Shown here piece by piece: positions 1 through 64,000 of a stretch of DNA of 64,000 nt; the first letter of the stretch is position 1; every line of letters starts with the position of its first letter. The notes under the pieces are model-generated. The model saw nothing but the letters and a program-made list of their open reading frames with translations, was not told the DNA's origin and ran no database searches. The translations under genes were made by a program, and so were the position numbers. The DNA is from Nitrospirota bacterium (GTDB taxonomy: Bacteria; Nitrospirota; UBA9217): positions 37,308 through 101,307 of the forward strand of contig DATIZR010000041.1 in the NCBI GenBank assembly GCA_035516965.1, in the 5' to 3' direction.

Positions 1-1
1 C

Positions 2-850
2 GACACGCTTTCGCGGAAAAGCGGGGACTGCGACGATCTCTCGATCCTGTTCGCGGCGTGCATGGAGGACATCGGGATCTCCACGGCGTTCATTGATGTT
101 CCGGGGCACGTGTTCGTCATGTTCAACACGGGCGTGACGGAAAAGGACAAGGCAACACTGGGCTTTGACGACCAGATGATCGTATCGTACCAGGGAACGA
201 TCTGGATCCCCGTTGAGATGACCATGGTCGGGTCGTCGTTCACCCGGGCCTGGCAGAAGGGCGCCGAGGAATACCGGGACTGGTCGGCCAGGGGCAAGAT
301 CGACCTCATCGAAACGCAAAAGGCATGGGACGTGTTCAAGCCGGTCACGCTGCCGAACGGGGACTCGAAATCGGCCAGGGTGCCCCGGGAAGCGATCGAG
401 GCCGCGTTCCCCGAGGAGCTCGAAGCGCTCGGAAGCCAGCGGCTTGCCCTCCTGTCAGCAGCATATGTCGCGCAGCTCAAGAAGGATCCGAACGATGTTG
501 CGGCCCTTGCCCAGCTCGGCATCCTGTACGGCGAGAACGGCCTCTATGCCGAGTCTCTCGTACAGTTCCAGAAGGTCCTTGCCCTTGATAAGAACAGCGC
601 GCTCGCGTACAACAATATCGGCAACGTCAGCTTCCTGCAGGAGCGGTATGAGGACGCCAGAAAGGCCTATGAAGCATCCCTTGCGGACTGTCCCGATGAC
701 ACGGGCATCATGGCAAACCTGACCCGCGTCCTGCTGCGGCTTGGCAGGAAAGAGGAGGCGAAGAAGCTGTTCCAGAACGCCGCGGCTCTGGATCCGCGTG
801 TGCTGCGTCAGTGCGGCGATCTTGTCGCGAGTCTGGGGATCGTGCAATAG
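2..850 (+). CDS. Transglutaminase-like/TPR protein, 5' truncated
   Basis: The reading frame is open from the window edge, so the N-terminus lies outside. Just inside the edge is a GDCDDLS segment (catalytic Cys of the transglutaminase/papain-like fold), and about 25 residues later PGHVFVMF, which supplies the catalytic His. A tail of about 130 residues with at least three TPR units (AQLGILYGENGLYAES, AYNNIGNVSFLQ, GIMANLTRVLLRLG) follows and probably mediates protein contacts. The first in-frame ATG (62) falls after the Cys motif and is unlikely to be the true start. The family is known from envelope-associated proteins with transglutaminase-like plus TPR domains. The substrate cannot be inferred. 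Confidence 0.75.
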   Translation, partial: DTLSRKSGDCDDLSILFAACMEDIGISTAFIDVPGHVFVMFNTGVTEKDKATLGFDDQMIVSYQGTIWIPVEMTMVGSSFTRAWQKGAEEYRDWSARGKIDLIETQKAWDVFKPVTLPNGDSKSARVPREAIEAAFPEELEALGSQRLALLSAAYVAQLKKDPNDVAALAQLGILYGENGLYAESLVQFQKVLALDKNSALAYNNIGNVSFLQERYEDARKAYEASLADCPDDTGIMANLTRVLLRLGRKEEAKKLFQNAAALDPRVLRQCGDLVASLGIVQ

Positions 851-962
851 AAAAGTAGTGAGTTCGGAGCGTGGAACGAATCGGATGAAAAAGGAGCACT
901 TTGCGGATTATTTTCTCCGGACCTCGAACTCCGAACCTTATGCAAAAAAACGGGAGGCTACT

Positions 963-1418
963 ATGAAAAAAGTGTTTTTTGTCATTCTGATGCTCATCCT
1001 GTCCGGCAGCATGGTCCTCGCCCTTGAACAGGAAAAGAGATCGGGGTCTGTTATGACCGACTGGCTCAAGAGCCTGCAGCAGAAGATCGCCCAGCTTGTG
1101 CCGAAGAAGTCAATGCCGATGAGCACCAGCGTCGCCGGAGTGCGCGGCGGCAGGGAAAACAGCCAGGCGGCGCTCTACTGGAAGGGGAAAAAGGGCGACG
1201 AGGCCGTGAGCGAGGAGGAGCTGACCGAGTTTAAGGATGGGCTTGAAGCCATCGAGAAGGGCGATGGCCCAAAGGCCATCCATGAGCTGGAAGAATTTAT
1301 GAAGCTGTACCCGGACAGCGTGCTGATCCCCGATGTCAAGAAGACGCTGGACCTGGTGAAGGCGGAGCCACTAAAACCGGAAGAGAAGAGGGAAGAGCAG
1401 AAGGAAGAGCAGAAGTAA
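963..1418 (+). CDS. Secreted small protein with TPR-like helix region
   Basis: This 151-residue protein starts at an ATG preceded by GGGAGG at good spacing; the longer upstream frame has no such site. Residues 1-20 form a Sec signal peptide ending near VLA-LEQ. The middle (EELTEFKDGLEAIEKGDGPKAIHELEEFM) looks like one TPR-type helical hairpin. The C-terminus is a charged E/K/Q tail of EEQKEEQK type. It follows the transglutaminase/TPR gene by 112 bases and ends at a clear terminator, so the two may share a transcript and an envelope location. I do not recognise a named family. Confidence 0.7.
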   Translation: MKKVFFVILMLILSGSMVLALEQEKRSGSVMTDWLKSLQQKIAQLVPKKSMPMSTSVAGVRGGRENSQAALYWKGKKGDEAVSEEELTEFKDGLEAIEKGDGPKAIHELEEFMKLYPDSVLIPDVKKTLDLVKAEPLKPEEKREEQKEEQK

Positions 1419-1443
1419 TAGAATTGCTTATGGGGAAGAATTC

Positions 1444-1473
1444 AAAAGGCAGGGACGTCATCCCTGCCTTTTT
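1444..1473 (+). terminator. Rho-independent terminator
   Basis: The stem AAGGCAGGGA pairs with TCCCTGCCTT around a short CGTCA loop and is followed by a T run. It closes the unit that ends at 1418. The palindrome reads on both strands. Confidence 0.85.
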
Positions 1474-1512
1474 CTATGGAACTTTGCCGATCATTCTGCT
1501 ACTCTTACGCCC

Positions 1513-2781
1513 ATGACACGACAGCCCGCCTCCCGCAACCCCTGGACCTTCCTGCCCACGCTCTATTTCGCCGAAGGCCTGCCCTACGTGCTCATCAACA
1601 CCGTGTCGGTCATCCTGTACAAGCGAATGGGCATCGACAACGCGCACATCGCCTTCTGGACGAGCTGGCTCTACCTCCCGTGGGTCATCAAGATGTTCTG
1701 GGGCCCCCTCGTGGACATCACCTCCACGAAGCGGACCTGGATCCTCTCGACCCAGCTCGCCATGGGGCTTTCGCTCTTCGTTGTCGCCTGGTCGCTGCAG
1801 ACCTCCGGCTTCTTCGTTCTTTCCCTTGCGGCCTTCGTCCTCGGCGCCTTCATTTCCGCTACCTATGACATCGCCACCGACGGGTTCTACATGCTTGCCC
1901 TGTCGGAAAAGGACCAGGCGTTGTTCGTGGGGCTTCGGGCGGCCTTCTACCGGCTCGCGATGATCTTCGGGTCGGGGTTCCTGGTCTATCTCGCGGGAAG
2001 GTTCGAAACCTCGACGGGGAACATTCCCTTGAGCTGGTCGATCGTGTTCTCGATCGCGGGAGCGCTGTTCCTGATCGCTTTCGGCTACCACCGGCTCATG
2101 CTGCCTTATCCACCGGCAGACGGGCGGCGGACCGCTCAGGACCGTTCCTCCGGGGCTTCCTTTGGCGAGGTCTTTGCCGCCTATTTCAGGCAGGAGCGGG
2201 TCGGCGTGGTCATCGCGTTCATCCTTTGCTACCGGCTGGGCGAGGCCATGCTGCTCAAACTGGTCCCGCCGTTCCTGCTGGACAAGGCGGGCTCGGGCGG
2301 GCTCGGTCTGTCCACATCGGACGTTGGCCTTGTGTACGGTACCGTAGGCGTTCTCTCTCTCGTTACCGGCGGCATCCTGGGGGGATGGGTCCTCTCGCGC
2401 TTCGGGTTCCGGCGTGCCGTGTGGCCCATGGTCGCTGCCATGCATCTGCCAGATATCTTCTTCGTGTATTTGGCGTCTTCTCAGCCTTCGATCGCACTGG
2501 TGTATCCGCTCGTGGCGCTCGAGCAGTTCGGGTACGGGATGGGCTTTACTGTTTTCACGGTCTACCTCATGTACTCAGCGCAGGGAAACTATAAGACGTC
2601 CCACTATGCCATCTCGACGGGGATCATGGCCCTCGGCATGATGGTGCCGGGACTCGTGAGCGGCTATTTGCAGCAAATGGTCGGTTACCGGACGTTCTTC
2701 ATCATCGTTTGTTTCCTCACCATCCCGGGCATGCTGACCATTCCGTTCCTGCCGAAGAAGGGGATGGAAAAGAACGGCTGA
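1513..2781 (+). CDS. MFS permease, AmpG-like
   Basis: A 422-residue inner-membrane protein with about 12 hydrophobic segments. The N-terminus (LPTLYFAEGLPYVLINTVSVILYKRMG), followed by WTSWLYLPWVIKMFWGPLVD, matches the AmpG/PAT branch of the major facilitator superfamily. Members import muropeptides (AmpG) or related anhydro-sugars. It starts at ATG 1513 directly behind a terminator, without a strong ribosome site. The AmpG role fits the NagA-like deacetylase 2 kb downstream, since both belong to cell-wall amino-sugar recycling, but the link is inference. No AmpD, NagZ or beta-lactamase gene is seen nearby. Confidence 0.8.
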   Translation: MTRQPASRNPWTFLPTLYFAEGLPYVLINTVSVILYKRMGIDNAHIAFWTSWLYLPWVIKMFWGPLVDITSTKRTWILSTQLAMGLSLFVVAWSLQTSGFFVLSLAAFVLGAFISATYDIATDGFYMLALSEKDQALFVGLRAAFYRLAMIFGSGFLVYLAGRFETSTGNIPLSWSIVFSIAGALFLIAFGYHRLMLPYPPADGRRTAQDRSSGASFGEVFAAYFRQERVGVVIAFILCYRLGEAMLLKLVPPFLLDKAGSGGLGLSTSDVGLVYGTVGVLSLVTGGILGGWVLSRFGFRRAVWPMVAAMHLPDIFFVYLASSQPSIALVYPLVALEQFGYGMGFTVFTVYLMYSAQGNYKTSHYAISTGIMALGMMVPGLVSGYLQQMVGYRTFFIIVCFLTIPGMLTIPFLPKKGMEKNG

Positions 2782-2893
2782 ACCGGGAAAGGATAACGGA
2801 GGGGTTCTGTTGATCAGGGCGCTCCCCGCTTCATGATGTTCCGCGGTCCATCACGTTCCGTGGCATCGGCCTTCCCGCACAAGAAGGGACAAC

Positions 2894-2926
2894 AAAAAAG
2901 GCAGGCCATGGCAGGCCTGCCTTTTT
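2894..2926. terminator. Bidirectional terminator
   Basis: AAAAAAGGCAGGCC and GGCCTGCCTTTTT-type arms flank an ATGGCA-containing loop, with A and T runs on the two sides. It lies between the convergent MFS gene (+) and the small membrane protein gene (-) and can serve both. Confidence 0.85.
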
Positions 2927-2945
2927 CCAGTAATACCGTCTGAAA

Positions 2946-3197
2946 TCAGCCCTGCGACTCCCTGCCGAAACCCGTCAAGACGAAGCCGATAATGACGCCG
3001 ATCACCGTACCGATGGTCTCCGCGTGCAGGATCCCGAACAGGCCGAGGACCATCATGAGCGGAAGGATCAGGACGATCGCCGCGAAATGAATGGTCTTGA
3101 TGCCGAGTGTCGCGTTCTGCTTGATGATAAGGTAATAGATGCCTGCCAGCCCTCCCAGCATGATGAGCGCTCCGATTAATCCGATCCATAATTGCAT
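2946..3197 (-). CDS. Small membrane protein (83 aa), unknown
   Basis: An 83-residue protein with two or three hydrophobic segments (residues about 3-24, 37-59 and 62-77), broken by the short polar stretch KQNATLGIKT. It ends in a polar FGRESQG tail. ATG 3197 is preceded on the minus strand by GGGAGG at about 7 nt. Upstream is a consensus sigma-70 promoter (3258-3286) and downstream a strong terminator, so this is a complete one-gene unit probably expressed at a high level. I do not recognise the family and no function can be assigned. Confidence 0.7.
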   Translation of the reverse strand: MQLWIGLIGALIMLGGLAGIYYLIIKQNATLGIKTIHFAAIVLILPLMMVLGLFGILHAETIGTVIGVIIGFVLTGFGRESQG

Positions 3198-3257
3198 GTG
3201 ATATCCTCCCTGGTATTGGATTCATTCCCGGGATGTATGAAGTCCGGGACAGGCGTC

Positions 3258-3286
3258 ATTATAGACAAGGCGGAAGTTTTTGTCAA
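3258..3286 (-). promoter_or_regulatory. Consensus sigma-70 promoter
   Basis: On the minus strand TTGACA, a 17-nt spacer, then TATAAT. Both hexamers are perfect. It lies 61 nt upstream of the start of the 83-residue membrane protein. Confidence 0.85.
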
Positions 3287-3398
3287 AGGGATCAAAAAAA
3301 ATCTTGGAAACTTTTATTGAAAGCGGCTACAATTGTCGGTAGACAGCTACCTTCGGAAGGGGCAGCGCGATCCGGCATCATGATCTCGGGGAGAACGT

Positions 3399-4325
3399 AT
3401 CAATAAGGTCCTCTATTCATTCGGCCTGATCATCGCGGCCGGATACGCCTGGCGTTTCTTCGACCCCGGCGGCATCGACCGGCACCGCGTGCGCCACGCC
3501 CTGAGCGTAAGCGTGCTGCATTTTTTCCTGCCCGCGCTCGCCTTCGGCCTTGTGGCAACGGCACACGCCGACCGGAGCTTCATCGCCGTGCCCGTGACTG
3601 CTGCGCTCGTGACCCTTGCGTCGATCGGCGCCGGCTTCGCGTTGTATGCGCTGCTCCCCCGGTTCAGATCGATGGATCGCCGTGCCCTCGGCGTGCTGAT
3701 CCTCTCGTCGTCCTTCGGCAACGTCACCTATCTCGGGCTGCCGGTCATCACGCAGATGATGGGGTCCCGCTTCGGCTATGTGGCGATCCTGTACGATCTC
3801 CTGGCGACGACACCGGTCCTGCTCACGCTCGGGGTGTTCATCGCCGCGCGGTACGGAAGCGGGGCGTCGGCCTCCCTGGGAGATTCCCTGGGCAGGGTGC
3901 TCAGGCTCCCGCCGCTCTGGGCCGTAGCCGGGGGGCTCGTCGTCAACCTCGGCGGCGTACCGGTGCCGGAGATCGTGCTTGATGCGGCGCAATTGATGGG
4001 CAGGGCGGTCATCCCGGTCATGACATTCACGGTCGGGCTGGCGCTCGACTTTCAGGACGTGAAACGGCTGCCGTTAGCGGCCCCGGCCCTTGGCGTCAAA
4101 CTGCTCGCGTCTCCGGTCCTGGCATGGTGGATCGGCTCGCGGGCCGGTCTTTCCGGGGACGCCCTCAGGGCGGTCGTGATCGAAGGTGCGATGCCGGTCA
4201 TGGTGCTCTCACTCGTGATAGCCGATGAGTTCGATCTCGACGTGCCCCTGGCCGCCGTCTGTGTCGCCGCATCGACCGTTGCGCTGTTCTTCACCCTGCC
4301 GGTGATGATGAAAATGCTCTTTTAG
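3399..4325 (+). CDS. AEC-family permease (auxin efflux carrier type)
   Basis: About 308 residues with around 10 hydrophobic segments. The proline-containing centre and the two homologous halves fit the AEC/bile-acid-transporter-like fold (SSFGNVTYLGLPV; a second copy near EGAMPVMVLSLVIADEF). Members export organic anions or auxin-like compounds; the substrate is unknown. The first canonical start in frame is GTG 3489, but the frame is open back to a stop at 3381. The upstream 30 residues (INKVLYSFGLIIAAGYAWRFF) look like the normal first membrane helix, and GGGGAG sits 6-7 nt before an ATC codon at 3399. I therefore place the start at ATC, or at an ATG misread as ATC. Confidence 0.75.
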   Translation: MNKVLYSFGLIIAAGYAWRFFDPGGIDRHRVRHALSVSVLHFFLPALAFGLVATAHADRSFIAVPVTAALVTLASIGAGFALYALLPRFRSMDRRALGVLILSSSFGNVTYLGLPVITQMMGSRFGYVAILYDLLATTPVLLTLGVFIAARYGSGASASLGDSLGRVLRLPPLWAVAGGLVVNLGGVPVPEIVLDAAQLMGRAVIPVMTFTVGLALDFQDVKRLPLAAPALGVKLLASPVLAWWIGSRAGLSGDALRAVVIEGAMPVMVLSLVIADEFDLDVPLAAVCVAASTVALFFTLPVMMKMLF

Positions 4326-4349
4326 CCGCAGAGGCCACGGAGAGAATCA
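4326..4349. repeat. Short GCAGAGGCCACGGAGAGAA-type dispersed repeat
   Basis: The sequence right after the AEC gene resembles the 'cacagaggcgcagag' words seen at 59561-59590 and 60214-60243. It is a short degenerate member of that family. Confidence 0.4.
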
Positions 4350-4453
4350 GAACAGGCTGCCGCCGATTTCACCCTTCGGCGGCGGTGCGGTCATCTTCCT
4401 TCGATCCGGCCTTTTTCCGTGCACCCTGTGGCAGAAGGAATCCGAGGTATACT

Positions 4454-4705
4454 ATGAACGACAAACACGGTCATTCCCATGAGCACAACGAGCACTGCGG
4501 CCATAACGGCCACGATCATCATGATCACAGCGAACACGAGCACGGCCTCGTGGAGGTCACGATCGAGCTCGAGGACGAACACATCCCCGCGCTGGACGAG
4601 GTGGCGGCGGAGCTCACGAAAGAGCTGAAACAGCCCTGGGACCGGGGCGCCGTCATCCGCCTCGCGCTGAGCGAGTTCTTTTCGAGGCGCGGGAAGATCA
4701 CGTAA
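4454..4705 (+). CDS. His-rich small protein with RHH-like C-terminus
   Basis: 83 residues. The first 31 contain 12 His plus one Cys and several acidic residues, a likely Ni/Zn/Cu-binding segment. The rest (VEVTIELEDEHIPALDEVAAELTKELKQ, then RGAVIRLALSEFFSRR) has the strand-helix-helix pattern of ribbon-helix-helix proteins. It could therefore be a metal-responsive regulator or a metal store. The start is ATG 4454 with a GAGG-type site 7 nt before; a frame open from 4385 adds a low-complexity leader without support. It sits between an AEC permease and a NagA-like gene, neither of which explains it. Confidence 0.7.
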   Translation: MNDKHGHSHEHNEHCGHNGHDHHDHSEHEHGLVEVTIELEDEHIPALDEVAAELTKELKQPWDRGAVIRLALSEFFSRRGKIT

Positions 4706-4791
4706 AGCAAACGCGGAGATGGGAAGACGGGGGGACGCGGTGAGAAGTATGTTGGCCATGTCTCCGAGTCGTTTTTCTGCAGGAGTTAAGT

Positions 4792-5670
4792 ATGGCCTAT
4801 GTAAAGACGGTGGGGAAACACTATCTGATCGACATCCATGTGCACGGCGCCGATGACTGTGATACGCGCACGAGGAGACAGGACGACATCCTGAGGATGG
4901 CGGTCCGCCACGCCGAGCGCGGCACGGCGGCGGTCCTGCCCACGGTCTACCCCAATGCGCTCGAGCTCATGCGCGAGAATATGGGCGCGGTCCGGCGCGC
5001 CATGGAATCGCGGCGTCAGGGGGCCGAGATCCTCGGCGTCCACCTGGAGGGCCCGTTCCTGAACCCCGAGCGGGCGGGTTCCCTTGACGGAAAAAGCTTC
5101 GCCGACCCTTCGCTGGATGCATTGACGCGGCTGATCGAGGGGTTCGAAGACATCATCAGGGTCATCACCATAGCACCGGAGCTGCCGGGGGCGCTCAAGC
5201 TGATCGAGGCATGCCGGGCGAAGGGGATACTCGTCCACATGGGGCACAGCGACGCGTCCTTCGAGCAGGCGGAGGAGGGAAAGCGCGCCGGCGCAACGGG
5301 CATCACGCACATCTTCAACGCCATGCGCGGGTTCCATCACCGGGAGCCGGGTCTGGCCGGATTCGGGCTCATGGACGAGGACATCCACGTCGAGGTCATC
5401 GCCGACCTGGCCCATCTCCATCCCCAGAGCATAAAAATGCTATTAGAGATGAAGCCGCCCGGGAAGATCATCCTCATCTCCGACGCGATCAAGGGTGCCG
5501 GGTGGGGCAGCGGGCCCGTGCGGGGACCGGGAGGGACGCTTCTGGGCAGCGGGATCGCCCTAGCCGATGCGGTCAAGAACCTCATCACCCTCGGTGTTCC
5601 TCAGGAGCGGGCGTTCCAGTTCGCTTCTGACAATCCCCGAAAGTATCTGGGCCTGCCGACCGTGGTCTGA
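4792..5670 (+). CDS. nagA: NagA-like N-acetylglucosamine-6-phosphate deacetylase
   Basis: A 292-residue amidohydrolase. The metal and catalytic positions of NagA are present: HVH (His16, His18), LEGPFLN (Glu86), GHSDA (His152), THIFNAM (His173) and ISDA (Asp231). NagA removes acetate from GlcNAc-6-phosphate in amino-sugar and cell-wall recycling. The protein is about 90 residues shorter than usual because it begins directly at the first barrel strand and lacks the N-terminal half of the beta-sandwich domain. A good GCAGGAG site precedes ATG 4792. No nagB or sugar PTS gene is adjacent. A related sugar-phosphate deacetylase is possible. Confidence 0.8.
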   Translation: MAYVKTVGKHYLIDIHVHGADDCDTRTRRQDDILRMAVRHAERGTAAVLPTVYPNALELMRENMGAVRRAMESRRQGAEILGVHLEGPFLNPERAGSLDGKSFADPSLDALTRLIEGFEDIIRVITIAPELPGALKLIEACRAKGILVHMGHSDASFEQAEEGKRAGATGITHIFNAMRGFHHREPGLAGFGLMDEDIHVEVIADLAHLHPQSIKMLLEMKPPGKIILISDAIKGAGWGSGPVRGPGGTLLGSGIALADAVKNLITLGVPQERAFQFASDNPRKYLGLPTVV

Positions 5671-5772
5671 TCAGGCTCCTTGCGTTCAATCCGTGATTTC
5701 AGATTCACCGAAACAGGCTGTTTCCGGCGCATCCGGTGGGAGCGTCTGCCTGGCCCCGGGACCTGTCTTTCT

Positions 5773-6426
5773 ATGCTCTCCGTCAGCCTCTTCATATTCG
5801 ACCTCGACGGCACGCTCGTGAACACCCTCGAGGACATCACCGCGTCGCTCAACTACACCCTGACAGCGCTCGGCAGGCCGCAGCTGCCTCCGGACACGGT
5901 GCGGCAGTACGTCGGGGACGGCCTCACGATGCTCCTGTCCCGGGCCCTCGGCGGCTCGCAGGAGTTGCTCGGCGAGGCCAGGGGCATCTACGCGGCCCAT
6001 CACGGCCGGAACCTTCTGGCCCGCTCGCAGCTCTATCCGGGCGTGCGCGAGACGCTTGAGCATTTCAAAGCAGTACCGATGGCGGTGATCAGCAACAAGG
6101 CAACAGAATTCGTCGAGCCGCTGCTCCGGGGGCTCGGCATTGCGCACTATTTCAGGAGCGTGGTCGGCGCGGACCGCGGTCTCCCGCTCAAGCCCGCCCC
6201 CGATGCGGTGCTCACCATTATGGCCGCGTTCGGCGCGCCCCGGGAGCGGACGGTGATGGTGGGCGACGGCACCACCGACGTCAAGGCAGGCAAGGCAGCG
6301 GGCGTCATCACGTGCGCCGTGACCTATGGTTTCCGGTCCGAAGCGGAACTGCGGCAGGCCGGCCCTGACCATATTCTCCATGATTTTGCGGGGCTGATGG
6401 ATTTGTTCCGGCCAGCAACGGGCTGA
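5773..6426 (+). CDS. gph: HAD phosphatase, phosphoglycolate phosphatase type
   Basis: 217 residues. Motif I is FDLDGTLVNTLEDI with the nucleophilic Asp, motif II is VISNK, and motif IV is VMVGDGTTDVKAGKAAG. The helical cap between motifs I and II (YVGDGLTMLLSRALG) is of the Gph/PGP type. These enzymes dephosphorylate 2-phosphoglycolate from DNA repair or oxygenation, but many relatives act on other small phosphates. The ATG at 5773 begins immediately before the first strand; the frame extends upstream to 5680 with no homologous character. Convergent with the histidine kinase gene. Confidence 0.8.
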   Translation: MLSVSLFIFDLDGTLVNTLEDITASLNYTLTALGRPQLPPDTVRQYVGDGLTMLLSRALGGSQELLGEARGIYAAHHGRNLLARSQLYPGVRETLEHFKAVPMAVISNKATEFVEPLLRGLGIAHYFRSVVGADRGLPLKPAPDAVLTIMAAFGAPRERTVMVGDGTTDVKAGKAAGVITCAVTYGFRSEAELRQAGPDHILHDFAGLMDLFRPATG

Positions 6427-6544
6427 ACGCATGAGACGGGCCGCTTCGCGATGAGTCCGGGAAAAATCCGGCGCCGGGATATTCAGGGAATGTGCCTGTT
6501 CTGCGTGTTTCCGGGCGGGTGCTGATGAGGTCGCCGCGCCAGGA

Positions 6545-7552
6545 TCAGCGCCTGGCAGAGAAAGAGCGGTCGCCCCGTGGTCCAATCGGCAGGGTGAATG
6601 AAAAAATGCTTCCTTTGCCATAGGCGCTCGTAGCCCAGATCCTGCCGCCATGGTGTTCGACGATCTGCCGGGCTATGGCGAGGCCGAGTCCCGAGCCTTC
6701 TACTGTATTGACGAACCGGTCGCCCGACCTTTGAAATTTCTCGAATATCAGCTCAAGATCCGCAGCCCCGATCCCCACACCGTTGTCCGAGATCTCCACG
6801 ACGATCTGCGAAAGGGGTGCCCGCTCTTCCCTGGCCGTGACATGGATCAAGCCGCCCGCTGGCGTAAACTTGACGGCATTGGAAAGGATGTTCGTCACAA
6901 CCTGGACGAGACGGTCGCGGTCTCCGGTTACCGTGGGAAGGAGCGGGCTGATTGACGAGGTCACCTGGAGAACCTTGTTCTCAAACAGCGGCCCCATGCT
7001 CTCGATCGAGCCCTGGATGATGTCATCGACGGCGATCTCCTCGATCCGCCAGAGCAGGTCGCCTGATTCTATCCTTGCCAGGTCGAGGAGGTCGTTGATC
7101 AGCCGCGTGAGGCGGTCGGATTCGATCTTGATGGAACCCATCAGCTTGTCCTTCCTCTGCTGGGCCATTCCCGGCTTCATGATAAGAAGCTCGTTGAACG
7201 CTTTGATCGTTGTCAGGGGTGTACGGAGCTCGTGGGAAACGACGGAAATGAAGTCCGATTTGAGCTGGTCGATCTCCTGCAGCTTCCGGTTCGCTTCCTG
7301 CAGCTGCTCGTTGACCCGCTGCAATTCCGCGGTCCGCTTCACGGAATAAATGACGACCGAGGCGACGATCAGCGGCACCACGAGAGCGTCCACGGCGCCT
7401 ATGATCAGGGTCTCGCGGGAAACACCGCCCCACCAGACGCGTCCCTGCGCGAAGCTCAGGACCAGCGTGATTACTTCCGAGCTCACGATCGATATCCAGA
7501 TGAAATGCCAGGGGCTGACCTGCTTCAGTTTGTCGATCAATCCGGTCGTCAT
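6545..7552 (-). CDS. Sensor histidine kinase, orphan
   Basis: 335 residues. Two N-terminal membrane segments (about 15-35 and 48-70) with almost no periplasmic loop are followed by a short coiled coil (residues 74-96). Next comes HisKA with VVSHELRTPL (phospho-acceptor His107) and an ATPase domain with N-box NILSNAVKF, DNGVGIG and GSGLGLAI. It autophosphorylates and would pass phosphate to a response regulator, but none is encoded nearby. Lacking a sensing loop, it probably senses within the membrane or through partners. Divergent from ahbD across a 439-base spacer. Confidence 0.9.
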   Translation of the reverse strand: MTTGLIDKLKQVSPWHFIWISIVSSEVITLVLSFAQGRVWWGGVSRETLIIGAVDALVVPLIVASVVIYSVKRTAELQRVNEQLQEANRKLQEIDQLKSDFISVVSHELRTPLTTIKAFNELLIMKPGMAQQRKDKLMGSIKIESDRLTRLINDLLDLARIESGDLLWRIEEIAVDDIIQGSIESMGPLFENKVLQVTSSISPLLPTVTGDRDRLVQVVTNILSNAVKFTPAGGLIHVTAREERAPLSQIVVEISDNGVGIGAADLELIFEKFQRSGDRFVNTVEGSGLGLAIARQIVEHHGGRIWATSAYGKGSIFSFTLPIGPRGDRSFSARR

Positions 7553-7632
7553 CGTCGAAACGTCCCGTCCTTAGTCGCGAGCGTCCATTCCCGAGAGGAG
7601 CCATATAGCCGTGCCTGCCGGGAGAATGGTTC

Positions 7633-7661
7633 ATTATAGCAAAGTAGCACTGGTAAGGAAA
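7633..7661 (-). promoter_or_regulatory. Extended -10 promoter for the histidine kinase
   Basis: On the minus strand TGCTATAAT gives a TGn-extended, perfect -10. The -35 at 17 nt (TTTCCT) is weak. It lies about 80 nt upstream of the kinase start. Confidence 0.55.
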
Positions 7662-7919
7662 TGGAGATTGCAGGGAACGGTGGCGCGGCAGGGGACCGGG
7701 CGGGCCGTCAATCCCATTTTTCTTTGTCTTCAAAGTGGTCCGGGCGTGTACGCCGCCAGTCATGCCGGACCTCTCCTATTATGAACAAATTCCCCTCGGT
7801 GAGGAAGGGAGGCCGGGAAATGTGTTCGAACGTGATGGCTGGTTTTTACGACATCATTTCGGATGCGCTCCTTGCCGCTCCTGGGCAAACCCCGCCGGAT
7901 ATTTGTTGCGCGAACGCAG

Positions 7920-7948
7920 TTGACTATTCACGCCTGATTGGTTAATAT
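7920..7948 (+). promoter_or_regulatory. Sigma-70 promoter for the radical SAM gene
   Basis: TTGACT, 17-nt spacer, TAATAT. It lies about 44 nt before the start at 7992 and is the only strong match in this spacer on the plus strand. Confidence 0.75.
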
Positions 7949-7991
7949 GGTCCGATTCTGACCCCTGTCCTGTTCCGGCAAAGGAGCCCCC

Positions 7992-9101
7992 ATGTCTCAT
8001 CCTCATACCATGAAAGCGCCCCATGGCCAAGGCCATCCCGGCGGCGAAAAGAAATATCTTCCCCGGCTGATCGCCTGGGAGGTGACCAGGAGCTGCGTGC
8101 TGAACTGCGTGCACTGCCGCGCGGCCGCAAAATACGGTCCCTACCGGGGAGAACTCGATACCGAGGCGTGTTACCGGTTCCTGGACGATGTCAAGTCCTT
8201 CAGCGACCCCATCATCATCCTGACCGGTGGCGAGCCCATGATGCGGCCCGACATCTACGACATCGCTAAGTACGGCACGAAGCTCGGCCTCCGCATGGTC
8301 ATGGCGCCCTGCGGCCTGCTCGTGACCGAGGAACTGGCCCGGAAGATCAAGGACGCGGGCATCATGCGCGTGTCGCTCTCGATCGACGGCCTGACCGCCG
8401 AGAGCCACAACGCGTTCCGGCGCGTCGAAGGCGCCTTCGAGGGCGTCATGAAAGCCATCGAGAACTTCAAGAAGGTCGGCGTGGAGTTCCAGGTGAACAC
8501 GACCATCACCAAGCACAACGTGAAGGACCTTCCCAAGCTCCTCGAGATGGTGATCAAACTCGGCGCCGTGGCGTACCATCCCTTCCTGCTCGTGCCCACG
8601 GGCCGCGGCAAGGACCTCGCGGACCAGGAGATCCCTCCGGAAGAGTACGAAAGCACCCTGAAATGGTTCTATGAAATGCGCGACAAGGTGCCGATCCAGT
8701 TCAAGCCCACGTGCGCCCCGCACTACTACCGCATCTTCCGGCAGGGAGAGAAGGAGAAGGGAAAGACCGTGACCCCCGAGTCCCACGGGTTCGATGCCAT
8801 GACCAAGGGCTGCATGGGAGGCCAAAGCTTTGCCTTCGTGTCCCACGTGGGCAAGGTCCAGATCTGCGGTTTCCTCGAGGAGGAGGCTGGCGACGTCAAG
8901 AAAGAGCCCTTCTCGAAGATCTGGGAGCACTCGACGCTCTTCAAGCAGATGCGCGACCTCGACCACTACCACGGCAAGTGCGGCATCTGCGAGTACCGGA
9001 GGGTGTGCGGCGGTTGCCGCGCCCGGGCCTTCGCCATCTCGGGCGACTACCTCGCGGCCGAGCCGTTCTGCACCTACGAACCGGTGAAAGCCCGCTTATA
9101 A
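7992..9101 (+). CDS. ahbD: Radical SAM/SPASM heme synthase, AhbD-like
   Basis: 369 residues. The His/Gly-rich start is followed by WEVTRSCVLNCVHCRAA, whose CxxxCxxC (Cys35, 39, 42) binds the radical SAM cluster, then LTGGEPMMRPDIYDIA. The C-terminal SPASM region carries many Cys (KGCMGG, QICGF, CGICEYRRVCGGC, EPFC) for auxiliary clusters. The overall layout matches the NirJ/AhbC/AhbD group and is closest, from memory, to AhbD, which decarboxylates Fe-coproporphyrin III to heme b in the siroheme-dependent route. No other heme gene is adjacent, so the exact member (heme d1 NirJ versus AhbD) is not settled. A strong promoter lies upstream and a terminator downstream. Confidence 0.75.
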   Translation: MSHPHTMKAPHGQGHPGGEKKYLPRLIAWEVTRSCVLNCVHCRAAAKYGPYRGELDTEACYRFLDDVKSFSDPIIILTGGEPMMRPDIYDIAKYGTKLGLRMVMAPCGLLVTEELARKIKDAGIMRVSLSIDGLTAESHNAFRRVEGAFEGVMKAIENFKKVGVEFQVNTTITKHNVKDLPKLLEMVIKLGAVAYHPFLLVPTGRGKDLADQEIPPEEYESTLKWFYEMRDKVPIQFKPTCAPHYYRIFRQGEKEKGKTVTPESHGFDAMTKGCMGGQSFAFVSHVGKVQICGFLEEEAGDVKKEPFSKIWEHSTLFKQMRDLDHYHGKCGICEYRRVCGGCRARAFAISGDYLAAEPFCTYEPVKARL

Positions 9102-9119
9102 TCTGACCGCCCATGACAG

Positions 9120-9146
9120 GGGATGATGCAGTTCATCATCCCTTTC
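9120..9146 (+). terminator. Terminator after the radical SAM gene
   Basis: GGGATGATG and CATCATCCC form a perfect 9-bp stem with a 5-nt loop, followed by a short TTTCTGT tract. The T run is weak, so some readthrough into the DUF815 gene is possible. Confidence 0.65.
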
Positions 9147-9240
9147 TGTGTGCTCGTGCGGGAACAACTGCCCACTACTCGGGATTGTCCGAGTTCATCT
9201 CCGCCAATCCGCGTCTCATTCCCGGAAAAGGACGTGTCTC

Positions 9241-10080
9241 ATGATGGAAAGACCCAGGATCGGACATCTCCTCGTCAAGCTCGACAGGCTGCTCGACCGC
9301 TACGTGGACGGCGGGCCGGAGGCGCCCGCATTCCCGAAGAACCGGGCCTATGTCTGGGACGGCAAGCGGAAGAGCCTGAAGCCCGTCAAGCGGCCGGCCA
9401 CCATCTGCCACGATGACCTGCTCGGGATTGACTCGATCAAGCAGGAGATCGTCAGGAATACGAAGAACTTCATCAAGGGGCTGCGCGCCAACAATATACT
9501 GCTCTGGGGCGAGCGGGGCACAGGCAAGTCATCGGTCGTCAAGTCGCTCCTCACGACCTTTGCCGGAACGAACCTGCGGCTGATCCAGGTCTACAAGCAC
9601 GACATCCTGACGATCCAGGACATGTACGACATGATCGTCGGGAGCCGGGACTTCCGGTTCATCATCTTCATCGACGACCTGTCCTTCGAGGAGAACCAGA
9701 CCGACTACAAGGAAATGAAGACGATCATGGACGGCGGGCTGGAGGAAATACCGGAGAACGTCCTGTTCTATGCCACCTCGAACCGGAAGCACCTGATCCC
9801 CACGAAATTTTCGGACAACGACAGCGACGAGATCAGGCCGTCGGACACGGTCGAGGAAAAGGTGTCGCTCGTGGACCGGTTCGGGCTGAGACTCGGATTC
9901 TACCATTTTTCCCAGGACACCTACCTCGAGATCGTCGCCTCCTACGCGAAGAAATACGGCGTCCGGCTGGAGGAGGGGAAACTGAACAGCCTCGCAATCC
10001 AGTGGGCCACCGCTGCGGGCGGCAGGAACGGACGCATCGCCGAGCAGTTCGTGCGGGCCGTGCTGGACGGCACGGTCTGA
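9241..10080 (+). CDS. DUF815-family AAA+ ATPase
   Basis: 279 residues. Walker A is GERGTGKSSVVKSLL and Walker B is FIIFIDDLSFE. A sensor-1-like segment follows (VLFYATSNRKHLIP), and a sensor-2/lid part contains the NGRIAEQF segment. The N-terminal helix-rich part resembles DUF815 proteins, which are uncharacterised bacterial ATPases. The start is taken as ATG 9241 (ATG 9244 also possible) because the upstream frame is Cys/Ser-rich and unlike the family. It is transcribed in the same direction as ahbD, but across a hairpin, so a joint role is uncertain. Confidence 0.8.
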   Translation: MMERPRIGHLLVKLDRLLDRYVDGGPEAPAFPKNRAYVWDGKRKSLKPVKRPATICHDDLLGIDSIKQEIVRNTKNFIKGLRANNILLWGERGTGKSSVVKSLLTTFAGTNLRLIQVYKHDILTIQDMYDMIVGSRDFRFIIFIDDLSFEENQTDYKEMKTIMDGGLEEIPENVLFYATSNRKHLIPTKFSDNDSDEIRPSDTVEEKVSLVDRFGLRLGFYHFSQDTYLEIVASYAKKYGVRLEEGKLNSLAIQWATAAGGRNGRIAEQFVRAVLDGTV

Positions 10081-10191
10081 TGCTTCCCCCGCCTTGCATT
10101 TTCCGCTTTCTTTATGCTATTCTATTTCCAGAGGCTGTTCTTGACGAGACGCGAATTCTGGCGTGAACTGAGGGAAAGGGGCTTGAGAATC

Positions 10192-10662
10192 ATGAAAAAA
10201 CTGCTTATAGCACTGGATGACTCCGCGAGCGCGATGAAGGCCGCTGAATATGCCGCGGCCCAATTGTCCGGCGACAACCTGCAGGTCGGGCTCGTGCATG
10301 TGCTTCCGAACCTGCCGGCCATCTTCTGGGACGAGGGGCATATTCTGAGCGACGCGGAGAAGAAGGAGCGGAAGAACGTGGTCGACAAATGGGTCGCTGA
10401 CCGGAAGGCGAAGATGGATCCGATATTCAAAAAAGCCGTTGAGGTCCTGGCCAGAGCGGGCATCAAGGCGCAGAGCATCACGACGAAATCCATATCCGAT
10501 TCAACGGACGTGTCGGACAGCATCCTGGAAGAGGCAAAGGACGGAGGATATCAGACGATCCTCGTCGGCCGGTGCAACCGGTCGGCGCGGCATTTGCTCG
10601 GGAGCGTCTCGGGCAAGATCGTGAACCACGCCGAGGGCATTGCCGTGACCGTGGTCGGGTAG
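10192..10662 (+). CDS. Universal stress protein, UspA family
   Basis: 156 residues with a single Usp domain. The first strand and helix are KKLLIALDDSASAMKAAEYA. The C-terminal nucleotide-binding part reads ILVGRCNRSARHLLGSVSGKI and resembles the G-2x-G-9x-G-[ST] ATP-binding signature in altered form. Usp proteins act in the cytoplasm in stress survival, usually as dimers. ATG 10192 is the natural start because the hydrophobic first strand begins there. A hairpin terminator follows at once, so it forms its own unit. Confidence 0.85.
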   Translation: MKKLLIALDDSASAMKAAEYAAAQLSGDNLQVGLVHVLPNLPAIFWDEGHILSDAEKKERKNVVDKWVADRKAKMDPIFKKAVEVLARAGIKAQSITTKSISDSTDVSDSILEEAKDGGYQTILVGRCNRSARHLLGSVSGKIVNHAEGIAVTVVG

Positions 10663-10686
10663 CGATTGTAAGAACAGATGAGCTTC

Positions 10687-10720
10687 AAAAGGCTGGTGCT
10701 GTCATGACCTGCCTTTTTTT
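10687..10720 (+). terminator. Terminator after the UspA gene
   Basis: AAAAGGCTGGT pairs with ACCTGCCTTTT with one T-T mismatch and a 9-nt loop. Seven T follow the stem. Confidence 0.75.
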
Positions 10721-10876
10721 GTGCCTTCAGGCCCCTGTCCCCGTATTGTATGAGGTCGTACATTCTCGATATGGCGGATGTGCTGCGGACAACGGGCAGT
10801 ACGAGAGGCGAAGAGGTCGACGAACATCCGGACTAAGCGAGCAGCCCGGCGTCGACGATGGGCTTATCAGACCAAC

Positions 10877-12136
10877 TCAGGCGCCTGGAGATGCAAGTGC
10901 GGCTTCCACTGCGTCATGCGCTACTTCCGGACAGATCGATCGGACAAGCAACTCGTTCAGATGGTAGACCTTCATGCCGGAAGCCGCCTCCTTGGTGCCG
11001 TTCAACAGCCCCTGATAGCATGTCTGACAGGGGGTCACGATCGCTTCAGCCCCGGTTGCTTCGGCTTCGCGGATGCGCGCGGCTGCCATCTTGTGCTGGA
11101 TCTCCGGACTGACCGCCTTCAGGCCTCCTCCCATGCCGCAGCAGGATGAAAAAGCCCGGTGCCTGGGCATTTCTACGAGATCGATGCCGGGAACGGACCG
11201 GAGCACACGCCGCGGCTGGTCGTAGACCTGGTTGTGACGGCCTAAATGGCAGGGGTCGTGATAGGTGACGAGGAGAGGCGTTTCTCTTCTGAAGCGCAGG
11301 CGCCCCTCCAGGATCAATTGATCGAGGTACTGGCTGAGATGCACGACCTTCTGCGCTCCCGGCCATAACCGGGCATAGTCCGAATGGAACCCCTTGAAAC
11401 AGCCGGCGCAGGAGACGATGACCGTGTCGATGCCCATACGGGTAAACTGGTCGGCCCGCTTCCGCGCCTCGTCCGAAAAGGCGCCGTCGCCCATTCTCCT
11501 CAACTTGCTCATGCAGCACGGCTCATCCTCGCCCAGGATGGAAAAATCAACGCCTGCCTCCTGCAGCAACCGCGCCGTCTGGACGGCGACCGGCTGGAGC
11601 GAAGGCTCAAAGCTTGCCATGCAGCCCGCAAAATAGACGACCGGGGTCTGCCGCTCATGCCAGAGCCGCAGAGGGGATTTCAGCAGCCCTGCCTCCCAGG
11701 CCGAACGGGCCCAGCGGGACCGTTCTGCCTGGGGCTTGCCGAAGGGGTTGTTAAACTCCTTGATCGCGGAGAGCTGTTTGATCTGGCCCTCCGGCTGGGG
11801 GATGCCCGCATTCACGAGGGACATTCTCGCCTGCTCCCACAGGTCATGGGTATTGATGCGCACCGGGCAGACAACATGGCACTGCCCGCAGGCCGAGCAT
11901 TCATAGAGGCTCTTGATGAAGTCTTCTCGTTCGGCTTCGGGAAGTGAGCCCTCCACAAGGCGGCGAAGCGAGTGCAGCTTGCCCCGCGCCGTAATGGATT
12001 CCCGGCGGTCCTGGGCATAGACGGGACACCACGCCTGGCACTCGCCGCACCGGGCACAGGCGTTCAGCTCGGTGAGCTGTCGCCGGGTCAGTCCCGCGGC
12101 GATCTTGTTGCCCTGTATTTTTTCATCTCGGGCCAA
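10877..12136 (-). CDS. Heterodisulfide-reductase-like Fe-S protein (CCG type)
   Basis: About 419 residues. Two [4Fe-4S] motifs (CARCGECQAWCPVY and CSACGQCHVVCPVR) are followed by two cysteine-rich CCG domains (YFAGCMASF with EPCCMS; YHDPCHLGR with SCCGMGGGLKA). This is the HdrD/HmeD/DsrK/GlpC layout, which passes electrons between a membrane cytochrome and a soluble acceptor. The frame is open to 12283, but that would overlap the cytochrome gene by almost 200 bases with unlikely sequence. A TTG at 12136, preceded by GAGAGG, leaves a 49-base overlap typical of translational coupling. Probably the catalytic partner of the cytochrome encoded just upstream. Confidence 0.85.
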   Translation of the reverse strand: MARDEKIQGNKIAAGLTRRQLTELNACARCGECQAWCPVYAQDRRESITARGKLHSLRRLVEGSLPEAEREDFIKSLYECSACGQCHVVCPVRINTHDLWEQARMSLVNAGIPQPEGQIKQLSAIKEFNNPFGKPQAERSRWARSAWEAGLLKSPLRLWHERQTPVVYFAGCMASFEPSLQPVAVQTARLLQEAGVDFSILGEDEPCCMSKLRRMGDGAFSDEARKRADQFTRMGIDTVIVSCAGCFKGFHSDYARLWPGAQKVVHLSQYLDQLILEGRLRFRRETPLLVTYHDPCHLGRHNQVYDQPRRVLRSVPGIDLVEMPRHRAFSSCCGMGGGLKAVSPEIQHKMAAARIREAEATGAEAIVTPCQTCYQGLLNGTKEAASGMKVYHLNELLVRSICPEVAHDAVEAALASPGA

Positions 12137-12921
12137 TAGAGGTCCTCTCGGGTATGTTCTTCGGCGGCGTTGACGGCAATGATGACGGGAGCAAGCAGAC
12201 TGTGCATCAGTTTGCTGTGGGGCAGATACCCTAACAGCGTTGCTACGAGCAGGAAATGAACGGTCCAGCAGGCCGTAAGCCACGGCTGCAGCTGTACCAG
12301 CGCATGCGCTTCCCGGGGCGTGAACAGGCGAGCGACATAAGAATAGCGCGCGATCTCAGCAGGCACGAGGGAGCAGCGCAACCCTTCCAGTGCGAACCCC
12401 GAGAGGGCCACTGATAAAAGCAGCGCCAGCAGCAGAGCGTCCATCTGATTGCTGGATTGCTTTGCCTCCCGCTGCACGATGCGCCGGATGCCGGCCAGAA
12501 CAAGACCGAGGAGCAGCATCAGGCCGAAGCTGTCGCCCCAGACCTTCATCATGACATAGCCTTGCGGATGAATATAGAAGCGGGGGAAGGTGTCGCTGAT
12601 CGCAAGATAACCCGAGCTTCTCAAGACAAAGGCGACTCCGGGAAGGACTGCGAGGCCGATGAATCCGTAGAATATCAGAATATGGATTAACCACCGGGAA
12701 AACGAGAGCGCGTACAATTGCCGGTGGAGAAGAACTTCGGCCAGCCAGATCTTTACCGCTCTTCGGAAATCACGCTCTTCCGAAACCGGCTCGCTGAATC
12801 CCCGGGACCATCCTTGCCATTTCCGGAAAAATGCAAAAGCCATGTACAGCAAGGACAGCGTCATTGCCGCGTAAAACAGAAGCCATGGTTTCGGGAAATC
12901 AATCAACTCGATCTGTGCCAA
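12088..12921 (-). CDS. Membrane cytochrome b subunit, HmeC/NarI-like
   Basis: 277 residues with about five membrane helices and several His within them as candidate heme b ligands (RQLYALSFSRWLIHILIFYG, AHALVQLQPWLTACWTVHFLL). The layout fits the NarI-like gamma-subunit superfamily found beside HmeD/DsrK-type Fe-S proteins. It likely oxidises or reduces quinone in the inner membrane and exchanges electrons with the Fe-S protein whose gene overlaps its 3' end. A two-gene operon with no other complex subunits nearby suggests a stand-alone quinone:thiol or quinone:protein oxidoreductase. The electron acceptor is unknown. Confidence 0.8.
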   Translation of the reverse strand: MAQIELIDFPKPWLLFYAAMTLSLLYMAFAFFRKWQGWSRGFSEPVSEERDFRRAVKIWLAEVLLHRQLYALSFSRWLIHILIFYGFIGLAVLPGVAFVLRSSGYLAISDTFPRFYIHPQGYVMMKVWGDSFGLMLLLGLVLAGIRRIVQREAKQSSNQMDALLLALLLSVALSGFALEGLRCSLVPAEIARYSYVARLFTPREAHALVQLQPWLTACWTVHFLLVATLLGYLPHSKLMHSLLAPVIIAVNAAEEHTREDLYWPEMKKYRATRSPRD

Positions 12922-13104
12922 ACGCTACCTCAGCATGGGGGATTCATGGCAGGAGACCTCATCGCCAAGGGGTCACGCATCAGGGCGTCCCCACCTGTTC
13001 TTATCGGCTCAAGGAGGAAATAACTATAGCTTACCCGATTCATCTCTGTCATGCAAGAGATGAATTGAGTCATAACCCGCACTGAGTCAAATCCGGAGTG
13101 CGGA

Positions 13105-15528
13105 TCACGCCGGGAATAACGGCGGAGGCGAAGGGCCCTTTGCCCAGAACTCTGATACGTCCTTTAAGATGCTCCGGGAAACCAGTTCGTTCACGTTGGT
13201 CTCGAACCAGTCCTTTGGCATGGAACGGGAACAGGCGGATTGGACGAAACGGTTGTCCATCAGAACGATCAAGCCGCGATCGGTCTCGGAACGGATGACC
13301 CTTCCCGCAGCCTGGATCGCCTTGGACATGGCAGGGATCGCGTAAGCGTAGTCGAAGCCAGCGTTGTACTGCTTCTGGTAATATGTCCGCATCTCTTCGC
13401 GCTCGAGATCGAAGTTCGGGAGCGGCGGGCCGATCACGAAGGCGCCAATGGCCATCTCCCCCGGGTAGTCTACGCCTTCCGAGAACGTGCCCCCCTGGAC
13501 TGCAAACAGGATTGTCGGGACGGTCCCGCCACGGAGTTGATCAAGGATCTCCTCGACGCGCTTCGCCTTCATTTCACGGTCCTGTTTCAGCACTCCGAAA
13601 CCCTCAGGAGGCAGGAACAGCGCGAGCACCCGTTCGAGAAATTCGAAGCTCGGGAAGAAGGCAAAGTAATTTCCCCGCTTCAACGCCGTGATCCGGTGAA
13701 TCCCCTCGGCTATCTTCGCGTAGTTACGCTCACGGTCCGAGTATTTCGTCGAGATCTGGGGAATGATCAAAAGCTTGCGATGCTCCCGGGGGAAAGGACT
13801 CTGGAATTCTGCTGTCTTCACCGTATCGGGATCGAGCCCGGAGAGTTTCGTGTAATAATCGAAAGGCTTGAGCGTCGCCGAGAACCCGACGACCTGATCG
13901 TACTCGTCGTAGCGGTCCTTCAGCATGGCCGAGGCATCGCAGCAGGTGATCTTGATGAGTCCGCCCGTGGGGTGGGGATGAAAGGTCGAGAAGAACTCAT
14001 GATGATCGGGGTCGCCGATGAATTCGAGGGCGTCCGTAAATTCGGACCAGTATAAGCAGAGACCCATGACGACGTCCCGCGGCCGGATCTCGACGTCTGA
14101 ATCAAGATACCGGGAAAGGAACGCCCGGAGTTTCGCGTCCTGCTCGAGAAAGGGGTCCCTCGGCGGGTCGATCTTTGAGGGCGTTGATATTCGCCCGGGG
14201 CTGCACGCGGCGATCGTCCGGATGCAGCCGTCGAGGAGCTCTTCCGCCTCGCGATGGAATCGGTCCGGCAGCTGGCGGATCCCGGCGCGCATGCTCTCGA
14301 GCGTGATGCTCGAAAGAGCCGGGGAGTAGTAGCCCATGGCGCGGGACGGCAGGTTGTGGGCCTCGTCGATCACGAGGTTCGGCCTGCCTGACTGGTCGAT
14401 CTCGACCCCCGTCATCCGCCTGAGGGCCGAGCGGGGGGCAAAGACATAGTTGTAGTCGCAGATCACGACGTCGGCATCCCGGGCGGCGTCGAGCTGCAGT
14501 TCGAAGGGGCAGACCTGGTACTGCTCTCCAAGGTTGCGGAACGAGCGGGCCGTCAGCTTCTTTTTTTTCGCGAGAAGGTCCAGGATGCCGTGCTCGCGGA
14601 GCTTGGTGTAATAATCGTCGCCGTATTCGCAGAAGCCGGGGTCGCAGAGCGGCTCGTTCTTGAAGCAGATCTTGCCCTTCGCGGTGATCGAGAGGGACGT
14701 GACCCTGGAGCCGGCCTCCTGGAGCCGCATGACCGCGTCCTCGGCAACGCTGTGCTGGCTGTTCTTCGGCGTGACATAGACCACCTGCTGACCACGGGAA
14801 AGCGCATCCTTCAGGACCGGGTGAAGCACGCCAGCGGTCTTCCCTAGGCCCGTCGGCGCCTGGATAAGCATTCTCCGTCCCCCGCCGATTCCCTCCTCCA
14901 CGTTCTGCATGAGCTCGGTCTGTCCGGGCCGCGGCCGCTCGAAGGGGAAGGCGAATTCGGCTGAAATCTTCCTGCGCCGCGCCGAACGCTTCACTGCTTT
15001 TTTTGCCTCCTGAACGAGTTCGTCAAGACGGAGGTCCAACCATTGCTCATAAGCGGGGAGTTCGAGCGCGACTTCGAGGTCCTCGGAGCGCCCGTTCCGG
15101 GTCGAGACGAGATGGAACGAGAGCGACGGAATGATGTTGTGTTCGAGCCAGAAAAAGTAGCCGTAGGTCAGGAGCTGCAGGCAGTAGGGGTGGCCCAGCG
15201 GACCCCGTGACAGGCGGGATGAAAGGTCGCTGACCGCAAAGGCCGTTTTGATCTCCTCGATGGCAGGCGGGTTGCGTCGGAAGATGCCGTCCATCCTGCC
15301 CTCGATCCTGAAACGGCAGCCGGCCCTCTGGAATTCATGCGACACGGGGACTTCGGATTCATAGGAAGGATCGGATTTTGCCCGTTTCCTTTGCACCCGG
15401 ACGTGGATGTCCTGTCCTTCAGCGGCTGCGCGCCCGTAGCCGGAATGGGCCTCGATGCTGCCAATGCGCGGGCAGGGCAATGCGAAATCGCGGAGCGATA
15501 CGGTGATGAGTTTGAGGTCAGCATTCAT
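13105..15528 (-). CDS. PD-(D/E)XK nuclease fused to XPD/DinG-type Fe-S helicase
   Basis: 807 residues. Helicase motifs are IQAPTGLGKTAGVL (Walker A), VIDEAHN (DEAH) and QAAGRVIRSETDRG (motif VI). Between Walker A and DEAH are four Cys (ICFKNEPLCDPGFCEY plus QVCPFEL), the [4Fe-4S] domain of XPD/DinG 5'-3' helicases. Residues 75-130 look like a RecB/Cas4-type nuclease: GRMDGIF (Asp80), IEEIKT (Glu92, Lys94) and LQLLTYGYF (Gln118, Tyr122). It probably unwinds and trims DNA during repair. The start is ATG 15528; the extra 26 residues upstream look non-coding. No repair partner is adjacent. Confidence 0.85.
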   Translation of the reverse strand: MNADLKLITVSLRDFALPCPRIGSIEAHSGYGRAAAEGQDIHVRVQRKRAKSDPSYESEVPVSHEFQRAGCRFRIEGRMDGIFRRNPPAIEEIKTAFAVSDLSSRLSRGPLGHPYCLQLLTYGYFFWLEHNIIPSLSFHLVSTRNGRSEDLEVALELPAYEQWLDLRLDELVQEAKKAVKRSARRRKISAEFAFPFERPRPGQTELMQNVEEGIGGGRRMLIQAPTGLGKTAGVLHPVLKDALSRGQQVVYVTPKNSQHSVAEDAVMRLQEAGSRVTSLSITAKGKICFKNEPLCDPGFCEYGDDYYTKLREHGILDLLAKKKKLTARSFRNLGEQYQVCPFELQLDAARDADVVICDYNYVFAPRSALRRMTGVEIDQSGRPNLVIDEAHNLPSRAMGYYSPALSSITLESMRAGIRQLPDRFHREAEELLDGCIRTIAACSPGRISTPSKIDPPRDPFLEQDAKLRAFLSRYLDSDVEIRPRDVVMGLCLYWSEFTDALEFIGDPDHHEFFSTFHPHPTGGLIKITCCDASAMLKDRYDEYDQVVGFSATLKPFDYYTKLSGLDPDTVKTAEFQSPFPREHRKLLIIPQISTKYSDRERNYAKIAEGIHRITALKRGNYFAFFPSFEFLERVLALFLPPEGFGVLKQDREMKAKRVEEILDQLRGGTVPTILFAVQGGTFSEGVDYPGEMAIGAFVIGPPLPNFDLEREEMRTYYQKQYNAGFDYAYAIPAMSKAIQAAGRVIRSETDRGLIVLMDNRFVQSACSRSMPKDWFETNVNELVSRSILKDVSEFWAKGPSPPPLFPA

Positions 15529-15759
15529 GCCGGTGTACTCTTTTACCCCAGAGGACGCCGGGAAAGCAAATAAAAAAGAAATCATGGCGGCTGATGCACA
15601 GTTCATGGTGGGCGGTGGGAGGGTCCTTGCGATGCGTAGGGGTTTGGCGAAGTTCTTTACGGCGGGGCCTCTGCGCCGTCGGCCCGCACGGCCGAAGGGG
15701 GAGGCGGCAACTGTCGACCCGTTTCTGAAGGATCTGCGGCGGGGTGCAGCTCTCGCCCG

Positions 15760-16671
15760 TCAGGTTCCCTTGAAGAACCGCGCAAGCCTTGCCGGGAGCC
15801 GCGTCTCGAGGATAACGCGGTGCTCCGCGCGGTCCAGGGCAGCCGTCCGGATCTCTTCCGCGCTGTCGTAGTATGGCTTGTCGTTCACCCGGAGGCCGGC
15901 CCGCCTCGCTTCCTCGACGAGGATCTGCATGTATTCTGCGATGTGCTGCGCGGTATGCGAGTTCGTATCGTGGAATGTCACGATGACGGGGATCACGCCG
16001 TTCACGACCGGCAATTCGCCGCGTCCTATCCTGCCGCGCACACGCTGGAGTTCGGACAGCATGCTCCCGTGACGCTGGCTGCTTAGAACATTGCTGAACT
16101 GAAAGAAGCCGCCGCTCCCGTCGTAGGCCTTAATGTCGGAAAGGACCATGTACAGCCCATTGTTCTCGTACCGCCCGAGGGTCTTGGCGTTGTAACGCCA
16201 GAAGGTGGGCCGGACAAAGAGGGGAAGGCTGCCCGTGATCCGGGCGATGTCGTCCATGCCGTCCGTGAGCGACTGCTGGAGCTCTTCGGGCGCCATCAAG
16301 GTATGGTTGATGTGGCCGCGAACAGATCCGCTGTGCAGGGCGAGCACATGGCCCTCGGCATGTTCGCGCTTCATGAGCGCCTTGCCCGCCTCTGCCCCGC
16401 CATGCTTCGGCTCCCTGGTCTGGACGAAGAAGATGGCTTTGACATTGCGCTGCACCGCGTTGGATCTGAGGCTGTCGAGCACGCTAACCGTCGGGCAGGG
16501 AGTAGTCGAGGCAGCCGGACCGTCGTCGAAGGTCAGGAGGAACCTGATCCCGGCATCAGCGCGCGGCAGAGTAAGCGGTCTTTCCGGGGCCAGGGTCTGA
16601 CACGAGGTTAGCAGGGGGAAAAGGCCTAGAAAGGAAATGGAATATAGAATATTTCGGAAAATATGGTGCAT
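15760..16671 (-). CDS. Polysaccharide deacetylase lipoprotein
   Basis: 303 residues. A lipoprotein signal ends in LLTSC (Cys24). The NodB-type domain has LLTFDDGP (catalytic and metal Asp), a His-rich HSGSVRGHINH segment (metal His), RPTFWRYN and VTFHDTNSHTAQHI. Such enzymes remove N- or O-acetyl groups from peptidoglycan or extracellular glycans outside the inner membrane. It has its own promoter at 16703-16731 and lies downstream of a divergent AT-rich spacer. The substrate is unknown. Confidence 0.85.
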   Translation of the reverse strand: MHHIFRNILYSISFLGLFPLLTSCQTLAPERPLTLPRADAGIRFLLTFDDGPAASTTPCPTVSVLDSLRSNAVQRNVKAIFFVQTREPKHGGAEAGKALMKREHAEGHVLALHSGSVRGHINHTLMAPEELQQSLTDGMDDIARITGSLPLFVRPTFWRYNAKTLGRYENNGLYMVLSDIKAYDGSGGFFQFSNVLSSQRHGSMLSELQRVRGRIGRGELPVVNGVIPVIVTFHDTNSHTAQHIAEYMQILVEEARRAGLRVNDKPYYDSAEEIRTAALDRAEHRVILETRLPARLARFFKGT

Positions 16672-16985
16672 GTTCTCATCCTGTCACAGTAAAGAGGCTC
16701 CTATTTTACAAAAAATAGTTATTTTTGGCAAGTATTTTTTGTATGCCCCGTATTCCTGGTATACGCAAGTTCTAAAAGCTTCGCATCTTTTTTCAGGTGA
16801 CATAAACGTGTCGGAAACGATACACGCCCGCGCAGACGGGGACGGACTGAAGCCATAATAAACGTGAAACGTCAGTCTTGATCATCCTCCATCCGGGGCA
16901 TGGCATTGACCCTTTCTGGCTATGGTGAGCGGAACCCAGCCCCGATCGGATTAAAGAAATTTCCTATAAAATCCGACAAGAAGAC
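16672..16985. other. AT-rich divergent spacer
   Basis: This 314-base spacer separates the deacetylase (-) from a lipoprotein gene (+). The first part (to about 16800) is clearly lower in GC than the surroundings. It contains the deacetylase promoter. I find no supported gene in it. Confidence 0.5.
16703..16731 (-). promoter_or_regulatory. Sigma-70-like promoter for the polysaccharide deacetylase
   Basis: On the minus strand TTGCCA, 17-nt spacer, TAAAAT, 32 nt before the start codon, within an A/T-rich run. Confidence 0.6.
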
Positions 16986-17606
16986 ATGCTTGCTCAGCCC
17001 GTCAAGCGGCGCCGCGGGAGGATTAGTGCCTTCATCGCCGCGATGCTGCTCGCCTCATGCATGACCATGCCCCAGGGGCAGGTGCGACGCTTCATCGATA
17101 TGCCGGATCAAAAGGTCCTGCTGGTGGGCAAGGTTGCCATTTCACCGCCGCTTCAGCCCAGGGAGCAAATGTTGAAAACATCCCTCGGCGAGCGTTTTCG
17201 AAACAAACTCCTCCTGTACTGTGCAGCACAATTCAGGGATTTCCGGACGTCGCGGCCCGACGCCTACGAAGGATCATACGAGGTTACCCCCGATGAGACA
17301 TTCTATATCGAGGTGAACAAGGGCACGACGATCTATGTCAGCGGCGTCCTGTTCTACACCGAGTTCGACCCTCCGTACAGCATCGTTTCCCATGTCTATC
17401 CCGGACTCTCCCGGGTCGAAATAAGCAGCGATGATGAGGCTGTGTATGTCGGCACGATCCAGTTCTCCCGGGACGAACACGATGATCTCGTCCTGATGGC
17501 AATCCGCGACGACTACCGGGGGGCGGAGCAGGAGTTCAAAGAACGCTTCACGACGAGCACGACCCTCCGGAAAGCCCTGCTCGAGCCCGTGAGCATAGGC
17601 AAATGA
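16986..17606 (+). CDS. Lipoprotein of unknown function (206 aa)
   Basis: An Arg-rich n-region, a hydrophobic core and the lipobox LLASC (Cys25) mark it as a lipoprotein. The mature part is predicted beta/alpha with no motif I know. It includes FIEVNKGTTIYVSG-like and VYVGTIQFSRDEHDD segments that could form beta-sandwich strands. ATG 16986 is the first start and matches the signal peptide; no strong ribosome site is visible. The next gene in the same direction also encodes an exported protein, 138 bases away. Function unknown. Confidence 0.7.
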   Translation: MLAQPVKRRRGRISAFIAAMLLASCMTMPQGQVRRFIDMPDQKVLLVGKVAISPPLQPREQMLKTSLGERFRNKLLLYCAAQFRDFRTSRPDAYEGSYEVTPDETFYIEVNKGTTIYVSGVLFYTEFDPPYSIVSHVYPGLSRVEISSDDEAVYVGTIQFSRDEHDDLVLMAIRDDYRGAEQEFKERFTTSTTLRKALLEPVSIGK

Positions 17607-17744
17607 TCCGGCTTCCGGCGTGACCGCCGCGGCCGGACGAGCCGTGTTCGCTCCCTCGTGGACGCTCATCGTTTTCATCTTGCCTTTTCAGGCCGCTTAT
17701 ACTATCTTTTCCCCGGGAGAGAGTTCCTGTTCTCAGGGGGGGAG

Positions 17745-18251
17745 ATGAAGATCAACATGCGTCTGGTAGCGCTGTTCACGGCAGCCGTTGCGCTGGCGGC
17801 TGGATTCTATATTGTCCAGCAGGCAAGCGCTCCGGAAAGCTCGATCATCGCGCGGGAGAAGAAACGAATCGCAGCGTCGTTCGACAAAAGCCGCGTCGAG
17901 AAGGACCCCGTGTATGCGATCGAGTTCCAGGACAAACTCCAGGTCCTGGACTACCGGCTGGCCATGGCCTACAAGAGCGAGGACAAGCCGGACGCAGCCA
18001 TCGCCGTGCTCCAGAAGTTGATCGCCGACGAAGAGGGCGGGAGCAGCCAGGGCGGCGTGCGGCGGTCCGCCAGCTATCTCAAGGAGGTCCGCTACTATGA
18101 TGCCCTGCAGGCCTTGTACGGGATGAAGCATGACGAGGCCACAGCGGAACGGGCGATGGAGCGCCGGAACGATCTCATGGCCCGCGCTGAGGCGGCAAAG
18201 CGCAGGGAGCGGATGGAAGAGGGAAAATCCATCGGCGTGGGAGGAGAGTAG
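17745..18251 (+). CDS. Exported/anchored helical protein (168 aa), unknown
   Basis: The start is ATG 17745, directly behind an unusually G-rich ribosome site (AGGGGGGGAG). A hydrophobic segment (residues 6-24, RLVALFTAAVALAAGFYIV) is a signal anchor or signal peptide. The rest is helical and charged, with a repeat-like part (YRLAMAYKSEDKPDAAIAVLQKLI) resembling one TPR unit, and a basic coiled-coil-like end (AKRRERMEEGK). It is followed by a terminator. No family recognised. Confidence 0.65.
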   Translation: MKINMRLVALFTAAVALAAGFYIVQQASAPESSIIAREKKRIAASFDKSRVEKDPVYAIEFQDKLQVLDYRLAMAYKSEDKPDAAIAVLQKLIADEEGGSSQGGVRRSASYLKEVRYYDALQALYGMKHDEATAERAMERRNDLMARAEAAKRRERMEEGKSIGVGGE

Positions 18252-18264
18252 CGGCAATTGATGC

Positions 18265-18301
18265 TCCGGGGATGGTCGGAACGGCCCCGGATCTCTTTTT
18301 T
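18265..18301 (+). terminator. Rho-independent terminator
   Basis: TCCGGGG and CCCCGGA form a 7-bp stem around a 13-nt loop, followed by TCTCTTTTTT. Confidence 0.75.
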
Positions 18302-18425
18302 GCGAACAGGTTGAACGGATATTCAGGCATTGCAGGAAGGGTTGACTCCGCCTGCAGGAACAAACGGTAGCGCCCTCGCGGCTTCTGCCGCGTGTATACA
18401 TCATACCGGAACAAGGAGAACGCGG

Positions 18426-20018
18426 TTGACACCCATGATGGAATCGAACCAAGCAAACACCAAGCCATTCTCAGATGCGTCGCCCGGGAGTCCGGCGCGC
18501 GATCCCATAGACATATTGCTGAAGCACATGAGGCCCGGCTATAGGGGCGTTATCGGCAGCCCGCTGAACCTTTGCCGCGTTTTATGCGAGATCACGGAAG
18601 GCATGATCGGGAGAACGGGCCGGCAGAACGGCCTGCTCTACGGATGGTACGCTGAAGGCGGGAAGAAAAAGGACATCATTCAATTCAGGGCAACCTCGGC
18701 CTTCGAGATTTTTCGTGAGATGAACGGAGAGATAGCCCTGCATTCGATCGAGCAGCAGGAGTACCAGCTGTTGCGAAGACGTCTCGCCGTACTTCCCGTG
18801 CCTGTGTTGATCAATAAACTGGGGATCGAGAAGGAGTACAAGACGGCGCTGGACATTTACCGGAAGGACCAGTTGAATCTGCGGCAGCGCAGAGAGGCCG
18901 AGAAGAAAAGGCTGGAGCGGGAAAACAGCATTGAATCGGTGCTCAAGAGGATCGAGAGCGCCCGCAGCGGCGATATTCTCTTCCCCCTGCGCGGCATGAA
19001 GACTATCTCGGCACTCATGGACAGGGGATTCGAGCCCGGGATCTGCGATAATCCCGACCTCTGGGTGGATGCGGAGGAATTCGCAAGCCTCTACTGTAAG
19101 AACAAAGCGACCGGTGAAGAACTCTTATTGATCGGCAGGGAAAAACTGCAGGCCGTAACGGAACAGGACAGGATCGAATACAAATTTGTTGTTGCGAAAA
19201 GCAAAGACAAACCGGACGACTTCAGGGTGCGGTACAGCAGGTTCAACAGAACGCGGGAGGAGGATTCGCAAAGGAACTGGAGAGAGGAGTTCTTTCAGGG
19301 TCTTGCCGTGTTAACCACGTACCCGGAAGAGCTGATGAACAGGACCGTCGCCGACCTGGAAGTCATGGCGAAGGCTATCGACGGCGTGATCGATGAAAGA
19401 AGCCGGATCGAGGAGGGATTGCTGCCCTATGACAGTCTGTTCAAGAAGCAAACACGAGCGATCCTGGTGGACATGCTGACGGCCAAGAAGCCGCTCCCCG
19501 AGATAAGAAAAAACCTGGACTATTTTGAACACACCGGCATTATCGAGCCGGCGTACCGGGACAGCCTCTATGAATTGATACGACTGGAGCAGGCAGGCGT
19601 GACGCTCTACGATCATCTCGCCAGCGGGGACCGGGACAAGACGCTTGAACTCGTACAAACAATGGGGAAACAGCAATCCGTCGATATCAGGAAGATCCTG
19701 GAGGGAATCGAGATACGCGGGGTCTCAGAGAACCAGGCGTTCAAAGACTACATTTATTCCCACGGATCGATACGCTCATCGGAAGTCCATAAGAAGCGGG
19801 TAAAGGAAATCGTTACGCTCATCCTGAAAAACATTCCCGGCGAGATCAATGCGGAAAACATCATGATAGCCATGCGGCCCTTTGTGGAGGAACTTGGTCT
19901 GGAGGAACTGGACCGGATACGGCAAAGAATATTGGAGCTGAAAAAAGTAGTGGCCATGAGGCAGGAACAGCAGCAGGACAGTGGCGGAACGCCGGTTCCG
20001 GAAGAACAGCGGAGGTAG
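18426..20018 (+). CDS. Unrecognised 530-residue helical protein
   Basis: No family recognised. The start is chosen as TTG 18426 because AAGGAG lies 7 nt upstream; ATGs at 18435 and 18438 would be too far from it. The protein has no signal peptide or membrane helix. An N-terminal mixed region (SPLNLCRVLCEITEGMIGRTG) is followed by a charged coiled coil near residues 155-185 (LRQRREAEKKRLERENSIESVLKR). A long, mostly helical C-terminal half ends in a Gln-rich tail. It is flanked by a terminator and by the convergent GGDEF-EAL gene, so it forms its own unit. It is probably cytoplasmic; regulatory or scaffold roles are guesses. Confidence 0.7.
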   Translation: MTPMMESNQANTKPFSDASPGSPARDPIDILLKHMRPGYRGVIGSPLNLCRVLCEITEGMIGRTGRQNGLLYGWYAEGGKKKDIIQFRATSAFEIFREMNGEIALHSIEQQEYQLLRRRLAVLPVPVLINKLGIEKEYKTALDIYRKDQLNLRQRREAEKKRLERENSIESVLKRIESARSGDILFPLRGMKTISALMDRGFEPGICDNPDLWVDAEEFASLYCKNKATGEELLLIGREKLQAVTEQDRIEYKFVVAKSKDKPDDFRVRYSRFNRTREEDSQRNWREEFFQGLAVLTTYPEELMNRTVADLEVMAKAIDGVIDERSRIEEGLLPYDSLFKKQTRAILVDMLTAKKPLPEIRKNLDYFEHTGIIEPAYRDSLYELIRLEQAGVTLYDHLASGDRDKTLELVQTMGKQQSVDIRKILEGIEIRGVSENQAFKDYIYSHGSIRSSEVHKKRVKEIVTLILKNIPGEINAENIMIAMRPFVEELGLEELDRIRQRILELKKVVAMRQEQQQDSGGTPVPEEQRR

Positions 20019-20166
20019 TACGCTGAGGAGTGTTCTTTCCGGGTGTTCCCGGCTGCACAGATTCAGGGATGCGTCATCGTATGAGCTTTGGCTTGACTGG
20101 TAAGCCCTTCCCGCCGCCCCCCAAGGGCGGCGACACTTCGTCCGCCCTTCGCGCCACATTGTCCCT

Positions 20167-22851
20167 TTAGCCCATCAGCTGTTCGAACTCCCGGGGAAGG
20201 ACCGCGAGGCTGAAGTAGAAGCCCTGGCCCATGTCGCATTTGAGCAGGCGTAGTATTTTCCACTGCTCTTCGGACTCGATGCCCTCGGCGATGGTCTTCA
20301 GGTTCAGGCTGTGCGCCATGGATATGATGGCCGAGACGAGGGAGGTAGTGTCCGGGTCCACGGCCACGTCGCGGACGAAGGACTGGTCGATCTTGATCGC
20401 GTCAACGGGAAATTTCTTGAGATAGCTGAGCGATGAATAGCCGGTGCCGAAGTCATCGATGGAGATGGAGACCCCGATGCCCTTCAGCCGCTTGAGCACC
20501 GCCACGGCGAAGTCCTGGTCCCTCATGAAGGTGCTTTCGGTGACCTCCAGCGTGAGCCTGTGGGGGTCGATCCCGTGCTCGCGGACCGCATTCTCCACGG
20601 TCTCCGCCAGGTAGTCGTACCGGAACTGGGCCGGTGAAAGGTTCACCGCCACCGGCAGGTGCGACTTCCCATTCGACCATTCCCGGATCTGCCGGCATGC
20701 GGTCCTGAGCACCCAGGCCCCCACCTCGTTGATCATTCCGGTCTCCTCGAGCATGGGGATGAACTTCGCCGGTGACACCCTTCCGAATTCCTCGTTGTTC
20801 CATCTGAGCAGCGCTTCCGCTCCCGCTACGTTCCGCGTGCTGAGGTGATAGTAGGGCTGATAGGCCAGGACGTACTCCTTGTTCTGCAGCGCGTCGGTGA
20901 GGCGGCGCTCCATGAACACGAGCTCCGTCATGCCCTCGTTCATGCCGGGGGTATAGAAGTGGTAGCGGTTCCGGCCGAGGGCCTTTGCCTTGGCCAGCGC
21001 CGCGTCGGCGTTCTTCATGAGCGCGAGGGCATTGTTCCCGTCGGACGGGCAAACGGAGATGCCCACGGCAAGGGTCACGGCGATCTCCTTTCCCCCGGAC
21101 ATGACGATCTGGGGGACGTTCTTCATGATCATCTTGACGAACAGGATTGCGTCGGCAGGCTTGGCCACGTCGTGCAGGACGATGCCGAACTCGTCGCTGC
21201 CGAGGCGTCCCACGATGTCGCCCTTGTTCACGGAGACCGACAGGCTTTCCGCAACCTGCTTGAGCACGCTGTTCGCCGCCTCGACGCCGTAGATCTCGTT
21301 CAGGTATTTGAAGCGGTCGATATCGATCATCAGCACCGCCAGGGTTCTCCGGACCGCGGCATCGCTCATCAGTTCCCGGTTCAGGCGGTCGGTGAAGAGG
21401 TCGCGGTTCGGCAGCCCCGTCAGCGTGTCATAGGAAGCAAGGTAGTCGAGCTTGTCCCGCATATGCTTGACCGGGGTGAGATCGCTTCCCGTGAAGACCA
21501 CATGGGTCACGCTTCCCGAAAGGTCCGTGATAGGGGCGGCGGCCTGGTCGAGGAATATTAATTCACCGTTCTTGCGGACCGCGGTCATTTCGGCATGGAA
21601 GGTCCTGCCCGCGAGCGCGGTATCCCACATTTCACGGTAGCGCCGGCCATCATGCTGGTCCATCAGGAGCAGTCCCATGCCCCCGGCAATGAACTCGTCC
21701 CGCGTGAACCCCGTCACGTCTTCGACGGCCCTGTTGACGAACTCCACTCTCCCGGAGCGGTCCGTGATCACCACGAGGTTCCCCGCCTGCTCCACGGTCA
21801 ACGACAGCTTCTTCAGCAGGTCCCCGGTCATTTTCTGCTCCGTCACGTCCCGTACGGAGACCGCATAGCCCCGGAGCCGACCATCTTCCCTCCGCAGCGC
21901 GGTGATCATGCTCTGGGCCTGGAACGCTGAGCCATCCTTGCGCCTGCGGGGGCCTGCCTGCTCGAACCGGCCCTCCGTCTCCGCGGTTCTGAGGCCGTGA
22001 CCGGGACGTCCGAGCTTTACGTCCTCGTCCAGGAAGCAGAGTTCATAGCGCCTTCCGACAATGTCCCGTTCAGAGAACCCGAGCAGGCGCTCTGCGGCCG
22101 GGTTCCACGATGATATGGTGCCGTTTGCGGCAACCAGGAACTGTGCCATGTCCTTCTGCCCCTCAAAAAGGATACGGAACTGCTCCTTGAGATCCTGCAG
22201 TTCCAGGCGCGCCTGGCGGGAGCTTTTATATTCCCATCCGATAAACAGGAGGGACAGGACGACGATGAGCAGCGCGGCCCCGTAGGCGGCAGCGACCAGG
22301 GAGATGTTGCGCTGGACGCCCTGCTCGAGCATGCGGTCCTGGTCGAGGCTTGCCCGGACGCCATTCTGCTCGAGGCCTGAAAGTTCCCTGCCGACCTGAC
22401 CGGCAAGCCGTTTTTCTTCACCGGCCTTGATCAGGGTCGCGGCCGCGTTCCGGCCTTCCCGGGAGCGCGCGGATACGACCTGTTCCGCCAGCCGGAGCCG
22501 CTGGTCCACCAGGAGGGAGACGGCCTCGATCACGCGAAGGCTGTCGACCGAGTCCCGGCAGAGGGCCTTGAGTTCGCTGAGATGCCGCATCAGGTCGCCC
22601 GAAGCGGTGCCGAACTCGATGAAGTACGTCTGCTCCCCGGACAGGGCGTAGCCCAATTCGGCTGCCTCGATTTCCTGCAGAGCGGAGCGAAGGAGGCCGA
22701 TCGTTCTCAGCATCTTGAGATCCTGGGCGTTGGCTCCTGGCGGGCCGGCACGGAGCGGGTTGTGGGTGTACAGAATATAACCGATGGATCCGACGACCAG
22801 CAGTCCCAAGACTAAAAGGAGCGCCAGTTTTTTTCTGAAGGCCAGGCTCAT
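20167..22851 (-). CDS. PAS-GGDEF-EAL cyclic-di-GMP enzyme with CHASE3-like sensor
   Basis: 894 residues. Membrane helices at about 8-28 and 185-206 enclose a helical periplasmic domain resembling CHASE3. Two PAS domains follow (about 225-345 and 355-475), then GGDEF (about 485-640) and EAL (about 650-894). The cyclase motif reads GRLGSDEF, that is GSDEF in place of GGDEF. The phosphodiesterase residues are intact: EALLRW, NLSPAQF, EVTES, IDDFGTG, IKIDQ and AEGIE. It probably hydrolyses cyclic-di-GMP under PAS control; cyclase activity is uncertain. The start at 22851 is set just before the first helix and behind the promoter. Confidence 0.9.
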   Translation of the reverse strand: MSLAFRKKLALLLVLGLLVVGSIGYILYTHNPLRAGPPGANAQDLKMLRTIGLLRSALQEIEAAELGYALSGEQTYFIEFGTASGDLMRHLSELKALCRDSVDSLRVIEAVSLLVDQRLRLAEQVVSARSREGRNAAATLIKAGEEKRLAGQVGRELSGLEQNGVRASLDQDRMLEQGVQRNISLVAAAYGAALLIVVLSLLFIGWEYKSSRQARLELQDLKEQFRILFEGQKDMAQFLVAANGTISSWNPAAERLLGFSERDIVGRRYELCFLDEDVKLGRPGHGLRTAETEGRFEQAGPRRRKDGSAFQAQSMITALRREDGRLRGYAVSVRDVTEQKMTGDLLKKLSLTVEQAGNLVVITDRSGRVEFVNRAVEDVTGFTRDEFIAGGMGLLLMDQHDGRRYREMWDTALAGRTFHAEMTAVRKNGELIFLDQAAAPITDLSGSVTHVVFTGSDLTPVKHMRDKLDYLASYDTLTGLPNRDLFTDRLNRELMSDAAVRRTLAVLMIDIDRFKYLNEIYGVEAANSVLKQVAESLSVSVNKGDIVGRLGSDEFGIVLHDVAKPADAILFVKMIMKNVPQIVMSGGKEIAVTLAVGISVCPSDGNNALALMKNADAALAKAKALGRNRYHFYTPGMNEGMTELVFMERRLTDALQNKEYVLAYQPYYHLSTRNVAGAEALLRWNNEEFGRVSPAKFIPMLEETGMINEVGAWVLRTACRQIREWSNGKSHLPVAVNLSPAQFRYDYLAETVENAVREHGIDPHRLTLEVTESTFMRDQDFAVAVLKRLKGIGVSISIDDFGTGYSSLSYLKKFPVDAIKIDQSFVRDVAVDPDTTSLVSAIISMAHSLNLKTIAEGIESEEQWKILRLLKCDMGQGFYFSLAVLPREFEQLMG

Positions 22852-22915
22852 GCGGGATTCCCTTTGCGTGCGACGGCGCCATGACGGGCCCTGGTGCCGC
22901 AGAACGGGACACCGT

Positions 22916-22943
22916 ATTGTAACGGATAGAGCGGTTTTGTCAA
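22916..22943 (-). promoter_or_regulatory. Sigma-70 promoter for the GGDEF-EAL gene
   Basis: On the minus strand TTGACA, 16-nt spacer, TACAAT. It lies about 65 nt before the start at 22851. This also argues against the longer reading frame that begins at 23094. Confidence 0.75.
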
Positions 22944-23026
22944 TTTTTATTGTTGCCCGCGGAGCGTGATACAGTCGTTGTCGTTGCTCTTTATTTTTCC
23001 GCGGTTCTGTTGTATGATTGATCCCA

Positions 23027-24133
23027 ATGGAAAAGCCTGACCCGCAGATACTGTCTCTTGCAGAAAGCGTGAAGCAGCTTTCAAAACTGCTCACGTCGGA
23101 CCGGGAGAGCCTGCCCGCCGCCTACCTGAAGGATCCGCAGCTCCGCACTGCCTACCTCCGCTACTATCTTCCCGCGAATATGAAGAAGGTCCACCTGGCA
23201 CTGACGGACCTTTCGCTCCATCCCGAGTGGCTGCTGTCCCGGCCGAGGCTGAGGGTCCTCGATCTGGGGGCCGGACCCGGAACGGCCCTGCTCGGGCTGC
23301 TCGCGTTCTTCGCGCAGCGGCAGCAGCGGCCGTCGATCACCTGCGTGGCCGTGGACCGCGTGGCGGAGAACCTCCGCATCGCCGAGGACCTGTTCAATTC
23401 GTACCGGACGAACAAGAAGCTCGATGCCTCGCTCAAGACGATCCGGGGAGACATCGAGAGCGCGGAGTTCGCCGCGGAAGAGCCCTTCGACCTCGTCATC
23501 TTCTCGAACGTCTTGAACGAGCTGTTCCCCTTCGACGAGGACCGCACCGCCCGGCGGATCGACATTGTCAATACGGCGCTGAGCAAGAGCCTCGCCGAGG
23601 GAGGGAGCTGCATCATCATCGAGCCCGCCCTCCGGGAAACCTCGCGTGACCTGCTCGAGGTCAGGGATGGCCTCCTGCAGCAGGGCTTCTTCGTTTTCTC
23701 CCCGTGCCTCATCGGCACGAAATGTCCCGCCTGCGAAAACCCGCGCGACTGGTGCCACGAGGACATTCCCTGGGACCCCCCGCAGCTCATCAAGCAGATC
23801 GACAAGCTGGCGGGTCTGCGGAAGGATTCCCTCAAGTTCTCCTATCTCGTTCTGCGGAAGGACAGCCGCTCCCTGTCCGACATGTTCGGCCCCGACGCGT
23901 ACCGTGTCGTGAGCGAGCCTCTGATCACGAAGGGCAAGATCGAATTCTACCTCTGCGGCCTGGAAGGGCGCAAGCTTGTCACCCGGCTTGACAAGGACCG
24001 CTCCCCGCTGAACGTCCACTTCGAGAAGCTGAGCCGGGGCGCCATCGTGAGCTTCGAACGGCTGCGCAACGAAGGGACGCGGTTCAAGGTCGAGCAGCTG
24101 ACCGAGGTCATCATCCACAAGCATTTGCAATAA
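23027..24133 (+). CDS. Rsm22-like methyltransferase
   Basis: 368 residues. The SAM-binding core is VLDLGAGPGTALLGLLAF with FDLVIFSNVLNELF and an IIIEPALRETSRDLLEVRD segment. These, with the Cys cluster KCPACENPRDWCHEDIPW, match the Rsm22 family. In yeast, Rsm22 is tied to the mitochondrial small ribosomal subunit and the Cys are thought to bind metal. A role in ribosome assembly or rRNA modification is therefore likely but unproven. Neighbours greB, rsmE and arfB are also RNA/ribosome genes. The start is ATG 23027; a TTG at 23018 is in frame and neither has a clear ribosome site. Confidence 0.8.
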   Translation: MEKPDPQILSLAESVKQLSKLLTSDRESLPAAYLKDPQLRTAYLRYYLPANMKKVHLALTDLSLHPEWLLSRPRLRVLDLGAGPGTALLGLLAFFAQRQQRPSITCVAVDRVAENLRIAEDLFNSYRTNKKLDASLKTIRGDIESAEFAAEEPFDLVIFSNVLNELFPFDEDRTARRIDIVNTALSKSLAEGGSCIIIEPALRETSRDLLEVRDGLLQQGFFVFSPCLIGTKCPACENPRDWCHEDIPWDPPQLIKQIDKLAGLRKDSLKFSYLVLRKDSRSLSDMFGPDAYRVVSEPLITKGKIEFYLCGLEGRKLVTRLDKDRSPLNVHFEKLSRGAIVSFERLRNEGTRFKVEQLTEVIIHKHLQ

Positions 24134-24210
24134 TATTCTCCCCTGTCCTCGTTCTCTCCCGGACGCGGACCGCGCTTGCTTTTCTCCCGCATTTTTTCTA
24201 TAGTTCACCC

Positions 24211-24717
24211 ATGAGCAGATACCGTCCGCCACAACAACCCGGATCGAAATACATCACGCCGGAAGGGAAGAAGCGCCTGGCTGACGAGTTCGAATTTCTC
24301 TGGCGCGAAAAGCGGCCCGAGGTGACCGCGGCGCTGGCTGCCGCGGCTGCGGAGGGAGACCGCTCCGAGAACGCCGAGTACATCTACCGGAAGAAGCAGC
24401 TGCGCGAGATCGACGCCAGGCTCCAACACCTCAAGGATCGGCTCGAACACATCATGGTCGTTTCGGGCAGGCCGGCCGATCCATCGAAGGTCTTCTTCGG
24501 AGCCTGGGTGCGGCTCGAGGACGGGGGGGGGAACGTGTCGGAATACCGGATCGTCGGTCCCGACGAGTTCGACCATTCGAAGGGGCTTATCAGCATGGAC
24601 TCCCCCATGGCGAGGGCCCTCATGAAAAAGGGCGAGGGCGACGAGGTGGTGGTAAAACGCCCCAAGGGCGAGGCAGTCTTCACGATCATCGCGGTCCGAT
24701 ACGAGGTACTCGGATAG
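24211..24717 (+). CDS. greB: Transcript cleavage factor GreB
   Basis: 168 residues. The N-terminal coiled coil carries the tip motif ALAAAAAEGDRSENAEYIYRKKQLREID, whose acidic residues enter the RNA polymerase secondary channel. The C-terminal FKBP-like domain (DEFDHSKGLISMDSPMARALMKK) binds polymerase. The YRPPQ-type start and the EYIYRKK variant indicate GreB rather than GreA. It rescues backtracked polymerase. Full length for the family. Confidence 0.9.
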   Translation: MSRYRPPQQPGSKYITPEGKKRLADEFEFLWREKRPEVTAALAAAAAEGDRSENAEYIYRKKQLREIDARLQHLKDRLEHIMVVSGRPADPSKVFFGAWVRLEDGGGNVSEYRIVGPDEFDHSKGLISMDSPMARALMKKGEGDEVVVKRPKGEAVFTIIAVRYEVLG

Positions 24718-24825
24718 AGCAACTGTGCTGATTGCAGGTGTACGGGATTAGCAGGAAGAGGGATGTATTGCCCCCTGCTCGTCCGTGCGCATTCGCGACA
24801 AACCGGGGCTTCCGGAGCTGAACTG

Positions 24826-25536
24826 ATGAATCTTATCCTGCTGTTCAAAGAAGATTTCGTGGACGGCACATCCCGCGTGCGGCTCGAGGGCCGGAGGCTG
24901 AAGCACGTCCTCGAAGTGCACCGGGCGCGCGTGGGCGACGAGCTCTGTGTGGGTCTGGCCGATGACCTAATAGGGACCGGAAGGGTCATTCTGCTCGACC
25001 GTGGCAGTCTCGAGATGGAGGTCAGGCTCGAGCAAAAACCGCCTGACCCGCTTCCTGCAACGCTCATCCTCGCCCTGCCCAGGCCGAAAGTTCTTCGAAG
25101 GGTACTCCGGTCCGTGACGGCAATGGGTGTGAAACGCATCGTGCTCTTGAACGCCTACCGGGTCGAGAGAAGCTACTGGTCGAGCCCGGTGCTCGGTCCC
25201 GGGAGTCTGCGGCAGGAGTTGATCACGGGTCTCGAGCAGTCCCGGGACACGATGATGCCTGAAGTGTTGGTCCAGCCCCTGTTCAAACTGTTCGTGGAAG
25301 ATGAACTGCCCCGCCTCAGCAAGGACACGCTGACATTGGTCGCCCATCCCGGAGCTTCCTCGCCCTGTCCACGCGGTGCGCAGGGCCCCGTCACCCTGGC
25401 CGTCGGGCCTGAAGGCGGCTTCATTCCCTACGAGATCGAGAAACTCGAATCCGCTGGGTTCTCTCCTGTTCATTGCGGCGAACGCATCCTGAACGTCGAG
25501 GCCGCGGTGCCCGCCCTGCTCGCGCGGCTGTGGTGA
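24826..25536 (+). CDS. rsmE: 16S rRNA m3U1498 methyltransferase RsmE
   Basis: 236 residues of the SPOUT class. The N-terminal PUA-like part (RLEGRRLKHVLEVHRARVGDELCV) precedes the knot domain. The latter has LALPRPKVLRRVLRSVTAMGVKRIVLL, LAVGPEGGFIPYEIEKLESAGF and GERILNVEAAVPALLA, the SAM-binding trefoil knot. It methylates N3 of U1498 in 16S rRNA. ATG 24826 gives the usual start at the first strand; an upstream ATG at 24763 adds an unsupported leader. One of three consecutive RNA/ribosome genes. Confidence 0.9.
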   Translation: MNLILLFKEDFVDGTSRVRLEGRRLKHVLEVHRARVGDELCVGLADDLIGTGRVILLDRGSLEMEVRLEQKPPDPLPATLILALPRPKVLRRVLRSVTAMGVKRIVLLNAYRVERSYWSSPVLGPGSLRQELITGLEQSRDTMMPEVLVQPLFKLFVEDELPRLSKDTLTLVAHPGASSPCPRGAQGPVTLAVGPEGGFIPYEIEKLESAGFSPVHCGERILNVEAAVPALLARLW

Positions 25537-25602
25537 CACCCTGCCGGCCCTGTGGCGCCGGTTTTTCTTGTGCATTGGCTCCTCATCGGGTAAAGTACCG
25601 TC

Positions 25603-26022
25603 GTGATCGCTGTCACCAGAAATATCGCACTGGACGAAAAAGAGATCGAGCTTCACTTTGTCCGGGCCTCGGGTCCGGGCGGTCAGAACGTGAACAAGGT
25701 CTCGAGTGCGGTCCAGCTCAGGTTCGACATCGGGAATTCGCCCTCCCTTCCCGGAGATGTGCGCAACCGCCTGGTCCGGCTCGCGGGCCGGCGCATCACG
25801 CAGGACGGAATCCTCATCCTCGAAGCGCGCCGGCATCGCACGCAGGAGCGAAACCGCGAGGATGCGCTCCTGCGACTCATCGAACTGGTCCGAGAGGCAG
25901 CGCGCAGGCCCACGCCGAGGAAAAAGACAAGGCCTTCGAAGGCGTCGAGGGAAAAACGGATCGAGAGCAAGAAGAGAAGGGCAGACGTAAAGAAGAAGCG
26001 CAGGCCCGCACCATTCGACTGA
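25603..26022 (+). CDS. arfB: Peptidyl-tRNA hydrolase ArfB (ribosome rescue)
   Basis: 139 residues starting with GTG. The catalytic GGQ lies in ASGPGGQNVNKVSSAVQLRFD. The very basic C-terminal tail (KKRRADVKKKRRPAPFD) is the part that enters the empty mRNA channel in ArfB/YaeJ. It frees peptides from ribosomes stalled without a stop codon. The length is normal. It follows rsmE by 66 bases and may be cotranscribed. Confidence 0.9.
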   Translation: MIAVTRNIALDEKEIELHFVRASGPGGQNVNKVSSAVQLRFDIGNSPSLPGDVRNRLVRLAGRRITQDGILILEARRHRTQERNREDALLRLIELVREAARRPTPRKKTRPSKASREKRIESKKRRADVKKKRRPAPFD

Positions 26023-26161
26023 TGCGCAGCCGGCAAGCAGGTTAACCTGTTACAATCCCGGAGTCCCCGAAAGCTCCCATTCCTGGCTGAAGAACATCGG
26101 TGGCTGGCTTTTGAGGTTTGCTTCGAACGTTGAGTATTGAAGGCTGTCCTTTTCCGACACC

Positions 26162-26875
26162 ATGGCCAAGCCCTGGCATACCATAGACAAGGCGGATACA
26201 CCCGACGGCGTTCTTGAGCTTCGGCAGCGCGGAGAAGGCGATTTCCTGATCCTGATCAACGGACGGGTGCTCATGAACAGCAGCGCCAGCCGGTCGGAGC
26301 TTGCGCTTGGCCGGGTTGCCGGGCTTGCCGCGGGAATGCCCCGACCGCGCGTGCTCATCGGCGGTCTCGGCATGGGCCTCACTCTGCGCGCGGCGCTCGA
26401 TGTCCTGCCTCCTGCCTCACGCGTGGTTGTCGCAGAACTGAACCCCATCATCCTGCGGTGGTGCCAGGGCCCGCTTTCGGGACTGACGAAAAACGCCGTT
26501 CACGACACCCGCGTGATGATCCTGCTAGAGGACGTTTCCCGGGTGATTACGCAGGCAGCTCAACCCCATGCGGAAAAGTTCGGCGCCATCCTCATCGATC
26601 TGTACGAAGGGCCCCATGCGAAGACAGATCCGGTCAATGACCGCTTCTACGGGTCCGGGGCGCTGGAGGCAACGGCGGATGCTCTTTCAACGGGAGGGGT
26701 GTTCGCTGTCTGGTGTGAGCAGGGAGATGCGGCCTTTGAACGACGTCTGCAGAGTGCGGGTTTTTCTGTTGACCGGGAGAGGCCCGGACGCGGAGGTCTG
26801 CGCCATGCGGTGTACATCGGGCGGATATCACGCACTGCCCGCCCGCATCCGGCAGGAGACCTGATCCGTTCCTGA
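26162..26875 (+). CDS. Spermidine-synthase-like methyltransferase fold protein
   Basis: 237 residues. RVLIGGLGMGLTLRAALDVLP is the SAM/dcSAM-binding glycine-rich loop, VVVAELNPIILRW holds the acidic ribose-binding residue, and FGAILIDLYEGPHA is motif II. The whole resembles the spermidine synthase superfamily, but the beta-hairpin N-terminal domain is short (about 40 residues). The true polyamine-site motif is not clear, so it may be a methyltransferase or a catalytically distinct relative. It ends one base before the end of the convergent DUF1573 gene. Confidence 0.7.
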   Translation: MAKPWHTIDKADTPDGVLELRQRGEGDFLILINGRVLMNSSASRSELALGRVAGLAAGMPRPRVLIGGLGMGLTLRAALDVLPPASRVVVAELNPIILRWCQGPLSGLTKNAVHDTRVMILLEDVSRVITQAAQPHAEKFGAILIDLYEGPHAKTDPVNDRFYGSGALEATADALSTGGVFAVWCEQGDAAFERRLQSAGFSVDRERPGRGGLRHAVYIGRISRTARPHPAGDLIRS

Positions 26876-26876
26876 G

Positions 26877-27290
26877 CTATTTGAACGGGAGGTTCTGGTC
26901 CGGTGAAGGGACCAGAATATCCACAAGGTTCGCACGCACGGTCAGAACCACCCTTGGCCGTTTCGGGTCGTTGCTCATGACTTCAACGGTTTCCTCCAGG
27001 GGATTGCTCTTCGAAAGAGTTTCGACGCGCGTGATGATCGATCCCTTTTCCCCCGGCTTCAGACGGCTCGGACCAGCCGTCACTGCGCCGCAGCCTCAGG
27101 TCGTGTTCACTTCCCTGATGATCAAATCCTCGGTTCCGGCATTTCTGAACTCGAAGGCGTGTTCCAGCGTGGGACCCTTCATGACAGTCCCGAAGTCGTG
27201 GCGTTCCGCCGTGAATTCGATGGCGGGCTGGGCTGCGGCAAGGACTGGCATGAGAAACAGCAACAGGGTCAAAAGGGGTTTCATGAGCAT
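26877..27290 (-). CDS. DUF1573 exported protein with in-frame UGA (candidate selenoprotein)
   Basis: 138 codons in one uninterrupted frame except for a single TGA at 27098-27096. A signal peptide (residues 3-21, to AAA-QP) precedes a DUF1573 beta-sandwich: FGTVMKGPTLEHAFEFRNAGTEDLIIREVNTT, then UGA, GCGAVTAG, LKPGEKGSI. In the family the segment after TT is normally CGC, so the UGA replaces the first Cys. Both halves stay in the same frame and remain well conserved, which argues against an ordinary pseudogene. A hairpin with a 7-bp stem lies 14 nt past the UGA (27062-27081). I infer selenocysteine. A recent nonsense mutation or a sequence error would look the same without the hairpin. ATG 27284 is an alternative start; no ribosome site is obvious. 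Confidence 0.6.
27062..27081 (-). promoter_or_regulatory. SECIS-like hairpin after the in-frame UGA
   Basis: On the minus strand GACGGCT and AGCCGTC pair perfectly around the hexaloop GGTCCG. The stem begins 14 nt after the UGA and the loop GU is 23-24 nt after it. The E. coli fdhF element likewise has a GU-bearing loop (AGGUCU) about 20 nt from its UGA. The bulged U below the loop seen in fdhF is absent here. Confidence 0.5.
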
Positions 27291-27371
27291 AGTATAGCAT
27301 ACCGGCTGAGGTCGAAGCCTCGCGGCGCTCCCCCTTGTGCTACAATGGAGAAGAGAAGAAAGGAGGGTGCC

Positions 27372-27803
27372 ATGAAGAGAGGTTCGCTATTTGTTGCCCT
27401 GGTGTTCTTCCTGGGCGGCGCCGGTATGCATGCAGTGGCAGCGGAGAAAACGCCGGACCAGATGGTGAAGGATGCGAAGGCGACGATCAGAGAGGTGTCC
27501 ATCGACGACGTCAGGAAGATGGTCGATGCGAAGGACAGCGTGATCATCCTGGACGTGCGCGACAAAAATGAGCTCGAGGAAGGGAAGATCCCCGGCGCCA
27601 TGAATATCTCAAGGGGCATGCTCGAGTTCAAGGTCGGGTCAACGATCCCGGACAAGACGGCGCGCATCGTCGTCTACTGCGGCCTCGATCTGCGCGGGCC
27701 GCTGGCCACGAAAACGTTGAATGACCTGGGCTATGTGAACGCGGTGAACATGGCGGGAGGGCTCAAGGCCTGGAAGGCGGCCGGGTATCCGCTTGCGAAA
27801 TAG
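27372..27803 (+). CDS. Exported single-domain rhodanese
   Basis: 143 residues. The start ATG 27372 follows AGGAGGG at 5 nt. A signal peptide (residues 1-24, ending VAA-EK) sends it to the periplasm. The rhodanese domain has VIILDVRDKNELEEGKIPGAMNI and the active loop VVYCGLDLRG, a canonical Cys-x4-Arg sulfur-carrying site, then GGLKAWKAAGYPL. It probably transfers sulfane sulfur or senses sulfide or thiols. It is divergent from the DUF1573 gene by 81 bases. The upstream TGCTACAAT is a possible extended -10. Confidence 0.85.
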   Translation: MKRGSLFVALVFFLGGAGMHAVAAEKTPDQMVKDAKATIREVSIDDVRKMVDAKDSVIILDVRDKNELEEGKIPGAMNISRGMLEFKVGSTIPDKTARIVVYCGLDLRGPLATKTLNDLGYVNAVNMAGGLKAWKAAGYPLAK

Positions 27804-27864
27804 GAAGACGGTCTCTTCTCCCCTCGTCATGCGGGGCCGGTACCGGGGCCAGACAGCTTGACCG

Positions 27865-28074
27865 CTATTTTCGCTGCTTTCTCTCGTGCAGCAGCTCAAC
27901 AATCCGCGGTATGCATTCTTTTCCCTTACAGGAGCCGGTGCCGGCTCCTGTGGCTTTTTGGAGCGCAGCCACGGTCGAAGCGCCGGCCTGGAGGTGCTTG
28001 AGGAACACCTTCTTCCTGATGGCCTTGCACCGGCAGATCATCTTCAAATTGTCAAGGATCTCTTCTTCGTTCAT
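27865..28074 (-). CDS. BFD-type [2Fe-2S] protein
   Basis: 69 residues. The four Cys pattern CRC (CxC) then SCKGKEC (CxxxxC), with the helical AIRKKVFLKHLQAGASTVAALQKATGAGTGSC, fits the Fer2_BFD fold of bacterioferritin-associated ferredoxin and of NifU/NirB central domains. It could deliver electrons for iron release or regulate an oxidoreductase. No bacterioferritin gene is adjacent. Convergent with the rhodanese gene. Confidence 0.8.
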   Translation of the reverse strand: MNEEEILDNLKMICRCKAIRKKVFLKHLQAGASTVAALQKATGAGTGSCKGKECIPRIVELLHERKQRK

Positions 28075-28447
28075 CGTTCATCAGATCAGGGGAAATCTTT
28101 GGGACTGATCTCCGGCACCACGGGGAATACCGTCTGCGGGTCATGATCAGCCACCCTGATCCGCAAGGGTGTGGCTGATACACCCGCCGGGACCATGCGT
28201 TCGCCGCGTAAGCCCCCGTGCTTTCATTCCTCCGGCAAGAACCTGCCATTAAAATCGTTCGTGTACTATACCATAAATCCCGCAGTTCCTGAACTGGCTC
28301 CTGAACCTGGATCGTTTTGAAGCCGTCCGGGGACCATATTTCGATTGCAAATCATGTCTGCTCACGGTACAGTACGATTTCCCTGATGCCGGATGGAATG
28401 GAGGACGAGGGACGGAGTAAACGCTCCGGGCCCTGAACGCACCAGAC
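28075..28447. other. 373-base spacer upstream of uup
   Basis: No supported gene. The only structure I see is a long hairpin at 28146-28180. Upstream of uup I find no clear sigma-70 match. Confidence 0.5.
28146..28180. repeat. Imperfect hairpin
   Basis: ATCAGCCACCCT pairs with AGGGT-GT-GGCTGAT around an 8-nt loop, leaving a two-base bulge. There is no T run, so it is not a standard terminator. It could be an RNA structure or an operator. Confidence 0.4.
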
Positions 28448-30331
28448 ATGGCACTTGTCAATTTACAGGATATCAAGGTCAGCTTTGGCGGACCCTTGCT
28501 GCTCGAAGGCGTCGATCTTTCGATCGACCGCGGTGAACGGGTCTGCCTCGTGGGCAGGAACGGGACCGGCAAGTCAACGATCATGCGGTTGATCACGGGC
28601 GAAGTGAAGCCGGACGGCGGCAGGATCGTGTACCAGCAGGGCGTGCGGATCACGCTCCTGACGCAGGAGGTGCCCCACGCGCTTTTCGGGAGCGTATTCG
28701 ATGTCGTATCGAGCGCCTTCGGCGAAGAGGGGAAACTGCTGGCGGCGTATCACCACGTGAGCGCAAGGCTGGCCCATGACCACAGCGAGCAGCTTATGGC
28801 CGAACTCGAGGACGTCCAGCACAAGTTTGAGTCAGCCGGGGGGTGGCAGATGCAGCAGCGGGTCGAGGAGATCCTGACCCGGCTGCAGCTCCCGGGGGAC
28901 GCGGAGTTTTCCGAGCTTTCGGGCGGTCTCAAGCGCCGGGTATTGCTCGCCAGGGCACTGGCGGGAGGACCGGACCTCTTGCTCCTTGACGAGCCCACGA
29001 ACCATCTCGACATCGATTCCATCGCCTGGCTCGAAGAGTTTCTGCTCTCCTTCGGCGGGACCCTGCTCTTCGTGACCCACGACCGGGCGCTGCTGCAGAA
29101 GCTCGCGACCCGGATCGTTGATCTCGACCGGGGAAGATTGACGAGCTGGCCCGGAAGTTATCAGGCCTACCTCGAGCTGAAGCAGGCGTCACTCGACGCC
29201 GAGGCCGTGGAGAGCGCCAAGTTCGACAAGAAGCTTGCCGCGGAAGAGGTCTGGATCAGGCAGGGCGTCAAGGCACGCCGGACCCGGAACGAAGGCAGGG
29301 TGCGGGCCCTGAAGGAACTGCGCAGGATACGGAGCGAGCGGCGCGAAGTGACGGGAACCGTACGCATGCAGACGCAGGAGGCGGAGCGGACCGGCAAGCT
29401 CGTGATCGAGGCGTCGAAGGTGAACCACGCTTATGGCGGCCGCCCCGTTATTCGCGATTTCTCAACGACCATTATCCGGGGCGATAAGGTCGGCATCATC
29501 GGACCGAACGGATCGGGCAAGACGACCCTGCTGAAAGTGCTGCTGGGGGAACTGAAACCGCAGGGGGGCAGGGTGAAACACGGAACGAATCTCGAAGTCG
29601 CTTATCTCGACCAGCACCGCGAGCAGCTCAATGATGAGAAGACGGTGCAGGACAACGTCGCGAACGACAGCGATTATGTGACCATAAATGGGAACAGGCG
29701 CCACGTGATCGGGTATCTGCAGGACTTTCTGTTCTCGCCCGAGCGCGCGCGCAACCCGGTGAAGGTCCTGTCCGGCGGCGAACGCAACAGGCTGCTGCTC
29801 GCCCGGCTCTTCGCCAAACCGTCGAACGTGCTCGTTCTGGACGAACCCACGAACGACCTCGACATAGAGACGCTCGACCTGCTCGAAGAGCTCTTGATGG
29901 AATATCCCGGCACGGTCCTGCTGGTCAGCCACGACCGTACCTTCCTGAATAATGTGGTCACCAGTTCGATCGTATTCGAGGGCGAAGGCCGGGTGAAGGA
30001 GTATGTCGGCGGATACGACGACTGGCTGCGGCAACGCGGGAGAAAGGAAGAGGCCCCGGTCAGGAAAGAAGAGAAAAAAGAGCTGCGCCCGCAGAAAGAA
30101 AAGCCGCGCAAGCTTACCTTTAAGGAGCAGAAGGAATTCGAAACCCTGCCGCAGAAGATCGAAGCGCTTGAAGCGGAACAGCAACAGATCCTTGCATCAA
30201 TGGCGGACCCGAACTTCTATCGTGAGAGCGGGGACAAGGTTTCCGAATACAAGGCGAGGCTTGAGGTCCTGGAGAAAGAACTTGCCGGTGCGTATAAACG
30301 GTGGGGGGAGCTGGATGCGGCGAAAGGATAG
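28448..30331 (+). CDS. uup: ABC-F ATPase, Uup type
   Basis: 627 residues with two ABC cassettes. Cassette 1: [38 protein letters not shown]. Cassette 2: [37 protein letters not shown] linker helix pair separates them. A basic/acidic C-terminal coiled coil of about 85 residues (LTFKEQKEFETLPQKIEALE) is the Uup-type DNA/ribosome-binding end. There is no membrane domain. ABC-F proteins act on the ribosome, and Uup also affects transposon excision and branched DNA. A second ABC-F (EttA) is encoded at 57.8 kb. Confidence 0.9.
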   Translation: MALVNLQDIKVSFGGPLLLEGVDLSIDRGERVCLVGRNGTGKSTIMRLITGEVKPDGGRIVYQQGVRITLLTQEVPHALFGSVFDVVSSAFGEEGKLLAAYHHVSARLAHDHSEQLMAELEDVQHKFESAGGWQMQQRVEEILTRLQLPGDAEFSELSGGLKRRVLLARALAGGPDLLLLDEPTNHLDIDSIAWLEEFLLSFGGTLLFVTHDRALLQKLATRIVDLDRGRLTSWPGSYQAYLELKQASLDAEAVESAKFDKKLAAEEVWIRQGVKARRTRNEGRVRALKELRRIRSERREVTGTVRMQTQEAERTGKLVIEASKVNHAYGGRPVIRDFSTTIIRGDKVGIIGPNGSGKTTLLKVLLGELKPQGGRVKHGTNLEVAYLDQHREQLNDEKTVQDNVANDSDYVTINGNRRHVIGYLQDFLFSPERARNPVKVLSGGERNRLLLARLFAKPSNVLVLDEPTNDLDIETLDLLEELLMEYPGTVLLVSHDRTFLNNVVTSSIVFEGEGRVKEYVGGYDDWLRQRGRKEEAPVRKEEKKELRPQKEKPRKLTFKEQKEFETLPQKIEALEAEQQQILASMADPNFYRESGDKVSEYKARLEVLEKELAGAYKRWGELDAAKG

Positions 30332-30380
30332 CGAGGCGGACAACAAGCGTCGCCCGATAGGGAAATTTAACCCGCGGGGC

Positions 30381-30421
30381 AAAAGAGAGAAGCGCGTTCC
30401 CCGTTTTTGAGCGCGCTTCTC
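30381..30421 (-). terminator. Terminator of the YtxH/DUF948 unit
   Basis: On the minus strand GAGAAGCGCG pairs with CGCGCTTCTC around a 15-nt loop, followed by TCTTTT. It lies directly after the end of the YtxH-type gene. Confidence 0.65.
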
Positions 30422-30428
30422 ATGTTGC

Positions 30429-30710
30429 TCAGGCAGCCTGCCGACGTTTATCTATCTCCTCAAGATACGCTGTTTTACCGGCATCAATGGCATTCTTGAC
30501 AGCCGTAGTGCCCTCTACATACAGCTCCCTGCCCTTCTCAACGGTCTCGACGACCTTGTCACGGGTGCTCGCCGCAATGTCCGTGATGTCCTTCCTCAGT
30601 TCCCTTCCCGATTTCGGCGCCAGCAGAAGCGCGACCCCTGCCCCTACGAGGCTGCCCGCCAGGAATGGTACCAGGAACGAACCCCCTCTTTTCTCAATTT
30701 TTTCTCCCAT
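30429..30710 (-). CDS. YtxH-family protein
   Basis: 93 residues. A hydrophobic Gly-rich segment (SFLVPFLAGSLVGAGVALLLAPKSGRELRKDI) is the hallmark of YtxH. An amphipathic helical stretch with apolipoprotein-like character follows (ASTRDKVVETVEKGRELYVEG). ATG 30710 is favoured because AAGGAG lies 8 nt before it; an ATG at 30716 is too close. Its start overlaps the end of the DUF948 gene by 17 bases, so the two are coupled. YtxH proteins are linked to general stress; no biochemical role is known to me. Confidence 0.8.
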   Translation of the reverse strand: MGEKIEKRGGSFLVPFLAGSLVGAGVALLLAPKSGRELRKDITDIAASTRDKVVETVEKGRELYVEGTTAVKNAIDAGKTAYLEEIDKRRQAA

Positions 30711-31104
30711 GACCATCACTCCTTCCTTCTTGCAGATTTTTAACCAGGGTGACAACCCCCGTCCTCAGACCGGCCTTTAATCCGGCGATGTTCGCCTCGG
30801 CAGCAGAACCGACTCCCTCCTTTACGGAATGGTATAAGGCCCGCACGGTTTTCTTCACGACTGCCACGGAGTCGGAAATCTCCCTGACATCCCGCGTTAC
30901 CTCGCTCACGTCACCGGTGATCTTCTCCAGGTTCTCGAGCGTGCCCCTGAGCTCGGATAGCGCTGTGCTCATATCGGCCTCCGAGTTTATGAAAAAGGCC
31001 GCCATGCGTTCACTCGTCTTCCTGATGCTCAGGATATACATGATGTGAAAGACCGTATAAATGATGAACGTGCCAACACCGATGCCCAAGATGATGTCGG
31101 TCAT
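30694..31104 (-). CDS. DUF948-like membrane-anchored coiled-coil protein
   Basis: 136 residues with one N-terminal membrane helix (ILGIGVGTFIIYTVFHIMYIL) and a long heptad-like helix (LSELRGTLENLEKITGDVSEVTRDVREI). The C-terminal segment is Gly/Ala rich. The DUF948/YtxH pairing in one operon is common in bacteria and supports both calls. Likely envelope stress or membrane organisation; mechanism unknown. Confidence 0.75.
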   Translation of the reverse strand: MTDIILGIGVGTFIIYTVFHIMYILSIRKTSERMAAFFINSEADMSTALSELRGTLENLEKITGDVSEVTRDVREISDSVAVVKKTVRALYHSVKEGVGSAAEANIAGLKAGLRTGVVTLVKNLQEGRSDGHGRKN

Positions 31105-31129
31105 GTTTGCCTCCGGTAAACTTAGTTTA

Positions 31130-31135
31130 ATTATA
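31130..31135 (-). promoter_or_regulatory. Extended -10 element upstream of DUF948 gene
   Basis: On the minus strand TGCTATAAT, 26 nt before the start at 31104. No good -35 is seen at 16-18 nt. Confidence 0.45.
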
Positions 31136-31442
31136 GCACGCGAAATTTTTCTTCTTGAATATTCGAAGAGGAAGTATCTTTCGAAGAAGGAATCATAGCG
31201 GGTGAGGACGTCTGTGCTGCTGGCGGCATTTCGAACAGTGAGTAGATTGAACGCGAGGGATGCGCGCTGCTACTATAGTCGCAATAATTCCGATAAATCG
31301 TTCTTTTTGATAATGGTATCACCCATGCGCATAATCTGGCGTCAGAATAATGCCGCACAATAATGACGAATATGAACGGCTCCGTGCATCTGTAGCCGCT
31401 TTTGGCATCTTGCAGGGCGATGCGAGAACCCCCGAGAGTGCA
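31136..31442. other. Spacer without recognised gene
   Basis: About 300 bases, with lower GC than the flanks. I see only small interleaved inverted words (TTCGAAGAGG near TTCGAAGAAGG) and no supported reading frame. Confidence 0.4.
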
Positions 31443-32246
31443 TCAGGGCCGGTCATGTCTCAAGTGCCACGCACCAACGAGAAGCTCCTTTGACAGGAAA
31501 TGGGAGCGTTCCCGTATCGGTGCAATGCTCCACGTCCAGGAAGCTTCGGGTTTCGGCAGCTTGAGGCCGTAAATGGTTGACCCGGCACTGACGACCTCTC
31601 CCGCCCTGTCCCGCCTCACACAGTCATAATCTGCAATGAGACAGACATCACAGCGCATAGAGCGTAACGATGCATAATGCGCTTCCACGGTCCGTGCGCA
31701 CCAATCATCGAGCTCGTAGGGGGAGAAGCCGCGCAAATGCCTTGCCGCGAAGGCACGGGGGATGATCGTGAGCTGAGAAAGGATGTTCAGGGAGACGACG
31801 AAACCGGCATGGTCGGAGACCGTCGATGCAAGAGGCCTTGCATCGGGAAGTTCAGGGACGCCGCGAAGCTTGTTGCCGAAGAGGTTTTCGGCAATGCCCG
31901 TGACATCATGTTCGATGAACCGTACGTTTCTGTATGCGTGGATCCGTCTGCGGACCTCGGGCAGGCAGACGACGTCCATCAGGACGACATCCCGGAACAT
32001 CGCCGAGACCTCAGGAAGGGGAACATCGAGCAGCAGCCCTGAGCCGAGGACAACGACGGTACTTCTGTCCCGGCATTGTTCGGCTGCATTCAGGACAAAT
32101 CGGCGGGTGTTGTCGAGATGGGGCTGCCAGGAACCCCGATGGAGACGATGCCTGCGGCGCATCTCGATGGCTTCATTGAGATAGCCGAGCTTGCGGACAA
32201 GGGGAGAACAGCGGGTGGTCAGGTGTAAGAACAGATCGCTCAGCAT
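31443..32246 (-). CDS. Possible SAM-dependent methyltransferase-like protein
   Basis: 267 residues from ATG 32246 (a TTG at 32264 is also in frame). VVVLGSGLLLDVPLPEVS resembles the glycine-rich SAM loop and VVLMDVVCLPEV the following acidic strand. FVVSLNILSQLTIIPRAFAARHL occupies the place of a motif-IV/helix region. The C-terminus has aromatic segments (ASWTWSIAPI). I assign the fold with moderate confidence and no substrate. The gene lies 46 bases downstream of dusB on the same strand and is probably cotranscribed with it. Confidence 0.6.
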   Translation of the reverse strand: MLSDLFLHLTTRCSPLVRKLGYLNEAIEMRRRHRLHRGSWQPHLDNTRRFVLNAAEQCRDRSTVVVLGSGLLLDVPLPEVSAMFRDVVLMDVVCLPEVRRRIHAYRNVRFIEHDVTGIAENLFGNKLRGVPELPDARPLASTVSDHAGFVVSLNILSQLTIIPRAFAARHLRGFSPYELDDWCARTVEAHYASLRSMRCDVCLIADYDCVRRDRAGEVVSAGSTIYGLKLPKPEASWTWSIAPIRERSHFLSKELLVGAWHLRHDRP

Positions 32247-32292
32247 GGCAGAGAACGCGTACAAAAAGCCGGGGCGTCATCCTTCCCTTTTT

Positions 32293-33270
32293 TCAGACCG
32301 GTACGAAGCGCAGGCCCTCGAAATACCGGACGACCTCGTGCCTGACGTCGCCGGCCGATACGAGATGGTTCACCCGCTCCCGGAACTCAGCTCCGCCGGG
32401 AATCCCTTTTGTGTACCAGCAGAGATGCTTGCGCATCTCGCGCACGCCGATGTTCTCTCCCGCCAGGTTCACCATGTCGACGAGGTGACCCTGCATCACT
32501 GCTTCACGTTCCTCGAACGTCGGGGGCGGAGGTACTGCTCCTGTCCGGAGATACTGCAATGCCTCGCGGAATATCCACGGATTTCCCTGGACGGCCCGTC
32601 CGATCATGACGCCGTCGCAGCCGGTCTCGTCCATCATGCGCTTCGCGTCCCCGGCCGAGCGCACATCACCGTTCCCGATAACGGGGATCCCCACGGATTC
32701 CTTCACGGCCTTGATCATGCTCCAGTCCGCATGTCCCGAGAAGCCCTGCACCTTGGTCCGTCCGTGTACGGTGATCGCCGCGATGCCGGCAGATTCGGCG
32801 GCGCGGGCCATATCAAGGGCAACGATATTCTTCGCGTCCCAGCCGAGGCGGATCTTGACGGTTACGGGAATGCGGGACGCACCCACCACGGCGGACATGA
32901 TCTCCCGGGCGAGCGCGATGTCCCGCAGCAGCGCAGAGCCGGCCCCGCATTTCAGGACTTTCGGAACGGGGCAGCCCATGTTGATGTCGATGAAGTCCAC
33001 GTCGCCCCGCGATACGATCCGGGCGGCCTCGGCCAAGGATTCCGGCTTTGATCCGAATATTTGGAACACGACGGGCCGTTCATCCGGATCGGTCTTGAGC
33101 ATGCCTTTGGTCCTCTTGTGCTCCCTGACCAGGGCCTCGACGCTCAGCATCTCCGAGTATACCAGCCCTGCGCCGAGTCTTTTGCAGATCATCCGGAACG
33201 GGAAATCCGTGATCCCGGCCATGGGAGCGAGCACGAGCGGGTTTTGTTGCAGTATTTCTCGGATCGACAT
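32293..33270 (-). CDS. dusB: tRNA-dihydrouridine synthase DusB
   Basis: 325 residues. The FMN-dependent TIM barrel has LAPMAGITDFPFR, INMGCPVPKVLKCGAGSALL (catalytic Cys), ITVHGRTKVQGFSGHADW, VIGNGDV and GVMIGRAVQGNPW. It reduces uridines in the tRNA D-loop. The start is ATG 33270; the frame runs upstream to 33519 without family similarity. It is the first gene of a two-gene minus unit and lies divergent from ffh. Confidence 0.9.
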   Translation of the reverse strand: MSIREILQQNPLVLAPMAGITDFPFRMICKRLGAGLVYSEMLSVEALVREHKRTKGMLKTDPDERPVVFQIFGSKPESLAEAARIVSRGDVDFIDINMGCPVPKVLKCGAGSALLRDIALAREIMSAVVGASRIPVTVKIRLGWDAKNIVALDMARAAESAGIAAITVHGRTKVQGFSGHADWSMIKAVKESVGIPVIGNGDVRSAGDAKRMMDETGCDGVMIGRAVQGNPWIFREALQYLRTGAVPPPPTFEEREAVMQGHLVDMVNLAGENIGVREMRKHLCWYTKGIPGGAEFRERVNHLVSAGDVRHEVVRYFEGLRFVPV

Positions 33271-33599
33271 GGAGCCATTATAACCGAAAGAGCTCGAAAT
33301 GAGAAAACTTTTAGGCCGGGATGTTGGCAATAAAGGCGGAGCGCTATGAATCAGCACGGTGAATAAGGCGATTGTCGAGGAGCAGAGGGGCTTTGCTTCA
33401 CGGGAGGCCAGGCCTGATCGGGTTATAAGGACCGATGAAGAGGCACAGCTCGATCGAGACCGGGCTAATGCCTGAAAATCATGATTTTCTTGAGAGGGCA
33501 GGGACAAAATGAATAGCATGGTTTTGAAAAAAACCTTGACAGTGATGGACTTATCTTATATATTCATAGTTCTTTTCTGGCTCTGGGCAGGTGCTTTTC
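33271..33599. other. Divergent spacer dusB/ffh
   Basis: This 329-base spacer contains the ffh promoter and nothing else I can support. I looked for an SRP (4.5S) RNA gene here and found none. Confidence 0.5.
33536..33564 (+). promoter_or_regulatory. Strong sigma-70 promoter for the ffh operon
   Basis: TTGACA, 17-nt spacer, TATATT. It lies 36 nt before the ffh start and probably drives the ribosomal-protein run downstream as well. Confidence 0.8.
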
Positions 33600-34934
33600 A
33601 TGTTCGACTCCTTATCCGGCAAATTAGAGACTGTTTTCAAGAAACTCCGGGGCAGGGGCGTCCTGAAAGAGGACGATGTCAAAGAGGCCCTGCGCGAAGT
33701 GCGGCTCTCGCTGCTCGAGGCCGATGTAAACTTCAAGGTCGTCAAGGACTTCATCGGCCGCGTCCAGGAACGGGCTGTCGGCCAGGAGGTCCTCTCGAGC
33801 CTGACGCCAGGCCAGCAGGTGGTCAAGATCGTCCACGAGGAGCTCGTGGCGCTGCTGGGCGGCACCCAGGCCAAGCTGTTCCTGTCGCCAAATCCGCCCA
33901 CGGTAGTGATGCTGGTCGGTCTGCAGGGGTCTGGCAAGACGACGACCGCGGGAAAGCTCGCGAAGAACTTCAAGAAGGACGGCCGGCGGGTCATGCTCGT
34001 GCCGGCCGATACGAGAAGGCCGGCTGCTGTCCAGCAACTCAAGACCCTGGCAAAGCAGATAGGGGTCGACGCCTATGAATCGGACCAGACCGATCCGGTA
34101 ATCATTTGCCGCGACGCCGTGAAGCAGGCTGCCTCCTCATTATATGAGGTGGTGATCCTCGACACCGCCGGGCGGCTGCAGATCGACGAGCCGCTCATGG
34201 AAGAGCTCCGGCAGGTCAAGGCTGGAGTGAAGCCGCATGAGGTCCTGTTCGTGGCTGATGCCATGACGGGGCAGGAAGCGGTGAACATCGCCTCGAAGTT
34301 CAATGCCGACCTCGGTTTTGACGGGGTGGTGCTGACCAAGCTCGACGGCGACGCGCGCGGCGGCGCGGCCCTTTCTGTCAGGGCCGTGACGGGCAAGCCG
34401 CTCAAGTTCGTGGGCCTGGGCGAGAAGCTCGATGCCCTCGAGCCCTTCCATCCCGACCGGATGGCCTCGCGTATCCTGGGCATGGGCGACGTGCTTTCGC
34501 TCATCGAGAAGGCGCAGGAGACCGTCGACCAGGAAGAGGCGCTCAAGCTTGCGAAGAAGCTCAAAAAGAACTCCTTCGACCTGGACGATTTCCGGAGCCA
34601 GCTCAAGCAGGTGAAGAAGATGGGCGGCATCCAGTCCATCATGGGCATGATCCCGGGACTCGGCAAGATGAGGATGCCCGACTCCGACGTGAGCGAGAAG
34701 GAACTGACCAAAGTCGACGCCATCATCAGCTCCATGACCCCGAAGGAGCGCGCGGACTATACCACGATCAACGGCAGCCGACGGGCGCGTATCGCGAAGG
34801 GCAGCGGCACCCAGGTGCAGGACGTGAACCGGCTCCTCAAGCAGTTCGCCGAGATGCGCAAGATGATGAAGTCTATGACGAGCGGCAAGATGGGAAAGAT
34901 GGGCAGGATGCTGGGCGGCAGGATGCCGTTGTAA
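33600..34934 (+). CDS. ffh: Signal recognition particle protein Ffh
   Basis: 444 residues. The N domain is followed by the G domain with GLQGSGKTTTAGKL (about 107-120), DTAGRL, TKLDGDARGG and GLGEKLDALEPF. The Met-rich M domain (MGGIQSIMGMIPGLGKMRMP and the MRKMMKSM end) binds signal peptides and SRP RNA. It targets nascent membrane proteins to FtsY. ATG 33600 fits the family start; a GTG at 33591 is in frame. First gene of the ffh-rpsP-rimM-trmD-rplS-rnhB-yraN run. Confidence 0.95.
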   Translation: MFDSLSGKLETVFKKLRGRGVLKEDDVKEALREVRLSLLEADVNFKVVKDFIGRVQERAVGQEVLSSLTPGQQVVKIVHEELVALLGGTQAKLFLSPNPPTVVMLVGLQGSGKTTTAGKLAKNFKKDGRRVMLVPADTRRPAAVQQLKTLAKQIGVDAYESDQTDPVIICRDAVKQAASSLYEVVILDTAGRLQIDEPLMEELRQVKAGVKPHEVLFVADAMTGQEAVNIASKFNADLGFDGVVLTKLDGDARGGAALSVRAVTGKPLKFVGLGEKLDALEPFHPDRMASRILGMGDVLSLIEKAQETVDQEEALKLAKKLKKNSFDLDDFRSQLKQVKKMGGIQSIMGMIPGLGKMRMPDSDVSEKELTKVDAIISSMTPKERADYTTINGSRRARIAKGSGTQVQDVNRLLKQFAEMRKMMKSMTSGKMGKMGRMLGGRMPL

Positions 34935-35035
34935 CGGCGAACGAAGAGGAAACGAATATCGAAATCCTAAAAGGTTTTATTGAGAGCTTTGAAATTCGAA
35001 TTTGAGAAATTGCAAGAGAAGAAAGAGGTGAACCA
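34935..35035. repeat. AT-rich spacer with interspersed-repeat words
   Basis: Between ffh and rpsP. It contains words such as GAAATTCGAATTTGAGAAATTGCAA, which recur in altered form at 36595-36695 and 37134-37228. It is sharply lower in GC than the genes around it. Confidence 0.4.
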
Positions 35036-35302
35036 ATGTCAGTAAAGATCAGGCTCAAGAGAATGGGAACGCACAAAAAGCCCTACTACCGGCTCGTGGT
35101 CGCCGATTCCCGTTCGCCCCGCGACGGCCGCTTCATCGAAATGGTCGGTACCTACGACCCGCTCAAGAAGCCGGCGGAGATCAAGGTGGACCAGGCCAAG
35201 GCGCTCGGCTGGCTCAAGAAGGGCGCAACACCGTCCGATACGGTGAAGACCCTGCTCTCCAAAGTCGGCGTGATGAAGCAGTTCGCCGAAGCGGCGAAGT
35301 AG
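35036..35302 (+). CDS. rpsP: Ribosomal protein bS16
   Basis: 88 residues. The conserved start [33 protein letters not shown] and GTYDPLKKP identify S16, a small-subunit assembly protein. AAGAGGTG lies 5 nt before the ATG. The khpA gene often found between rpsP and rimM is absent here. Confidence 0.95.
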
Positions 35303-35340
35303 CCTTAGTCCAGGCATTCGAACCTCAGCTGACTGCGTTT

Positions 35341-35844
35341 ATGCTCATCACCATCGGCAAGGCGGTCAAGCCCTTTGGCGTCAAAGGCGAGATGAAGATC
35401 GAGCCGATGACCGATTTCCCGGAACGCTTCCAGGGACTGCAGCGCGCGTATCTCGTGTCTCCCGCAGGCCGCGAGCTTGCCTGCGAGATCCGTTCGGTCC
35501 GTTATGCCGGCGGTGTTCCCTACCTGCTCTTCAGCGGCTATGAGACGCCCGAGAAGGCGAAAGAGCTGAATGGCTGGTTCATCAAGGTGCCCGAAGCGGA
35601 GGCGGTCGCCCTCCCCGAAGGTTCCTACTACTGGTTCGAACTGATCGGGATGGAGGTCCTCTCCGAAAGCGGCGAGAAGCTCGGCAGGATCGTCGAAATC
35701 TTTCAGACGGGCAGCAATGACGTGTATGTCATGAAGCAGGGGAAGAAGGAGACCTACCTCCCCGCGACGAAGGAAATCATCAAACACGTGGACCGGACAC
35801 ACAAGCGGATGGTCATCCATATCCTTGACGGCTTGCTGGAATGA
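35341..35844 (+). CDS. rimM: 16S rRNA processing factor RimM
   Basis: 167 residues. The N-terminal RimM barrel (IGKAVKPFGVKGEMKIEPMTDFPERF) is followed by the PRC-like C-terminal domain (YWFELIGMEVLSESGEKLGRIVEIFQTGSNDVYVM). It binds uS19 during 30S head maturation. Its stop overlaps the trmD start by 4 bases, the usual coupled arrangement. Confidence 0.95.
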   Translation: MLITIGKAVKPFGVKGEMKIEPMTDFPERFQGLQRAYLVSPAGRELACEIRSVRYAGGVPYLLFSGYETPEKAKELNGWFIKVPEAEAVALPEGSYYWFELIGMEVLSESGEKLGRIVEIFQTGSNDVYVMKQGKKETYLPATKEIIKHVDRTHKRMVIHILDGLLE

Positions 35845-36623
35845 CCCCGGCCATGCGCATATTGAACTTCGAGGTGCTCACCCTGTTCCCCGGTCTCCTT
35901 TCGGGACCGCTGAACGAGAGCATCCTGAAGCGCGGCAGGGAAAAAGGGCTCCTGAACGTCGCGGTCCGGAACATCCGCGACTATACGGAAGACAAACACA
36001 AGACCGCGGATGACAGCCCCTACGGCGGCGGCGCGGGAATGGTGCTGAAGCCCGAGCCGATCTTCAGGGCTTTCGAGGCGCTCAAGGCAGAGCATCCTCA
36101 TGATCAGTACCTGATGATCCTGTTGTCACCCCAGGGGAGGATCTTCGATCAGAAGAGGGCCGAAGAGCTCTCCGGGGAACAGCGACGGATCGTCCTGCTC
36201 TGCGGCCACTACGAAGCGATCGACGAACGGGTGATCGATGCGCTGGTCGATGAAGAGCTCTCCATCGGCGATTATGTACTGACCGGCGGCGAGATTGCCG
36301 CCCTGGCCGTGATCGACGCGGCGGCGCGGCTGCTGCCCGGCGTGCTCGGCGACGAAGAGTCGGCATACCGGGATTCCTTCGGAGAAGGCCTGCTGGACCA
36401 TCCCCATTACACGCGGCCTGCGGAGTTCCGAGGCAGGAAAGTGCCGGACGTGCTGCTCTCCGGGAATCACGCGGAGATCGATAAGTGGCGGCGCAGGGAG
36501 GCTCTCCGGGCCACGCTCGTGAAGAGGCCTGACCTGCTGGAGACCGCCGAACTGACCGGGGAAGACCGGGAAATACTGGAAACGCTCAAACAAGAATTTA
36601 AAATTGCAAATGGGAAATCGTAA
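35841..36623 (+). CDS. trmD: tRNA (guanine-37-N1)-methyltransferase TrmD
   Basis: 260 residues of SPOUT fold: FEVLTLFPGLL, DSPYGGGAGMVLKPEPIF, LLCGHYEAIDERV, IGDYVLTGGE, and the C-terminal helical domain with HPHYTRPAEFRG. It makes m1G37 and prevents frameshifting. The start is ATG 35841 overlapping rimM; ATG 35853 is also possible. The last 10-12 residues (EFKIANGKS) are encoded by AT-rich repeat-like DNA, so the tail appears to have been created by an intergenic element running into the gene. Confidence 0.95.
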   Translation: MTPAMRILNFEVLTLFPGLLSGPLNESILKRGREKGLLNVAVRNIRDYTEDKHKTADDSPYGGGAGMVLKPEPIFRAFEALKAEHPHDQYLMILLSPQGRIFDQKRAEELSGEQRRIVLLCGHYEAIDERVIDALVDEELSIGDYVLTGGEIAALAVIDAAARLLPGVLGDEESAYRDSFGEGLLDHPHYTRPAEFRGRKVPDVLLSGNHAEIDKWRRREALRATLVKRPDLLETAELTGEDREILETLKQEFKIANGKS

Positions 36624-36695
36624 CATGAAGCAAGTATTTTCAATTTGAAATTTTCAATGTACCTTTTGCGATTTTTAATGTCATTTTTGATTTTA
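36590..36695. repeat. AT-rich palindromic element overlapping the trmD end
   Basis: Words such as AATTTAAAATTGCAAATGGG and TTTCAATTTGAAATTTTCAA, with an opposing CCTTTTGCGATTTTTAATG segment, form a degenerate palindromic block. It begins inside the last codons of trmD and fills the trmD-rplS gap. Confidence 0.5.
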
Positions 36696-36708
36696 GGGGA
36701 GGTCCGCA

Positions 36709-37104
36709 ATGAACATCATTCAGTCGTTGGAAAAGGCACAGGTCAAGGAAGGCATCCCGAGCTTCCGCGTGGGTGACACCATCCGCGTGCACGCAAAGGT
36801 CGTCGAAGGCGATAAGGAAAGGATCCAGGTGTACGAGGGCGTGGTGATCGGCCGCCAGGGCGCCGGGGCGCGCGAAGTGATCCGCGTCAGGAAGCTTTCC
36901 TATGGCGTGGGCGTCGAGAGACTCTTCCCCCTGCACTCGCCCATGATTGACAAGATCGAGCTTGCGAAACAGGGCAAGGTCCGGAGAGCGAAGCTCTACT
37001 TCCTGCGCGAACTGCGCGGCAAGGCCGCGAGGATCAAGGAGAAGGAGCGGGCGCTGGCCTCGGCTGCGGGTGCGACGACGGAAACGGCAGCAGAGTCGAA
37101 ATAA
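36709..37104 (+). CDS. rplS: Ribosomal protein bL19
   Basis: 131 residues. [36 protein letters not shown] and [19 protein letters not shown] are the conserved L19 core at the 30S-50S interface. The Ala/Thr-rich C-terminal extension is variable in the family. GGGGAGG precedes the ATG. Confidence 0.95.
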
Positions 37105-37133
37105 GCCGGCACGCCCTCCATTCCCGGCAACAG

Positions 37134-37228
37134 GCACCCGATAAATCCCAAACGACGAATGGGCATCCAACGGTCAAGGTTGGAACTTATTTGAGATTTG
37201 GGATTTGTCGTTTGCAATTTTTCACGGG
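37134..37228. repeat. Imperfect inverted repeat between rplS and rnhB
   Basis: AAATCCCAAACGACGAA on the left opposes GATTTGGGATTTGTCGTTTG on the right, giving a long imperfect hairpin of AT-rich character. It resembles the elements at 34935 and 36590. Confidence 0.5.
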
Positions 37229-37237
37229 GAGGTCACT

Positions 37238-37930
37238 ATGCCCAAAAACCGGCGCGGCAAGGAAGGACCCCGTCACCATGCTTCCGATGACCTCTTCGGA
37301 GACGACCTGGCATGCGACCCGTTGTCCTTTGAACGAAGCGCTCAGGCGTCCGGGTTTTCGCTTATCGCGGGTCTCGATGAGGCGGGCAGGGGCCCGCTGG
37401 CAGGCCCCGTCGTCGCGGCAGCGGTCATTCTTCCCCCCGGCCTTTCGATCCCCGGCCTGACCGATTCGAAGCAGGTGCCTGAGGCGGAGCGGGAACGGCT
37501 GTTCGACGTGATCCGTCAGCAGGCTGTCAGCTACGGCGTCGGGACCGCGGACGAAGCGACGATCGACGAAGTGAACATTCTCCAGGCCACGATCATCGCG
37601 ATGGAACGGGCGCTCGCGGCAATGGCCCCCCGGCCGGACTACCTGCTGCTCGACGCGATCACGCTGCCCCGCGTGGCGCTTCCCCAGAAACCGCTCATCA
37701 AGGGCGACAGCCGCAGCTCCAGCATTGCCGCCGCCTCGATCCTGGCAAAGGTGACTCGGGACCGGCTGATGTTCGGACTGCATCAGAAATATCCCCAGTA
37801 CAACTTCCAGAAGCACAAGGGCTATGGCACCAGAGAGCATCTCGCGCTCCTGCGGGAGCACGGGCCCTGCGCGGCGCACCGGAAAAGTTTCTCTCCCGTC
37901 GCGGAGATGCTGCGGGGCTGCGTCCGGTGA
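37238..37930 (+). CDS. rnhB: Ribonuclease HII
   Basis: 230 residues. The metal-binding acids lie in AGLDEAGRGPLAGPVVAAAV, YLLLDAITL and the downstream KGDSRSSSIAAASILAKVTRD; HKGYGTREHLALLREHGPCAAHRKSF is the C-terminal signature. It cleaves RNA in RNA-DNA hybrids and misincorporated ribonucleotides. The N-terminus carries about 40 extra, mostly polar residues. A strong GGGGAGG lies 8 nt before ATG 37238. Overlaps yraN by 4 bases. Confidence 0.95.
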   Translation: MPKNRRGKEGPRHHASDDLFGDDLACDPLSFERSAQASGFSLIAGLDEAGRGPLAGPVVAAAVILPPGLSIPGLTDSKQVPEAERERLFDVIRQQAVSYGVGTADEATIDEVNILQATIIAMERALAAMAPRPDYLLLDAITLPRVALPQKPLIKGDSRSSSIAAASILAKVTRDRLMFGLHQKYPQYNFQKHKGYGTREHLALLREHGPCAAHRKSFSPVAEMLRGCVR

Positions 37931-38301
37931 GCCTGCTCAAGAAGTTACTGGGCAGTGAAGGCGAAGACAGGGCTGCGAAGTTCCTCGCCAGACAGGGCTA
38001 CCGGATCCTGGAGCGGAATTACCGCACGCCAAGCGGCGAGATCGACCTGATCGCGCTGGACAAGGACACGCTGGTGTTCGTCGAGGTGAAGACCAGGACC
38101 ACCCATGCTTTCGGCGCTCCTGAACTCGCGGTCAATGACCGGAAGCAGGGCAGGATGACAAGGGCCGCGCTGGGATACCTTAAATACAAGAAGCTTCACC
38201 AGATGCCCTGCCGGTTCGATGTGGTCGCCATTTCAAAAGACAGGGACCAGGAGCTGAAACTGATCCGGAACGCCTTCGAGATGGACCGGACGAATCTTTA
38301 A
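37927..38301 (+). CDS. yraN: YraN-family putative endonuclease (UPF0102)
   Basis: 124 residues starting with GTG. A PD-(D/E)XK-like core is visible: GEDRAAKFLARQGYRILERNYRTPSGEIDLIALDKDTLVFVEVKTR, with the E-x-K pair in VEVKTR. Activity is not well established in the family. It overlaps rnhB and commonly accompanies it. Confidence 0.9.
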   Translation: MSLLKKLLGSEGEDRAAKFLARQGYRILERNYRTPSGEIDLIALDKDTLVFVEVKTRTTHAFGAPELAVNDRKQGRMTRAALGYLKYKKLHQMPCRFDVVAISKDRDQELKLIRNAFEMDRTNL

Positions 38302-38444
38302 GACCGCGCTTCGAAGGGCAGGCACTTGATCAGAAACAAGCACGCAGAGCAGCTCCCCCCGTCCGGTTCGTGTAATCGAGCAGCGGGGTCGTATTGGTAA
38401 TCGGGAATCATTCCCCGCGGGATCTGTTCGGTCCGGAGGTTGCC

Positions 38445-38903
38445 ATGATCGATCTACTCAGGAAAATCCATCTCTTTGAGACCCTGACCGGGCAGGAACT
38501 GCGGCAGATCGAGAAGATCTGCGTCCGCGAGAGCCATGCGAAGGACACGATGATGTTCTTCGAAGGCGATCCGGGGAATCGCTGCTACGTCATCATCCGG
38601 GGCGAAGTGCGCATCAGTAAATTCATCCCGAACATCGGCGAGGAAGCCCTGGCGGTGCTCAAGGCCGGCGACTATTTCGGCGAGATGGCCCTGATCGACA
38701 ATTTCCCGCGGTCGGCCCATGCCATTGCGAACACGGAAATCGAGGTCCTTGCCGTAAACAAGTCCGATTTGGATAAGATACTGATCATGGACCGGGATCT
38801 GGGCTACAAGTTGCTCTGGTCGTTCACCCGGACACTGTCGAAGCGGCTCAGGGAGACGAATGACAAGCTGGCGGGCTTTCTCGCCATGTCCGGAGGGTTC
38901 TGA
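38445..38903 (+). CDS. Cyclic-nucleotide-binding domain protein
   Basis: 152 residues with a single CRP-type cNMP-binding fold: FFEGDPGNRCYVIIRGEVRISK, AVLKAGDYFGEMALIDNFPRSAHAIA (phosphate-binding cassette) and a C-terminal helix (TLSKRLRETNDKLAGFLA). There is no DNA-binding domain, so it is a stand-alone ligand-binding regulator or acts through partners. GGAGG precedes ATG 38445. The gene stands between yraN and rimO. Confidence 0.85.
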   Translation: MIDLLRKIHLFETLTGQELRQIEKICVRESHAKDTMMFFEGDPGNRCYVIIRGEVRISKFIPNIGEEALAVLKAGDYFGEMALIDNFPRSAHAIANTEIEVLAVNKSDLDKILIMDRDLGYKLLWSFTRTLSKRLRETNDKLAGFLAMSGGF

Positions 38904-38976
38904 CCACTTCTCTGTTGCCGCCGGCCAGCTCCCGTGGTATAGTATCCCACCGCTCTCTTTTTCTGCAACGGTATCG

Positions 38977-40326
38977 GTGACAGCAAAACCCTATAAAATA
39001 GGCATGGTGAGCTTGGGCTGCCCCAAGAACCAGGTGGATGCCGAGCAGATGCTTGGCGTGCTGGCAGACTCCGGCTTCGAAATAACCCCGGAGCAGAACG
39101 AGGCGGACATCATCGTCGTGAACACTTGCGGCTTCATCGGGTCCGCCAAGGAAGAATCCATCGAAGCGATCCTCGAGGCTGCGAAGATGAAGAAAGAGGG
39201 CAGGTGCTCGAAGGTGATCGTCGCCGGGTGCCTCGCCCAGCGGTACCGGGACGAACTGCTGAAAGAGCTGCCGGAAGCCGACGCGATCATCGGCACGGCG
39301 GAGATCGGCCGCATCGGCGAAATCTGCAGGACGACGCTCGGCGGGAGCGGACGGGTCCTGGAAGTGTCGTCGCCGGCCATGGTCTACGGCCTTCCCCGCC
39401 TGAGCACGACGCCGCGCCATTACCGCTACCTCAAGATCGCTGAAGGCTGCAGCAACCGCTGCTCCTATTGCGCCATCCCGATCATCCGGGGCAATTTCAC
39501 GAGCCGCCCCTTTGTCTCCATTCTTGACGAGGCAAAAATGCTCGCCGATGACGGGGCAAAGGAGCTCGTTCTGCTTGCCCAGGATTCCACGGCCTACCGC
39601 GACGGCGAAGCCGGCCTTGCGCTGCTGCTCGAAAGTCTGACGAGGGTCCCCGGGGTAGAATGGGTGCGGCTCATGTACGCCTATCCCGGCAGGATCAGCC
39701 GCGAGCTCATGGCCGTGATGGCGGGAAATGAGAAGATCTGCAAGTATCTCGATATGCCGATCCAGCATTTCGACGATAAGGTGCTTGCAGCAATGAACCG
39801 AAAAGGGACATCAAAGGACGTCCGGGCAACGATCGAAGAGCTGCGCAAGCGCGTACCCGGGATCGCACTCCGTACGTCGCTCATCGTGGGATTCCCCGGT
39901 GAGACCGAGGCCGCGTTCAAGCGGCTGTTTGCCTTCGTGAAGGAGGCGGAGTTCGAACACCTGGGAGTCTTCCCCTTTTCGCCGGAGGAAGGTACGCCCG
40001 CAAGCAGGCTGAAGCCCCAGGTGCCGGCCGACAGCGCTGCCGAACGGCTTGACCGGTTGATGAAAGCCCAGGCGAAGGTATCGCTCAGGAAAAACCGGGC
40101 GCTCATCGGCACCCGGCACCGGGTATTGATCGACGGCATGGAGGACCTCGCGCTCATGGGCCGGCTTTCGACGCAGGCCCCGGAGATTGACGGGGTCGTG
40201 TATCTCTCGGAGACCGAGGCAGAGCCGGGAGAATTCGTGGAGGTGACGATCACGGACGCGAAAGAGTACGATCTGATGGGCGAAGCCTCGTCACATGCCG
40301 CAGGGCACTCGGAGAGACTTGAATAA
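38977..40326 (+). CDS. rimO: uS12 methylthiotransferase RimO
   Basis: 449 residues. The N-terminal MTTase domain (GMVSLGCPKNQVDAEQMLG, VNTCGF, VIVAGCLAQRY) binds a [4Fe-4S] cluster. The radical SAM domain has EGCSNRCSYCAIPIIRG, and the C-terminal TRAM domain is present. It adds methylthio to Asp of ribosomal protein S12. GTG 38977 is chosen because the domain starts about 8 residues later; the upstream frame to 38860 overlaps the preceding gene. No strong ribosome site is seen. Confidence 0.9.
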   Translation: MTAKPYKIGMVSLGCPKNQVDAEQMLGVLADSGFEITPEQNEADIIVVNTCGFIGSAKEESIEAILEAAKMKKEGRCSKVIVAGCLAQRYRDELLKELPEADAIIGTAEIGRIGEICRTTLGGSGRVLEVSSPAMVYGLPRLSTTPRHYRYLKIAEGCSNRCSYCAIPIIRGNFTSRPFVSILDEAKMLADDGAKELVLLAQDSTAYRDGEAGLALLLESLTRVPGVEWVRLMYAYPGRISRELMAVMAGNEKICKYLDMPIQHFDDKVLAAMNRKGTSKDVRATIEELRKRVPGIALRTSLIVGFPGETEAAFKRLFAFVKEAEFEHLGVFPFSPEEGTPASRLKPQVPADSAAERLDRLMKAQAKVSLRKNRALIGTRHRVLIDGMEDLALMGRLSTQAPEIDGVVYLSETEAEPGEFVEVTITDAKEYDLMGEASSHAAGHSERLE

Positions 40327-40447
40327 TACGAACGACAGGACACGCGGCCCCGGCCAAATCGTTTTTACTGCATAACCAGCTTGTTCCGATTTACTCGGGT
40401 ACGTTTTTGACTCTTTGGCAATATTATAGTAGTTCGAAAGGGACTGT

Positions 40448-41656
40448 ATGGATATCAACAATCACGCAGGAGATGCACCGAACAGTGAAGAGAACTTCGC
40501 CGAAATGTTCGAACAAAGCTTCAAAAAGCTGGGAAAGCTCGGACCCGGCCAGATGGTCGAGACCGTGATCGTCAAGATCAGCCCGGAATGGATCTTTCTC
40601 GATCTCGGCGGCAAGGGCGAAGGTTACCTGGACCGGAAAGAGCTGACGGACGAAGCGGGAAACATCAGCGTCCGTGAAGGCGATACGATCCGCGCTTATT
40701 TCGTGTCGTCGAACAACAACGAGATGCATTTCACCACGAAGATCGGGTCCGGCCCGGGAAAGCAGAGCCAGATCGAGGACGCCTGGAGGAACCATGTCCC
40801 CGTCGAGGGAACGTTCGCGAAGGAGATCAAGGGCGGCTTCGAGATCAAGATCGGCGGCTCGGTGCGGGCCTTCTGCCCCTTCTCGCAGTCGGGCATCCGG
40901 CGCGGCGAGAACCAGGCAGACTATATCGGCAGGTCGTTCCCGTTCATGATCATGGAGTACAGCGAGGACGGCAGGAATATCGTTCTCTCACGCAGGCCGA
41001 TCCTCGAGGAGGAGAAGCGGAGCAGGACGGAAGCGCTCAGGGCTGAACTCAAGGAAGGCATGAAGGTCAAAGGCAAGGTGACATCGATCCAGACGTTCGG
41101 GGCATTCATCGATATCGGCGGGATAGAAGGCCTGCTCCCGATATCCGAGATCAGCTACAGCAGAACCGAGAAGGTGAGCGATATCCTTTCGAATGGGCAG
41201 GATGTTGAAGTGATCCTCAAGAAGCTTGACTGGGAGAACAACAGGTTTTCCTTCAGCCTGAAGGACACCCTGCCGGACCCCTGGGACCAGGTCGTGGAAG
41301 CCTATCCCGCGGGCTCCTATCATTCCGGCAAGGTTGCGCGGCTCGCCCCCTTTGGCGCCTTCGTGACGCTGAAGGAAGGCGTTGACGGCCTGGTCCACAT
41401 CTCAAAGCTGGGGGCGGGCAGGAAGATCAACCATCCCCGCGAGGTGCTGAAGGAAGGACAGGAAGTTGAGGTGAAGATCGAGGCCGTTGACCGCGCGGCC
41501 AGGAAGCTGTCACTCTCGCTCGCCGAGATCAGCCGCGCCGCAGAGGAGGAAGCTGAAACGATCAGGGAGTTCCGGCAGAAGGAGTCCTCTGCGCCCCAGG
41601 CCATGGGGTCGCTGGGCGAGATGCTGAAGGCCAAAATGGACCAGAAAAAGAACTAA
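40448..41656 (+). CDS. S1-domain RNA-binding protein (four S1 units)
   Basis: 402 residues. An acidic N-terminus is followed by about four S1 beta-barrels (starting near residues 33, 117, 200 and 284). The last two are the most canonical (GMKVKGKVTSIQTFGAFIDIGGIEGLLPISEIS; GSYHSGKVARLAPFGAFVTLKEGVDGLVHIS). It is shorter than six-domain ribosomal S1 and resembles the four-domain S1 homologues of various phyla. Likely binds mRNA at the ribosome or acts in RNA turnover. It ends at a strong terminator. Confidence 0.85.
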   Translation: MDINNHAGDAPNSEENFAEMFEQSFKKLGKLGPGQMVETVIVKISPEWIFLDLGGKGEGYLDRKELTDEAGNISVREGDTIRAYFVSSNNNEMHFTTKIGSGPGKQSQIEDAWRNHVPVEGTFAKEIKGGFEIKIGGSVRAFCPFSQSGIRRGENQADYIGRSFPFMIMEYSEDGRNIVLSRRPILEEEKRSRTEALRAELKEGMKVKGKVTSIQTFGAFIDIGGIEGLLPISEISYSRTEKVSDILSNGQDVEVILKKLDWENNRFSFSLKDTLPDPWDQVVEAYPAGSYHSGKVARLAPFGAFVTLKEGVDGLVHISKLGAGRKINHPREVLKEGQEVEVKIEAVDRAARKLSLSLAEISRAAEEEAETIREFRQKESSAPQAMGSLGEMLKAKMDQKKN

Positions 41657-41673
41657 GAACCCCTCGCCAATGC

Positions 41674-41708
41674 AAACAGCCGCTGTCCTCCTGACAGCGG
41701 CTGTTTTA
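41674..41708 (+). terminator. Terminator after the S1 gene
   Basis: AACAGCCGCTGTC and GACAGCGGCTGTT form a 13-bp stem with a CTCCT loop, followed by TTTAT. Confidence 0.9.
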
Positions 41709-41813
41709 TCTTCGATTTCAATTTCTTCTTTTCATTTACCGGTGCTTGGAGTACAGTTCCCCATGCCCATTTGTCCGGGCATATTCTCTCATTCCCTCAC
41801 GGGGAGGCCTACC

Positions 41814-42350
41814 ATGAAGAAAGCGGTCTTACTCTTTCTGTTGACCCTTGTCGTCGGCTGCGGACCCATTGTCCGTCATGAATTTCACGGACAGATGGTC
41901 GAGCTCAAGGAGCAGAACGATGTCATTGCTGTCGCGGACAGGCTGTTCATCTGCACGGATAACCGTGACTGGCTCTGTGTGAGGGATGTCTTCGCTCCTG
42001 AAGTCCTTTTTGATATGACCTCGCTTGCCGGGGGCCGGCCCGAGACAAGGACTCCCGCCCAGATCACCGACGCATGGGACCAGGGCCTGAAGAGCCTCAA
42101 GGCGATCCATCACCAGGCGGGAAACTACCAGACCGCGATCAAAGGGAACGAGGCCGATCTGTTCTGCTACGGCATAGCCTTCCACTATCTGCCGAACCCC
42201 ACGAACCAGAACACTCGAACCTTTGTAGGCAGCTACAATTTTCATCTGGTGAAAGGAGCCTCTGGCTGGAAGATAGACCGGTTCAAATACAACCTGAAGT
42301 TCATTGACGGGAACAAGGATCTGGAAGGCTCGGCAGCGAAGGGGTCGTGA
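41814..42350 (+). CDS. SnoaL-like (NTF2-fold) lipoprotein
   Basis: 178 residues. The start is ATG 41814 behind GGGGAGG; the frame open from 41670 crosses the terminator. The lipobox is VVGC (Cys16). The mature part (VIAVADRLFICTDNRDWLCVRDVFAPEVLFDMTSLAGG, later GSYNFHLVKGASGWKIDRFKYNLKF) follows the SnoaL/NTF2 cone pattern, a small-molecule pocket fold. Ligand unknown. Confidence 0.75.
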   Translation: MKKAVLLFLLTLVVGCGPIVRHEFHGQMVELKEQNDVIAVADRLFICTDNRDWLCVRDVFAPEVLFDMTSLAGGRPETRTPAQITDAWDQGLKSLKAIHHQAGNYQTAIKGNEADLFCYGIAFHYLPNPTNQNTRTFVGSYNFHLVKGASGWKIDRFKYNLKFIDGNKDLEGSAAKGS

Positions 42351-42615
42351 CACCGGGACAGGACGGCGAAGCGTCGGTCAATCGATCCGCCGGTTCGTTC
42401 GATGCTCAAAAAAAATTAGAGATGAAGAGCTGTGCATCGGAGGGGGTCATTGTTTTGAGGTCTGCCCTTTAGGTTTTCTTCTCACTGATCGGCTACCAGT
42501 CCAAGGTCGTCGCTCCGGACAGAGCATCCCCCCCCTCAAGCCATCAACCGGGAGAGCGGGAGGGAATAAGAAATTGAACTTGTCCTGCGCGGACTTGAAA
42601 CCGTCTCCTCAGGAA
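42351..42615. other. Convergent spacer, nothing seen
   Basis: 265 bases between the SnoaL-like gene and the DUF1761 gene end. I see no terminator hairpin with a T run and no supported frame. Confidence 0.4.
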
Positions 42616-43047
42616 TTACAACCACGCACCGAGAATCGCTCCCATCACCATCAGTGCGATGAAGTGGTGCCCTGCCTGTACCAGGAACAGCGGCAGGAGG
42701 AGATCTTTCTCTTTGCCGCTGAAAAGCGCGTTGCCGGCGATGACCGGGATCTCAAACCCCAGCCAGCTCCAGAAGCCTATCGAAATACCTCCCGCCACGC
42801 TGGCCGGGCCGAACCACACGATGAACCGCGCCAGCACAGCAGCGCCCATGAAGGTTACCACGAACATAACCACGAAATAGGGACGCACATCCTTCTGCAT
42901 CTGATCGATCTCGGCCTTCGTCAATTTGTCCTGGCCGATGATCCTCATCCAAAGAGTTCCGAACAGGCTTCTCGAATACCAGAGCGATCCGACCGCCATA
43001 CCCGCGAGAGAAGCCACGAGCACGGCAAGATAATTTACATGAGCCAT
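42616..43047 (-). CDS. DUF1761 membrane protein
   Basis: 143 residues with four hydrophobic segments. The start HVNYLAVLVASLAGMAVGSLWYS fits DUF1761 (a family of small four-helix membrane proteins of unknown role). ATG 43047 is preceded by GGAGAGG on the minus strand. The adjacent START-domain (SRPBCC) gene in the same direction upstream suggests an accessory pair of recent arrival. Confidence 0.75.
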   Translation of the reverse strand: MAHVNYLAVLVASLAGMAVGSLWYSRSLFGTLWMRIIGQDKLTKAEIDQMQKDVRPYFVVMFVVTFMGAAVLARFIVWFGPASVAGGISIGFWSWLGFEIPVIAGNALFSGKEKDLLLPLFLVQAGHHFIALMVMGAILGAWL

Positions 43048-43160
43048 ATCATCCTCTCCTGTGCAGGGAACGCGTCCGCACCACGTATTAGTAACCTCGA
43101 GAAGATGACTGCAGCAGCCTTCGTGATAACCGGCTGCGAAGGGCAATCATCAACGCACGG

Positions 43161-43586
43161 CTAGGCAGCTTTGCGTATCCTGGAACCCCCTTCTTTTGCA
43201 CCCAAGTATTCGCGCCAGGGCTTCCAGTAATACTTTTCCCATCCCAGATTCACTCCCTCGTAGTCGTGCTCGGGAACATTCACGTGGGTCAGTTCGATCC
43301 TGCCGCCGTCCTTGTCAGGCCAGAAGCTGATGATCAGCGTGGAGTCGAGGTCTTCCTGCTTCCAGTCTCTGGACCTCCAGGACTGGACGATGAGATGCTT
43401 GGGAACCGCCTGCAGCGTCCTACCGATGATCATTCCTCCGAACGCGCGGAACGAAGAATCGGCGGTGCGGCTTATGATCACGGGCTGCCCGATGATCTCA
43501 GCGTGGATTTTCCGACTCATATACATGTCATAGAGCTTCTCAGGCGGTGCGGGAAGCACGACTGTTTGCTGAATTGTATTCGGCAT
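43161..43586 (-). CDS. SRPBCC (AHSA1-like) protein
   Basis: 141 residues. The fold signature is IQQTVVLPAPPEKLYDMYMSRKIHAEIIG at the start and ELTHVNVPEHDYEGVNLGWEKYYWKPWREYL at the end, as in activator-of-Hsp90-like START-domain proteins. The segment LIISFWPDKDGGRIELTHVNVP is typical of the bacterial branch. GAGGAGG lies 8 nt before ATG 43586. It binds a hydrophobic ligand or partner; role unknown. Confidence 0.8.
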   Translation of the reverse strand: MPNTIQQTVVLPAPPEKLYDMYMSRKIHAEIIGQPVIISRTADSSFRAFGGMIIGRTLQAVPKHLIVQSWRSRDWKQEDLDSTLIISFWPDKDGGRIELTHVNVPEHDYEGVNLGWEKYYWKPWREYLGAKEGGSRIRKAA

Positions 43587-43751
43587 GGAAAACACCTCCT
43601 CATCTTGAATTAACTGGGATAAAATGCCTCCTCTTTTAAGGTAGCGCCGGTTTCAGCCCATGTCAAGGGGCTGATGTTTCCTTGCGCGCCGGCGGTTTCA
43701 TGCTGTCTTATAGGCTTGAATTTTTCCACCTCGCCATGGTAAAGTGCCTTC

Positions 43752-44321
43752 GTGATCGCCGCGTTTATAATCTTGCTGTTCGCCGTCCTGCTCAGGCGGA
43801 CCCCTCGGATCAAGGTCGACGGGACCACCGGAAAACTGGTCGCTCTCCTGGCCACAGCGGTTGTCACGCTGACGCCCGCTGTGGGAGCGGACAAGGCGTA
43901 CGGGACCGAGCAAGGCGCATATGTTGCCGGAGGTCTGAGCGGAGACAGGCCGGTGCGGCAACTGACCGTGACGGCAATCCCCCGCGGGAAATCCGGGGGC
44001 GGCCGAACATTTTCCGTTGTTCTGGTCTGTGATACCTCCCGGATGAGGTCAAAGGGACTGCAGGGATTCCGTCCGCTTAAACCGGAAGAAGCAGCCCTGT
44101 TCGTGTTTGACCGGCCGGAGGCGGTGACGTTCTGGATGGGCAGCGTTACCTTCCCGATTGACATCATCTTCGTTTCTTCCGAACATGCTGTTGTTAGCGT
44201 CTACGCCGGCTGCAGACCGGGCAGCCGGGACCATTATCCTTCGACCGCGTCCGTGAAATGGGTGATCGAGACCGCAGCCGGCTCCGGCATCGCGGTGGGG
44301 GACCGGGTACGCATAGAATAG
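43752..44321 (+). CDS. DUF192 protein with N-terminal membrane anchor
   Basis: 189 residues starting with GTG 43752. One or two N-terminal hydrophobic segments precede the DUF192 core (GLQGFRPLKPEEAALFVFDRPEAVTFWMGSVTFPIDIIFVSSEHAVVSVYAGCRPGS), a small beta-barrel of unknown role often found in exported proteins. The WMGSVTFPIDIIFV segment replaces the usual F-WM-NT-P-DI-F signature with only small changes. No operon partner is evident. Confidence 0.75.
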   Translation: MIAAFIILLFAVLLRRTPRIKVDGTTGKLVALLATAVVTLTPAVGADKAYGTEQGAYVAGGLSGDRPVRQLTVTAIPRGKSGGGRTFSVVLVCDTSRMRSKGLQGFRPLKPEEAALFVFDRPEAVTFWMGSVTFPIDIIFVSSEHAVVSVYAGCRPGSRDHYPSTASVKWVIETAAGSGIAVGDRVRIE

Positions 44322-44391
44322 TGAACAGCATGTCGTTAGGCACGAATGTCGTCATGGTACCTCCGCCTCCTGCGCTGATGAGGAGCGGGAA

Positions 44392-45129
44392 ATGGAAATA
44401 GGCTACCGTATCATCCGGCCGTCCGACGTGGGTGCGCAGAACGCGAGCTTCGCACAGATATCACTCTGGCGCAGTGCGAACTGGGGTGTGTCAGACGGCG
44501 AGCGCGGTGTGACCGAGGCGATCGAGATCGCGCGCGAGTGCAGGTCCCGCGGCATCCGCACCGTCTATCATCCCCTCGAATACCCAATGTCCGGGGAACT
44601 GGCGATGGACTCGGTCGACGTCATGAAAAGGCTGGCTGCGGCGTGCGATCTCGGCATCATCATCCATGACGAAGGCGGTGCACGTGGCCGGATCCTTTCG
44701 GGCGCGGAAGCAGAGCGGTACGGGATGAACGTAAGGGACGTGAGCAGCCTCTGCCCGGTCTCGATCGAGAATTCCTACAACTCTGCCGACATCCTCCGGT
44801 TCTGGGAGCGATTCGTGATACCCTTGCCCGAGACCGTGTCCATCACGCTCGACATCGGACACCTCGAGCTTGCGGGGATCGACTCACCCGCCTTTGTCAG
44901 GGACCTGCCGGAACGCCTGCTCGCACGGGTGCGGTTCGTGCATATCCATCATCATGACAAGACGGCCCGCTCCGGCGTGGCAGACCATCAACCGCTCCGG
45001 CCGGGCTGCCGGGAGATCGAGGCCCTGAAGATGCTGCGCGGAAGAAAGCAGGGCCTCCGGGTGATCGTGGAGCTTGACGCGGCCGAGGAGGGGATGCGGG
45101 AAAGCCTCGAACTGCTGGGCAGGATGTGA
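44392..45129 (+). CDS. TIM-barrel protein, xylose isomerase-like
   Basis: 245 residues. A beta/alpha pattern with acidic and His ligand positions in strand ends (IIIHDEGG, VSIENSYNSADI, ITLDIGHLELAG, VRFVHIHHHDKTARSG, VIVELDAAEEG) fits the AP-endonuclease family 2 / sugar-phosphate isomerase superfamily. Metal-binding Glu/Asp/His are present, so it is probably active on a sugar or inositol-like substrate. A second protein of the same superfamily lies at 46665. Start ATG 44392 has a GGAGCGGGA-like leader. Confidence 0.75.
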   Translation: MEIGYRIIRPSDVGAQNASFAQISLWRSANWGVSDGERGVTEAIEIARECRSRGIRTVYHPLEYPMSGELAMDSVDVMKRLAAACDLGIIIHDEGGARGRILSGAEAERYGMNVRDVSSLCPVSIENSYNSADILRFWERFVIPLPETVSITLDIGHLELAGIDSPAFVRDLPERLLARVRFVHIHHHDKTARSGVADHQPLRPGCREIEALKMLRGRKQGLRVIVELDAAEEGMRESLELLGRM

Positions 45130-45226
45130 CACGAGCCGGAGCGGACACATGGGAGTTTCGGGCGTCATGGTGCTGACCACCGGCCGCCGGGGCGCCCGCA
45201 TCGGCGCGGGATGAGGTGTATGACAC

Positions 45227-45785
45227 GTGAAGAAATTGACCTACTTGGAGAGTCTCCGGGGGCTGGCGGCGCTTGCGGTCGTGTTCAACCATCTTGCGAT
45301 CGCATTCTATCCGGCCCTGTTCTTCGGGCCGTCCGCGCCGAGCCACACGGGCCGGGCTCTTGAGGCCGCCATTTCAGGAACTCCGCTGAACCTGCTGTAC
45401 AACGGCGCCTTCTCGGTTTCGATCTTCTTTGTCCTGAGCGGGTTCGTGCTGAGCTATGGCTTCTTCCGGGACCGCTCCGCCACCGTCGCACTCCTCCCGC
45501 TGGCGGTGCCCTTATCACGCGGCGTTCCTCGTCACGTTCCTGGTGACCATGCCGGTCATCATGGTCGCATCGTTCGGCACGTACACTTTCATCGATGAAC
45601 CGGGAATGCGGCTCTCCCGGATCGTATACGATCACGCGTTGAGCCTGCAGGGGCGCGTCCGCTTTCTCCGCGACCGCCTGGTACCCAGCTCCTTGAAGTC
45701 CCACCCGCTGTACCGTGTCCTGTTCGGGCTTGGCTCCGAAGCTGTCGCAGGCGCGAAGTGCCCGGGACCCGATCCGCAAGCCTGA
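45227..45785 (+). pseudogene. Acyltransferase-3 (OafA-like), internally deleted and frameshifted
   Basis: The first 83 codons encode the start of an acyltransferase-3 protein (LTYLESLRGLAALAVVFNHLAI, then SIFFVLSGFVLSYGFFRDRS). A different frame, from about 45500, encodes only the last membrane helix and end (FLVTFLVTMPVIMVASFGTYTFIDEPGMRLS). Full-length relatives have about 350-400 residues, so more than 200 residues of middle are missing. An internal deletion with frame change therefore inactivated it. It formerly acylated surface sugars. Confidence 0.7.
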
Positions 45786-45835
45786 TGCCAAAACACCGGA
45801 AGCCTCGTGCCTTACCAGTACTTCATCGTGCGGCG

Positions 45836-46133
45836 CTACCGCAGACAGTCCTTCCCATGGCACAGCAGGCAGATCTTCCTCGGTTGAACACGGAGCATCA
45901 TGCCGTAGTGGTTCCCCTGCGGATCATGGCAGGTAACGCAGGTCATTTTCCCCTGGAAAACGGGAGGCTTCGGACGGGCATGGACGGGATGATTTCGACC
46001 CGTGGCCAGGGTGCCTTCCGGCCGGTGTGACAGTCGAGGCAGAGGTCCGAGAGGGCCTGCACAAGGCCGGTCCCTTCGAGAGATCAACATGACAGAGGCA
46101 CAGTTCTTTTAATGCCGGGAGGAGCGCCGGTCC
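45836..46133 (-). pseudogene. Degraded multiheme c-type cytochrome
   Basis: On the minus strand heme motifs occur in more than one frame: CLLCH (45871-45857) and CVTCH (45940-45926) in one, CLDCH (46041-46027) in another. A truncated C-LCH (46100-46089), one residue short of CxxCH, also remains. The 101-base offset between CVTCH and CLDCH is not a multiple of three, which proves a frame change. The segment GRNHPVHARPKPPVFQGKMTCVTCHDP is typical of doubled-CxxCH cytochromes. A remnant of electron-transport DNA. Confidence 0.7.
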
Positions 46134-46293
46134 CCGGACCCAGGTCCGCAGCCGGCAGTCAGAACGAGAGGGGACAAAAGGAACGGGTCGAACCGTTCAG
46201 CGGCTACTTATCGGCGCCCTGCAAGAGCCTCCCAAGGGACAGGTCTGGCAGCCAGCGAGTCCCCCGAAAGATCGGGAGAACGCCCGAAAATTC

Positions 46294-46322
46294 TTGTGTT
46301 CGGCCCCGCCTTTGTTTATAAT
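46294..46322 (+). promoter_or_regulatory. Promoter for the FmdB-type gene
   Basis: TATAAT is preceded at 17 nt by TTGTGT. It lies about 36 nt before ATG 46359, beyond the decayed region. Confidence 0.6.
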
Positions 46323-46358
46323 ATACACCCTGTTTACTGTTTTACGAGGAGGGCTGCA

Positions 46359-46658
46359 ATGCCGGTGTATGAATATGAGTGCGCGAGCTGCGGCGGACGC
46401 TTTGAGGTGACGCGGAGGTTCAGCGACCCGGAGCTTACCAGCTGCCAGCTCTGCAAAGCTCAATCGGTGCGGAAGGTGCTCTCGCCTGCCGCGTTCGTGC
46501 TCAAGGGTTCGGGATGGTACGCGACGGACTATGCCGCGAAAAAGAACGACGAGGCGCAAAAGCCTTCGAGCAAGGAAGATTCCAAGCCCGAGTCCAAGCC
46601 CGCCGCGGCGTGCGGCGCAGGGGCCTGTGCCGCGGGGAACTGCGGTTCAAAAGGCTGA
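46359..46658 (+). CDS. FmdB-family zinc ribbon protein
   Basis: 99 residues. The start MPVYEYECASCGGRFEV and SCQLCKAQSVRKVLSP give the paired CxxC of the FmdB/CxxC_CXXC_SSSS zinc ribbon. A Lys/Ser/Pro linker and a Cys-rich tail (AACGAGACAAGNCGSKG) follow, which may bind additional metal. GAGGAGGG precedes ATG 46359. Likely a small regulator or metal carrier. Confidence 0.85.
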   Translation: MPVYEYECASCGGRFEVTRRFSDPELTSCQLCKAQSVRKVLSPAAFVLKGSGWYATDYAAKKNDEAQKPSSKEDSKPESKPAAACGAGACAAGNCGSKG

Positions 46659-46664
46659 GGCCGG

Positions 46665-47450
46665 ATGGAACCGATCCACATCCATATCCCCTATCCCAAG
46701 CTGAGAGACTATATCGAGCTCCTGCGCAAGCGGGAATACGATCTCGAGATCTATCTTTCCGCGGCGGTGCTTGACCAGCTCGAGCGGGAGGACCTGGAAA
46801 AACTCGGGAAGAACCTGGACTGGAACCCGGCGCTCACGCTGCACGCGCCGTTCATGGACCTGAATCCCGGCGCTGTGGACCCCATGATCCAGTCCGTGAC
46901 CCAGGTGCGGTTCCGTCAGCTGATGAACGCGGCCGCAATCATGAAGCCGCGGGCTGCCGTGTTCCACGGGTCCTATGACCGCTGGCGGTACGGCGGGCGA
47001 AAGGACGTCTGGCTCCATAACAGCCTGGGCACGTGGCACAAGGTTATGGACACGGCGGAGAGCATCGGGATGCGGGTCGCGGTCGAGAACGTGTTCGATG
47101 AGGACCCTGAAGCGATCCGGATGCTGATCGAGGCCATCGGGCGTCCCGGCTTCGGGTTCTGCTTCGATACGGGCCACTTCAACCTATTTTCCACCGTTTC
47201 GATGGAACGGTGGTTCGAACAGCTCGGCAGGCATCTGGTTGAGGTCCATCTCCACGACAATGACGGGTCGGCGGACTCCCACTGGGCGCTCGGGCGGGGT
47301 GATGTGGATTTCGAACACTGCTTCTCGCTGATGCGCGAGCATGCGTCGGCACCCGTCTATACCATCGAAGCGCACGACAAGGACGATATCGAGACCAGCC
47401 TCGAGCGCGTTCGCTCATTACTGCAGTGGCAGGGCTCCAAGACAGTCTGA
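46665..47450 (+). CDS. TIM-barrel sugar-phosphate isomerase-like protein
   Basis: 261 residues. Features are LTLHAPFMDLNPGAVD, AVFHGSYDRWRYGG, VAVENVFDEDPEAI, GFCFDTGHFNLFS, VEVHLHDNDGSADSHWALGRGDVDF and YTIEAHDKDD, with metal ligands Glu, Asp, His and Glu in the usual xylose isomerase-like/endonuclease IV order. It starts 7 bases after the FmdB stop, so the two are coupled. The substrate is unknown; DNA-repair endonuclease IV is unlikely because the length and motifs differ. Confidence 0.8.
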   Translation: MEPIHIHIPYPKLRDYIELLRKREYDLEIYLSAAVLDQLEREDLEKLGKNLDWNPALTLHAPFMDLNPGAVDPMIQSVTQVRFRQLMNAAAIMKPRAAVFHGSYDRWRYGGRKDVWLHNSLGTWHKVMDTAESIGMRVAVENVFDEDPEAIRMLIEAIGRPGFGFCFDTGHFNLFSTVSMERWFEQLGRHLVEVHLHDNDGSADSHWALGRGDVDFEHCFSLMREHASAPVYTIEAHDKDDIETSLERVRSLLQWQGSKTV

Positions 47451-47514
47451 TGCGTAACGGCAGTCCGTTCCCCTCGGCACGTCTTCGCTCCCCGGAACGA
47501 GGTATCCTGGACCT

Positions 47515-49272
47515 ATGATCATGAAAAAGACCATTCTTCTCCTGCTGGCAATAACGCTTTCGTCGTCCTGCGCAATGAGCGTGCAGAAAATGCCGGAGGT
47601 CACCGTGGAGGGCATGAGCGCCGATTCCCGCGTCCAGGCCGATGCCTATTACCACTTCATGCTCGGCAGCCTCGCCGAGCAGGAGGGTGAGTTCGACCGT
47701 GCGTTCAAGGAATACCAGGCCGCGGAACGGCTCGATCCCTCCTCCGCGGAGGTGCTCCTGTCGCTGTCGTCCCTCGCGCTCCGGAAAGGCCAGGTCGACG
47801 AGGCGGCGGGGTATGCGAAGAGAGCGGCCGAACTCTCACCGAAGCGGATGTCAGCGCTTCTGCTGCTCGGGAACATCGCCGCGGGCAGGAAGAAATACGA
47901 AGAGGCTATCGGCATCTATCGCAAGGTGATCGCACTCGATCCGAAGCAGGAGGACGCCTATATCTATCTGGGGTCGCTCTTCGCGACGCTCAAGCGCTAT
48001 GATGAGGCGATCGAGACCCTGACGCAGCTCGAAAAAGTGAACGCCGGCTCTCTCATGGCCCCCTACTACCTGGGCAGGGTCTATTCGGACCGGCAGATGT
48101 ACCCGGAGGCCCTGGCGGAGTTCAAGCGCGCCATCGCCCTGCGCGAAGATTTCGAGCCTGCCTACACTGCCATGGCATTCGTCTACGAGGTGACCGACCG
48201 GGCCGGCGAGGCCATTGACGCATACCAAAAAGCGCTGGCGATCAATCCCCACGACATGGACATCGCCGCACGCCTCGCGCAGCTCTACATCCAGCAGAAT
48301 GCGCTCGACAAGGCGCTGGAGCAGTTCCAGCAGCTCGTGGCGAACGATCCGCGGAACTACGACGCCCGGGTGAAGATGGGACTGATTTACGCCGAGAAAA
48401 AGGAGTATGCGCGGGCGCTCGAAGCCTTCCGGGACGTCGAGCAGGCAGACCCGAACGATCTGCGTCTGAAGCGGTACATAGCATCCACCCTGGTCGCGCT
48501 CGAGCGCTACGATGAGGCGCTCGGGAAGTACCGGGAACTCCTGGCGGCCGCGCCGGACGACACGGATACCCTGCTCCAGATTTCCTATATCTATGCTCAG
48601 CTGAAGCGGACCGCGGAGGCGATCCCGCTGCTGGAGAAGGCCCTGAAGGACCAGCCGGGCAAGCCCGAGCTGTACCTGTACCTTGCCAATGCCTACATGG
48701 ACGTGGGGCGGTACGCGGAAGCGTCGCAGGTGCTGAAGAAGGGCATCGAGCTGGCCCCCGACCGGGATGATCTTCTGTTCACCCTTGCCATTGCCTCCGA
48801 GAAACTGGGGCGGCGGGGCGATATGATCGACGCACTCAAGCGGACGCTGGAAGTGAAGCCCGACAATGCCGATGCCCTCAATTACCTCGGCTACTCCTAT
48901 GCCGAAAAGGGAGAGCACCTCGACGAGGCGATCATGCTCATCAAGCGGGCGCTCCTGATCAAACCGGAGAACGGGTATATCCTCGACAGCCTGGCGTGGG
49001 CCTTGTATCAGAAAGGCATGCTGGAGGAGGCCCTGACCTATATGCAGCAGGCGATCGTGAAGACCAAGGATGACGATCCCGTCATGCGTGAACATTACGG
49101 CGACATTTTCCTCAAGCTGTCCGAGAACGGAAAGGCCCGGGAGCAGTGGCTGCGATCGCTCGAACTGGACCCTAAAAACCAGGAGCTCAAGGACAAGTTC
49201 CGGCAGGCCGGCTTCGGAGATCCTGACGTGCTGCTCAAAGACAAGAAACCGGGGAAGAAGAGCAAGAAGTGA
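47515..49272 (+). CDS. TPR-repeat lipoprotein
   Basis: 585 residues. A short signal with lipobox SSSC (Cys19) precedes about a dozen TPR units (for example AGRKKYEEAIGIYRKVIALDP, LKRYDEAIETLTQLEKV). The protein ends with a basic DKKPGKKSKK tail. Directly upstream of the lolB-like gene and overlapping it by 4 bases. TPR lipoproteins in this position may organise outer-membrane lipoprotein or cell-wall machinery; this is inference. Confidence 0.85.
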   Translation: MIMKKTILLLLAITLSSSCAMSVQKMPEVTVEGMSADSRVQADAYYHFMLGSLAEQEGEFDRAFKEYQAAERLDPSSAEVLLSLSSLALRKGQVDEAAGYAKRAAELSPKRMSALLLLGNIAAGRKKYEEAIGIYRKVIALDPKQEDAYIYLGSLFATLKRYDEAIETLTQLEKVNAGSLMAPYYLGRVYSDRQMYPEALAEFKRAIALREDFEPAYTAMAFVYEVTDRAGEAIDAYQKALAINPHDMDIAARLAQLYIQQNALDKALEQFQQLVANDPRNYDARVKMGLIYAEKKEYARALEAFRDVEQADPNDLRLKRYIASTLVALERYDEALGKYRELLAAAPDDTDTLLQISYIYAQLKRTAEAIPLLEKALKDQPGKPELYLYLANAYMDVGRYAEASQVLKKGIELAPDRDDLLFTLAIASEKLGRRGDMIDALKRTLEVKPDNADALNYLGYSYAEKGEHLDEAIMLIKRALLIKPENGYILDSLAWALYQKGMLEEALTYMQQAIVKTKDDDPVMREHYGDIFLKLSENGKAREQWLRSLELDPKNQELKDKFRQAGFGDPDVLLKDKKPGKKSKK

Positions 49273-50033
49273 AGACCTCCCGCCTTGTCGCCCTCGTCCT
49301 TGTCCCGCTCCTGGCCTCCTGTCTCCCGAAAGTCCCGGAAATTCCCATGACCGAGGCCCCCGCCGGTCCCCTGGTGCAGGCGCTCGAGGAGCACAGCCGC
49401 TCCTTTTCAACGCTCAAGGCGATCGCCGGCATCCGCGCCGCCCGGCGGGACCGGCGGCGTTCCTTCGATAACGTGGGCATCCTCGTGAACGGGCAGAAGC
49501 AGTTCCGGATCGAAGCGTTCGGACCTCTGGGAGAGAGCCTCGTCACCCTGCTGTGGGACGGGAACCAGGTGATGCTGGACCTTTCCGGCGAACGCCGGAT
49601 GATGGACCCGAAGAACCCCGCGCTGGAACGCATCCTGGGCGCCGACGTCGATCCCGCCGACCTGTGCACCATCCTGTCGGGGAACGTCCCCGGGATCCTC
49701 GCCGATTCCCGGTCCCGGATGCTGTGCGCTCCCAACGGCAGCTGCGTGCTCGAACTGACCCGGGGCGCCACCGTGGTGAAAGTACGCCCCCCGCTTGGAT
49801 GGGAGCTGCCGCTTTCGATCCTCCCCCCCTTCGAGGTCTACCGCGGCGGAACACTGGTGTATCAGGTGCGATACGAGTCAATCGAGCCCGTTGCCGGTTA
49901 TTCCCTCCCGAGAAGGATTGTGGTCGAGAATCCCGAAAAACGGGCTTCGCTGGTTGTGGACTATGCCGAGGCCGACGTGAACGGCCCCCTTGACGCGGGG
50001 GCATTCACGATCACAGGTGGTGGAGAGCGATGA
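49269..50033 (+). CDS. lolB: LolB-like outer-membrane lipoprotein
   Basis: 254 residues starting with GTG, lipobox LASC (Cys18). The mature domain (GIRAARRDRRRSFDNVGILVNGQKQFRIEAFGPLGESLVTLLWDGNQVMLDL) and a YRGGTLVYQVRYESIEPVAGYSLPRRIVVEN strand set fit the LolA/LolB-type half-barrel that receives lipoproteins at the outer membrane. Position directly before ispE, with prs downstream, matches the proteobacterial lolB-ispE-prs order and supports the call. Longer than E. coli LolB by about 45 residues, so DUF4292 relatives are an alternative. Confidence 0.75.
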   Translation: MKTSRLVALVLVPLLASCLPKVPEIPMTEAPAGPLVQALEEHSRSFSTLKAIAGIRAARRDRRRSFDNVGILVNGQKQFRIEAFGPLGESLVTLLWDGNQVMLDLSGERRMMDPKNPALERILGADVDPADLCTILSGNVPGILADSRSRMLCAPNGSCVLELTRGATVVKVRPPLGWELPLSILPPFEVYRGGTLVYQVRYESIEPVAGYSLPRRIVVENPEKRASLVVDYAEADVNGPLDAGAFTITGGGER

Positions 50034-50947
50034 ACGAGATCACGATCCTGGCGCCCGCGAAGATCAACCTCTGCCTGTCCGTGCTCGGGCGCCGTCCGGA
50101 CGGATATCATGATGTTGAGATGCTGATGCAGATGGTGGGACTCTACGACCGGGTGCGCGTCAGCCGGGCGCGCAGCGGCATCAGCGTGACCTGCGACGAT
50201 GTCGGCGTTCCCTCCGGGGACGGGAACATCGCATGGAAGGCGGCAGCGGCCGTTCTCAGCCTCGCCCGGGAAGAGGGGGGACTGGAGATCGAGATCACGA
50301 AGAGCATCCCCGTCGCCGCCGGTCTTGGCGGAGGGAGCAGCGACGCTGCGGCCGTGCTGACAGCCGCGAACATGCTCCTCGGGACCGGCTTGTCCCGGAC
50401 TGAACTGGCCGACCTCGGAACGGGTATTGGCATGGATGTCCCTTTTTTCTTCCATGGGCCGCTGGCCCTGGCAAAGGGCAGGGGAGAACTCCTGCAGTCC
50501 CTTCCCCCCCTGCCCGGATACTGGGTCTTGCTCGTGAACCCCGGTTTTGCAACCTCGACCGCCTGGGTATACAGGAACCTAAATTTGAGGTTGACAAAAA
50601 AAATTGACTGTACTATGATTGCAGGTCTTATGACGGCCCGGGTAATAGCCCAGCGCCTCCAGAACGACCTGGAGACGGTCACCGCCGCCAGCCATCCCGT
50701 TATCCGCGAGATCGAGGAGCTGTTGCTCTCGCGCGGTGCGCTGGGTGCACGCATGAGCGGGAGCGGGCCCACGGTATTTGGCATATTCGAAACAGAAAAG
50801 GAGTGCAAAAAAGCCGCTGACAGGGTGTCCCGGGAGGGATGGAAAGTCTTTGCAGTTGAGGCATTGACCGCGTCACCGTTCGAGGTGTACCATACTACCA
50901 GAGATTCGGCAGCGTCCCGTGACCGCAACGCCGCCCCGAATCCATGA
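50030..50947 (+). CDS. ispE: 4-diphosphocytidyl-2-C-methyl-D-erythritol kinase IspE
   Basis: 305 residues of the GHMP kinase family: LAPAKINLCLSVLGRRPDGYHDVEMLMQMV, the ATP loop PVAAGLGGGSSDAAAV, GMDVPFFFHG and MSGSGPTVFGIF. It phosphorylates CDP-ME in the non-mevalonate isoprenoid pathway. It overlaps lolB by 4 bases. Codons near 187-197 lie in an unusually AT-rich patch that contains a promoter-like sequence (50591-50619). Confidence 0.95.
   Translation: MNEITILAPAKINLCLSVLGRRPDGYHDVEMLMQMVGLYDRVRVSRARSGISVTCDDVGVPSGDGNIAWKAAAAVLSLAREEGGLEIEITKSIPVAAGLGGGSSDAAAVLTAANMLLGTGLSRTELADLGTGIGMDVPFFFHGPLALAKGRGELLQSLPPLPGYWVLLVNPGFATSTAWVYRNLNLRLTKKIDCTMIAGLMTARVIAQRLQNDLETVTAASHPVIREIEELLLSRGALGARMSGSGPTVFGIFETEKECKKAADRVSREGWKVFAVEALTASPFEVYHTTRDSAASRDRNAAPNP
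50591..50619 (+). promoter_or_regulatory. Near-consensus promoter inside ispE
   Basis: TTGACA, 17-nt spacer, TATGAT within the coding sequence. Several Lys codons (AAA) here make an AT-rich patch in an otherwise GC-rich gene. It could drive spoVG and the genes beyond. Confidence 0.6.
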
Positions 50948-50975
50948 CAGATTCACATCATGAGGGGGAACGAGT

Positions 50976-51287
50976 ATGGAAATCACAGAGGTACGGGTTT
51001 TCCCGGTCAGCAATGAAGAGCGGCTCAAAGCCTACGCGACGATAACCATCGATAACGTTTTCCTGATCAGGGACCTCCGGGTGATCAACGGCAACGCCGG
51101 GCTGTTCGTGGCCATGCCGAGCAGAAAGATGAAGGACGGGACCTTCAAGGATATCGCACACCCGCTGAACAGCGAGACGCGGCAGATGATCGAGTCCAAG
51201 GTCCTCGCCGAATACGAACGAGAACTGGCGAATCCGACGAAACGGGAACCGGCCCCGAAAGACGCCGCCCCGAAAGACGCAGCATGA
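50976..51287 (+). CDS. spoVG: SpoVG family RNA/DNA-binding regulator
   Basis: 103 residues. The conserved segments EITEVRVFPVSNEERLKAYATITIDNVFLIRDLRVI and GLFVAMPSRKMKDGTFKDIAHPLN identify SpoVG. A Lys/Ala/Pro tail (APKDAAPKDAA) is species-specific. SpoVG binds RNA and DNA and tunes gene expression. GAGGGGG lies before the ATG. Its own terminator follows. Confidence 0.9.
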   Translation: MEITEVRVFPVSNEERLKAYATITIDNVFLIRDLRVINGNAGLFVAMPSRKMKDGTFKDIAHPLNSETRQMIESKVLAEYERELANPTKREPAPKDAAPKDAA

Positions 51288-51338
51288 GGGGATGCACACC
51301 GGTTGATCCGGGTTCTTGCCGATTCTGCAACTGACAAG

Positions 51339-51364
51339 GGATAGGCGTGCCTGCCTATCCTTTT
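51339..51364 (+). terminator. Terminator after spoVG
   Basis: GGATAGGC and GCCTATCC form an 8-bp stem with a GTGCCT loop, followed by TTTT. Confidence 0.75.
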
Positions 51365-51403
51365 CATGTTTATCCGGGCGACAGCCCCCGGGCGCGCCGT
51401 TGA

Positions 51404-51477
51404 TCGGGGATCGTCTAATGGTAGGACAGAGGCCTTTGAAGCCTTGAATCGGGGTTCGACTCCCTGTCCCCGAACCA
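51404..51477 (+). tRNA. tRNA-Gln (anticodon TTG)
   Basis: A 74-nt cloverleaf with encoded CCA. The acceptor is TCGGGGA with TCCCCGA, the D-stem GTC/GAC, and the anticodon stem GAGGC/GCCTT around loop CTTTGAA. That puts TTG at positions 34-36 (reads CAA). The T-arm is CGGGG-TTCGACT-CCCTG. It lies between the spoVG terminator and prs, and no promoter is seen close by, so it is probably read from upstream. Confidence 0.95.
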
Positions 51478-51504
51478 GTAACGGAAAAGAGGACACGTAA
51501 GGCG

Positions 51505-52452
51505 ATGGTGAGATCACGGGAACTCAAGATTTTTACCGGCAATGCGAATCAGGCCCTGGCCCGGGAAATCTGCCAGAAGATGAACATCCCGCTGGGCAAC
51601 GCGCTGGTCGGCAGGTTCAGCGACGGCGAGATCAATGTCCAGATCGTGGACAACGTGCGGGGCATGGATGTCTTCGTGGTGCAGCCCACGGCGAGCCCGG
51701 TCAACCGGAACCTGATGGAGCTCCTGATCATGATCGATGCCCTGAAGCGGGCATCGGCCATGCGGATCACTGCGGTGCTCCCCTACTACGGGTACAGCCG
51801 GCAGGACCGCAAGGTGCAGCCGCGCGTGCCGATCACGTCAAAGCTGGTAGCGGACCTGATCACCGCGGCCGGCGCGAACCGCGTGCTCACGGTCGACCTG
51901 CATGCGGGCCAGATCCAGGGGTTCTTCAACATCCCGGTGGACAACCTGTTCGCGGCCCCGGTGCTCCTGGACTATCTCAAGGGCAAAAAATTCAACAGCC
52001 TGACCGTGGTCTCGCCCGATGCGGGCGGCGTGGAGCGCGCCCGGGCCTTCGCGAAACGGCTTGATGCCGCACTCGCCATCATCGACAAGCGGCGCGACAA
52101 GCCGAATGTCGCCCAGGTGATGCACATCATCGGCGATGTCAAGGGCCATGACTGCCTGCTCCTCGATGACATGGTGGACACGGCGGGCACGCTGACCGAG
52201 GGCGCTACGGCGCTCAGGGCGAACGGGGCGGGCAAGATCTACGCCGCATGCACCCACGCCGTGCTTTCCGGACCCGCGACGAAGCGCATCAACGAGTCGG
52301 TGCTGGACGAACTGATCGCCACGAACACGATCGCGCTCGAAGCCAAACAGCAGGAGTGCAAGAAGCTGTCGGTCCTGTCCGTCGCGCCGCTCCTTGCCGA
52401 GGCGATCACGAGAATCTACGAGGAGACCTCGCTCAGTTCGCTGTTCGTGTGA
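51505..52452 (+). CDS. prs: Ribose-phosphate pyrophosphokinase Prs
   Basis: 315 residues of full length. [77 protein letters not shown] and the PRPP loop [18 protein letters not shown] are all present. It makes PRPP for nucleotide, His, Trp and NAD synthesis. It follows tRNA-Gln by 27 bases. Likely uses the promoter(s) upstream, including the one within ispE. Confidence 0.95.
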
Positions 52453-52464
52453 ACAGCTTAAAAT

Positions 52465-52555
52465 TAACCACGGATGAACACGGATAGACACAAGTAAGGA
52501 CGAACGCGTAGTATCATGCAAGCCGGTTTTCATCAGTGATAGTCTGTGGTTCATA
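52465..52555. repeat. Family A repeat (ACCACGGATGAACACGG), inverted pair
   Basis: Left arm TTAACCACGGATGAACACGG and a degenerate right arm AGTCTGTGGTTCAT near 52542 enclose about 50 bases. It lies between prs and rplY. Confidence 0.55.
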
Positions 52556-52584
52556 ACGATGTACTAACATGTATCGGAGGAGAA

Positions 52585-53349
52585 ATGGAAAAGATCGCAT
52601 TGACAGCACAGGTCAGAGAGAAGGCGGGCAAGGGGATCGCCCGGGGCCTTCGGCGGAGCCAGATGGTCCCGGCGGTTCTCTACAGCCACGGCAAGTCCCT
52701 GCCCATCGCGATGGGCAATAAGGATGTCACGAAGGTGCTCAGCACGGCCGGCGGCGAGCACGCATTGATCAACCTGAAACTTGACGGGGCCACGGACAAG
52801 GCGGACCGCCTGGCGCTCATCAAGGACTACCAGGTGGACCCGATCAACGGCGGACTCATCCATGTCGACCTCATGGAAGTCGCCATGGACGAGAAGGTCA
52901 GGATCCCGGTGGGCGTCCATATTGTCGGCAACTCGATCGGCGTAAAGGAGGGCGGCATCTTCCAGTACGGTCTCCGGACGCTCGACATCGAATGTCTTCC
53001 GAACCAGATCCCGGATTCCATCGAGGTCGACATCTCGGCGCTCAATGTGAACGAATCGCTCCACGTGCGCGACATCAAGGTCGCCGAAGGCATCAAGATC
53101 CTGACGGACCCCGTCGCGACGGTGGCCACCATCCAGCCGCCTATCTCGGCTGAGAAGCTCGAAGCCATGCTTACGGCCACGCCTGCTGTGACGACCGAGG
53201 GTGGAGAGCCGGAGCTGGTCAAGAAGCCGAAGAAGGAAGGCGAGGCCGCTGCGGCCCCTGCCGCCGAGGCCAAGGGCAAGGAAGGCGCCAAGGAAGCGGC
53301 TCCCAAGAAGGAAGCAGCTCCCAAGAAGGAAGCGGCCCCCAAGAAGTAA
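52585..53349 (+). CDS. rplY: Ribosomal protein bL25 (CTC/TL5 type)
   Basis: 254 residues. The 5S-binding L25 domain (residues 1-90: LTAQVREKAGKGIARGLRRSQMVPAVLYSHGKSLPIAM) is followed by the TL5 C-terminal beta domain (VRIPVGVHIVGNSIGVKEGGIFQYGLRTLDIECLP). A long Ala/Glu/Lys tail ends in three KEAAPKK-type repeats. The start is ATG 52585 behind GGAGGAG. A long-form L25 with a repetitive disordered tail is common in this type of bacterium. Confidence 0.95.
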   Translation: MEKIALTAQVREKAGKGIARGLRRSQMVPAVLYSHGKSLPIAMGNKDVTKVLSTAGGEHALINLKLDGATDKADRLALIKDYQVDPINGGLIHVDLMEVAMDEKVRIPVGVHIVGNSIGVKEGGIFQYGLRTLDIECLPNQIPDSIEVDISALNVNESLHVRDIKVAEGIKILTDPVATVATIQPPISAEKLEAMLTATPAVTTEGGEPELVKKPKKEGEAAAAPAAEAKGKEGAKEAAPKKEAAPKKEAAPKK

Positions 53350-53398
53350 TTGCGGGAAGCGGGGCGCGCGGTTTTCCGATGCGGCCTGAATCTGCACG

Positions 53399-53965
53399 AT
53401 GAAATTCATCATCATCGGCCTGGGAAACCCGGGAAAGAAGTACGAGCGTACCCGCCACAACGCCGGGTTCATGGCCGTTGACGAGCTCGGACGGCGGACC
53501 GGGATTCCGCTCATCCAGGAAAAGCACCACGCGCTCATCGGCAGGGGCAGGATCGATTCCCATGAGGCGGTCCTTGCCAAGCCGCAGACCTACATGAACG
53601 AGAGCGGCCGGTCGGTCGCGGCGGTCCTTCGCGATTCCTACTGCACGGCCAGCGACCTCGTCGTGCTGCACGATGAACTCGATTTGCCGATCGGCACGGT
53701 CAGGATCAAGAGCGGGGGCGGGCACGGCGGGCACAACGGGCTCCGCTCCATCATCGAGCAGATCGGGACGCCGGACTTCATCCGGGTCAGGATCGGCATC
53801 GGCCGGCCCCTGCCGGGCATGGACGCGGCCGATTACGTGCTCAGCCCCTTCCTGCCCGGGGAACGCGCAACAGCGGCCGGAGCCGTTGAAAAGGCAGGCG
53901 AAGCGGCGCTTGCGATCGTGACCCAGGGGATGACGCGGGCCATGAACCTCTTCAATCAGCAGTGA
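53399..53965 (+). CDS. pth: Peptidyl-tRNA hydrolase
   Basis: 188 residues. GLGNPGKKYERTRHNAGFMAVD (catalytic His), KPQTYMNESGRSV, LHDELDLPIGTVRIKSGGGHGGHNGLRSI and FIRVRIGIGRP are the Pth signatures. It recycles drop-off peptidyl-tRNA. It follows rplY as in many genomes. Confidence 0.95.
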   Translation: MKFIIIGLGNPGKKYERTRHNAGFMAVDELGRRTGIPLIQEKHHALIGRGRIDSHEAVLAKPQTYMNESGRSVAAVLRDSYCTASDLVVLHDELDLPIGTVRIKSGGGHGGHNGLRSIIEQIGTPDFIRVRIGIGRPLPGMDAADYVLSPFLPGERATAAGAVEKAGEAALAIVTQGMTRAMNLFNQQ

Positions 53966-53969
53966 TCTC

Positions 53970-53996
53970 ACCCGGAGCGCACCTCCGGGTTTTTTG
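53970..53996 (+). terminator. Terminator after pth
   Basis: ACCCGGAG and CTCCGGGT pair around a CGCAC loop, followed by TTTTTTG. Confidence 0.85.
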
Positions 53997-54011
53997 TTGT
54001 AAAAACTATTG

Positions 54012-54125
54012 CAACCACGGGTGAACACGGATAAACACGGGTAAACCTGAGTACAGCAGGAAGTGCTTTTAGTTATTTCCTGATTGATTTTTCACCTGTG
54101 TCCGTCTGTGTTCATCCGTGGTTAT
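54012..54125. repeat. Family A repeat, inverted pair
   Basis: Left arm AACCACGGGTGAACACGG (with ATAAACACGGGTAAAC after it) faces right arm TGTGTTCATCCGTGGTTAT. The arms are about 45 bases apart and can form a long hairpin between pth and ychF. Confidence 0.65.
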
Positions 54126-54146
54126 GTCGTTTAAAAGGAGTTCTCC

Positions 54147-55241
54147 ATGGGTTTCAACTGCGGCATCGTGGGTCTGCCGAACGTGGGCAAGTCCACCATC
54201 TTCAACGCGCTGACCTCGGCAGGGGCGCAGGCGTCCAATTATCCCTTCACGACCATCGATCCCAACGTCGGGGTCGTGGACATGCCCGATGAACGGCTCC
54301 AGACGCTTGCCGGGATCTACCAGCCGAAAAAGCTGACGCCGACCACCATGGAGTTCGTGGACATCGCCGGTCTGGTCAAGGGGGCCGCCCAGGGAGAGGG
54401 GCTGGGGAACAAGTTCCTCGCCAACATCCGGGAAGTGGACGCCATCGCACACGTGGTCCGCTGCTTCGAGGACCCGAACGTGATCCATGTGGCCGGCGCG
54501 GTCGACCCGAAGGCCGACATCGAGGTGATCGAGGCGGAGCTCATGCTTGCGGACCTGGACGCGATCGAGAAGCGGCTGTTCAAATCGGAGAAGCTCGCCA
54601 AGACCGGGGACAAGAAGGTCGCCGATGAGACAGCCTTCATGAAGCGGATCAAGGACATGTTGAGCCGGGGAGAGCCGGTCCGGCGGGCGAGCCATTCAGA
54701 TGACGAGGCGGCGTGGCTCAAGAGCTACAATCTCCTGTCCGCCAAGCCCGTGCTGTACGTGGCGAACGTGGCCGAGGACATGGTGAACAAACCGAACCCG
54801 ATGGTAGACGCGGTGAGGCGGATCGCGGCGGAGGAAGGGGCCGTGGTCGTCGTCATCTCCGGACAGGTGGAGGGCGAGATCGCGCAGCTGCCCGCTGAGG
54901 AGCGGAAGGAATACCTCGCCGGCATGGGCCTCAAGGAATCGGGGCTTGACCGGATGATCCGTGCCGGCTACGAACTGCTCGGGCTCATCACCTATTTCAC
55001 GGCGGGGGAGAAGGAAGTGCGGGCCTGGACCATCACGAAGGGCACGAAGGCTCCGCAGGCCGCGGGCAAGATCCACACGGATTTCGAAAAGGGGTTCATC
55101 CGCGCCGAGGTCTTCCACTACGACGATCTGATGAAGCTCAAGACCGAGCAGGCTGTCAAGGCCGCGGGACTCCTTCGTTCCGAAGGCAAGGACTACGTGG
55201 TCAAGGACGGGGATATCATGCTGTTCCGGTTCAATGTTTAG
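54147..55241 (+). CDS. ychF: Ribosome-binding ATPase YchF
   Basis: 364 residues. The P-loop GLPNVGKSTIFNAL, the DIAGLVKGAAQGEGLGN switch region, the coiled-coil insertion (LADLDAIEKRLFKSEKLA) and the C-terminal TGS domain (LLGLITYFTAGEKEVRAWTI, AAGKIHTDFEKGFIRAEV) are in order. An ATP-preferring Obg-like protein at the ribosome, linked to stress response. AAGGAG precedes the ATG. Convergent with the ferredoxin gene. Confidence 0.95.
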   Translation: MGFNCGIVGLPNVGKSTIFNALTSAGAQASNYPFTTIDPNVGVVDMPDERLQTLAGIYQPKKLTPTTMEFVDIAGLVKGAAQGEGLGNKFLANIREVDAIAHVVRCFEDPNVIHVAGAVDPKADIEVIEAELMLADLDAIEKRLFKSEKLAKTGDKKVADETAFMKRIKDMLSRGEPVRRASHSDDEAAWLKSYNLLSAKPVLYVANVAEDMVNKPNPMVDAVRRIAAEEGAVVVVISGQVEGEIAQLPAEERKEYLAGMGLKESGLDRMIRAGYELLGLITYFTAGEKEVRAWTITKGTKAPQAAGKIHTDFEKGFIRAEVFHYDDLMKLKTEQAVKAAGLLRSEGKDYVVKDGDIMLFRFNV

Positions 55242-55250
55242 CCGGACCGG

Positions 55251-55430
55251 TCACTCCACAGAGATCGCATAATAGGGGCAGATGGTCATGACGCCCTGGT
55301 TCTTTTCCAGAACGAACGTGCCGGGATTGATGACCCATGCCTTCCCATCCCGCATCTCGAAGAATTCGGGAAAGGCCTCCGCGCACCCTCCGCACCCCTC
55401 GCACTTGCCGTAGTCAATGTTCAGGTACAT
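55251..55430 (-). CDS. Single-cluster [4Fe-4S] ferredoxin
   Basis: 59 residues (ATG 55442 would add four). KCEGCGGCAEAFPEFFEM gives CxxCxxC and ICPYYAI the fourth ligand followed by Pro, the arrangement of D. gigas-type ferredoxins. The usual extra Cys after CxxCxxC is replaced by Phe. It carries single electrons. It precedes no obvious redox enzyme; the next gene on this strand is a DUF2249 protein. Confidence 0.8.
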   Translation of the reverse strand: MYLNIDYGKCEGCGGCAEAFPEFFEMRDGKAWVINPGTFVLEKNQGVMTICPYYAISVE

Positions 55431-55454
55431 GCCGCCTTCCATCCTCCCGCGCTG

Positions 55455-55676
55455 TCATTTCCTGGTGATCTGAACCTTCCATTCCTCCGGGCCCTGGGCC
55501 AGATACTCCCAGGTGAACTGATCCTCCCGCTCGTGCAGGAACGAGTAGTAGAGCGGTTTGGGATCATGGTCGTTCACGAGAACGAACGACTCGCCCTTGT
55601 TCAGCCCGTCAAAGGTCTTGAAGATGAGCGGATGCCTGTCCCGGGGGATGATCGTGGTTACATTCAATGCCTGCAT
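55455..55676 (-). CDS. DUF2249 protein
   Basis: 73 residues. VTTIIPRDRHPLIFKTFDGLNKGESFVLVNDHDPKPLYYSF and WEYLAQGPEEWKVQITR match DUF2249, a small TusA-like alpha/beta fold often tied to hemerythrin, ferredoxin or nitrogen-oxide proteins. It is 25 bases from the ferredoxin gene in one minus-strand unit, so a redox role is plausible. AAGGAGG lies 6 nt before ATG 55676. Confidence 0.85.
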   Translation of the reverse strand: MQALNVTTIIPRDRHPLIFKTFDGLNKGESFVLVNDHDPKPLYYSFLHEREDQFTWEYLAQGPEEWKVQITRK

Positions 55677-55837
55677 GGTTCGCCTCCTTGTGGGGTTCAT
55701 TGCGAGAGAGTCTTCTCTCTTCCGATCCTACAATACTCCTCTTCAGGAAAGGAGACTATGACCTGCATCATGGTCGGCATAGTACCCGCCCGCCAGGAAT
55801 TTTTCAAGGAGGGGGTCGATTTTTCTTCACTCCATGC

Positions 55838-55843
55838 TATAAT
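55838..55843 (+). promoter_or_regulatory. Extended -10 element upstream of the Ap4A phosphorylase-like gene
   Basis: TGCTATAAT, a perfect extended -10, 46 nt before ATG 55889. No good -35 at 17 nt. Confidence 0.5.
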
Positions 55844-55888
55844 CTACACCGCTGCCAAGGGATCATCACCAGCCAGGGGGCTTCATCC

Positions 55889-56830
55889 ATGGTCATACCA
55901 AAGGGAACACTGTGGGAGCGCCTGACATCGTCGACGCTGCGTGCCCTTGCCGCCAACGCCCTTTTTTCCTTTCCCACCGGTCGCGCCTTTGTGGAGGAGA
56001 AGGGCGTTCGCTATTTCGTGCGCGTGCTCGAGAGCCTGAGCCGCAAGGACGAGGCGCGCCGGGCGCAGGACAGCGCATCGCAGCAGGGCAGGCAGGCGAA
56101 CCCCTTTCTTCCGCCGGAACCCGACCTGATCGTAGGAGATGTCGGGCCGGGGCATGTGGCGGTCCTGAACAAGTTCAACGTGGTGGAGAACCATCTCCTG
56201 CTCGTCACGCGGAAGTTCGAGGACCAGGACGCGCTGCTCACGCCGCAGGACTTCGAGGCGCTCTGGCAATGTCTGAGCGAGTACGACAGCCTCGGCTTCT
56301 ACAACGGAGGCCGCGAGGCAGGCGCGAGCCAGCAGCATAAGCATCTTCAGCTCGTGCCGCTTCCGCTCGCTCCGGAGGGGCCCGTTGTGCCAATGGAGCC
56401 GCTGCTCGCGCAGGCGCCTCCGGGTCACGGCCTCTCCCGGGTGCCGGCATTTCCCTTTCTGCATTCCTTTGTGCGGCTCGAACCGGGGCTTGCAACCTTT
56501 CCCAATGATGCGGCCCGCCAAACCTTTGGGCGGTACTGCGATATGCTGCAGGAGCTCGGCATGCGGACGCCTTCGCCGGGCCGGACGACCAGGCACTCCG
56601 CGCCCTATTGCCTGCTGGTCGCCCGGACATGGATGCTGCTCGTCCCCCGGTCCCGGGAGCACGTGCAGGACATCTCGCTCAATTCGCTCGCCTATGCCGG
56701 GTCTTTTTTTGTGCGGAGCCATGAGTATCTGGAGCGGCTGAAGGCATACGGCATGATGAGCGCGCTGACGACGGCGGGGGTTGGACCGGAGGGGGATCGG
56801 AGCCCGAAGGAGGGCGGACAGCAAGGATGA
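55889..56830 (+). CDS. ATP adenylyltransferase (Ap4A phosphorylase) family protein
   Basis: 313 residues. The HIT-like core has VAVLNKFNVVENHLLLVTRKFEDQ and the catalytic GASQQHKHLQLVPLPL (QHKHLQL, with His). The C-terminal SAPYCLLVARTWMLLVPRSREHVQDISLNSLAYAGSFFVR is the APA1/2 end. It interconverts ADP plus ATP with Ap4A, or makes nucleotidyl-sulfate. About the usual length of yeast and bacterial relatives. Convergent with the HD-GYP gene. Confidence 0.85.
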   Translation: MVIPKGTLWERLTSSTLRALAANALFSFPTGRAFVEEKGVRYFVRVLESLSRKDEARRAQDSASQQGRQANPFLPPEPDLIVGDVGPGHVAVLNKFNVVENHLLLVTRKFEDQDALLTPQDFEALWQCLSEYDSLGFYNGGREAGASQQHKHLQLVPLPLAPEGPVVPMEPLLAQAPPGHGLSRVPAFPFLHSFVRLEPGLATFPNDAARQTFGRYCDMLQELGMRTPSPGRTTRHSAPYCLLVARTWMLLVPRSREHVQDISLNSLAYAGSFFVRSHEYLERLKAYGMMSALTTAGVGPEGDRSPKEGGQQG

Positions 56831-56841
56831 TGCGCGGCCTC

Positions 56842-57624
56842 TTATCCTATCATGCCGGAGAGGTCATCCTGCAGGGATTCCTCCATATCGATGAAGATCC
56901 TCCCGATATACTCTCTGAGCTCGGCCGATGCCTTCCAAAAGGCCTCGATCACCGCAGGGTCATACCGCGTGCCCGAGGCGGCCGTGATCACCTCAGCAGC
57001 CTCGTCGAAGGGGACTGCCTTGTGGTAGGGGCGCGTCACGGTCAGGGCGTCCAGGGCATCGGCCACGGCGAATACGCGGGCGCCGGCCGGGATCTCCTCG
57101 CCTTTGAGCCCGCGGGGGTAGCCTGAACCGTCGAAGTGCTCGTGATGACAGCGGATGATCTCCGCGGCCCTGCTGAAGTAGCCGATATGGCCGATGATGC
57201 GGTAGCCGATCTCGGGGTGCTTCTGCATGGCGGCCAGCTCCGCGGGGTCGAGGGGCCCGGCCTTCATGAGCACGGCATCGGGCACGCCGATCTTGCCGAT
57301 GTCGTGGAGGAGCGACCCGCAGTACAGGTCCACGAGGTCCCTCCCCCGCATGCCGAAGGCATTGCCGATCACGAGGGCGAATTCGGTCACCCGGAGCGAA
57401 TGGCTCCCGACCTCATGCTCCCGGGCGTCGATGGCGCTCACGAGCGCCTCGAGCGTGACCAGGTAGCCCGTTTCCATGCGCTGGACGATCCCATCAAGGT
57501 AGGTATCGGCGAAGTAGCAGTGCTCGCAGCGATAGGTCCCGTCCCGCCGCTTTACGTACCGGTCTTCCTCGATCGGCATGCCGCAGTTGGGGCAGGTGTG
57601 CATCACACGCGTCGTCTCGGTCAT
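56842..57624 (-). CDS. HD-GYP phosphodiesterase with N-terminal zinc ribbon
   Basis: 260 residues. Residues 10-40 hold CPNCGMP and RCEHCYF, a zinc ribbon. The HD-GYP domain has VGSHSLRVTEFAL, LLHDIGKIGVPD, MQKHPEIGYRII, HHEHFDGSGYPRGLKGEEIP and FAVADALDALT. It should hydrolyse cyclic-di-GMP. There is no receiver or membrane segment, so input comes through the ribbon or partners. With the GGDEF-EAL protein at 20-23 kb it is the second cyclic-di-GMP enzyme in the window. Confidence 0.9.
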   Translation of the reverse strand: MTETTRVMHTCPNCGMPIEEDRYVKRRDGTYRCEHCYFADTYLDGIVQRMETGYLVTLEALVSAIDAREHEVGSHSLRVTEFALVIGNAFGMRGRDLVDLYCGSLLHDIGKIGVPDAVLMKAGPLDPAELAAMQKHPEIGYRIIGHIGYFSRAAEIIRCHHEHFDGSGYPRGLKGEEIPAGARVFAVADALDALTVTRPYHKAVPFDEAAEVITAASGTRYDPAVIEAFWKASAELREYIGRIFIDMEESLQDDLSGMIG

Positions 57625-57810
57625 GTCATGAGACTATCAGGAGACGGACTGTTTGTCAACGGAGGGCGATGCTGTTTCCGGTACCGCGCCCGAAGAGTCG
57701 CCAGTGCACGGGCCCAAACGGCCCGTTCCCGGCCTTCCTTTTCCCATTGACAGGAGGGCCCGGGGAGTGTACAAAAGAGCCTGCATTTCAAACGGAGGTA
57801 TTGAGCAAAC

Positions 57811-59493
<1,683 letters not shown>

Positions 59494-59560
59494 GAAGGCC
59501 GGGAGGGGTTGGGAATTAGGAACTTCAAATCAATTTCTTTACAAAACGGCAAGAAAATAT

Positions 59561-59665
59561 CTCACAGAGGCGCAGAGCTCGCAGAGAAAATCAAAAAATA
59601 ATTCACCATGAAAGACTTTCGGGTTTTGGTTTTAAACTCTGCGTCCTCCGCGTGCTCCGCGAGAG
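59561..59665. repeat. Family C repeat (CACAGAGGCGCAGAG), inverted pair
   Basis: Left arm CTCACAGAGGCGCAGAGCTC (59561-59580) is answered by AACTCTGCGTCCTCCGCGTG (from 59635). These words, with 60214-60243 and 4326-4349, look like decayed members of one family. Confidence 0.45.
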
Positions 59666-59782
59666 ACGCCTTTAGCTTCTGGTTTTGATCCGGCTTGTCC
59701 GGGTTAGGAATTAAGAGTCAGGAATTAAGAGGAGTTTGGCGCTTCGTGCTTGTTTGGTCATCGGGACCGTCGGATTTTTGGA

Positions 59783-59811
59783 TTGACAGACTGTCGTGAG
59801 AAGTGTACAAA
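59783..59811 (+). promoter_or_regulatory. Sigma-70 promoter for ppnP
   Basis: TTGACA, 17-nt spacer, TACAAA, 60 nt before the start at 59871. Confidence 0.7.
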
Positions 59812-59870
59812 GAGCATTGCAGGCTGCAATTGCACCCGTGCAGGAGATGCAGCGAAAGGAGTTGTCCGGC

Positions 59871-60188
59871 ATGTCGGAGTTCAAGAACGTAACCGTCGTT
59901 CGCGAGGCGAACGTCTACTTTGACGGGAAGGTCACGAGCAGGACGGTCCTGTTCGGCGACGGATCGAAGAAAACGCTCGGCGTGATGCTGCCCGGGGAAT
60001 ACGAGTTCGGCACCGGCGACAAGGAGATCATGGAAATATTCTCCGGAGACCTGGACGTGCTCCTGCCGGGAGACAAGACCTGGAAAACGATCGCAGGCGG
60101 TCAGTCCTTCGAGGTGGCTGCGAACGCCAAGTTCAAGCTGAAGGTCAGGAAACTGTCCGATTACTGCTGCTCGTTCATAAAAGGCTGA
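59871..60188 (+). CDS. ppnP: Pyrimidine/purine nucleoside phosphorylase PpnP
   Basis: 105 residues. [59 protein letters not shown] is the compact cupin of PpnP (DUF1255), which phosphorolyses several nucleosides. ATG 59871 follows AAAGGAG at 10 nt. Full family length. Confidence 0.9.
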
Positions 60189-60213
60189 AGCCTCAATCGT
60201 TTTGAGATTGAAA

Positions 60214-60243
60214 GATTTCTCTGTGCGCTCTGTGGTTAATTCT
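60214..60243 (-). repeat. Family C repeat, single arm
   Basis: TTCTCTGTGCGCTCTGTGG, the complement of the CACAGAG-type word, between ppnP and the TPR gene. Confidence 0.4.
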
Positions 60244-60276
60244 TGACAATACCGTTTCCGGAGGGGGGAGGACTTC

Positions 60277-60807
60277 ATGAAGAGAACATTCCTGTTCGCC
60301 GCGCTCGTTCTGGTGGTCTCGGCCGGCTGCACGCAGCAGCGCGAGGAGCCCAAAGGCCAGGCTCCCGTCCCGGGGACGGCGATGACGAAGTCGCCGGATG
60401 AGATCAGGCAGCTGGAGCAGCTTGCAAAGCAGGCGCCGACCAACGCCGAGGCCTGGACCATGCTCGGGAACGCTCTCATGGATTCGAGACGGTTCGCCGA
60501 GGCAGTAGATGCCTATCAGAAGTCCCTCACCCTGGACCCGCAGAACGTGAACGTGCGCGTTGATATGGGCACCTGCCTCAAGAACTCCGGAAAGCCGCAG
60601 CAGGCCGTCGAGGAATACAAGAAAGCGCTCAAGATCGACCCCAATCACCTGAACGCGAACCGCAACTTGGGCGTTGTGCTCGCCTATGACCTCAACGACA
60701 AGAAAGCCGCTGCGAAGGCGTTCGAGCGATACCTCGAGCTTGCGCCGACCGCTGCCGACGCCCCGGAGATCAGGCAGCTCCTGCAGAATCTCAAGGCCGG
60801 CAAATAA
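60277..60807 (+). CDS. TPR lipoprotein (176 aa)
   Basis: Signal with lipobox SAGC (Cys18), a Gln/Pro-rich linker and about three and a half TPR units (NAEAWTMLGNALMDSRRFAEAVDAYQKSLTLDPQ; VRVDMGTCLKNSGKPQQAVEEYKKALKIDP; ANRNLGVVLAYDLNDKKAAAKAFERYLELAP). It likely scaffolds other proteins in the periplasm. GGAGGGGGGAG lies upstream of the ATG. A strong terminator ends the unit. Confidence 0.85.
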   Translation: MKRTFLFAALVLVVSAGCTQQREEPKGQAPVPGTAMTKSPDEIRQLEQLAKQAPTNAEAWTMLGNALMDSRRFAEAVDAYQKSLTLDPQNVNVRVDMGTCLKNSGKPQQAVEEYKKALKIDPNHLNANRNLGVVLAYDLNDKKAAAKAFERYLELAPTAADAPEIRQLLQNLKAGK

Positions 60808-61154
60808 GCCCTCTCCCTCATGAGAACGAAAGGCAGGCATTCATCAACTGAATGCCTGCCTTTTTTGTTTCTTGTGGCATCGGCCCATCGTGTGTGCTGC
60901 CCCGGCCGGTCCGTTTATACCAAGGCATTTACGGGAAGGTTTCCGAAAAACTCTCGAAATGTCATTGCGAGGAGCGTTTCTTGCGACGCGGCAATCTCGA
61001 AGATATTGATTCCTTTATAACCGGGACTGCGAAGTTTATCCCGAGCCATAAGCGAGATTGCTTCGCCTTCGGCTCGCAAAGACAGCAAGAAGACTTACTC
61101 AGGACCTACCTCTTCCAGCGTATCATCGCGAGAAGCGCTGCGACAAAGCAATCT
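60808..61154. other. 347-base spacer with terminator and family B repeats
   Basis: Convergent-type spacer between the TPR gene and the glycosyltransferase end. Its content is the terminator and the repeat cluster listed separately; no gene is supported. Confidence 0.5.
60829..60867 (+). terminator. Terminator after the TPR lipoprotein gene
   Basis: AAAGGCAGGCATTC pairs with GAATGCCTGCCTTT with a short loop, followed by TTTG. Effective on the plus strand. Confidence 0.9.
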
Positions 61155-61157
61155 TTA
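60961..61157. repeat. Family B repeat cluster (TCATTGCGAGGAGCG)
   Basis: GTCATTGCGAGGAGCG...GCGACGCGGCAATCTCGA (60961-61000) is followed by an opposite-strand copy, GCGAGATTGCTTCG...GGCTCGCAAAGAC (61052-61085). A third degenerate copy, ATCATCGCGAGAAGCGCTGC (61121-61157), runs into the end of the glycosyltransferase gene. Confidence 0.7.
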
Positions 61158-62798
61158 TTTTCGCTCTTTCTGATACAGCGCAAAGATGTCCTTGGGCCGG
61201 GTGCTCGGATGCCGGTGCTCCCACACCTTCTGCCACTCCGGCTTGACCAGGGATGCCGCCTTTCCGGAACGCTGTTCGAGCAGCAGATCGCAGTCCCCCG
61301 TGCCGTAGAGCTCCATCCGCCGCGTCCGCAGGCCTGTAAAGTACTCGAGCATTGCGCGCTCCGATTCTCCCAGGCCGATGCTTGCCACGCAGGAGTATTG
61401 CCCGGGCAGGGATTTTTTCAGGTCCAGGAAGTCGGCGCGATAGCTCGAGCCGGCGTTCAGGGCCGGCAGCCAGAGCGTCATGATGAGCGCCCAGGCGAGG
61501 ATGACCCCGAGGGTCCCGTTCAGCACATAGTGTTCCGGCTTGCTGGTAAGCTTCGTGACGACGAGCAGCCAGGCCAGGCTGTAGCAGACCGCCGCGGCAA
61601 GCAGCACGGGTTCGAAAGAAGGCACGTAGTCAGGCTGGAAATCGTGCAGCTTCCCGGCGATCACCGCAGGCGTCCCGGTCATCATTGCGAACCAGCCGAG
61701 CCAGATCACGAGCGCCGTGATGCCGAAGAAGAGGATCGCAGCCCAATTTCCCAATGCCTTTACCCGTGCAGGCAGCGGTTCGATCGCAGGCACCGCGATC
61801 AGCGAGGCCGGGATGAGCAGCGGCAGGGCATAGAGCACGCGGTTGGTGGTCGACGAGCTCAGCACGGCGATGAGCACGACAAAAGAAACGAAGGGAATCT
61901 GGAACACCGGGTGCTCGCGCCAGGATTTCCTGAAGAACCAGAGCGACCAGCAGGTCGGGACCACGACGGGCCAGGCAAGCCAGGCCAGGTTCAGAAGATA
62001 GAAACTGTGGGCATCGGGGGAGCCCGGGTTGAACCCCGCGGACCCGACATTGACGCCCAGGAACCGCCCGAGGTTCTGGTTCCAGAACCACTGCACGAAC
62101 AGCCCGGGAGACCGGTGATGAAGAGCCGTGGGCCAGATCACGAGCCAGGGGAGCGCGGCCGCCAGGGCGATCGCGAGGGAGAGAACATATTCTTTCCGCC
62201 GCCATTGCGAAAAGAGCAGGGGAAGGGCCACGGCCGTGATGCCGAGCACGCCGGGAGCGATCAGCCCCTTGGACAGAAATCCGATGCCAACGCCGGTGCC
62301 GAGCCAGAAGCCTCCCCAGCTTAGGCGCCGCCGCGCAAGCGCGAGCCCGTACAGGGCAATGGAGAAGCCCGCGAAGAGCGCGGCGTCGGTGATCAGCTTG
62401 TGGGCCGTGACCTGGAGGCTGATGCAGCCCATGAGCAGGATGGCGGAGATGGCTGCGTGCTCCCTGCCGAACAGCTCCCCGGCCGCGAGCGCGAAGAACA
62501 GGAGAGCAAGGAACATATAGAGTACTGTGGCCAGGCGGGTCGCGACGAAGGGGTCCAGGACGGGCGAGAATATCCGTTCGAACAGGGCCGCGGTCATAAA
62601 GTACAGCGGCGGCTTCTCGATGAAGGGCTCGCCCGTGAGCGACGGCACCACGCAGTCGCCCGTCTTGACCATGTCCTGCACGATGCCGAAGGTGTAGGGC
62701 TCGTCCGCCTTCCAGGGGTCGCGGCCCACGAGGCCGGGCGTGATCCAGAGGACGAAGATCACGAGCAGCACGGGTATGGTGAGCAGGTTTTTTTTCAT
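61155..62798 (-). CDS. Membrane glycosyltransferase, ArnT/GT83-like
   Basis: 547 residues with about 12 hydrophobic segments. The N-terminal loop DPWKADEPYTFGIVQDMVKTGDCVVPSLTGEPFIEKPPLYF has the acidic pair and KPPLY motif of the ArnT/PMT (GT-C) family, which transfers lipid-linked sugars to lipid A or proteins outside the membrane. ATG 62798 starts the first helix. The acceptor is unknown. Its 3' end abuts family B repeat DNA; the last residues are encoded by it or by sequence next to it. Confidence 0.85.
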   Translation of the reverse strand: MKKNLLTIPVLLVIFVLWITPGLVGRDPWKADEPYTFGIVQDMVKTGDCVVPSLTGEPFIEKPPLYFMTAALFERIFSPVLDPFVATRLATVLYMFLALLFFALAAGELFGREHAAISAILLMGCISLQVTAHKLITDAALFAGFSIALYGLALARRRLSWGGFWLGTGVGIGFLSKGLIAPGVLGITAVALPLLFSQWRRKEYVLSLAIALAAALPWLVIWPTALHHRSPGLFVQWFWNQNLGRFLGVNVGSAGFNPGSPDAHSFYLLNLAWLAWPVVVPTCWSLWFFRKSWREHPVFQIPFVSFVVLIAVLSSSTTNRVLYALPLLIPASLIAVPAIEPLPARVKALGNWAAILFFGITALVIWLGWFAMMTGTPAVIAGKLHDFQPDYVPSFEPVLLAAAVCYSLAWLLVVTKLTSKPEHYVLNGTLGVILAWALIMTLWLPALNAGSSYRADFLDLKKSLPGQYSCVASIGLGESERAMLEYFTGLRTRRMELYGTGDCDLLLEQRSGKAASLVKPEWQKVWEHRHPSTRPKDIFALYQKERK

Positions 62799-62924
62799 GG
62801 GAGCACGGGTCGCGCCCGGCACTGGATGCGGTCAGCCGTCAAAGAAATACTGCTGTGTTATAAGGTACCCGGAGAATGTTGTCAAGGTGCAAATACCGGA
62901 GGGGCAAAACATAGCAAGAGCAGG

Positions 62925-63190
62925 TAACCACAGATAAACACAGATGGACACAGATAACAACAGGAAGTATCTGAATTCCGGTGAAGAGCATTTGTGATGA
63001 TCTGGCAAGAATTCCTCATTGCTGTCATTGCGAGGAGCGGAGCGACGCGGCAATCTCGATTTTTCAGGCTGATACGCATTACGGGATTGCTTCGCTACGC
63101 TCGCAAAGACTGCTTTCTTGACTTTATCACGAATGCGGCATTTTAAACATTCTTTCCATCTGAGTTTATCCGTGTTCATCCGTGGTTAAA
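62925..63190. repeat. Family A inverted pair enclosing family B
   Basis: Outer arms TAACCACAGATAAACACAG (62925-62943) and CCGTGTTCATCCGTGGTTAA-type sequence (63162-63190) face each other. Between them is the family B pair at 63023-63112. The nesting suggests later insertion of B into A. Confidence 0.65.
63023..63112. repeat. Family B repeat, inverted pair
   Basis: GTCATTGCGAGGAGCGGAGC...CGGCAATCTCGA (63023-63059) opposes GGGATTGCTTCGCTACGCTCGCAAAGAC (63083-63110). Same family as 60961-61157. Confidence 0.7.
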
Positions 63191-63234
63191 GTATGTTGCT
63201 ATCAGTCGGTTCAACGCATCGAACCAGAATTTGC

Positions 63235-63263
63235 TTGATACAGCCCTTCAATTCTGCTAGATT
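63235..63263 (+). promoter_or_regulatory. Sigma-70-like promoter for the GT87-type gene
   Basis: TTGATA, 17-nt spacer, TAGATT, about 48 nt before the TTG start at 63311. Confidence 0.6.
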
Positions 63264-63310
63264 CGGTTTGCTTTCCAGTACGGTGATGCAGAGGAGCAAA
63301 GGAGACATTC

Positions 63311-64000
63311 TTGGCGCAGGCTGGTGAAAAACGGAGTGAATGGATTTCGTGGGCAGGCTGGGCCGTGCTGTTCCTCGCGACCTCTGCGATCATCCTTCAT
63401 GACAGCAGCCGGTCCATCTTTCCCATATATCAGTATGCGGCCCTGGCCTGGTTCAAGGGGCAGCAGATCTATGAGATGAGCGGCATCGGCGGGTTCACCT
63501 ATTTCCCGCAGGCAGCCATCCTGTTCTCACCCTTTGCGATCCTCCCGCGGGCGGCCGGAGAGATGGCCTGGCGGCTCGTGAGCATCGGTGCGATCGCCCT
63601 GTCCCTCAGGAGCTTCGGCAGCCTCGTTGCCGAGCGCTCGGGGAAAAACCTCTTTCCCCTGATGACCCTCGTCGCGATCCCGATCGTGTGGGACTGCGCC
63701 CGGAACGGCCAGGCAACGCTCCTGATGACGGCAGTGATGCTGATGGCCGTGGTCGACGTCAGCCGTTCGCGCTGGTGGCAAGCAACGCTCTGGCTTGCCC
63801 TGGCAGTAGCGATTAAACCGCTCGCGATCGTGCTGGTGCTCCTGATCGCGGCGATCGACCGCCCCATGACCTGGCGCGCATTGCTCGGTATGGTCCTGCT
63901 CGCGCTCTTTCCGTTCCTGACGCAGCGTCCCGGCTATGTCGTGGAGCAGTACGTCACGTGCCTCCAGAACATGGCGATCTCGGCGCACGTCGGCGTTGCC
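63311..64000 (+). CDS. GT87/DUF2029-type membrane glycosyltransferase, 3' truncated
   Basis: At least 230 residues, open to the window end. The start is TTG 63311 because AAAGGAG ends 6 nt before it; no ATG exists near the beginning of the frame. Hydrophobic segments alternate with motifs seen in DUF2029 mannosyl/arabinosyl transferases: PIYQYAALAWFKGQQIYEM, GGFTYFPQAAILFSPFAILP and WDCARNGQATLLMTAVMLMAV. It likely adds a sugar from a polyprenyl donor on the periplasmic side. It diverges from the ArnT-like gene. Confidence 0.75.
   Translation, partial: MAQAGEKRSEWISWAGWAVLFLATSAIILHDSSRSIFPIYQYAALAWFKGQQIYEMSGIGGFTYFPQAAILFSPFAILPRAAGEMAWRLVSIGAIALSLRSFGSLVAERSGKNLFPLMTLVAIPIVWDCARNGQATLLMTAVMLMAVVDVSRSRWWQATLWLALAVAIKPLAIVLVLLIAAIDRPMTWRALLGMVLLALFPFLTQRPGYVVEQYVTCLQNMAISAHVGVA

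Follow-up and report, generated by a model that had tools for sequence, protein, structure and literature searches.

The window analysed here is a 64,000-nucleotide stretch of contig DATIZR010000041.1 from a Nitrospirota bacterium (assembly GCA_035516965.1), and the features discussed below are collected in Table 1. On its minus strand lies a frame of 138 codons that carries a TGA at codon 65 and meets no further stop before the TAG at 26877-26879; its translation is MLMKPLLTLLLFLMPVLAAAQPAIEF...NTT*GCGAV...DQNLPFK. Pfam DUF1573 (PF07610) spans the TGA with a score of 73 bits (2.1e-20), passing the gathering cut-off of 26.1 bits. When the two halves were searched by themselves, the upstream half matched DUF1573 at 3.6e-10 and the downstream half at 0.0018 (18.7 bits, under the curated cut-off). 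A first-pass annotation, made from the letters of the window, had described a DUF1573 frame unbroken around a single TGA, with the character of the family on both sides and no other stop downstream, and each of these points was borne out. It had also placed the UGA at the first Cys of a C-G-C motif, and this held as well, since the residues N-T-T-U-G-C-G put the TGA where members of the family have their first C-G-C cysteine. Two residues past the TGA, Cys67 is the sole Cys of the protein. The N-terminus is hydrophobic (Table 1), and the protein is likely to be exported.

Table 1. Features at the DUF1573 locus (coordinates are those of the window).
Feature	Position	Strand	Description and basis
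DUF1573 gene, predicted selenoprotein	26877..27290	-	Translation, 137 residues with predicted Sec65; Pfam DUF1573 through the UGA
In-frame UGA, predicted Sec codon 65	27096..27098	-	Sequence and same-column TGA in relatives
U-G-C motif, Sec65-Gly66-Cys67	27090..27098	-	Sequence
Predicted bacterial SECIS hairpin	27062..27081	-	7-bp stem, loop GGUCCG, 21 nt from UGA to loop
Likely signal peptide (residues 1 to about 20), hydrophobic	27231..27290	-	Read from sequence; helix 4-17 in the model
Rhodanese-like divergent neighbour, likely signal peptide	27372..27803	+	Context
BFD-like [2Fe-2S] candidate, 69 aa	27865..28074	-	ORF list; family assigned by eye

A first search of relatives found a DUF1573 match in 36 of 61 genomes. 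At the 30 loci taken from it, the column of the putative Sec held TGA in 13 (the window gene counted) and TGC or TGT in 17, so that other UGA/Cys pairs were indeed present at this position. A degenerate pattern built on the window gene, which matched once in the window and never in 100 shuffles, was then used to scan a genome collection and gave at least 121 matches on at least 120 stretches. Among the 121 matches listed, 118 were UGA-containing DUF1573 frames, as judged by a profile made from the 17 Cys forms only (E < 1e-10); the remaining three (L074, L103, and L109) were chance matches by the same profile and were dropped. Since the pattern itself demanded U-G-C and a few more residues, these residues are not independent evidence in the 118 listed frames. 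By NCBI phylum label, 57 of the 118 belonged to Nitrospirota, 19 to Myxococcota (a label that must include records titled merely 'Deltaproteobacteria bacterium'), 8 each to Zixiibacteriota and Thermodesulfobacteriota, 6 to CSSED10-310, 5 to Calditrichota, and 3 to Acidobacteriota, with single members from Pseudomonadota, Caldisericota, Gemmatimonadota, and Bacteroidota and 8 unlabelled. A second UGA-containing DUF1573 gene was found in the window's own genome (C91:5522-5908), and a large protein search gave 2 matches. The motif was seen to vary in two cases: in L195 (match 1501-1854), U-G-A replaces U-G-C, so that Sec is retained and the second Cys is gone, and in P0001 S-G-T replaces C-G-C, yet DUF1573 continues into a cytochrome region. 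Past the UGA and the SECIS stem, dN was lower than dS in every one of 24 close pairs, which were drawn from 31 loci and shared at least 75% but less than 100% identity. In a wider set, downstream dN equalled or exceeded dS in 35 of 263 pairs, a set that is saturated and in which distant pairs were compared ungapped. The view that the downstream half is not decaying was therefore upheld by the purifying selection seen in the close pairs.

To place the window gene within the family, a tree was built from 135 domains over 133 columns, which are few for that number of rows; many of its forks were unresolved. The window gene grouped within 45 rows (support 96), of which 42 are labelled Nitrospirota and 3 have no label, and its nearest rows were L101 (54% identity), L157, and L167. 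The second copy from the same genome (C91) belonged to a separate set of 12 rows with support 98. The tree requires at least three switches between Sec and Cys, with Cys forms sampled in one phylum only. Acquisition of the window gene from outside was considered; genomes of the same family, most of which seem to share the C91 type of Sec-DUF1573, appear not to carry the window type. The rhodanese gene that the first-pass annotation had cited, together with the BFD-like candidate, as a sulfur and redox setting does exist, and lies divergently beside the DUF1573 gene. However, among the 118 listed UGA loci, which were cut at various distances from the DUF1573 gene, this divergent pair was found only in L101 and L157, the two rows nearest the window gene by tree path, and the proposed setting is therefore weak evidence. 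The gap between the two genes, taken from match ends, is about 80-125 bp (27290-27372 in the window, 2615-2740 in L101, and 3689-3785 in L157).

The machinery for selenocysteine incorporation was searched for in the genome from which the window derives (3.80 Mb, 120 contigs, 97.7% complete), and selA, selB, tRNA-Sec, and selD were all present. The tRNA-Sec, with anticodon UCA, scored 62.4 bits against a cut-off of 47. There were two full-length selA matches with 77% mutual identity (C42:9278-10666 and C71:1919-3295), and for selB one full-length match and one that covered positions 1-347 near a contig end. The selD gene (C86:4133-5059, L049) has an internal TGA and is itself likely to encode a Sec-containing SelD. 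One of the two selA/selB sets lies on a 4.9-kb contig, so that either the genome truly has two sets or this contig is a stray. That the window contig is a contaminant was ruled out, since its Ffh gene is 93% identical to that of a genome of the same genus, which indicates that the contig is native.

A survey across the phylum found a DUF1573 match in 54 of 148 genomes, 31 of them with an internal TGA. This TGA stood at the Sec column in all 28 UGA genomes that were read by position; the other three (G083, G098, and G115) are counted from the survey table. selA was found in 28 of the 31 UGA genomes (27 over cut-off and, in G008, a fragment) but in only 7 of the 23 genomes with other DUF1573 matches (Fisher p 7e-6, a value that assumes independent genomes although many of them are related). 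It was also present in 27 of 94 genomes of the phylum without a match to the DUF1573 query. The three UGA genomes that lacked selA (G004, G005, and G141), as well as G008, had a tRNA-Sec over cut-off. None of five Cys-form genomes picked from those without selA had one, with G016 just under at 46.5 bits.

The published limits for a bacterial SECIS are a loop of 3-9 nt with a G in the first two loop positions, an upper stem of 4-16 bp, a distance of 16-37 nt from UGA to loop, and an MFE of -7.5 or lower (PMC13188914). A search downstream of the UGA found a hairpin that begins 14 nt past the codon and lies within all of these limits (loop of 6 nt beginning with GG, 7 bp, 21 nt, -11.9 kcal/mol for the hairpin by itself). 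Over a 27-nt stretch the fold energy was -13.1 kcal/mol, and equally stable folds arose in 4 of 1000 synonymous recodings of the window stretch. Covariation was assessed in 58 sequences, i.e., the window and 57 Nitrospirota picked by phylum label only. In this set, 88.4% of cells paired and 11.6% were unpaired, compared with pairing of 15.5-49.3% in slid versions of the hairpin. Two-sided changes numbered 76 vs. 30.9 in shuffled sets (0/500 as high) and were spread over 6 of the 7 pairs vs. 3.8 (10/500), although further pair types, at 12 vs. 11.6, were no higher than in the shuffled sets of the 58 sequences. The SECIS-like hairpin thus covaries across these sequences. A near hairpin within the published limits was found in 54 of the 118 listed Sec forms (44/77 plus 10/41) and in none of the 17 Cys forms; under a looser rule it was found in 105 of 119 Sec forms but also in 6 of the 17 Cys forms.

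Selenoproteins of this family have been listed before. A row of the selenoprotein family table in PLoS Genetics (2008; PMC2398784) gives OS_HP2, pfam07610, with the motif UxC, and tables in Biomolecules (2022; PMC9312934) and AEM (2026; PMC13188914) give a DUF1573 domain-containing protein with the motif UGC, which both reviews credit to Zhang and Gladyshev (2007). The window protein, with pfam07610 and a UGC motif, fits the definition of DUF1573/OS_HP2 given in those tables. It shares with OS_HP2 the Pfam family, Sec as the first residue of the same C-x-C motif, and Cys homologues. The first-pass proposal of a new selenoprotein consequently stood in part: Sec at this position is supported by the sel genes, the UGA/Cys column, and the hairpin, but the family was already on record in the table entries of 2008 (as OS_HP2), 2022, and 2026 (PMC2398784, PMC9312934, PMC13188914). 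Within OS_HP2/DUF1573, the window gene belongs to a branch made up largely of Nitrospirota, and its identity to the nearest row of the tree is 54%. Against the NCBIfam model NF041425, OS_HP2 (seleno)protein, it scored 72.2 bits, under the cut-off of 100, and we therefore class it as a Sec-containing DUF1573 protein rather than as a member of NF041425. Among seven other UGA members (three as domain pieces), one, from Desulfonema magnum, passed with 120.1 bits. Fusions of DUF1573 to cytochrome c, in both Cys and Sec versions, have the same N-terminal domain and motif as the window protein, which is a stand-alone form. TlpA-like selenoproteins have a thioredoxin fold. The UGC-containing TlpA-like selenoprotein (cd02966; PMC13188914) shares the Sec-Gly-Cys motif and is likewise a likely exported redox protein, whereas the window protein is Ig-like. 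The closest solved structure is 2qsv from Porphyromonas gingivalis W83 (PDB; sequence 1.4e-6, VIA-align Z 14.8), a 220-residue chain without an assigned function.

Considering these results together, we think it very probable that the gene encodes a DUF1573 protein, likely exported, of a known selenoprotein family, in which the UGA would specify Sec65 by way of the predicted SECIS and Sec-Gly-Cys would form a redox centre. Decoding of the UGA as selenocysteine is strongly supported by the comparative sequence evidence; the ribosome would insert Sec at codon 65 with the help of the predicted SECIS and of selA, selB, tRNA-Sec, and selD. If the gene were instead a pseudogene or had suffered a recent nonsense mutation, its product would stop at residue 64 and the rest would be decaying. 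The TGA is one base from TGC and the downstream half alone is under the Pfam cut-off, but TGA occupies this column in 118 listed DUF1573 loci of many lineages, all 24 close pairs show purifying selection past the codon, the hairpin covaries, and no other stop interrupts the frame, which leaves this explanation highly improbable. An error of sequencing or assembly at the codon is scarcely credible, even in a draft genome of 120 contigs, since the corresponding codon is also TGA in the nearest relatives (L101 at 54% identity, L018/L167, and L157) and the hairpin is intact in the window, where only 4/1000 synonymous recodings fold equally well; neither would arise from an error. That the codon is in frame on all the comparative evidence would also suit a UGA read as some other amino acid, whether the code is altered or the stop is simply read through; Trp and Gly codes for UGA occur in other bacteria. 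The 17 homologues without TGA, however, show Cys at this position and not Trp or Gly, the genome has tRNA-Sec, selA, selB, and selD, the UGA forms track the Sec machinery, and a hairpin of SECIS type follows the codon, all of which make another amino acid very improbable.

The role of the predicted Sec is less firmly indicated. A structure search returned solely the Ig-like/PapD-like fold and was uninformative on function; in the predicted Ig-like sandwich, Sec-Gly-Cys would lie at a turn between two strands. Judging from the motif and from gene fusion, it may be a periplasmic thiol/selenol redox centre, which would likely work by making and breaking a Sec-S bond. The fusion consists of two CxxCH haem motifs after DUF1573 in the same frame, found in 27 of the 118 listed Sec forms (L078, L092, L127, L164, and 23 others) and at 13 of the 17 Cys-form loci, which come from one phylum. 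The window frame has no CxxCH region and ends at residue 137 with one Cys in all. Since DUF1573 precedes the two-CxxCH region in relatives, the Sec centre would exchange electrons with a haem carrier; a Sec-S bond inside the motif would not be universal, given the U-G-A of L195 and the S-G-T of P0001. Alternatively, Sec could be inserted but U-G-C could bind a soft metal (Cu, Hg, or Zn) or be structural. A C-x-C pair can bind metals, and some members lose one or both motif residues. The CxxCH motifs after the domain nevertheless favour a redox role, and 103 of the 118 listed domains have no other Cys and therefore offer few extra ligands, so that we regard a metal-binding or structural role as less probable than a redox role.

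A possible wider reading, which we offer tentatively, is that Sec-DUF1573 proteins form a widespread periplasmic electron relay to a c-type cytochrome, with two alternative SECIS sites, the near one and the distal one described below. Many Nitrospirota would have this cytochrome fused to DUF1573, whereas for the window protein it would be a separate partner, and Sec and Cys versions would have been exchanged along the tree. The points of interest are the breadth of the family, its link to cytochromes, and the possible second SECIS position. A sparsely described family is seen to be common, with at least 118 UGA members against the '2' of the 2008 table row (PMC2398784), and gains a likely partner in the region with two CxxCH haem motifs. 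Since matched Sec and Cys forms occur in one phylum, the benefit of Sec over Cys becomes testable. Genes of this kind may have been truncated at residue 64 by automatic annotation, or overlooked by it if they score too low against NF041425. Neither the DUF1573-cytochrome fusions nor the distal hairpin were found in the literature searched, most subscription journals lying outside it.

A second type of hairpin was observed farther from the UGA, for the most part outside Nitrospirota. This distal 6-bp hairpin, UUCCCC-loop-GGGGAA, occurs with 5 or 6 pairs in 41 of the 118 listed UGA members, and 40 nt separate its loop from the UGA, more than the published spacing of 16-37 nt. One of the 41 carriers, which include L072, L093-L098, L115, L142, and L143, is labelled Nitrospirota, and 10 also have a nearer hairpin inside the published limits; the window gene lacks the distal hairpin. 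In the carriers, codons 12-17 after the UGA are nearly frozen as ATT CCC CCG GGY GGG GAA. Because these 41 rows had been picked by pairing, which forces part of the codon choice, the count was repeated on 42 rows picked by protein sequence alone, namely by P-P-G-G-E at codons 13-17. From its codon-frozen sequence, the distal hairpin may be regarded as a candidate distal SECIS. Among the 42 rows, it had six pairs in 36, five in 1, and four in 5, and CCC, CCG, GGG, and GAA were each used in 37/42, with ATT for the preceding Ile in 28/33; elsewhere in the same genes, GGG makes up 18% of Gly codons, GAA 44% of Glu codons, and ATT 28% of Ile codons.
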